This document shows positions 1 to 21,531 of a stretch of 21,531 nt of DNA, in pieces. The DNA is from a virus: the IMG/VR virus record IMGVR_UViG_3300028800_000338, positions 1-21,531 of that record. The stretch is one strand, 5' to 3'. The notes beneath the pieces were generated by a model, which ran no database searches, was not told the DNA's origin, and saw nothing but the letters and a program-made list of their open reading frames with translations. Position 1 is the stretch's first letter, and the number at the start of each line of letters is the position of its first letter. A program made the translations under genes and the position numbers.

Positions 1-1
1 A

Positions 2-43
2 ATGCTGCCCCCCCCCCCGGACTTAGCGGAGAGTGAAATCTGA
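2..43 (+). CDS. 3' end of an upstream gene (partial)
   Basis: The frame starting at base 2 is open from the window edge and ends in TGA at 41-43. The last visible residues are MLPPPPDLAESEI. The stop overlaps the next start as TGATG, the same coupling used throughout the window, which is the main reason to believe it is coding. The run of 11 C (8-18) encodes the prolines. Nothing can be said about function, and the start lies outside the window. Confidence 0.35.
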   Translation: MLPPPPDLAESEI

Positions 44-291
44 TGCAGATCGGCCGCATCACCGGAACGACGCGCGTGCTCGGCAAAGCCCAAGGCTATG
101 CGGGATTGCCGCTGCGCGATGAGACGGTCAACTGCGCGGTCAACGGGCCCGCTACGCCATCGATGGTGACGGCCTGGCATCCGACGCCAAAGGAACTGGA
201 AGCTTTAATCGCGGGCGCGCCGGTGCACGTCCACATTCTCGGCACGGTGCATCCGCCGATCCTGGTCGATGTCGGGGACGTGCCGGAATGA
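43..291 (+). CDS. Small phage protein of unknown function (82 aa)
   Basis: This is an 82-residue soluble protein. Its C-terminal half has the pattern W-x-PTPKELEALxAGAPVxVxILGTxHPP, which I recognise as recurrent in small rhizobial-phage proteins but cannot tie to a function. The ATG at 43 has a GGAGAG Shine-Dalgarno sequence about 10 bases upstream and overlaps the preceding stop. Its own stop overlaps the ASCH gene as ATGA, so the two are translationally coupled. It has no membrane segment and no cysteine cluster. The reading frame is well supported; the function is unknown. Confidence 0.7.
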   Translation: MQIGRITGTTRVLGKAQGYAGLPLRDETVNCAVNGPATPSMVTAWHPTPKELEALIAGAPVHVHILGTVHPPILVDVGDVPE

Positions 292-749
292 GAACAATAT
301 CACTTTGGCAGCCATGGGCATCGCTATGGCTATCGCCCGCAAAATTGCATGAGACGCGGCACTGGGCAACGCCGTATCGCGGGCCGCTGATGGTCCACGC
401 AGCGAAGAAATTCGTCAAAGACGTTGAGCCTGAACTTTCAACTATTTTGGACGACGAGTTTGGTTGGTGCTGGGACAGTGATCTGCCGACCGGCGTAATC
501 ATCGGCATGGTCGATTTGGTCGACTGTGTACCGACGGACGATCTCTATTACGGCCGCAACAATCTCAGCGTTGATGAGCTCATCGATAAGCTGTGCGGTG
601 ACCATGACTGGGGCCGCTTCGCCTGGCGCCGCGGCTCGTACCGGCGATTCAAACAACCTATTCCTTATCGCGGACATCAATCGTTCTTTGATGTGCCCGA
701 AGCGATCGTGAAGGCGCAGATGGAGGCTTCGGAGTTGCGGGCCGCGTGA
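288..749 (+). CDS. ASCH-domain protein (153 aa)
   Basis: The N-terminus reads ISLWQPWASLW followed by ETRHW, then YRGPLMVHAAKK (about residues 31-42), then PTGVIIGMVDLVDC (about 67-80), and near the end RFKQPIPYRGHQSFFDVP. This order of blocks is the signature of ASCH domains, which share the PUA-like RNA-binding beta-barrel fold. Some family members, such as E. coli YqfB, hydrolyse N4-acetylcytidine; others are thought to bind RNA or modified nucleosides. The length is typical of a stand-alone ASCH protein. It is coupled by 4-bp overlaps to the genes on both sides. Whether it is an enzyme or a binding protein is not visible; roles in nucleoside metabolism or counter-defence are guesses. Confidence 0.88.
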   Translation: MRTISLWQPWASLWLSPAKLHETRHWATPYRGPLMVHAAKKFVKDVEPELSTILDDEFGWCWDSDLPTGVIIGMVDLVDCVPTDDLYYGRNNLSVDELIDKLCGDHDWGRFAWRRGSYRRFKQPIPYRGHQSFFDVPEAIVKAQMEASELRAA

Positions 750-928
750 AGCACACCCGTCCCATCATCTGCGATCCGCTGCCGCCGATCACGGCAGACG
801 ACGTGCTGGCGTTGACGCTGTCGATCATCCGCGGCCGTGTGTTCGGCGCGCGCAGTGCGGAAGTGAAGTTATTGCGTCTGGCGTTGCGGAACAGCGGATT
901 CGAGATCGTCCGCGTCGAGAGTGCGTAA
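746..928 (+). CDS. Small hypothetical protein (60 aa)
   Basis: GTG start at 746 in a GTGA overlap with the ASCH stop. The 60-residue product has an N-terminal CDPLPPITADD segment and then a helical basic region (AEVKLLRLALRNSGFEIVRVE). It contains no transmembrane segment and no recognisable catalytic motif. The overlap and phage-like operon position support a real gene. I do not recognise the family. It is followed by one of the longer non-coding gaps of the window, so it probably ends the first small cluster. Confidence 0.55.
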   Translation: MKHTRPIICDPLPPITADDVLALTLSIIRGRVFGARSAEVKLLRLALRNSGFEIVRVESA

Positions 929-1060
929 GCTACAGCGTTGTGTTTGTTTCATGAGGCGGAGCGGAACCGAGAGTGTCATCGGTCACCGTTGCGCCGTGAG
1001 TAAAAGTGCGCACCAAGGCGCGGGTCCGCCAATTGGCGGAGGCACGGAGGGATTGACGTA
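929..1060 (+). other. Intergenic region upstream of the GapR-like gene
   Basis: This 132-base gap holds the 16-bp palindrome described separately (1025-1040) and an A/G-rich ribosome-binding region (GGAGGG, about 1046-1051) for the ATG at 1061. I see no convincing -35/-10 pair. A 36-codon ORF (951-1061, beginning MRRSGTESVIG) spans the gap and ends in a TAATG overlap with the next gene. It lacks a Shine-Dalgarno sequence and has low-complexity Gly/Pro composition, so I do not call it a gene. The gap is a natural place for a promoter/operator of the replication operon. Confidence 0.4.
1022..1043. repeat. 22-bp element with 16-bp perfect palindrome, copy 1
   Basis: The core TCCGCCAATTGGCGGA (1025-1040) is a perfect palindrome. 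Including flanks, the 22 bases 1022-1043 are the exact reverse complement of bases 12193-12214. The site ends 20 bases before the ATG of the GapR-like gene, just 5' of its ribosome-binding site. No T-run follows, so it is not an intrinsic terminator. A protein-bound operator, or an RNA hairpin (6-bp stem, AATT loop) affecting translation, are the likely readings. Confidence 0.75.
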
Positions 1061-1714
1061 ATGGTCGGGCAAAACACGATCGCCGGGAAAAAGCTGATCG
1101 AATTTCTAGAGCGCATCGAGCGGCTCAAACAGCAGCAGAAGGCGATCGGCGATGACATCAAGGTCGTGAAGGCTGAAGCGACGGCAGCCGGATTTTCAGC
1201 GAAGGGGATTTCCGTCTCGCTGAAGGCGCGGGCACAGAAGCCATCCTCGTTCCGCGAAGAAGAGGACATTCGCGACGTTTATCTGCACGCCATCGGCATC
1301 GCAGCGACGCCGCCGCTCTACAAGCATTTCGAGGCGATGACCGGCGAGCCGCTGGGCAAAGCCGAACTGATTGAGCGCATGAAGCAGGTCGTGCCGCCTG
1401 GCGCGAGCATCATCGTCGAAATGGAGGGAACGCCGATCCGGCTTTATCGCGACGCCAAGGGCGAAGCGAAAAGCGAAGAGGTCAAGCCGCAGCCCCCGAG
1501 CGCCGCGGCGCCCTCAAGGGCAGCATCGGAACGGCCGCCGACAGATCCCGCGCCCGACTGCACGCCGGCCGAAGCAGAGAAGATGGGACAGGTCGCTTAT
1601 GGCGAAGACAAGCCGATCACCGCCAACCCGTTTCCGTTCGGCGACAAGCGGCAAGCGCGATGGGATGCAGGCTGGCGGCGTGAGAGCGGCAGCGACGGCA
1701 TGGGTGAAGACTGA
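1061..1714 (+). CDS. GapR-like (DUF2312) protein with RMF-like C-terminal domain
   Basis: Residues about 8-80 match the GapR/DUF2312 pattern: a charged helix with FLERIERLKQQQKAIGDDIK, an AEA-x-AAGFSAKGI segment, then REEEDIRDVYLHAIGI. GapR is an alphaproteobacterial nucleoid protein that binds overtwisted DNA and helps topoisomerases during replication. Residues about 81-135 form a short extra segment of unknown identity, followed by a Pro/Ala/Ser-rich linker (about 140-165). Residues about 168-206 carry NPFPFGDKR then W201 and GW204-205, resembling the ribosome modulation factor (Rmf/CrpP-like) fold. Stand-alone GapR is about 90 aa, so this is an elongated fusion. The stop overlaps the AAA+ start by one base, so the pair is coupled. 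The GapR domain is fairly sure; the RMF-like assignment is moderate. Confidence 0.8.
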   Translation: MVGQNTIAGKKLIEFLERIERLKQQQKAIGDDIKVVKAEATAAGFSAKGISVSLKARAQKPSSFREEEDIRDVYLHAIGIAATPPLYKHFEAMTGEPLGKAELIERMKQVVPPGASIIVEMEGTPIRLYRDAKGEAKSEEVKPQPPSAAAPSRAASERPPTDPAPDCTPAEAEKMGQVAYGEDKPITANPFPFGDKRQARWDAGWRRESGSDGMGED

Positions 1715-2616
1715 TGCGCCGCTCGGAATTTGTCGGCCAGCAAAAGGCCTTCGAAGATTTTGGCGACGTGCTTTATCCCGACGAAGCGCAAGAGCCGATC
1801 CTGCCGAAGGCCGTCCGCGACGCACTGACGGAATGGCTCACGGAAATCTGGGCCAGCGATGAACTCAAAGCCGTCGGCCTTAAACCGCGTCAGAAAGCGC
1901 TGTTCACCGGGCCGCCCGGCGGCGGCAAGACCACGCTCGCGCATCATCTGGCGGCGCGCCTTAAGCTGCCGCTGGTGTGTGTGCGGTCGGAACGATTGAT
2001 CGATGCCTATATCGGCTCGACGGGGCGCAACATCGGCTCGCTGTTCGATCTTGCGGCGGCGTCCGAACAGGCCGTCATTTTTATCGACGAATTTGATTCA
2101 CTTGGGCTCAAACGCCGCAGCGCGACGCAAGGCTCCGAAGACGAGCGCAACGGTTCGGTCAACGTGCTGTTGCAGCGGATGGAGCGCTATGACGGCTTTT
2201 TGATCGCGGCGTCGAACCGTGGCGCCGATATCGACGAAGCGATCTGGCGGCGCTTCGACATTCAGATCAATCTCGGGCTACCCGGCCAGCCGGAACGCAT
2301 ACGCATCCTGGCGCGGTATCTGGCGCCCTACGTCATTCCGCCCGCCGAACTCGGTCCTCTGGCCGCGTCCTTCAATGAAGCGTCGCCGGCGCTGATGCGG
2401 CAGTTCTGCGAGGGTCTCAAACGGCAACTGATTATCGGTCCGAAGGTCGGCTGGGACATGGAGCGCGGTGCCGTGTTCGCGCGGCTGATCGCCGCCGTCG
2501 GCCCACATCCTGATCTGGCACGGCCGCGCCTGTGGGCGCGCGGCGCAAACGATACGGCCGTCGGGATGCTGACATGGCCATTGCAGTCAACGGAAAAACG
2601 GAGTGCTGCGGCATGA
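1714..2616 (+). CDS. AAA+ ATPase (Vps4/FtsH-type), 300 aa
   Basis: A single AAA+ module: Walker A GPPGGGKT at residues 66-73, pore-loop-like YIGSTGRNI at 99-107, Walker B VIFIDEFD at 121-128, sensor-1 AASN with N168, and an arginine-finger segment IWRRFD at 177-182, with a helical lid after that. There is no protease, helicase or membrane domain, so the substrate is set by the short N-terminal region (FVGQQKAFEDFGDVLYP) or by partners. It sits between a GapR-like gene and a small DNA-binding-like gene, suggesting a role in DNA metabolism or host takeover, but this is context only. The ATG overlaps the upstream TGA by one base. Confidence 0.88.
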   Translation: MRRSEFVGQQKAFEDFGDVLYPDEAQEPILPKAVRDALTEWLTEIWASDELKAVGLKPRQKALFTGPPGGGKTTLAHHLAARLKLPLVCVRSERLIDAYIGSTGRNIGSLFDLAAASEQAVIFIDEFDSLGLKRRSATQGSEDERNGSVNVLLQRMERYDGFLIAASNRGADIDEAIWRRFDIQINLGLPGQPERIRILARYLAPYVIPPAELGPLAASFNEASPALMRQFCEGLKRQLIIGPKVGWDMERGAVFARLIAAVGPHPDLARPRLWARGANDTAVGMLTWPLQSTEKRSAAA

Positions 2617-3005
2617 GGCTATCGAACAACAAACACGCCACGCGCTCCTGGAGCGAACGCGAAATCGCCGTTGCGGCTGCGGCATGGCAGGAGCTTGTGG
2701 TCGACCGCTACGGCGATGATCCAGCCGACATTCCGCGCGGCGTTCGCGCCGGCGTGCTGGCGCAGATCGCGTCTCGCATCGGCCGGCCGATCGGCGTCGT
2801 CGAAAACCGCTTCACCATGGCGGGGCCGTCGTTTGCCTCGCTCCGCCGCAGCCTGGGTGGCGAAGTAAGCGGCATGCGGGTGCCCCTGGAGCGCGTCGCT
2901 GAGCGCGCGCAGCGCCAAGCGGCAGCGGATGCACGATCGGTGACGGCCGCAATCTTCGGCGACCCGCCGCCCGGCTACAGCGCGCTCGATCGGAGGCGGG
3001 CATGA
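2613..3005 (+). CDS. Small HTH-like (Myb/SANT-type) protein (130 aa)
   Basis: I chose the ATG at 2613 because it overlaps the AAA+ stop as ATGA and has a GGAG about 9 bases upstream; an in-frame ATG at 2574 is the alternative. Residues about 10-65 read RSWSEREIAVAAAAWQEL, then VLAQIASRIGRPIGVVENRF, then GPSF. This W-rich first helix followed by an IAxxIGR-x-x-x-VxxR recognition helix resembles SANT/Myb or GcrA-like DNA-binding domains. The C-terminus is a basic, Arg/Ala-rich tail. It probably binds DNA as an early regulator or replication accessory; the target is unknown. Confidence 0.6.
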   Translation: MRLSNNKHATRSWSEREIAVAAAAWQELVVDRYGDDPADIPRGVRAGVLAQIASRIGRPIGVVENRFTMAGPSFASLRRSLGGEVSGMRVPLERVAERAQRQAAADARSVTAAIFGDPPPGYSALDRRRA

Positions 3006-3163
3006 ATTACCGCAAGCTCATGCGCCGGCTGAAATGGTGCGCCATTGGCGTCGGTCTCTGTCCGTTCGACTGGCGATTGGGCGATGTGTCGCTCGGCTGG
3101 TGGGACGATCAATGGATGTGGTCGCTCGGTCCTGTGCGGCTTTCGGTGAGGTGGGGCCGATGA
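3002..3163 (+). CDS. Trp-rich small hypothetical protein (53 aa)
   Basis: Starts in an ATGA overlap with the preceding gene and ends in another ATGA with the next. The 53-residue product has a basic N-terminus (MNYRKLMRRLKW) and a tryptophan-rich centre and end (FDWRLGD, GWWDDQWMW, SVRWGR). There is no clear signal peptide. I recognise the general WWDDQ pattern from other phage small proteins but no function. The tight overlaps on both sides are the main evidence for expression. Confidence 0.5.
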   Translation: MNYRKLMRRLKWCAIGVGLCPFDWRLGDVSLGWWDDQWMWSLGPVRLSVRWGR

Positions 3164-3300
3164 CACGCGTGCCTTATTCGCTGGTGAGGCCTTCCCCACC
3201 GTCGCAGGCTGCCACGGCTGAGTCCGCGCCCGACGCCGCTTCGGCCGCTGCGGCCGCACCTGTCCCCGCTACACACCGTTATCCACAGGGGCGGGCATGA
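3160..3300 (+). CDS. Pro/Ala-rich small hypothetical protein (46 aa)
   Basis: Open from an ATGA overlap at 3160 to an ATGA overlap at 3297-3300. The product is low complexity (SPPSQAATAESAPDAASAAAA), with no domain. It could be a translational bridge that carries ribosomes to the next gene rather than a functional protein. A perfect consensus DnaA box lies inside its 3' end. The frame is supported only by the overlaps. Confidence 0.35.
   Translation: MTRVPYSLVRPSPPSQAATAESAPDAASAAAAAPVPATHRYPQGRA
3279..3287 (+). promoter_or_regulatory. Consensus DnaA box TTATCCACA
   Basis: A perfect match to the high-affinity bacterial DnaA box, lying in the 3' end of a small low-complexity ORF. A second perfect copy occurs on the opposite strand at 9878-9886, inside the portal gene. 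A single box is not an origin; I list it because it lies in the replication half of the window, about 2.1 kb from the candidate origin in the 5001-6170 gene. Confidence 0.3.
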
Positions 3301-3521
3301 GCTGGTGGGACACATGCCGCGCCGCAGACGCCGAACTCGAACGCAAAAAACAGGCGGCGGCCCCCGACCATGGAATGACGCGTGCACAGTTTGCTGCCTC
3401 CACCATTGACGCGACCCTTTGGTTGATGCGTGCGGCGCCCGATCGGCTGGACGCGTGGCTCGCGCGCCAACCGGCGGGGCTACTGGCCGCTGTCACGGCT
3501 CAAAGGAAACAAGCGGCATGA
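3297..3521 (+). CDS. Small hypothetical phage protein (74 aa)
   Basis: ATGA overlaps at both ends. The 74-residue product starts MSWWDTCRAADAELE and contains TRAQFAASTIDATLWLMRAAP followed by LDAWLARQPAGLLAAV. The STIDATLW plus WLARQPA pattern is a layout I have seen in small rhizobial-phage proteins of unknown function. It is mostly helical, with no membrane segment. Its position within an unbroken chain of coupled genes supports expression. Confidence 0.6.
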   Translation: MSWWDTCRAADAELERKKQAAAPDHGMTRAQFAASTIDATLWLMRAAPDRLDAWLARQPAGLLAAVTAQRKQAA

Positions 3522-3751
3522 ACGATCGCCGGCACAGATGGTCGACCGACGTTGTGCGTCTCGCGGCTGAAGATCAGCCCGACGGCGTCGCGCGTACCGA
3601 ACGCGCGTGCGAGCGCTGCGGCGTCATCAAGATCACCGTGCATCCGCCGGAGGGCTTCCCGTGGCAGGAGTGGCGGCTGCCGTCCGGCGACAAATGGCCG
3701 GGCGCGGGAAGGCCGCTGTGCCTGCCTGTGGCGGAGAAGGTCGCCGCATGA
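3518..3751 (+). CDS. Small Cys-containing hypothetical protein (77 aa)
   Basis: I chose the ATG at 3518 (ATGA overlap) over an upstream in-frame start at 3419, which would run through the previous gene. The product contains ERACERCGVIKITVHPPEGFPWQEWR and then GRPLC. The CxxC plus a downstream Cys suggests a small zinc-binding knuckle, but a fourth ligand is not obvious. The W-x-EW segment is shared with small phage proteins of unknown function. It is coupled to the next gene by an ATGA overlap. Confidence 0.6.
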   Translation: MNDRRHRWSTDVVRLAAEDQPDGVARTERACERCGVIKITVHPPEGFPWQEWRLPSGDKWPGAGRPLCLPVAEKVAA

Positions 3752-3888
3752 GCTACCAAGCCATGGCATGGGCGATCGAGCAGGACGTGGAGTCACCCTC
3801 CGCGCGCTGCGTCCTCATGTCGATCGCCAACTACGCCAACGAGGATTGGTGCGCCGAAATTTGTTCCAGAGCCGACAGCCGATGCTGA
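3748..3888 (+). pseudogene. Truncated HTH/replication-type protein (46 aa remnant)
   Basis: The start MSYQAMAWAIEQ, followed by PSARCVLMSIANYANED, is the typical N-terminus of phage HTH/replication-initiation-type proteins, where the pattern normally continues for a full winged-helix domain (W-PSQxRLAAD...). Here it breaks down after about residue 33 and stops at 46 (WCAEICSRADSRC). The other two frames just downstream contain QSR and then ADADIS, which look like remains of the expected helix, so small indels may have destroyed the gene before or when the next, lower-G+C gene arrived. It could still be expressed as a short peptide. The inference rests on pattern memory, not alignment. Confidence 0.5.
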
Positions 3889-4757
3889 TATCTCACAAAA
3901 TCATTGATGCCCTGCGAGGCCATGACGACGGGCTACAGGTCCTAGTGGCACCTGGCTGCGACGCGAATCTCGCGCGGGTGACCCTGTCAGCTGCAATCGA
4001 GGGCGCCGCAAAATTTGATTTCGGGACGCTTGCTCTGATCAGCCGCGATGGCAGCGGGCAAACGTTCAAGTCTCCGGAGGTGGACGACGAAGAACTGGAG
4101 TGGTGGGCCGAAGGCTACATATCGCTACCATTCAAGACTGCGTGGTACGAATGGACCATCGGATCGGCGCGACATTGCGCGTTTCTCCAGGAGACGACAG
4201 AAGCGTGGTCTCTGATCTATCTCCAGCCTGACGATTTGGGGCGCTATTTATTGACGGGCCTTGTCGCAACTGCCAAGCGCGAGCGCGGAACCATCGTCAA
4301 TGGAAAAATTAAATATATGGTGACCGGCAATGTGGCCTTTGGCACCAGGTTCGAAAACGAATTCAAGCCACGGATCGGTTCGGCATTCGCATTAGCAATT
4401 TTCCTTACTCTCGGGATTCACAGCAAAAGTTCGCTTGTGAACAAAGAGGATGCTCCTGCCAAACTAAATCGAAAACGTGCTGAAAAAGGGCGCGCGCCGC
4501 TCCAAGCACACACCGTCGTGGACGTGTTTCCGAAAATCTTTTTCCGGTCCGATGGTCTCGGCACGCATGCCTCTCCGCGCCTGCACAAGCGCCGGTCGCA
4601 TCTGCGTCACTACAAACATCAAGTCCCGCGCGGCAAGTTGGTCGAAGATGGACCGCTGAAGGGAAGTTGGGCCGTGGTCATACCCTGGTGCTGGGTGGGG
4701 ATTGCTGATCGGGACTGCCCGCTAAGTCAGACATGGAGGGTGCATGTCGGTGACTGA
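3882..4757 (+). CDS. Phage-associated protein with HASPR-H-x-RR-x-HLR motif (291 aa)
   Basis: I chose the ATG at 3882; the frame stays open far upstream, but there it overlaps other genes. The C-terminal half has NRKRAEKGRAPL (197-206), then HTV, then HASPRLHKRRSHLR (229-242) and a final WRVHV. This block order occurs in uncharacterised proteins of prophages and other mobile elements, usually as NxKRxxxGKxPL plus HxSPRxHxRRGHxR; the biochemical role is unknown. The N-terminal half (about 1-180) is not recognised. Bases 4301-4480 are only about 46% G+C by hand count, well below the surroundings, and the gene follows a truncated reading frame, so it looks like a recent insertion. No good Shine-Dalgarno sequence is seen. 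Confidence 0.65.
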   Translation: MLISHKIIDALRGHDDGLQVLVAPGCDANLARVTLSAAIEGAAKFDFGTLALISRDGSGQTFKSPEVDDEELEWWAEGYISLPFKTAWYEWTIGSARHCAFLQETTEAWSLIYLQPDDLGRYLLTGLVATAKRERGTIVNGKIKYMVTGNVAFGTRFENEFKPRIGSAFALAIFLTLGIHSKSSLVNKEDAPAKLNRKRAEKGRAPLQAHTVVDVFPKIFFRSDGLGTHASPRLHKRRSHLRHYKHQVPRGKLVEDGPLKGSWAVVIPWCWVGIADRDCPLSQTWRVHVGD

Positions 4758-5004
4758 GAGACAGAAACCGTGGTCGAGACAACGCGGCGTGGAATTTAGG
4801 GCAGACCCGGATCGCGCCACAGAGCTGGCGCTACATCACTTGGTAATCGCGTCGGGGTTGCTGTACGCGGCATCTGACGAGATAACCTGCGAAAAGGTTA
4901 AGTCGCTGCTGCGCGCTACCTTCGAGCCGAACAGCCCGGCAGCGGCGGCTGCCCAAGCATTCGTTGATAAATGGTTTGCGGCGGCAGACGAGACGAACAC
5001 GTGA
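4744..5004 (+). CDS. Small hypothetical protein (86 aa)
   Basis: ATG at 4744 with a strong GGAGGG about 6 bases upstream; it overlaps the end of the preceding gene by 14 bases. The product is helical and Ala-rich (LALHHLVIASGLLYAASDE, then SPAAAAAQAFVDKWFAAADE), soluble, with no motif I recognise. Its stop overlaps the GTG start of the replication gene (GTGA), so the two are coupled. Confidence 0.6.
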   Translation: MSVTERQKPWSRQRGVEFRADPDRATELALHHLVIASGLLYAASDEITCEKVKSLLRATFEPNSPAAAAAQAFVDKWFAAADETNT

Positions 5005-6170
5005 TCATCCGCCGCCGCCATACCGCCAACTTCACGACGATCGGCAACCTGCTGTTCGAAGACGGACGGCTGGCCGCCGATGAAGTCGGCATATTGGCTT
5101 ACCTGCTGTCACGGCCGCACGATTGGGAGGTCCGTCGCCCGGCGCTGATGCGCCGCTGGGGCATCGGCCGCGACGCGCTCAAACGCGTGGTCGATAACTG
5201 GCTGCGGACCGGATGGGCGCGCGCGCAGAAGACGCGCCTGCCGAATGGCACGTTCGATATCGTTTACGAGATCCGGGATGAGCCGGGACCGTCACTCTCC
5301 GACGAAGAGGTCAGAAGGGCTTTGTCGCTGGTGTCCAGCGAGGCTGCGACTGACGAAATCGACGAAGAAACGAGTTCCGACCAGGGGCCGGTCATCCGCA
5401 CTCCACCCCCGGGTCAGCCAGGGGTGGCTGAGCCGCTACCGGCTGACCCGGGGGTGGCCAAGAAAGAATTACTAAAAACGGAATCACCAAGGACTGAATC
5501 TGACCAAATTGAGAGAGAGGCGGTCGGCTACGACAGGAAGGCAGCGTTCATCGCGGCCTTCGAAACACGCTGGCCCACCGCGGCAACCGACGATCGGGCG
5601 AGAACGGCAAAGGCGTGTCGTGACCTGCCCGACGATCAGGAAAACCCGGCGCTCAACGGCATCGGCGCGTTTCTCGAAAAACTCAAACGGGACGGGCGCA
5701 AAAATGTTCCGGCAGGCTGGCGCTATCTCGAGCAGCGGCCGTGGTCGCTTCTGCTGGAAGCCGCCAAGGCAGAGCCACAGAGCTTCGCGCCGCTGCCGGG
5801 AGGAAGCCCGCAGGCCAAGGCCGTCGAGATCATCTACGGCCTTTCCGGCAAGGCCTCTGCGGTCCACGGTTTCATGCGGCTGCGTGATCGTTCGATCGCC
5901 TATTCGCGCGAGGTGACGCCGCAATTGTTGGCGCTCGCCGACGCGCCCGACCAGCGCGAATGGCCCGTTCTCAACCGCCAGCAAGCCGGGGCCTGGAACG
6001 CAGTCATCGATCTTTACGTCGCCTTGGCAGCACACGGCCATCTGAAGGAGGGCGCTCATGCCCCCTGGCCATGGCCGCCATCGAAAGACGGCAAAATCTA
6101 CGCCGGCACAGGCCCACCGGACGGCGGCTGCAGCGACGACGACTTGGCCGAATTCACAAAAACAGGGTGA
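5001..6170 (+). CDS. Two-domain HTH phage replication protein (389 aa)
   Basis: I chose the GTG at 5001 because it forms a GTGA overlap and begins the recognisable family N-terminus, IIRRRHTANFTTIGNLLFEDGRLAADEVGILAYLLSRP; a longer in-frame start at 4971 lies inside the previous gene. Residues 15-75 form a winged-helix DNA-binding domain (LMRRWGIGRDALKRVVDNWLRTGW). Residues about 100-175 are a Pro/Glu-rich linker. The C-terminal half has WPTAATDDRARTAKA, then NGIGAFLEKLKRDGRKNVPAGWRYLEQRPW, typical of phage replication-initiator-like proteins. The linker DNA holds a 17-bp perfect inverted repeat and an A+T-rich stretch, suggesting the origin lies inside the gene as in lambda O. Initiator/helicase-loading function is inferred. 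Confidence 0.75.
   Translation: MIIRRRHTANFTTIGNLLFEDGRLAADEVGILAYLLSRPHDWEVRRPALMRRWGIGRDALKRVVDNWLRTGWARAQKTRLPNGTFDIVYEIRDEPGPSLSDEEVRRALSLVSSEAATDEIDEETSSDQGPVIRTPPPGQPGVAEPLPADPGVAKKELLKTESPRTESDQIEREAVGYDRKAAFIAAFETRWPTAATDDRARTAKACRDLPDDQENPALNGIGAFLEKLKRDGRKNVPAGWRYLEQRPWSLLLEAAKAEPQSFAPLPGGSPQAKAVEIIYGLSGKASAVHGFMRLRDRSIAYSREVTPQLLALADAPDQREWPVLNRQQAGAWNAVIDLYVALAAHGHLKEGAHAPWPWPPSKDGKIYAGTGPPDGGCSDDDLAEFTKTG
5403..5519. other. Candidate replication origin inside the replication gene
   Basis: Bases 5403-5419 (CCACCCCCGGGTCAGCC) are the exact reverse complement of 5441-5457. GGGGTGGC is also repeated directly at 5421-5428 and 5451-5458, and GGCTGA recurs inside the block. The next 60 or so bases (5458-5519) are A-rich, about 39% G+C by hand count, in an otherwise G+C-rich gene. 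Iteron-like repeats beside an A+T-rich unwinding segment, located in the linker between the two domains of the initiator gene, match the plan of the lambda-type origin. Confidence 0.5.
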
Positions 6171-6173
6171 GGC

Positions 6174-6851
6174 ATGAGCGACATGGGCATTGAGACCGGG
6201 ACCGAGACGGCAGAACGGCTGTTGGGCGTCATCCAGCGACGAGACGCGGAGCGCCGCCAGCGCAACACAGGCAGCCTCAACGATGTGAAGTGGTACGTGA
6301 CGCAGCGCTTCGGTCGGTCCGACAGGGCCATCCTCGATCTGTTCCAGGACTACAAGATCGAGACCTACTATCCGACGATACTCACGCTTCACCCGATCCC
6401 CCGCCGGCAGATGTCGGCAGCCCAGCGCAAGAGCGGCGTTTCGATATGCAAGCCGATGCCGGCGGCGCTTTTCCCCGGGTATATTTTCATGCACGTCGAT
6501 CGACGTGATGGTCGCATCCACGAGGTGTTTGAGCGCGGTCACGTCGGCGGTCTCGTCTGCCGCAACGGTGAGCCGGTGTGGATGCCCGACGAGATCATTG
6601 GGGCCATCAAATCACGGGAAAACGGCGACGGCGCCGTGCCCGGCAAGGAAACGATGCGGGCGGTCTTCAACATCGGTGACGAGGTGAGGGTCACGAATGG
6701 CCCGTTTGCATCGTTTCCGGGCATTGTCGAACTTGGGCTTGATGTTGGCATCGAAGAATTTGACCCAGAGACGCGGATTAAGGTAGCGGTCAATATCTTC
6801 GGCCGGCCGACACCGGTCGAGCTGGAAATCTGGCAGGTAGCCAAGCTGTGA
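6174..6851 (+). CDS. Phage NusG/RfaH-like transcription factor (225 aa)
   Basis: Residues 38-146 look like a NusG N-terminal (NGN) domain: WYVTQRFG, then YKIETYYPT and the signature LFPGYIFMHVD at 99-109. Residues about 165-225 form a KOW domain (FNIGDEVRVTNGPFASFPGIVE, then IKVAVNIFGRPTPVELE). Cellular NusG binds RNA polymerase through the NGN domain and couples to Rho or S10 through KOW; specialised paralogues such as RfaH act as antiterminators. A 37-residue N-terminal extension is unusual. ATG at 6174 with AGGGTGAGG upstream. It lies just before the repeats and terminator at 7095-7185 and the late genes, fitting a role as a late-gene antiterminator (inference). Confidence 0.88.
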   Translation: MSDMGIETGTETAERLLGVIQRRDAERRQRNTGSLNDVKWYVTQRFGRSDRAILDLFQDYKIETYYPTILTLHPIPRRQMSAAQRKSGVSICKPMPAALFPGYIFMHVDRRDGRIHEVFERGHVGGLVCRNGEPVWMPDEIIGAIKSRENGDGAVPGKETMRAVFNIGDEVRVTNGPFASFPGIVELGLDVGIEEFDPETRIKVAVNIFGRPTPVELEIWQVAKL

Positions 6852-7063
6852 GCGATCTCGACGACCTTGAACAGATAGCGGAGCAGTTCCGCTGTCAGGG
6901 CAATCGATTGACACGAACGATCACCGCCGCACAAAGGCGCAGCATTCGAAGGGCAACGCAGCGTGGAGCAGCGGCCAATCGGTCGCTGGCGAAGCAGCAA
7001 GAGCGGTCAACAAGTCGGCGGCGTGTTGAGATTGATATTGCCAAGCCAGAGAATCAGGAGTAA
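6848..7063 (+). CDS. Small basic hypothetical protein (71 aa)
   Basis: GTG start at 6848 in a GTGA overlap with the NusG-like gene. The 71-residue product is rich in Arg and Gln (ITAAQRRSIRRATQRGAAANR, then KQQERSTSRRR), with an acidic N-terminus (MSDLDDLEQIAEQFR). It could be an RNA- or DNA-binding partner of the NusG-like protein, by analogy with lambda N-type arginine-rich peptides, but this rests only on composition and coupling. It is the last gene before the terminator. Confidence 0.55.
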   Translation: MSDLDDLEQIAEQFRCQGNRLTRTITAAQRRSIRRATQRGAAANRSLAKQQERSTSRRRVEIDIAKPENQE

Positions 7064-7094
7064 GCGGCAAACATACGTCAGGTGCGTTCCCGGT

Positions 7095-7136
7095 AGCCAC
7101 GTTTACAGCCACCCCGACAGCCACCCAAAGGGCCAC
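7095..7136 (+). repeat. Four 12-nt-periodic AGCCAC repeats
   Basis: AGCCAC occurs at 7095, 7107 and 7119, and GGCCAC at 7131, each exactly 12 bases after the last, with 6 variable bases between. They lie in the transcribed leader just upstream of a terminator. In one frame they read as Ser-His-x-x repeats, but the frame is probably not a gene. They look like a tandem protein- or RNA-recognition array. Confidence 0.65.
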
Positions 7137-7163
7137 GCGGAGTGCGAAGCGCGAGATGAGAAC

Positions 7164-7185
7164 AGCCGGGGCAACCCGGCTTTTT
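7164..7185 (+). terminator. Rho-independent terminator with GCAA tetraloop
   Basis: Stem AGCCGGG (7164-7170) pairs perfectly with CCCGGCT (7175-7181) around a GCAA (GNRA) loop and is followed at once by TTTTCTTT. It is a strong + strand intrinsic terminator placed 100 bases after the end of the early operon and about 85 bases before the terminase small-subunit start. Confidence 0.88.
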
Positions 7186-7268
7186 CTTTGCCATAGGGTG
7201 AGAGACGGAGTCAGTGGCGAAAATGAGTCCGTTTGGAATCACCCGGAATCAAACCGAGCCGATGTGTC

Positions 7269-7688
7269 ATGGGTGCGTTACGCGATCCGCGTTGGGAGAA
7301 TGCCGCGCAGCATCTGGCGGCCGGTAAGCACGCGCCCGGACGTACGCTCGCCGAAGAGGCGGCCGAGATCGCCGGCTATGATCCGGCCGGATCGTCCTTT
7401 CCCGCGAACGCCCGCAAATTCGCCCAGCATCCGCACATTCGGGTCCGGGTCGCCGAAATCCAGAAAGACGGCGCGGCGCTGGCCGGCGTGTCAGCCGGCA
7501 GTTGCATTCGCGAAGCCGAAGAGGCGCGCATGAAGGCGATGCGGGAACGGAGCGGTGCCGCTGCGGCCGTCAGCGCCATCGTGACCAAGGCCAAGCTCGC
7601 CGGCATCTGGAAGGACAAGTGGGAAGGCTCCGGACCTGATGGCCATCCCATCCCCGTCAGCATTACCCCACGCGAAGCCGCCTACTGA
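7269..7688 (+). CDS. terS: Terminase small subunit (139 aa)
   Basis: Starts MGALRDPRWENAAQHLAAGKHAP, continues EEAAEIAGYDPAGSSFPANARKFAQHPHIRVRVAEIQ, the usual pattern of the small terminase HTH domain (A-x-AGY ... NA-x-K ... V-x-x-R-V-x-E-I-Q) that recognises packaging-site DNA. The C-terminal half is helical and ends SITPREAAY. The ATG at 7269 is chosen because homology starts there; its ribosome-binding site is weak, and an in-frame TTG lies at 7233. The 3' end overlaps the large-subunit start by 50 bases. It forms the packaging motor with the next gene. Confidence 0.8.
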   Translation: MGALRDPRWENAAQHLAAGKHAPGRTLAEEAAEIAGYDPAGSSFPANARKFAQHPHIRVRVAEIQKDGAALAGVSAGSCIREAEEARMKAMRERSGAAAAVSAIVTKAKLAGIWKDKWEGSGPDGHPIPVSITPREAAY

Positions 7689-9024
7689 GTGGAGCCCTAA
7701 TCCGGGCCAGGTCGCGGCCGAAGAAATCCTGGCGGGGCCGCAGCGGCATACGGCGTTAGTTGGCGGCTCGCGCTCCGGCAAGACAACGCTTCTGGTGCGT
7801 GCCGTCGGCATCCGCGCCTTGCGCGCCGAAGGCTCACGCCACGCCATCCTTCGCCAGCACGCCAATGCGGCGCGCGGCTCGATCGCGCTCGATACGCTGC
7901 CGAAGGTGTTTCGGACGCAGTTTCCGGGCGTCAAGCTTAAATCGCATCGGCAGGACGGCTTCTTCTCGCTGCCGAACGACGCCGAAATCTGGGTTGGCGG
8001 TCTCGACGACAAGGAGCGGCTGGAGAAAATCCTCGGCAAGGAATTCGTGACGCTCTATTTCAACGAGTGCTCGCAAATTCCCTACAATTCCGTGCTGCTG
8101 GCGCTCACCCGCCTGGCCCAGACGGTGCCGTTTCTCAAACAGCGCGCCTATTACGATCTCAACCCGGTCGGCAAGGGGCACTGGACTAACGTCCTGTTCG
8201 GCGAAAAGCGCGATCCGCTCAGCCGCAAGCCTTTGTCCAATCCGACCGACTATGCGCGCAGCTTCATCAACCCGGCGCAAAATGCCAGGAACCTGACCGG
8301 CGAATATCTCGCCTCGCTGGAGGCGATGCCCGAACGGCAGCGCAAGCGCTTTTATGAAGGCGTCTATATCGATCAACTGGAAGGCGCGTTGTGGAGTTAC
8401 GACGGTCTCGACAAAGGCCGCGACGAAAGCCTAACGCCGCACCAGCGCGCCAAGGCATGTCGAACGATCGTTGTGGCGGTCGATCCGTCCGGCGCCTCCA
8501 GCAAGGAAGACGAAAGCGCCGATGAGATCGGTATTACGGTGGTGGGCAAGGGCGATGACGGTCACGCCTATGTGCTGGCGGATCGCACGTTGAGAGACGG
8601 TCCACTGGTATGGGGCCGCGCCGCGGTCAATGCCTATCATGAGTTCGGCGCTGATCGGATCGTTGCCGAGCAGAATTTCGGTGGCGAGATGGTGCGGTTC
8701 GTCATTCAGGCAGCCGACAAAAAGGTCAAGGTGCAGGTCATCAACGCGTCGCGCGGCAAGCACGTCCGCGCCGAACCGGTGTCGGCGCTCTATGAACAGG
8801 GCCGCGTCCACCACGTCGAACGGTTCGGGCATCTGGAAGACCAGCTCTGTTCGTTCACGCAAAGCGGCTACATGGGCGCCGATAGTCCCGACCGCGCCGA
8901 TGCCTTGATCTGGGGCGTGAGCAATCTGATGCTGGATGCGCTCGATACGATCGTGATTTCCGACGCGGCGCTCGCGGCGTCGCGCCAGCCAGCACAAATC
9001 AGGCCGCGTGCGTTCCGGCTATGA
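7639..9024 (+). CDS. terL: Terminase large subunit (461 aa)
   Basis: ATPase half: Walker A-type GGSRSGKTT at residues 42-50, adenine-region R-x-H followed by AARGSI, and Walker B VTLYFNECS at 137-145 with catalytic E143. Nuclease half (RNase H-like): VAVDPSG with D282, IVAEQNFGG with E344, and SPDRADALIW with D418/D421. Length and motif order are those of a complete phage DNA-packaging ATPase/nuclease, which cuts concatemers and drives DNA into the procapsid through the portal. The start overlaps the small-subunit gene by 50 bases; the end overlaps the portal gene by 4 (ATGA). Confidence 0.95.
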   Translation: MAIPSPSALPHAKPPTEWSPNPGQVAAEEILAGPQRHTALVGGSRSGKTTLLVRAVGIRALRAEGSRHAILRQHANAARGSIALDTLPKVFRTQFPGVKLKSHRQDGFFSLPNDAEIWVGGLDDKERLEKILGKEFVTLYFNECSQIPYNSVLLALTRLAQTVPFLKQRAYYDLNPVGKGHWTNVLFGEKRDPLSRKPLSNPTDYARSFINPAQNARNLTGEYLASLEAMPERQRKRFYEGVYIDQLEGALWSYDGLDKGRDESLTPHQRAKACRTIVVAVDPSGASSKEDESADEIGITVVGKGDDGHAYVLADRTLRDGPLVWGRAAVNAYHEFGADRIVAEQNFGGEMVRFVIQAADKKVKVQVINASRGKHVRAEPVSALYEQGRVHHVERFGHLEDQLCSFTQSGYMGADSPDRADALIWGVSNLMLDALDTIVISDAALAASRQPAQIRPRAFRL

Positions 9025-10622
9025 AGGAAAAACCCCGCAGCGCCGCCGCGCTTCGGCAGGCGCGGTTTCGCAAAAGGCAAAAACTCAAAGGCGTTACGCG
9101 TAACGTAACGCGTAACGGTCAGCCGCGCATCTCGGAAAGCGCGGTCGCGGCGACGCGGGCGAAACCCGCACTACAAAAGACGCCGTTCAAGATACCGTTG
9201 CCGCCGCCCGGCGTGTTGCCGAAGGCGCATGCCAAGCTCGCGATGGATGCGCAGCCCAACATCGCTGCGTTTGGTGCATGGGCCGGCGGCTACTACGGCT
9301 ACGCCTTCAGCGAAGGCCTGGAATTTCTCGGCTATCCGTATCTCGCCGAATTGTCGCAACGTCCGGAATACCGCCGCATCGTCGAGGTCATCGCGACCGA
9401 GATGACGCGGAAATGGATCAAGCTTCAGTCCGTCGGCGACGAAGACAAGACCGACAAGATCGCCGCCATCGAAGCGGAGCTGGTGCGGCTCCAGGCTCAG
9501 AGCGCATTCAAGCGCTGCGCGGAGCAGGATGGCTTCTTCGGCCGCGCGCATCTCTATCTGGACACCGGGTCCACCGACGATCAAACCGAACTGCTGACGC
9601 CGATCGGCTCAGGGCGCGACAAGATCAGCCAGCGCAAAGTCGGCAAGGGCGACTTGAAAGCGTTGCGGCCGGTCGAGGCGGTGTGGACCTATCCGACCAA
9701 CTACAATTCGAACGATCCGCTGAAGGGGGATTGGTACAAGCCAGACACCTGGTTCGTCATGGGCAAGCGCATTCACGCGTCGCGCCTGTTGACATTCATC
9801 GGCCGGGAAGTGTCGGACCTGCTCAAGCCGGCCTACTCGTTCGGCGGCCTGGCGCTGACGCAGATGGCCAAGCCCTATGTGGATAACTGGCTGCAGACGC
9901 GGCAGTCGGTCAACGATGCGATCTCGGCCTATTCGACCTTCGTTCTGAAAACGACGATGTCCGAGCAGGTCCAGGTCGGCGGCGAATTCCTCAACCGGCG
10001 GGCGGAACTGTTCAACAATCTGCGCAACAATCGCGGGTTGATGATGCTCGATAAGGAGCAGGAGGATTTCGCCAACGTCGCGGCGCCATTGTCGAGCCTC
10101 GATCTGCTGCAGGCCCAGTCGCAGGAGCATATGGCGAGCGTTAGCGGTATTCCGCTGGTGAAGTTGCTTGGTTCGACCCCATCGGGGCTTAATGCATCGT
10201 CAGACGGCGAAATCCGCTGCTTCTATGACTGGATCGCCGCCTATCAGCGGGCGCTGTTCTTCGTTAATCTGGGCCGTGTGATCGATTTTGTGCAACTGTC
10301 GCTGTTCGGCGAGGTTGACGAGGACATCACCTTCGAATTCGAGCCGTTATGGGCCCTGAGCGAGAAAGAGATCGCCGAGGTTCGCAAGACCGAAGCCGAA
10401 ACGGCGCAAATCGACATTGACGCCGGCGCCATCGCCCCCGAAGAACGCCGCACCGTCATCGCCAAGGACCCGGATTCTCCCTACCACGGACTGCGCCCTG
10501 AAGACGCGCCGAACCTCTTGGAAGAAGAGGAAGAAGGGCTTGAACCGACCTCCGGAACCGCTAGAGTGCTTGAGGCCGAAGTCGAAAAAGACGGCGATTC
10601 GGAGCGGCGCGAGGCGGCATAG
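9021..10622 (+). CDS. Portal protein, DUF1073 family (533 aa)
   Basis: After a basic N-terminal extension (about residues 1-70, with RQARFRKRQK and VTRNVTRN at 25-32), the body has the DUF1073/phage-portal-3 pattern: GYPYLAELSQRPEYRRIVEVIATEMTRKW, EQDGFFGRAHLYLD, then FSFGGLAL-like SFGGLALTQM, SAYSTFVLKT, and IPLVKLLGSTPSGLNASSDGE. The portal forms the dodecameric ring through which DNA enters and leaves the capsid. The C-terminus is acidic (NLLEEEEEGLEP). Some DUF1073 proteins are fused to an Acb1 anti-CBASS domain; no such domain is visible here. It lies directly after the terminase, as expected. Confidence 0.9.
   Translation: MKEKPRSAAALRQARFRKRQKLKGVTRNVTRNGQPRISESAVAATRAKPALQKTPFKIPLPPPGVLPKAHAKLAMDAQPNIAAFGAWAGGYYGYAFSEGLEFLGYPYLAELSQRPEYRRIVEVIATEMTRKWIKLQSVGDEDKTDKIAAIEAELVRLQAQSAFKRCAEQDGFFGRAHLYLDTGSTDDQTELLTPIGSGRDKISQRKVGKGDLKALRPVEAVWTYPTNYNSNDPLKGDWYKPDTWFVMGKRIHASRLLTFIGREVSDLLKPAYSFGGLALTQMAKPYVDNWLQTRQSVNDAISAYSTFVLKTTMSEQVQVGGEFLNRRAELFNNLRNNRGLMMLDKEQEDFANVAAPLSSLDLLQAQSQEHMASVSGIPLVKLLGSTPSGLNASSDGEIRCFYDWIAAYQRALFFVNLGRVIDFVQLSLFGEVDEDITFEFEPLWALSEKEIAEVRKTEAETAQIDIDAGAIAPEERRTVIAKDPDSPYHGLRPEDAPNLLEEEEEGLEPTSGTARVLEAEVEKDGDSERREAA
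9092..9117. repeat. Tandem palindromic 12-mers in the portal N-terminus
   Basis: CGTTACGCGTAACG (9092-9105) is a perfect palindrome, and the 12-mer at 9093-9104 is repeated at 9105-9116 with one mismatch. They encode the VTRNVTRN repeat in the basic N-terminal extension of the portal protein. They are either a simple duplication of a coding repeat or a DNA site hidden in a tolerant coding segment. Confidence 0.6.
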
Positions 10623-10777
10623 TGATCGAGATCAATCTCGGCGAAATGCTTGATCAGGCGGACGACGAAGCGGAGATCGCCGCGGCGACCAAGCTTGTCG
10701 AGGGGTTCGGGACCAAGCCGAAGCGACGTGAGCCCGATGCCGACACCCCGCCGAAACCGCCGCGATCGGACGAATGA
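10622..10777 (+). CDS. Small hypothetical protein between portal and head genes (51 aa)
   Basis: GTG at 10622 shares its G with the portal stop TAG. The 51-residue product, MIEINLGEMLDQADDEAEI then ATKLVEGFGTKPKRREPD, is a short helix followed by a basic, Pro-rich tail. It is not recognised. The one-base stop/start overlap and an uninterrupted frame through the gap between two structural genes support it. It overlaps the probable start of the head morphogenesis gene by about 40 bases. Confidence 0.55.
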   Translation: MIEINLGEMLDQADDEAEIAAATKLVEGFGTKPKRREPDADTPPKPPRSDE

Positions 10778-11567
10778 GCGGCTGCTACGGCCCGTCCATC
10801 CCAATGCCGGCATAACCGCAGAATACCGCCGCAAGCTTGACGATCTGATCGGCGAGATGAACCGCAGCGTGCTCTACTGGCTCGCTGCAAAATACCGCGC
10901 CAACGAACCGCGCCTCATCGCACTGGGGGAAGACGAAACGCCAGCCGACGCGCTGCAGCGCGCGATGAGCGAACTGACAAAGCGCTGGCTTAAGCGCTTC
11001 GACGAAGCAGCGCCCAAGCTTGCGGACTGGTTTGCCAAGTCAACGGCGAAACGATCACAGGCGGCGCTCCGGAAAATCATGAAAGACGCCGGCTTCACCG
11101 TCGAATGGAAGATGACGCCGGCTGCGCGCGACGTGATGGACGCGACAATCAATGCGCAGGTCAGCCTGATCAAGTCCATTCCGCAGCACTATCTGGCGCA
11201 GGTCGAAGGCATGGTGATGCGGTCGGTGCAGACCGGCCGCGATCTCGGACAACTGACAGACGACATCGAACGCGAGTTCGGCGTGACGCGAAGGCGGGCG
11301 GCGTTTATCGCGCTCGACCAGAACAACAAGGCGACGGCGAGCATGACGCGGGCGCGCCAGCTCGAGGTCGGCGTGACCGAGGCGATCTGGGTCCATTCCG
11401 GCGGCGGCAAAGAGCAGCGCCGCACGCATCTAAAGGCCGGCCGTGACCGCCAGCGCTACGAGGTCGCCGAGGGCTGGTACGATCCGGACGTCAAGAAATT
11501 CATCCTGCCGGGCGAGTTGCCGAATTGCCGATGCGTGGCGCGCGCTGTGGTGCCGGGATTTAGCTGA
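10737..11567 (+). CDS. Phage head morphogenesis protein (SPP1 gp7-like), 276 aa
   Basis: Start chosen at the ATG 10737. The frame is open from about 10650, but recognisable homology begins only at LLRPVHPNAGITAEYRRKL (residues 16-34), so the first 15 residues may not be translated. The C-terminal domain has RRRAAFIALDQNNKATASMTRARQ (185-208), GVTEAIWVHSGGGKEQRRTHL (212-232) and FILPGELPNCRC (255-266), the layout of phage Mu gpF / SPP1 gp7 family minor head proteins. These are incorporated in the procapsid with the portal and influence DNA ejection. It overlaps the next gene by one base. Confidence 0.85.
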   Translation: MPTPRRNRRDRTNERLLRPVHPNAGITAEYRRKLDDLIGEMNRSVLYWLAAKYRANEPRLIALGEDETPADALQRAMSELTKRWLKRFDEAAPKLADWFAKSTAKRSQAALRKIMKDAGFTVEWKMTPAARDVMDATINAQVSLIKSIPQHYLAQVEGMVMRSVQTGRDLGQLTDDIEREFGVTRRRAAFIALDQNNKATASMTRARQLEVGVTEAIWVHSGGGKEQRRTHLKAGRDRQRYEVAEGWYDPDVKKFILPGELPNCRCVARAVVPGFS

Positions 11568-11800
11568 TGAGCAAACACCAACACCCGAGCGGACGCCCAA
11601 TCCGGCACAGTCAGCGAAAGCCGGGTAGAGTGTGGTACAATTATCCGGCTGAGACGTTTGCAACACCGAGAATGCGTCGTGACCGTGTCGGCGCCCCCCC
11701 TGCGGATGCAATCGGATATCGTCAAGTCGAGCAGTCGGCGTGTGATTTGGATACGCCGTATGCAATCGGGTTCGTGCAGTTTCCGGCGCGTGATGAATAA
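11567..11800 (+). CDS. Hypothetical protein (77 aa)
   Basis: ATG in a TGATG overlap with the head gene. The product is basic at its N-terminus (HPSGRPIRHSQRKPGRVWYNYPAET) and neutral later (YRQVEQSACDLDTPYAIGFVQFPARDE). It has no recognised domain, no membrane segment and no coiled coil. The coupling supports expression. Its stop is followed by a slightly A+T-richer 49-base gap before a tiny ORF. Confidence 0.5.
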   Translation: MSKHQHPSGRPIRHSQRKPGRVWYNYPAETFATPRMRRDRVGAPPADAIGYRQVEQSACDLDTPYAIGFVQFPARDE

Positions 11801-11849
11801 GACAACCGCGCGGTCTTCGCATCGTTAAACTCTACTAAGAGACAACGTA

Positions 11850-11957
11850 ATGAAGTCACGTCACGCACAGCGCCGGCGCGCCGCACTTATGCGGGGCGCT
11901 GCGTATTGCATCAATCTGATGCCGTGGTTGTGTGCGCCATCAACGATGTTTGGTTAG
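11850..11957 (+). CDS. Very short protein with a hydrophobic C-terminus (35 aa)
   Basis: ATG at 11850 preceded by AAGAGA; the TAG stop at 11955-11957 is immediately followed by the ATG of the next gene. The product has a strongly basic N-terminus (MKSRHAQRRRAALMR) and a hydrophobic end (GAAYCINLMPWLCAPSTMFG). This could be a membrane-active or membrane-anchored peptide. It is too short to be sure, and I recognise no homologue with confidence. Confidence 0.4.
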   Translation: MKSRHAQRRRAALMRGAAYCINLMPWLCAPSTMFG

Positions 11958-12188
11958 ATGCCGAGACGCCGAAGCGCAGAACAATCGGCGTATGAACTGG
12001 CGGCTATCGAGACTGCGCAGCTCAAACAAAAGCTTGCCGCATCGGAACAGCGGAACGCGACGCTGAAGGCCGCGGCACGGTTTCGGCAGGCCGAAGAGGC
12101 GACCCGACGATCGCGCAGCAAGCGTTGCGCGCGGAGTCTCGATCCGAACGCCGTCAGCCTATTCGAGCGTCCATATAGCGGCCGTTGA
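11958..12188 (+). CDS. Coiled-coil small protein (76 aa)
   Basis: The ATG directly abuts the preceding TAG. Residues about 8-55 form a heptad-rich amphipathic helix (SAYELAAIETAQLKQKLAASEQRNATLKAAARF), followed by a very basic tail (ATRRSRSKRCARSLDPNAVSLFE). It is a likely oligomeric or scaffold-associated accessory protein, but nothing specific is known. It is the last gene before the second copy of the 22-bp palindromic element. Confidence 0.5.
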   Translation: MPRRRSAEQSAYELAAIETAQLKQKLAASEQRNATLKAAARFRQAEEATRRSRSKRCARSLDPNAVSLFERPYSGR

Positions 12189-12192
12189 TGGC

Positions 12193-12214
12193 GCCTCCGC
12201 CAATTGGCGGACCC
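12193..12214. repeat. 22-bp element with 16-bp perfect palindrome, copy 2
   Basis: The exact reverse complement of 1022-1043; the palindromic core lies at 12196-12211. It ends 25 bases before the chosen ATG of the NUDIX-DUF2213 gene and 5' of its AAGGTG ribosome-binding site, the same arrangement as copy 1. I found no third copy by eye. Confidence 0.75.
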
Positions 12215-12236
12215 TGACAAACAACAAGGTGCGCGG

Positions 12237-14546
12237 ATGGCCAAACTTGCCATGGATGAGCGCATGGCGACCGATCCGCCGGTATCCGAACGCCAGCGCC
12301 GCGCGATGTTCGCTGCGGCGGAGGGTAGGAGCAATCTCGGTATTCCGCGCGCCGTCGGCAAGGAATTCGTCGGCGACAGCATGCAAGGCGCCGGCATTCT
12401 TTTCATCGCGCCCGATGGCGATGTGTTGCTGTTGCGACGCGCTTCAAGCGAAGCGAACTATCCGGGCTACTGGAATCTGCCGGGCGGCAAGGTGGAGCAA
12501 GGCGAGCTGCCGGAGCGCGCCGCCGAACGTGAAGCCGTCGAGGAAATCGGTTCGGCGATCGGCAGCGGACCGAAGCGATTGCTCGATCAGCGGATCAATG
12601 ACGCCGGTACGGTCTTTCACACATACGCGCGTCCCGTCGCCGACAAGTTCACACCGAAACTCAATGCCGAGCATTCAGGCTTTGCCTGGGCACCGCTCGA
12701 TCAACTGCCGCAGCCGCTTCATCCAGGCGTCGCCGCGACGCTGAACGACCGCCTGTCAATGGCTGGCGATATGCAGCCTGCGGAATGGGATGCGTTGCGT
12801 GCCGGGTTTGCAAAGTGGGCGCGCGAGGAAGAGCACGAGCTCGAACACGCAACCGATGACGCCAGAGGCAAGCTAAACGAGAAAGAGCGCGCCGAAGCGG
12901 GCCGCAATCACGGCAAACGCGAAGAGATGCCCGGTCATGTCTTTCTTGAACCGGAACAGCGGAAATATCCAGTCAAGGACAAGACCAACGGCGAATGGGT
13001 CTACAGCCGCGATCTTCTGCTCGCGGCCGCGCGTGAAGCGCGGATGCACGGCCACGAAGGCCTGGCCAAACGCGCCGATGCGCTCCGTGCCGAGCATTTC
13101 GGCGGCGCGCATGACGAAGCGACGATCACGTTCGATCGGGCCTCGGTTCGCGAATACGATGCCGATGGCCGCCTGCATGTCGCGCTGACGCCGATCAGCA
13201 AGGCCAACGTATGCGAATACTACGGCCGCGAGATACCGCAGGCCGAAGACCTCGGGCTTGATCCGGCGCGCAAATACAGGCTGCTGCGCCATCCCGACGA
13301 GCTGCGCAAAGCCGCCGACACGTTCAACAATCTGCCGCTGCTGCGGCGGCACGTCCCGGTATCGGCAAGCAATCACCAGCCGAACGACGTGGTGGGCTCG
13401 ACCGGCACCGATGCGGTCTTTGCTTATCCGTATCTGATGAACTCGCTTGTCGTGTGGTCGAAGGACGACATCGACGAGGTCGAGGCCGATCTGAAAAAGG
13501 AACTATCGAGCGGATATCGCTATCGCGCGGACATGACGCCGGGCGACTACGAAGGCGAGCCGTATGACGGAATCATGCGCGACATCGTGGGCAACCACGT
13601 CGCGGTTGTGCGAGCAGGTAGAGCCGGGCCCGACGTGGTGATCGGCGACAGCAAGGAGACTGCGATGGACAAGATTGTGCTGACCCGAAAGGCCGCCATG
13701 GTCCAGGGTGCGATTACCGCGTATCTGCGGCCGAAGCTTGCGGCCGACGCCAAGCTCGATTTTGCGCCGCTCCTGGCCGACGTGACGGCCAAGAACTATC
13801 CAAGCAAGCGGCCGGCGCTGATAGCGGGCGTCGCGAAGCTTGTCGGCCCGAAACTCGCCAAGGACGCCAAGATCGACGATCTGGGCACCTTCCTGATGGC
13901 CTTCGATGAAGACATGCCGGAGGAAGAGGCGGCAAAGGACGCCGATCTGCCTGAGCCCGGCGGCGGCAAAGGCAAGGGCCCCGGCGGCGACAAGAAGGCG
14001 GCCGATCGCAAGGCGCGCGACGAAGAGCGCGAAGCGCTCAAAGAGCGTCTGAAGGAAGGCAAGGCGTCGGCCGAGGATTGGAAGGCGCTTGACGCCATGA
14101 TGGGGCGCGACGCCGAGCGCGACGAAGAAGATGAGCGTCCGGATCCCGAGAAGACCAACGACAAGGCCAGGGACAAAAAGGCCCACGACGAAGAGAAGGA
14201 AAAAGAAAAAGACAAGGAAGACACCAAAAAGGCCATGGACGAGGCCATCGCCGGGGAGCGCAAGCGCCAGCAGGGCGTGCGCGAAGCCGAGCGCTTCGTG
14301 CGGCCGTGGGTCGGGGATTTCGCCATCGCCTGCGACAGTGCCGAGGATGTCTACAAATCGGCGCTGGAGACGCTCGGCAAGTCGACCAAGAACATCCATC
14401 CGTCGGCCTTCAAGAGCATTCTGGAAATGGTGCCGAAGCCGGGCTCCGAACGCCAGAATGCGCCGGTCTTCGCGCATGACAGCGCCGGCATCGAGGGCTT
14501 TTCCAAGCGCTATCCCGACGCCATGAAAATCCGCGTCGGCGCCTAA
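12237..14546 (+). CDS. NUDIX + DUF2213 fusion, probable prohead protease/scaffold (769 aa)
   Basis: ATG at 12237 chosen for its AAGGTG; an in-frame TTG at 12204 lies inside the palindrome. Residues about 50-170 are a NUDIX domain with a full box: G84-x5-E90-x7-RE(98-99)-x2-EE(102-103)-x-G105, plus PGYWNLPGG before it. NUDIX enzymes hydrolyse nucleoside diphosphates linked to X. Residues about 235-290 resemble the small DUF6582-like segment (RKYPVKDK). Residues about 300-475 are DUF2213, with LLRRHVPV (H372), KELSSGYRYR (S424/S425) and GNHVAVVRAGRAGPDV; the His and ELSSGY block resemble S78-type prohead proteases. Residues about 520-670 are extremely charged, Lys/Glu/Asp-rich, scaffold-like. 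Its place before the cement and capsid genes fits a procapsid core protein. Confidence 0.85.
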   Translation: MAKLAMDERMATDPPVSERQRRAMFAAAEGRSNLGIPRAVGKEFVGDSMQGAGILFIAPDGDVLLLRRASSEANYPGYWNLPGGKVEQGELPERAAEREAVEEIGSAIGSGPKRLLDQRINDAGTVFHTYARPVADKFTPKLNAEHSGFAWAPLDQLPQPLHPGVAATLNDRLSMAGDMQPAEWDALRAGFAKWAREEEHELEHATDDARGKLNEKERAEAGRNHGKREEMPGHVFLEPEQRKYPVKDKTNGEWVYSRDLLLAAAREARMHGHEGLAKRADALRAEHFGGAHDEATITFDRASVREYDADGRLHVALTPISKANVCEYYGREIPQAEDLGLDPARKYRLLRHPDELRKAADTFNNLPLLRRHVPVSASNHQPNDVVGSTGTDAVFAYPYLMNSLVVWSKDDIDEVEADLKKELSSGYRYRADMTPGDYEGEPYDGIMRDIVGNHVAVVRAGRAGPDVVIGDSKETAMDKIVLTRKAAMVQGAITAYLRPKLAADAKLDFAPLLADVTAKNYPSKRPALIAGVAKLVGPKLAKDAKIDDLGTFLMAFDEDMPEEEAAKDADLPEPGGGKGKGPGGDKKAADRKARDEEREALKERLKEGKASAEDWKALDAMMGRDAERDEEDERPDPEKTNDKARDKKAHDEEKEKEKDKEDTKKAMDEAIAGERKRQQGVREAERFVRPWVGDFAIACDSAEDVYKSALETLGKSTKNIHPSAFKSILEMVPKPGSERQNAPVFAHDSAGIEGFSKRYPDAMKIRVGA

Positions 14547-14590
14547 ACCTCATCCGTTTCTGACAATTCGAGCAACAAGGAGATCGCCCC

Positions 14591-15544
14591 ATGAGCGGTG
14601 GCATCCAAAGTTCGGTGACGACCCAGCCGGCTCCCGCGGTGGCTGGCGATTTCAGTGACGCCAATCCGCGCTATTCGGTGGATGCGGGCCCCGGTGGTCT
14701 GGTGGCTGGTCCGAACGGATTGACGATCGGCCTGTTCTGCTGGGCCTCGTCCAGCCAGATCGATGGCGATGGTGCGCCGGCGGCGTGCAATAATTTCGGC
14801 TCCGGCAATGTGACGGGCTTCGTCGGTCGCGCGCAACAGGGTCTGATCACGACCTATCTCAGCGATGCCGGCATGACCATTCCGGCGGGGTTTGAGACGA
14901 CCGTCTATTCCGCCGGCGGCTTCTGGGTCAAAAACAACGGCGCAACGCAGGCTGTTCACGGCAACAAGGCCTACGCATCCTTTGCGAACGGGCAAGCGTC
15001 GTTTGCAGCGTCGGGAGCGCCGTCGCAGGCCACTTCTTCGGCGGCCTCGATCGCCGCGGAGATCTTCTCGGTTACAGGATCGATCACCGGCAACGTGATG
15101 ACGGTCACGGCGGTCGGGTCCGGCACGGTCTATCCGGGCGCCGCGATTTCCGGGACCAACGTCGCGTCGGGTTCGACGATCGTCTCGCAGTTGTCCGGGA
15201 CCACGGGCGGCATCGGCACTTACGCGGTCAGCATTCCCGAACAATCTGCCGCCTCCACCACGATCAGCGGCACCTACGGGCTGCTGACGGTCGGCGGCAC
15301 GGTGACGGGCACATGGGGCGTCGGGCAGCTCGTCGGTGGCTCCGGTGTCACGGCCGGTACCACGATCACCGCGCTCGGCACCGGCACCGGCGGCGCCGGC
15401 ACCTACGTCGTGAACTTGACCCAGACTGTCGGGTCCGAAGCGTTGACCGGCAATAGCGATGTCGAAACGTCCTGGTACGCGGTGTCGTCCGGGCTTGCCG
15501 GCGAGCTGGTCAAGATCAGCAACGCGCCGGGCGTCACCAACTGA
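14591..15544 (+). CDS. Capsid cement/decoration-like protein with two beta modules (317 aa)
   Basis: The first 145 residues match the phage structural-cement pattern: PAPAVAGDFSDANPRYSVDAGPGGLVAGPNGLTIGLFCW, then AQQGLITTYLSDAGMTIPAGF, and FWVKNNGATQAVHGNKAYA. Two Gly/Thr-rich beta modules follow (about 159-226 and 229-287), each with G-T/V-x-V/A-SGSTI-type turns and GG-x-GTY, before a short C-terminal end VETSWYAVSSGLAGELVKIS that rejoins the cement-protein pattern. Cement proteins bind the outside of the capsid shell and stabilise it. AAGGAG lies 10 bases before the ATG. The modules look inserted into the basic fold. Confidence 0.75.
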   Translation: MSGGIQSSVTTQPAPAVAGDFSDANPRYSVDAGPGGLVAGPNGLTIGLFCWASSSQIDGDGAPAACNNFGSGNVTGFVGRAQQGLITTYLSDAGMTIPAGFETTVYSAGGFWVKNNGATQAVHGNKAYASFANGQASFAASGAPSQATSSAASIAAEIFSVTGSITGNVMTVTAVGSGTVYPGAAISGTNVASGSTIVSQLSGTTGGIGTYAVSIPEQSAASTTISGTYGLLTVGGTVTGTWGVGQLVGGSGVTAGTTITALGTGTGGAGTYVVNLTQTVGSEALTGNSDVETSWYAVSSGLAGELVKISNAPGVTN

Positions 15545-15855
15545 TGCCTTACGCCGTCGTCTGCAAGATGCCGAATGGCATAGCGATCGGCGGCACGACG
15601 ATCCACGGGACCGCTTATGACCGCGGTCCCGGCCGGATAAGGCCTTCGCACTTGATCTACGGCTGGGCGCTGACCGAAGGCGTCCCGGATGCCGTCTGGG
15701 AGACGTGGCGCGAAGCCAACAAGAACTCAGTCCTTGTGCTGAATTCGATGATCTTCGGCAGCAAGGACCTGATCGAAGCGCGGCGCTTTGCGTATCAGCA
15801 TCAAGGCCGTGCCGGTTTCGGTATGGGCGCTCCGCGGGGAACCGTCGCGCCGTAA
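15544..15855 (+). CDS. Small virion-region protein, paralogue of 17039-17527 (103 aa)
   Basis: ATG in a TGATG overlap with the cement gene. Core pattern: VVCKMPNGIAI, then TTIHG, then YGWALTEGVPDAVWETWREANKNSVLVLNSMIF. The same order (V-x-CK-x-P-x-GI, ING, GYALTPNVPAEVAGAWMEQNKDSALVKNHLI) occurs in the protein encoded after the capsid gene, so the two are diverged duplicates. The function is unknown; flanking the capsid gene suggests a capsid accessory or head-completion role. Confidence 0.65.
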   Translation: MPYAVVCKMPNGIAIGGTTIHGTAYDRGPGRIRPSHLIYGWALTEGVPDAVWETWREANKNSVLVLNSMIFGSKDLIEARRFAYQHQGRAGFGMGAPRGTVAP

Positions 15856-15906
15856 TTTCGTCCATCGCGCCCGGCCGAAGCCAGGTGCAACAACGGAGCA
15901 CTTGAC

Positions 15907-17001
15907 ATGAATCGCCACGAAGCAATGACGCTTTGGCAGGAAGACCGCGCTCAGCTTGCGCTTCGCGGCGTGACGCTGCCGGGTGTGACCTCCTACGTGC
16001 CGGATGAATTCCGGTATGATTTCGGTCTCGCGATGGACGCGCAGCCGCAGCTGTCGACCACCGATCCGAACTCGGCGGTGCCCTCGATCTTCACCACGAT
16101 GGTCGACCCGAAGGTGTTCAAGGCGCTGTTCGCGCCGAACAAGGCGACCGCCATCATGGGCGAAGAACGCCGCGGCACCTGGCTTGACGACACGATCATG
16201 CTGCCCGTGACCGAAGCGGCGGGCGAAGTGTCAAGCTACGGCGATTATGCCGAGAACGGCGCCGTGACATCGAACACCAACTGGCCGCAGCGCCAAGCCT
16301 ATCTGTTCCAAGTCATCAAGCAATACGGCGAGCGCGAACTCGAGCGCGCAGGCCTTGCGCGGATTAACTGGGTTGCCGAACTCGATTACTCGGCGGCGCT
16401 GATGCTCAACAAGTTCTCGAACCTGACGTATTTCTTCGGCGTGCAGGGCTTGCAGAACTACGGGCTTCTGAACGACCCGCATCTGAACGCGTCGCTCACG
16501 CCGGCGCTGAAGGCCTATGGCGGCACGACTTGGTACAATTCGTCAGGTCAGGTCGCCGCGACCGCGAATGAGATCTATGCCGATATCGAAAACCTGTTCG
16601 CGCAGCTCGTGGCGCAGACGGCAGGTCTGGTCAATCGCGAGACCAGGATGACCCTAGCGATGTCGCCGCAGTCCGAAGCCGCGCTGACGACAACCAACAG
16701 CTTCAACGTCAATGTCAGCGATCTTCTGAAGAAGAACTTTCCGAACCTGCGCGTGGAAAACGCCGTGCAATATGGCGTGCTCAGCGCGTCCAATCCGCAG
16801 GGCATCAGCGGCGGCAATTTCATGCAGCTGATCGCCGAAGAGGTCGATGGCCAGGAGACCGGCTATTGCAGCTTCAACGAGAAGATGCGCGCCCACAAGC
16901 TCATTCCGATGATGTCGAGCTATAAGCAGAAAGTCTCGGCCGGCACCTGGGGATGCATTCTGCGCATGACGATGACGATCGCCTCGATGATCGGCATCTG
17001 A
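15907..17001 (+). CDS. Major capsid protein, DUF2184 family (364 aa)
   Basis: The sequence has the DUF2184 capsid pattern: an N-terminal arm ending YDFGLAMDAQP, then NSAVPSIFTTMVDPKVFKALFAPNKATAIMGE, the WLDDTIMLPVTEAAGEVSSYGDY block, QRQAYLFQVIKQYGERELERAGLA, and a C-terminal end with YKQKVSAGTWGCILRMTMTIASMIGI. Length fits an HK97-fold capsid subunit, which builds the icosahedral shell. AACGGAGC lies about 10 bases before the ATG. There is no obvious delta domain, consistent with a separate protease/scaffold protein. The neighbours (cement protein, DUF4054) agree. Confidence 0.9.
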   Translation: MNRHEAMTLWQEDRAQLALRGVTLPGVTSYVPDEFRYDFGLAMDAQPQLSTTDPNSAVPSIFTTMVDPKVFKALFAPNKATAIMGEERRGTWLDDTIMLPVTEAAGEVSSYGDYAENGAVTSNTNWPQRQAYLFQVIKQYGERELERAGLARINWVAELDYSAALMLNKFSNLTYFFGVQGLQNYGLLNDPHLNASLTPALKAYGGTTWYNSSGQVAATANEIYADIENLFAQLVAQTAGLVNRETRMTLAMSPQSEAALTTTNSFNVNVSDLLKKNFPNLRVENAVQYGVLSASNPQGISGGNFMQLIAEEVDGQETGYCSFNEKMRAHKLIPMMSSYKQKVSAGTWGCILRMTMTIASMIGI

Positions 17002-17038
17002 TCGTCATTCGTTGCAGTCAAAACGAGAGGTAAACGCC

Positions 17039-17527
17039 ATGTCGCGAACCGTGACCGTTGCCTGCAAGCATCCCGCCGGAATCATCATGCGTGTCTTCAG
17101 GATGGAAGAGTACGACGTGCCCGTACTCGGCGGCGGGACGCGCAAGGAGGCACGGTCTCTGGCTGTGGGCGAGCCGGTCAAGATCAACGGTCCCGCCGTG
17201 CCTCATGGCAGGGCCCCGGCGTTTGTCATTGCGGGCGGTTATGCGCTGACGCCGAACGTGCCGGCGGAAGTGGCGGGGGCCTGGATGGAGCAGAACAAGG
17301 ACTCCGCGCTCGTCAAGAATCACCTGATCTACATCGAAAAGACGCAGGCCCGCGCCGTCAGTCACGGCAAGGAGCAGGACGAGGTCAAGTCCGGCCTGGA
17401 ACGGCTTGACGTGCGAATGGTGCGAAAAGGCGGTCGCGATGTACCGCGCGATCCGCGGTGGCCGGCGCGGTCCAATCCGAACCTGTCCAATATCGCGACC
17501 GACAAGCGGGACGAAGAGGCCGCATAG
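17039..17527 (+). CDS. Small virion-region protein, paralogue of 15544-15855 (162 aa)
   Basis: Start at the ATG 17039, with GAGAGG about 10 bases upstream, in preference to a TTG-type start at 17012. Shared core with the 103-aa protein: VACKHPAGI, INGPAVPHG, GGYALTPNVPAEVAGAWMEQNKDSALVKNHLIYI. It adds a longer basic C-terminus (RLDVRMVRKGGRDVPRDPRWPARSNPN). The fold and function are unknown. Its location between the capsid and DUF4054 genes suggests a head-completion or decoration role. Confidence 0.7.
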   Translation: MSRTVTVACKHPAGIIMRVFRMEEYDVPVLGGGTRKEARSLAVGEPVKINGPAVPHGRAPAFVIAGGYALTPNVPAEVAGAWMEQNKDSALVKNHLIYIEKTQARAVSHGKEQDEVKSGLERLDVRMVRKGGRDVPRDPRWPARSNPNLSNIATDKRDEEAA

Positions 17528-17985
17528 TGGGTGTTATCGTCCAGTTCAGCTTTGCGAATTGGGCGGCGGCGTTCCCGCAATTCGTCACGTCGGCGCCGAA
17601 TTTCATTGCACTGACCGAAACGCAGGTCGTCAACGTCATCCTGCCGATCGCACAACAGTATTGCCGCAACGACGGCGGCGGTCCGGTCAACGACGCGGCG
17701 CTTCAGGCGCAACTGCTCAATCTGATGGTCGCGCATGTTGCGCAATTGTTGTTCGGATCGGCGCTGCAGCCGTTGTCGCCTCTGGTCGGCCGCGTGTCCG
17801 ACGCGAGTGAAGGTTCGGTCGCGGTCGCGGTCGACTTTCCGACCACGGCGTCGAACGCGTGGTTTGCGCAAACGCAATATGGCGCGGCGTACTGGCAGAT
17901 GCTTCTTCCCTTCAGGCTTGGCCGCTATGTGCCGAAAATCACGCAGCAGCGCCAGGTCATCGGCGGTCCATGGTGGGGGCGTTGA
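17527..17985 (+). CDS. Head-completion/adaptor protein, DUF4054 family (152 aa)
   Basis: GTG at 17527 overlaps the upstream TAG by one base; a longer frame to 17458 runs through the preceding gene and is rejected. The layout fits DUF4054: FANWAAAFPQFVTSAPNFIALTETQVVNVILPIAQQYCRND, then LMVAHVAQLLFG, GRVSDASEGSVAVAVDFP and QTQYGAAYWQMLLPFRLGRYVP. These proteins sit at the head-tail interface between portal and tail completion proteins. It ends GGPWWGR and overlaps the next ATG by one base. Confidence 0.85.
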   Translation: MGVIVQFSFANWAAAFPQFVTSAPNFIALTETQVVNVILPIAQQYCRNDGGGPVNDAALQAQLLNLMVAHVAQLLFGSALQPLSPLVGRVSDASEGSVAVAVDFPTTASNAWFAQTQYGAAYWQMLLPFRLGRYVPKITQQRQVIGGPWWGR

Positions 17986-18113
17986 TGGAACCGGACGTGA
18001 TGGCGCGGCGCATACGGGAATTGATGGTTGCCAAGCGCACGCTGGAGCGTCGCCTGTCTGAGATGGAAGCGCGCCTCGCCGCTCTCGAAAGTGCGACCGT
18101 CCGCCCTACGTGA
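17985..18113 (+). CDS. Tiny coiled-coil protein (42 aa)
   Basis: ATG in a TGATG overlap with the DUF4054 gene. The product is almost wholly one charged helix (MARRIRELMVAKRTLERRLSEMEARLAAL), a short coiled coil. It is followed by a GTGA overlap with the next gene. It is short but its position inside an unbroken coupled chain and its heptad pattern make it a likely real virion or assembly protein. Confidence 0.55.
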   Translation: MEPDVMARRIRELMVAKRTLERRLSEMEARLAALESATVRPT

Positions 18114-18508
18114 CGCCCGCCGGGGCGAAGCTCGATCGGCTTTGTGCGGGCGTCGAAGCGGCAGTCCGTTGGAATCAACCAATTCCGGGTATTTGTATGG
18201 TCGATGAAGCGAAGCCTGCGATCGGTGTAGTTGCGCCGGCCGCCGCGAAGCCTGCGGCGCCGAAACCCGGCGCGCGGTTTTTGGGCTTGCTTGACGAAAT
18301 GCACGCCTCCGGCCGCCGCCTCGACGAGCACGCGGACGCGCTGGTTGAAGAGCTGAAGGCGACCGAAACGCTTGCCGCGCAAGCGGTCGACGAAAAGCGA
18401 AAGCAGCAGCAGGGCCTCCGCGATTTCATCGAACAGGTGCGCAAGGTCGGCGAAGCGATAGCGGGGGACAATGGTGCGCCCCCTTTGTCCGACGGTTCGA
18501 AGACATAG
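18110..18508 (+). CDS. Coiled-coil late protein (up to 132 aa)
   Basis: GTG at 18110 forms a GTGA overlap; an internal ATG at 18197 (MVDEAKPAIG) would give a 103-aa product and may be the true start. After an Ala/Pro-rich segment (APAAAKPAAPKPGARF), the protein is a long helix (LGLLDEMHASGRRLDEHADALVEELKATETLAAQAVDEKRKQQQG), then RDFIEQVRKVGEAI. It is a probable structural or assembly accessory. No specific family is claimed. Confidence 0.55.
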   Translation: MTPAGAKLDRLCAGVEAAVRWNQPIPGICMVDEAKPAIGVVAPAAAKPAAPKPGARFLGLLDEMHASGRRLDEHADALVEELKATETLAAQAVDEKRKQQQGLRDFIEQVRKVGEAIAGDNGAPPLSDGSKT

Positions 18509-18517
18509 CGAGGCGTT

Positions 18518-18724
18518 ATGGATATCGACGCCAACGCGATCGCGGTTGACCGCAAGCAGCGCGCCGAAGATCGACGATGCACCCGTATCGAGGCGGCGCT
18601 AAGGACCCTGCAGCAGCAAGTCGCAGATTTGCTGGCGCACATCGAACGGTTCGAAGCGGCGCCGGCGCATAGTCCTCACGGACAGGACCGCGCCGCAAAA
18701 CGGCTGGGCAAAAGGCACGGCTGA
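18518..18724 (+). CDS. Small coiled-coil protein (68 aa)
   Basis: ATG at 18518 with GAGGCG just upstream. The helical core is RIEAALRTLQQQVADLLAHIERFEAAP, with basic ends (RAAKRLGKRHG). The stop overlaps the next start as TGATG. This is the third successive small coiled-coil protein between the DUF4054 and gp10-like genes, which suggests a group of assembly accessories. Function unknown. Confidence 0.55.
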   Translation: MDIDANAIAVDRKQRAEDRRCTRIEAALRTLQQQVADLLAHIERFEAAPAHSPHGQDRAAKRLGKRHG

Positions 18725-19167
18725 TGGCGACGGTCAAAGGCGGTACGAAGCTCGCGGGAGCGCTCCAAGCCATCGTGATAAGCGCCACCAACGCAACGGT
18801 CGTTCGCGTCGGCTTTCTGGAAAAGGCTACCTATCCGGATGGCAAGTCGGTCGCGATGATCGCTGCGATCCAGGAATACGGCGCACCGGGCGCCGGCACT
18901 CCGCCGCGGCCGTTCTTTCGCAACATGATTGCGGAGAAGTCGAACGAGTGGCCAAAGGCGATTGCCGATCTGCTCAAAGCGAACGGTTACGACGCCGCCA
19001 AGACGCTGGCGCTGACCGGCGAAGGCGTCAAAGGCCAATTACAGCAGAGCATCGTCGATACCAACACGCCGCCCAACGCGCCGTCCACGATCGCGCGTAA
19101 GGGCTCGGCAAAGCCGCTGGTCGATACCGGCCACATGCTCAATTCCGTCGATTACGAGGTCAAGTGA
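18724..19167 (+). CDS. HK97 gp10-like neck/tail-completion protein (147 aa)
   Basis: Pattern VRVGFLEKATYPDGKSVAMIAAIQEYGAPGAGTPPRPFFRNMI (about residues 27-69) is the typical core of phage gp10-like / minor virion proteins: a VGFL strand, a VAxIAAIxEYG helix and the conserved PPRPFFR loop. The C-terminus ends LVDTGHMLNSVDYEVK, another usual feature (L-x-DTG-x-x-x-x-S). Such proteins sit at the head-tail joint. Position after DUF4054 agrees. Start in a TGATG overlap. Confidence 0.8.
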   Translation: MATVKGGTKLAGALQAIVISATNATVVRVGFLEKATYPDGKSVAMIAAIQEYGAPGAGTPPRPFFRNMIAEKSNEWPKAIADLLKANGYDAAKTLALTGEGVKGQLQQSIVDTNTPPNAPSTIARKGSAKPLVDTGHMLNSVDYEVK

Positions 19168-19180
19168 AAGGGAACATCCA

Positions 19181-19936
19181 ATGAAACTCTTCCGATCTTT
19201 GTTGGTGGCCGTTGGCCTCACAGCGTTGCCGATCGCCGCATTGGCGCAGTCCACGACCGTCGATCAGATCCCGGCGCCGGTGCCGAGTTCATCGAACGGC
19301 AATTCAAATTCCGAATGGCTGCTGCAGAACTACGGCATTTCCGGCGGCACGATCTATCAGTCGTTCATGCGCCAGCCCGGCTCATCCGGCCGATTGCTGC
19401 CGGGCGGTATGTTGTTCGTGCCGTCAAATCAGTCAGGCACCTTCACGCATTGGCTCAGTCTCACCGATGCGCGGTTCGACAGCGGCATTACCGGCGCGGC
19501 GTCAGGCGCTTCTGGCACCGGTTTCAACATCGCGCGCACCGCCGGCACATCTTATGACCTGACCGGCGTCGCGACATCGAGCAGCGCTGTCACCACGAAA
19601 TTCCTGTTCGAGACGGATGTCGCCAGCACTTATGTTGCGGGCAGCGCCATCCCTGTGGTGGTGAATGCGAACTATACCGGCTCCGGCACCATTACGGCGG
19701 CCTCCACCACGCTGACGCTCAACGCCTATACCGAGGTCGGCGGTGTCGAGACCGCAATTACCGGCATCACGGCGGCGCAGCAGTTTAATAGCACGCCCGC
19801 GAATTACACCTTCAACATTCCGTCCACCGCCGGCCTTGTTCCGGGTCAGCATATTGCGCTTGAATTGGTGATGCTGGTCACGACCGCCTCGGGCGCTAAT
19901 ACCGGTCAACTGAACGCGATCGGTCATACTGACTGA
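19181..19936 (+). CDS. Late protein with Sec signal peptide, beta-rich (251 aa)
   Basis: The N-terminus MKLFRSLLVAVGLTALPIAALAQ is a textbook Sec signal peptide: basic n-region, about 15 hydrophobic residues, and ALA-Q cleavage near residue 22. The mature part is Ser/Thr/Gly-rich and probably beta-structured (NYGISGGTIYQSFMRQPGSSG, then LLPGGMLFVPSN, TFNIPSTAGLVPGQHIALELVML). It has no enzymatic motif. AAAGGGAAC lies upstream of the ATG. A phage structural cluster rarely encodes exported proteins, so it may act in the host envelope (for example exclusion or receptor masking) or be a virion protein that acquired a signal-like N-terminus. Family not recognised. Confidence 0.7.
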   Translation: MKLFRSLLVAVGLTALPIAALAQSTTVDQIPAPVPSSSNGNSNSEWLLQNYGISGGTIYQSFMRQPGSSGRLLPGGMLFVPSNQSGTFTHWLSLTDARFDSGITGAASGASGTGFNIARTAGTSYDLTGVATSSSAVTTKFLFETDVASTYVAGSAIPVVVNANYTGSGTITAASTTLTLNAYTEVGGVETAITGITAAQQFNSTPANYTFNIPSTAGLVPGQHIALELVMLVTTASGANTGQLNAIGHTD

Positions 19937-19948
19937 CGCATCCTTTCG

Positions 19949-20779
19949 ATGAACCTGCATGCCCTGGTCGCCCCATGCGTTGGGGCGATCAATCCCAATC
20001 AGCCGATCGGCGTTCGGGTCAGCATCGGCAATGTGATCGGCCCGGACGGATCGCAAGTTCCGGGCTATGCCACGCCGGGCAGCATAACGGCGTCGATCGG
20101 CGGGACGTTCACGGCGTCCATTCCCGATCCGATCAATGCGCCGACGACGCTTGATGTGGCGGTGGTCCTGACGGGAAGCCTGCAGGTCGGCGATGTCGTT
20201 TCAGGAAGCGATGGCACCAATACGCTGCCGTTCGGTTCGACGATCGAGCAACAGCTGTCGGGTTCCCCGGGCGGAAGTGGCACCTATCAGCTCAGCATCG
20301 GTGCGACGCTCAATAGCTGCACGGTCACGTCGGCTTCTAGCGTGCTCAATGCGAGCGCTGTCGCGTCAGGCGCGGTGCTTCCGGGCGTAGACCTGTCCGA
20401 CACGACGGATGCCCTGGCGGCGAATACGATCGTCACCGGGCAGTTGTCGGGCGTTCCGGGTGGTCCTGGGCTTTATTCTGTCGGCCCACAACAGACCGTT
20501 GCATCGGAAACGATGATGCTGGCGATGACATTGCCGGCGCAAGTCCAGGCGTTGAGCGCAACCGATCTTCGCCATATGGACGCGCTTAATCTGCAAGGGA
20601 ATTTCCTGGCGTTCTATTTCAGCGCCCCGATCCGCGGCGGCGTCCGTATCGCGCTCAAAGGCGGCGATCTTCTGACGACGCCGGACGGATCGGTCTATCT
20701 GGTGACGCAACCCGCCGAACCGTGGTCGCTGACTGCGGGCTGGTCCAAGGTCATCGGTACGCTGCAGAACGGCGCTTGA
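19949..20779 (+). CDS. Phage virion/tail-region protein with beta-module insertions (276 aa)
   Basis: The first 50 residues (MNLHALVAPCVGAINPNQPIGVRVSIG, then GSQVPGYATPGSITASI) and the last 85 (VQALSATDLRHMDALNLQG, then GGVRIALKGGDLLTTPDG, TAGWSKVIGTLQNG) match a phage late protein family I recognise by pattern, probably a tail-terminator or head-tail protein. Between them (about residues 52-190) lie two Gly/Thr-rich beta modules with QLSGSPGGSGTY and QLSGVPGGPGLYSV. The modules split an otherwise continuous family. No clear Shine-Dalgarno sequence precedes the ATG. Exact role uncertain. Confidence 0.65.
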   Translation: MNLHALVAPCVGAINPNQPIGVRVSIGNVIGPDGSQVPGYATPGSITASIGGTFTASIPDPINAPTTLDVAVVLTGSLQVGDVVSGSDGTNTLPFGSTIEQQLSGSPGGSGTYQLSIGATLNSCTVTSASSVLNASAVASGAVLPGVDLSDTTDALAANTIVTGQLSGVPGGPGLYSVGPQQTVASETMMLAMTLPAQVQALSATDLRHMDALNLQGNFLAFYFSAPIRGGVRIALKGGDLLTTPDGSVYLVTQPAEPWSLTAGWSKVIGTLQNGA

Positions 20780-20793
20780 TTGGAGTGATCGTC

Positions 20794-21384
20794 TTGAAGC
20801 AATCACGTATCAGGCTGGCGCTGTTGGCGCCGCTCTTGTTGTCAAGCGCAGCGCACGCGCAATGGACAACGCCCGGCCAGACGACGGTCCCGCTCTGGAC
20901 CTGCCAACTATCTGCGACCCAGCTTGAATCCGCGGTCGGTCTGGCATCGTGCGTCAGTGCATCCTTCACGGGCTCGGCCGGCAGCGGTGCTGCAGCCAAT
21001 CAACTGACAACGACATCGGTCACTGGAATCATCAAAGCCGGGCAGGCCGTCTCCGGTACTGGTATTACGGCTGGCACCACGATCGTGTCACAGATCAGCG
21101 GCACGCCAGGCGGTGCGGGCGTTTATCTGCTCAGCACCACGTCGACATCGTCATCCGCAAGCCTGACCAGCGGCGGCATACCACCCAATGCGACGACGGC
21201 CGCGCTCCAAGCCGAGACTGCAAACGTGCGGTATCGCGATGACGGCGGTGCGCCGACATCGGGGATCGGCGTCATCCTGGTGAGTGGGGCGACTCCGATG
21301 CCCTATAACGGCACGCTATCGGCGCTGCAGTTCATCGCGGCGACTGGGAGTCCGCTGCTCGACATTGCCTTCTACCGGCAATAG
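20794..21384 (+). CDS. Signal-peptide protein with beta module and RYRDDG virion domain (196 aa)
   Basis: I chose TTG at 20794 because GGAG lies 8 bases upstream (20782-20785) and it gives MKQSRIRLALLAPLLLSSAAHAQ, a clean Sec signal peptide cleaved after AHA; GTG at 20785 is an alternative. Residues about 57-126 are the Gly/Thr-rich beta module (SGTGITAGTTIVSQISGTPGGAGVY). The end, ALQAETANVRYRDDGGAPTSGIGVILVSG then LSALQFIAATGSPLLDIAFYR, matches a common short phage virion protein domain (VRYRDDG ... FI ... FY). ATQLESAVGLAS before the module reads as the start of the same domain, so the module seems inserted within it. Confidence 0.7.
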   Translation: MKQSRIRLALLAPLLLSSAAHAQWTTPGQTTVPLWTCQLSATQLESAVGLASCVSASFTGSAGSGAAANQLTTTSVTGIIKAGQAVSGTGITAGTTIVSQISGTPGGAGVYLLSTTSTSSSASLTSGGIPPNATTAALQAETANVRYRDDGGAPTSGIGVILVSGATPMPYNGTLSALQFIAATGSPLLDIAFYRQ

Positions 21385-21399
21385 GCCGGCGTCGTCCCG

Positions 21400-21531
21400 G
21401 TGCAGGTCTCCCCGACGCAATCCAATGTGCAGGCGGCGCTGGCGGCGTTTCTATCCGCCGTGCTGCCTGGACTGAACGGAAGTCAGCCGGCGGTCTTCGT
21501 CGGTGCGATCAACGCAACCACGCTGACCGTT
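21400..21531 (+). CDS. Start of the next late gene (partial)
   Basis: GTG at 21400 opens a frame that runs off the window end: QVSPTQSNVQAALAAFLSAVLPGL, then QPAVFVGAINATTLTV. The first part matches the start of a phage late protein family by pattern; the AVFVGAINATTLTV segment looks like the beginning of another copy of the beta module. The ribosome-binding site is weak and only 44 codons are visible. An in-frame TAG at 21382-21384 excludes an upstream start. Confidence 0.55.
   Translation, partial: MQVSPTQSNVQAALAAFLSAVLPGLNGSQPAVFVGAINATTLTV

Follow-up and report, generated by a model that had tools for sequence, protein, structure and literature searches.

A putative iteron-type replication origin inside the initiator gene of an environmental phage

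The region 5403–5518 of the window, which is the complete 21,531-base virus record IMGVR_UViG_3300028800_000338 (the record itself is probably a fragment), is very probably a phage replication origin that lies inside its own initiator gene, in the style of the iteron origins of lambda O and SPP1 gp38 (Table 1). Repeated dyad-symmetric sites occur in the initiator coding region between the DNA-binding and C-terminal domains, no 60-mer in the window is less stable than the adjoining A+T-rich element, and synonymous-site identity reveals conservation as DNA beyond that of the protein. A winged-helix fold is predicted for the N-terminal domain, and the type of repeat follows this domain among homologues. 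From these computed features we infer a mechanism in which dimers of the winged-helix protein (residues 1–111) would bind the three near-palindromic 15-bp iterons at 5408–5452, with CCACC/GGTGG arms flanking. The assembled initiator complex would strain and then melt the adjacent 60-bp A+T-rich stretch, and the C-terminal domain, tethered by a disordered linker that the origin DNA itself encodes, would recruit the loader of the replicative helicase or the helicase itself, so that the region could serve as an origin.

Origins of this kind are already known; the one proposed here comes from a distant family whose repeat sequence is its own, and the informative additions are its tandem palindromic iterons of 15 bp and the domain swaps seen in nature. 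It would place such an origin in environmental (probably alphaproteobacterial) phages and in rhizobial prophages, for which none was found described in the literature searched. It also suggests a usable rule for these winged-helix initiators, namely that the origin may be read from the gene as a linker iteron array followed by an A+T-rich element.

Table 1. Positions of the initiator gene, its encoded domains and the candidate origin elements in the window.
Feature	Position	Strand	Remarks
Replication initiator gene	5001–6170	+	389 aa; GTG start at 5001; homologues begin at the same residue
N-terminal winged-helix DNA-binding domain (predicted)	5001–5333	+	Residues 1–111; AlphaFold2 model and structural alignment
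Disordered Pro/Glu-rich linker (predicted)	5334–5495	+	Residues 112–165, pLDDT < 50; encodes most of the candidate origin
Iteron array	5403–5457		17-bp inverted-repeat arms 5403–5419 and 5441–5457 and all between
Iteron 1	5408–5422	+	Core 5411–5419, GGGTCAGCC
Iteron 2	5423–5437	+	Core 5426–5434, GGCTGAGCC
Iteron 3	5438–5452	+	Core 5441–5449, GGCTGACCC
Direct repeats GGGGTGGC	5421–5428, 5451–5458	+	30 bp (two units) apart; family D1
Candidate DNA-unwinding element	5459–5518		36.7% G+C; least stable 60-mer of the window
Tandem 15-mers ACTAAAAACGGAATC / ACCAAGGACTGAATC	5471–5500	+	Each ends in GANTC (5481–5485, 5496–5500)
TTGAGAGAGAG box	5509–5519	+	Right end; adjoins the start of the exchanged C-terminal module in relatives
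C-terminal domain	5520–6167	+	Exchanged among homologues: several unrelated C-termini on one N-domain class
NusG-like antiterminator gene	6174–6851	+	Directly 3′ of the initiator; Pfam NusG 6.6e-08, TIGR00922 6.9e-21

The iteron array and the A+T-rich stretch

The first-pass annotation described perfect 17-bp inverted repeats, and the arms CCACCCCCGGGTCAGCC (5403–5419) and GGCTGACCCGGGGGTGG (5441–5457) are indeed exact reverse complements that form the longest inverted repeat in the 21.5-kb window and exceed all chance nulls. When the gene was recoded synonymously 2000 times from its own set of codons, so that the protein stayed the same, perfect inverted repeats of up to 14 bp arose but none of 17 bp (0/2000); shuffling the window eight times under a first-order Markov model yielded none above 13 bp. 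The direct repeats GGGGTGGC reported at 5421 and 5451 are likewise present.

Comparison of the linkers among homologues shows that the inverted repeat arises secondarily, from three 15-bp units that are nearly palindromic and stand head to tail. The unit of class A, to which the window belongs, is a near-palindromic 15-mer (roughly TACGGGTNACCCGTA), with three head-to-tail copies and CCACC/GGTGG arms at the borders. Three GG[GC]TNA[GC]CC 9-mers spaced 15 bp apart arose in 0/2000 recodings, and the composite pattern GGSTNASCC-N6-GGSTNASCC has two overlapping occurrences in the window, at the array only (expected 0.00). With an iteron weight matrix derived from 19 phages and excluding the window, the best triple in the window scores 23.7 bits at 5408; the next non-overlapping hit scores 7.1–7.2 and the best of 20 shuffles 17.7. 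Taken alone, the window gives a non-significant 15-bp direct-repeat test (p 0.16) and a dyad p of 0.007; its signal resides in the dyad and the family comparison, not in single-sequence direct repeats.

The window's array is unusually symmetric, with an RNA fold of −52.7 kcal/mol (z −6.9), and a comparable z of −7.5 is found in phi3LM21. Such a strong transcript hairpin might attenuate transcription or stall translation, although we regard this account of the repeats as highly improbable. Not every homologue with 15-bp units retains a strong hairpin (z −0.5 in L003), and six of them (L002, L003, L004, L007, L009, and L010) have no inverted repeat of score ≥ 9. Moreover, no U-run follows the hairpin, no terminator-like site occurs at the array, and the A+T-rich repeats would be left unaccounted for.

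The tandem 15-mers of the window lie within the candidate unwinding element. The claim of some 60 A+T-rich bases in a G+C-rich gene holds, with 37.7% G+C at 5459–5519 vs 63.9% for the gene, and 5459–5518 ranks first among the window's 60-mers for both low G+C and low stability (nearest-neighbour energies). In 29/29 relatives tested, no 60-mer of the initiator gene is lower in G+C than the corresponding stretch, and in 15 of them this holds for the whole locus. Repeats related to the tandem 15-mers occur in five homologues (L008, L009, L012, L021, and L022), and the TTGAGAGAGAG box is common to the window, to L016, which has another N-domain, and to classes B and C. Many homologues (L004, L007, L009, L011, L016, L020, and L022) have a GCGCGCGC tract after the A+T-rich element or the GAGAGAG box; this tract is absent from the window.

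A strand-asymmetric TACTAA motif was found in 10/32 sequences, with its reverse complement in 0/32. We considered reading the TACTAA-type repeats as a DnaA-trio; the motif is strand-asymmetric, but nothing links it to DnaA. GC skew was dropped as an origin marker. The cumulative skew invoked by the first-pass annotation is uninformative, neither favouring nor opposing the origin: the window shows no switch near 5.4 kb, and in three complete relatives (phi3LM21, Rivra, and ppBdUSDA122-1) the extrema do not fall consistently at the initiator gene.

Conservation of the linker as DNA

The first-pass annotation proposed testing whether the repeats are more conserved as DNA than as protein, and the homologue alignment shows this for both the repeats and the A+T-rich stretch. 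Among ten class A proteins sharing one C-domain type, the N-domain, iterons, A+T-rich part, and C-domain have amino-acid identities of.75,.54,.60, and.50, respectively. The trend is opposite for third bases where the amino acid is identical, with.61,.86,.88, and.52 for the same four segments, and for four-fold sites (.59,.84,.79, and.47). The residue encoded in the middle of each iteron varies (Y/D/N/Q/E/H), with the codon shape xAx as the sole common feature, and L012 holds the A+T-rich repeats in a shifted reading frame (GVTKNGFTKDGIHQ, vs SLKTDSVKTESTN in L009). The higher synonymous-site identity, the xAx codons, and the L012 frame shift together indicate that selection acts on the DNA. 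Related arrays are present in the other 19 class A homologues, for example TACGGGTTACCCGTC GCTGGCTGACCCGTC GCCGGGTAACCCGTA in L001, though they are weak in L019, L024, and L025; the A+T-rich stretch is present in all.

These observations bear on a different explanation, in which the linker is a low-complexity, Pro-rich protein segment grown by slippage and the peptide repeats cause the DNA repeats. The 15-bp period does equal five codons, in frame, a P-x-x-x-P peptide periodicity is seen, and direct-repeat tests on single sequences often come out weak when compared with synonymous shuffles. However, synonymous sites in the linker are far more conserved than those of either domain, amino acids change while the second codon base stays, the A+T-rich repeats of L012 lie in the other frame, and the observed inverted repeat is not reached by synonymous recoding. 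We therefore give slippage only a very small chance of explaining the array.

The initiator protein, its domains, and its neighbours

An in-frame ATG at 4971 lies ahead of the GTG start of the initiator gene. The PHROG family phrog_4707, 'replication initiation protein', matches 22/22 aligned members, 'DnaD-like helicase loader' PHROGs match 10/22, and 'O-like' models match 2/22 (phrog_391 in 2/22, phrog_345 in 1/22). HTH_36 (PF13730) is found near cut-off in several relatives and is absent from the Pfam matches of the window protein. The predicted initiator is best placed in the broad HTH/PHROG group of phage replication initiators.

An AlphaFold2 model built with 22 homologues (mean pLDDT 77) predicts a confident winged helix at residues 1–95, disorder at 112–165, and a helical C-terminal part. 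The repeats were described as lying in the linker between the winged helix and the C-terminal part, and the segment of pLDDT < 50 (5334–5495) agrees. The nearest structures to the modelled winged helix are Geobacillus DnaB (Z 9.0) and RctB domain 1 (Z 8.6), followed by the N-domains of staphylococcal plasmid RepA proteins (Z 7.1–7.9) and DnaD (Z 6.9), and the six best rows of the structural alignment are replication-initiation proteins. Z scores of 8–9 are modest to middling. The alignment with RepA_N-like folds (4pt7, 4pql, 5kbj, and 4pta) extends over ~80 residues at Z 7.1–7.9, a range that is common. The winged helix fills the structural-alignment list, which gives no informative fold match for the C-terminal domain, and a sequence-profile search of the PDB gave chance hits only. 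The C-terminal domain may recruit replication proteins.

A winged-helix protein could also use the linker repeats as an operator, repressing or timing transcription of its own operon while replication starts elsewhere. MarR-type winged-helix proteins are weak Pfam neighbours of the window protein, a NusG-type antiterminator gene comes next, and sequence cannot tell binding sites from their function. Against this, positions 4700–6300 contain no promoter-like site, the PHROG and structural neighbours are replication proteins, and an operator need not adjoin an A+T-rich stretch that has repeats and synonymous-site constraint of its own. We consider an operator improbable.

Four N-domain groups were seen among ~90 collected homologues, including phage and plasmid records; neither the protein nor an alignment, when scanned against a collection of bacterial genomes, returned relatives. 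Class A, including the window, has the repeat TACGGGTNACCCGTA, and class B (phi3LM21, Rivra, and Sinorhizobium-type prophages) has CCGNCGNCGG, whose period is again 15 bp. This period is not universal, since the repeats of classes C and D are spaced at 17–24 bp. Class C (N-terminus SIAIMSQLFKAHLGSTNRKM) has GTGTCAC/GTGACAC units and the same C-domain as class B, whereas class D (L011, Bradyrhizobium phage ppBdUSDA122-1) has GGGTGCCC/GGGCACCC and a C-domain of the window's type. Homologues have exchanged their N- and C-terminal domains, and the sequence of the repeats tracks the N-terminal winged helix, not the C-domain. Repeat similarity averages 0.285 for pairs with the same N-domain and different C-domains (155 pairs), vs 0.072 for pairs with different N-domains and the same C-domain (52 pairs; background 0.088), and the partial Mantel r is 0.69 with the N-domain vs 0.26 with the C-domain. 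These values accord with the suggestion that the HTH protein binds the repeats. The repeats physically adjoin the N-domain, and linkage co-inheritance therefore also contributes to the association. In the natural swaps, every N-domain type goes with repeats of its own, which makes it possible to test how this group of initiators recognises DNA and may allow host-matched replicons for rhizobia.

The order of initiator and then NusG-like gene is common to the window, phi3LM21, Rivra, and plasmid pMl3; in phi3LM21 and pMl3 the order initiator–NusG–terminase is seen, and in Rivra initiator–NusG. No helicase-loader gene was recognised beside the initiator in the 21.5-kb fragment. Elsewhere in the window, the first 80 residues of the product of 1061–1714 match the nucleoid protein GapR/DUF2312 (NF010247 5e-15, NF052541 3e-11), fused to a longer tail; as GapR is an alphaproteobacterial nucleoid protein, an alphaproteobacterial host is suggested. 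The product of 1714–2616 is an AAA ATPase with a relationship to IteA, an anti-phage ATPase (NF042959 2.7e-44, under its cut-off; phrog_3757 1.3e-57); this gene was not found in related loci.

Known origins, GANTC sites, and distant initiators

In lambda and Stx phages, gene O carries the iterons and A+T-rich tract of the origin midway along its length (PMC7466680), and the window shares this arrangement of iterons mid initiator gene followed by an A+T-rich tract. The number of iterons differs, with three 15-bp head-to-tail units in the window, four in lambda, and six in Stx phages, and the next gene in the window, a 21.5-kb fragment, is NusG-like rather than a P-type loader. The first-pass annotation called the site a candidate 'lambda-O-type' origin. 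As a working principle this stands, and the window site probably works like lambda ori, with an initiator acting on repeats in its own gene, A+T-rich melting, and helicase recruitment by the C-domain. The window protein has no Pfam match to lambda O at E 0.1, and membership of the lambda O family is therefore not claimed.

In SPP1, oriL lies in gene 38, which encodes the replisome organizer gp38, and combines direct repeats with an A+T-rich unwinding element (PMC6316719). As with the putative initiator of the window, both lie inside the gene of the origin-binding protein; the hosts differ, and no loader or helicase genes are recognised alongside in the window fragment. RepA_N proteins have a winged-helix N-domain, bind semi-palindromic iterons, and carry a variable C-domain (PMC7145576). 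The plasmid and satellite RepA_N initiators of pSK41, pTZ2162, and PLE may resemble the window protein in an N-domain of the same general fold (Z 7.1–7.9 to the model), and they share with it semi-palindromic iterons and a variable C-domain. However, RepA_N (PF06970) is not among the Pfam hits of the window protein at E 0.1, and the PLE RepA origin is in a noncoding region (PMC7145576), whereas that of the window would lie in the gene. Further parallels are phi3LM21_p26, predicted to be a replication initiation protein (PMC5537653), and gene 64 of Agrobacterium phage Rivra. Both share with the window an HTH, a 15-bp-repeat linker, an A+T-rich stretch, a C-domain, and NusG next, but belong to another N-domain subfamily with the iteron CCGNCGNCGG. 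Neither 'iteron' nor 'origin of replication' occurs in the text of the phi3LM21 paper, which does report phage replication genes with GANTC methylase genes lying upstream of them (PMC5537653).

In the 75 bases after class A iterons, GANTC occurs at 22 per kb vs 2.0 per kb over the loci (~11-fold), often as two or three sites spaced ~15 bp apart. We speculate, while judging it unlikely, that the unwinding element is a methylation-sensed switch, in which clustered GANTC would be read as CcrM-methylated, hemi-methylated, or unmethylated DNA. Dam sites act comparably in the P1 origin. Such a switch would couple replication of the phage either to the cell cycle of its alphaproteobacterial host or to GANTC methylases encoded by phages. 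The GANTC methylases found close to the replication genes of such phages would then have a direct target. However, GANTC is absent from the class C unwinding element, though class C phages have MT-A70 genes, and from part of class B; it is present in a Burkholderia phage, and Asp/Glu-Ser codons readily produce it. We keep the methylation link only as a weak lead, which offers a concrete hypothesis for why GANTC methylase genes are carried near replication genes in such phages. MT-A70 or N6/N4 methylase genes are found in many relatives.

Eleven distant phage initiators from hosts in Burkholderia, Vibrio, Bacteroidota, Firmicutes, and Actinobacteria were also read, as a sample of hits and not a census. 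Most have direct repeats in the linker, often of 15 bp, followed by an A+T-rich stretch with TACTAA/TACTGA-like repeats. In L096–L106, which span several phyla, the TACTAA/TACTGA-like repeats of the A+T-rich element are strand-asymmetric and point away from the iterons. The LL-H record annotates its initiator as 'putative dnaA analog', followed by 'putative dnaC analog'. In Streptococcus phage IPP64 (L098, ~2350–2500), the initiator frame stops just before a perfect 15-bp repeat array, and the deposited replication protein ends at that stop; the array is intact and would encode VKLPC repeats if translated through.
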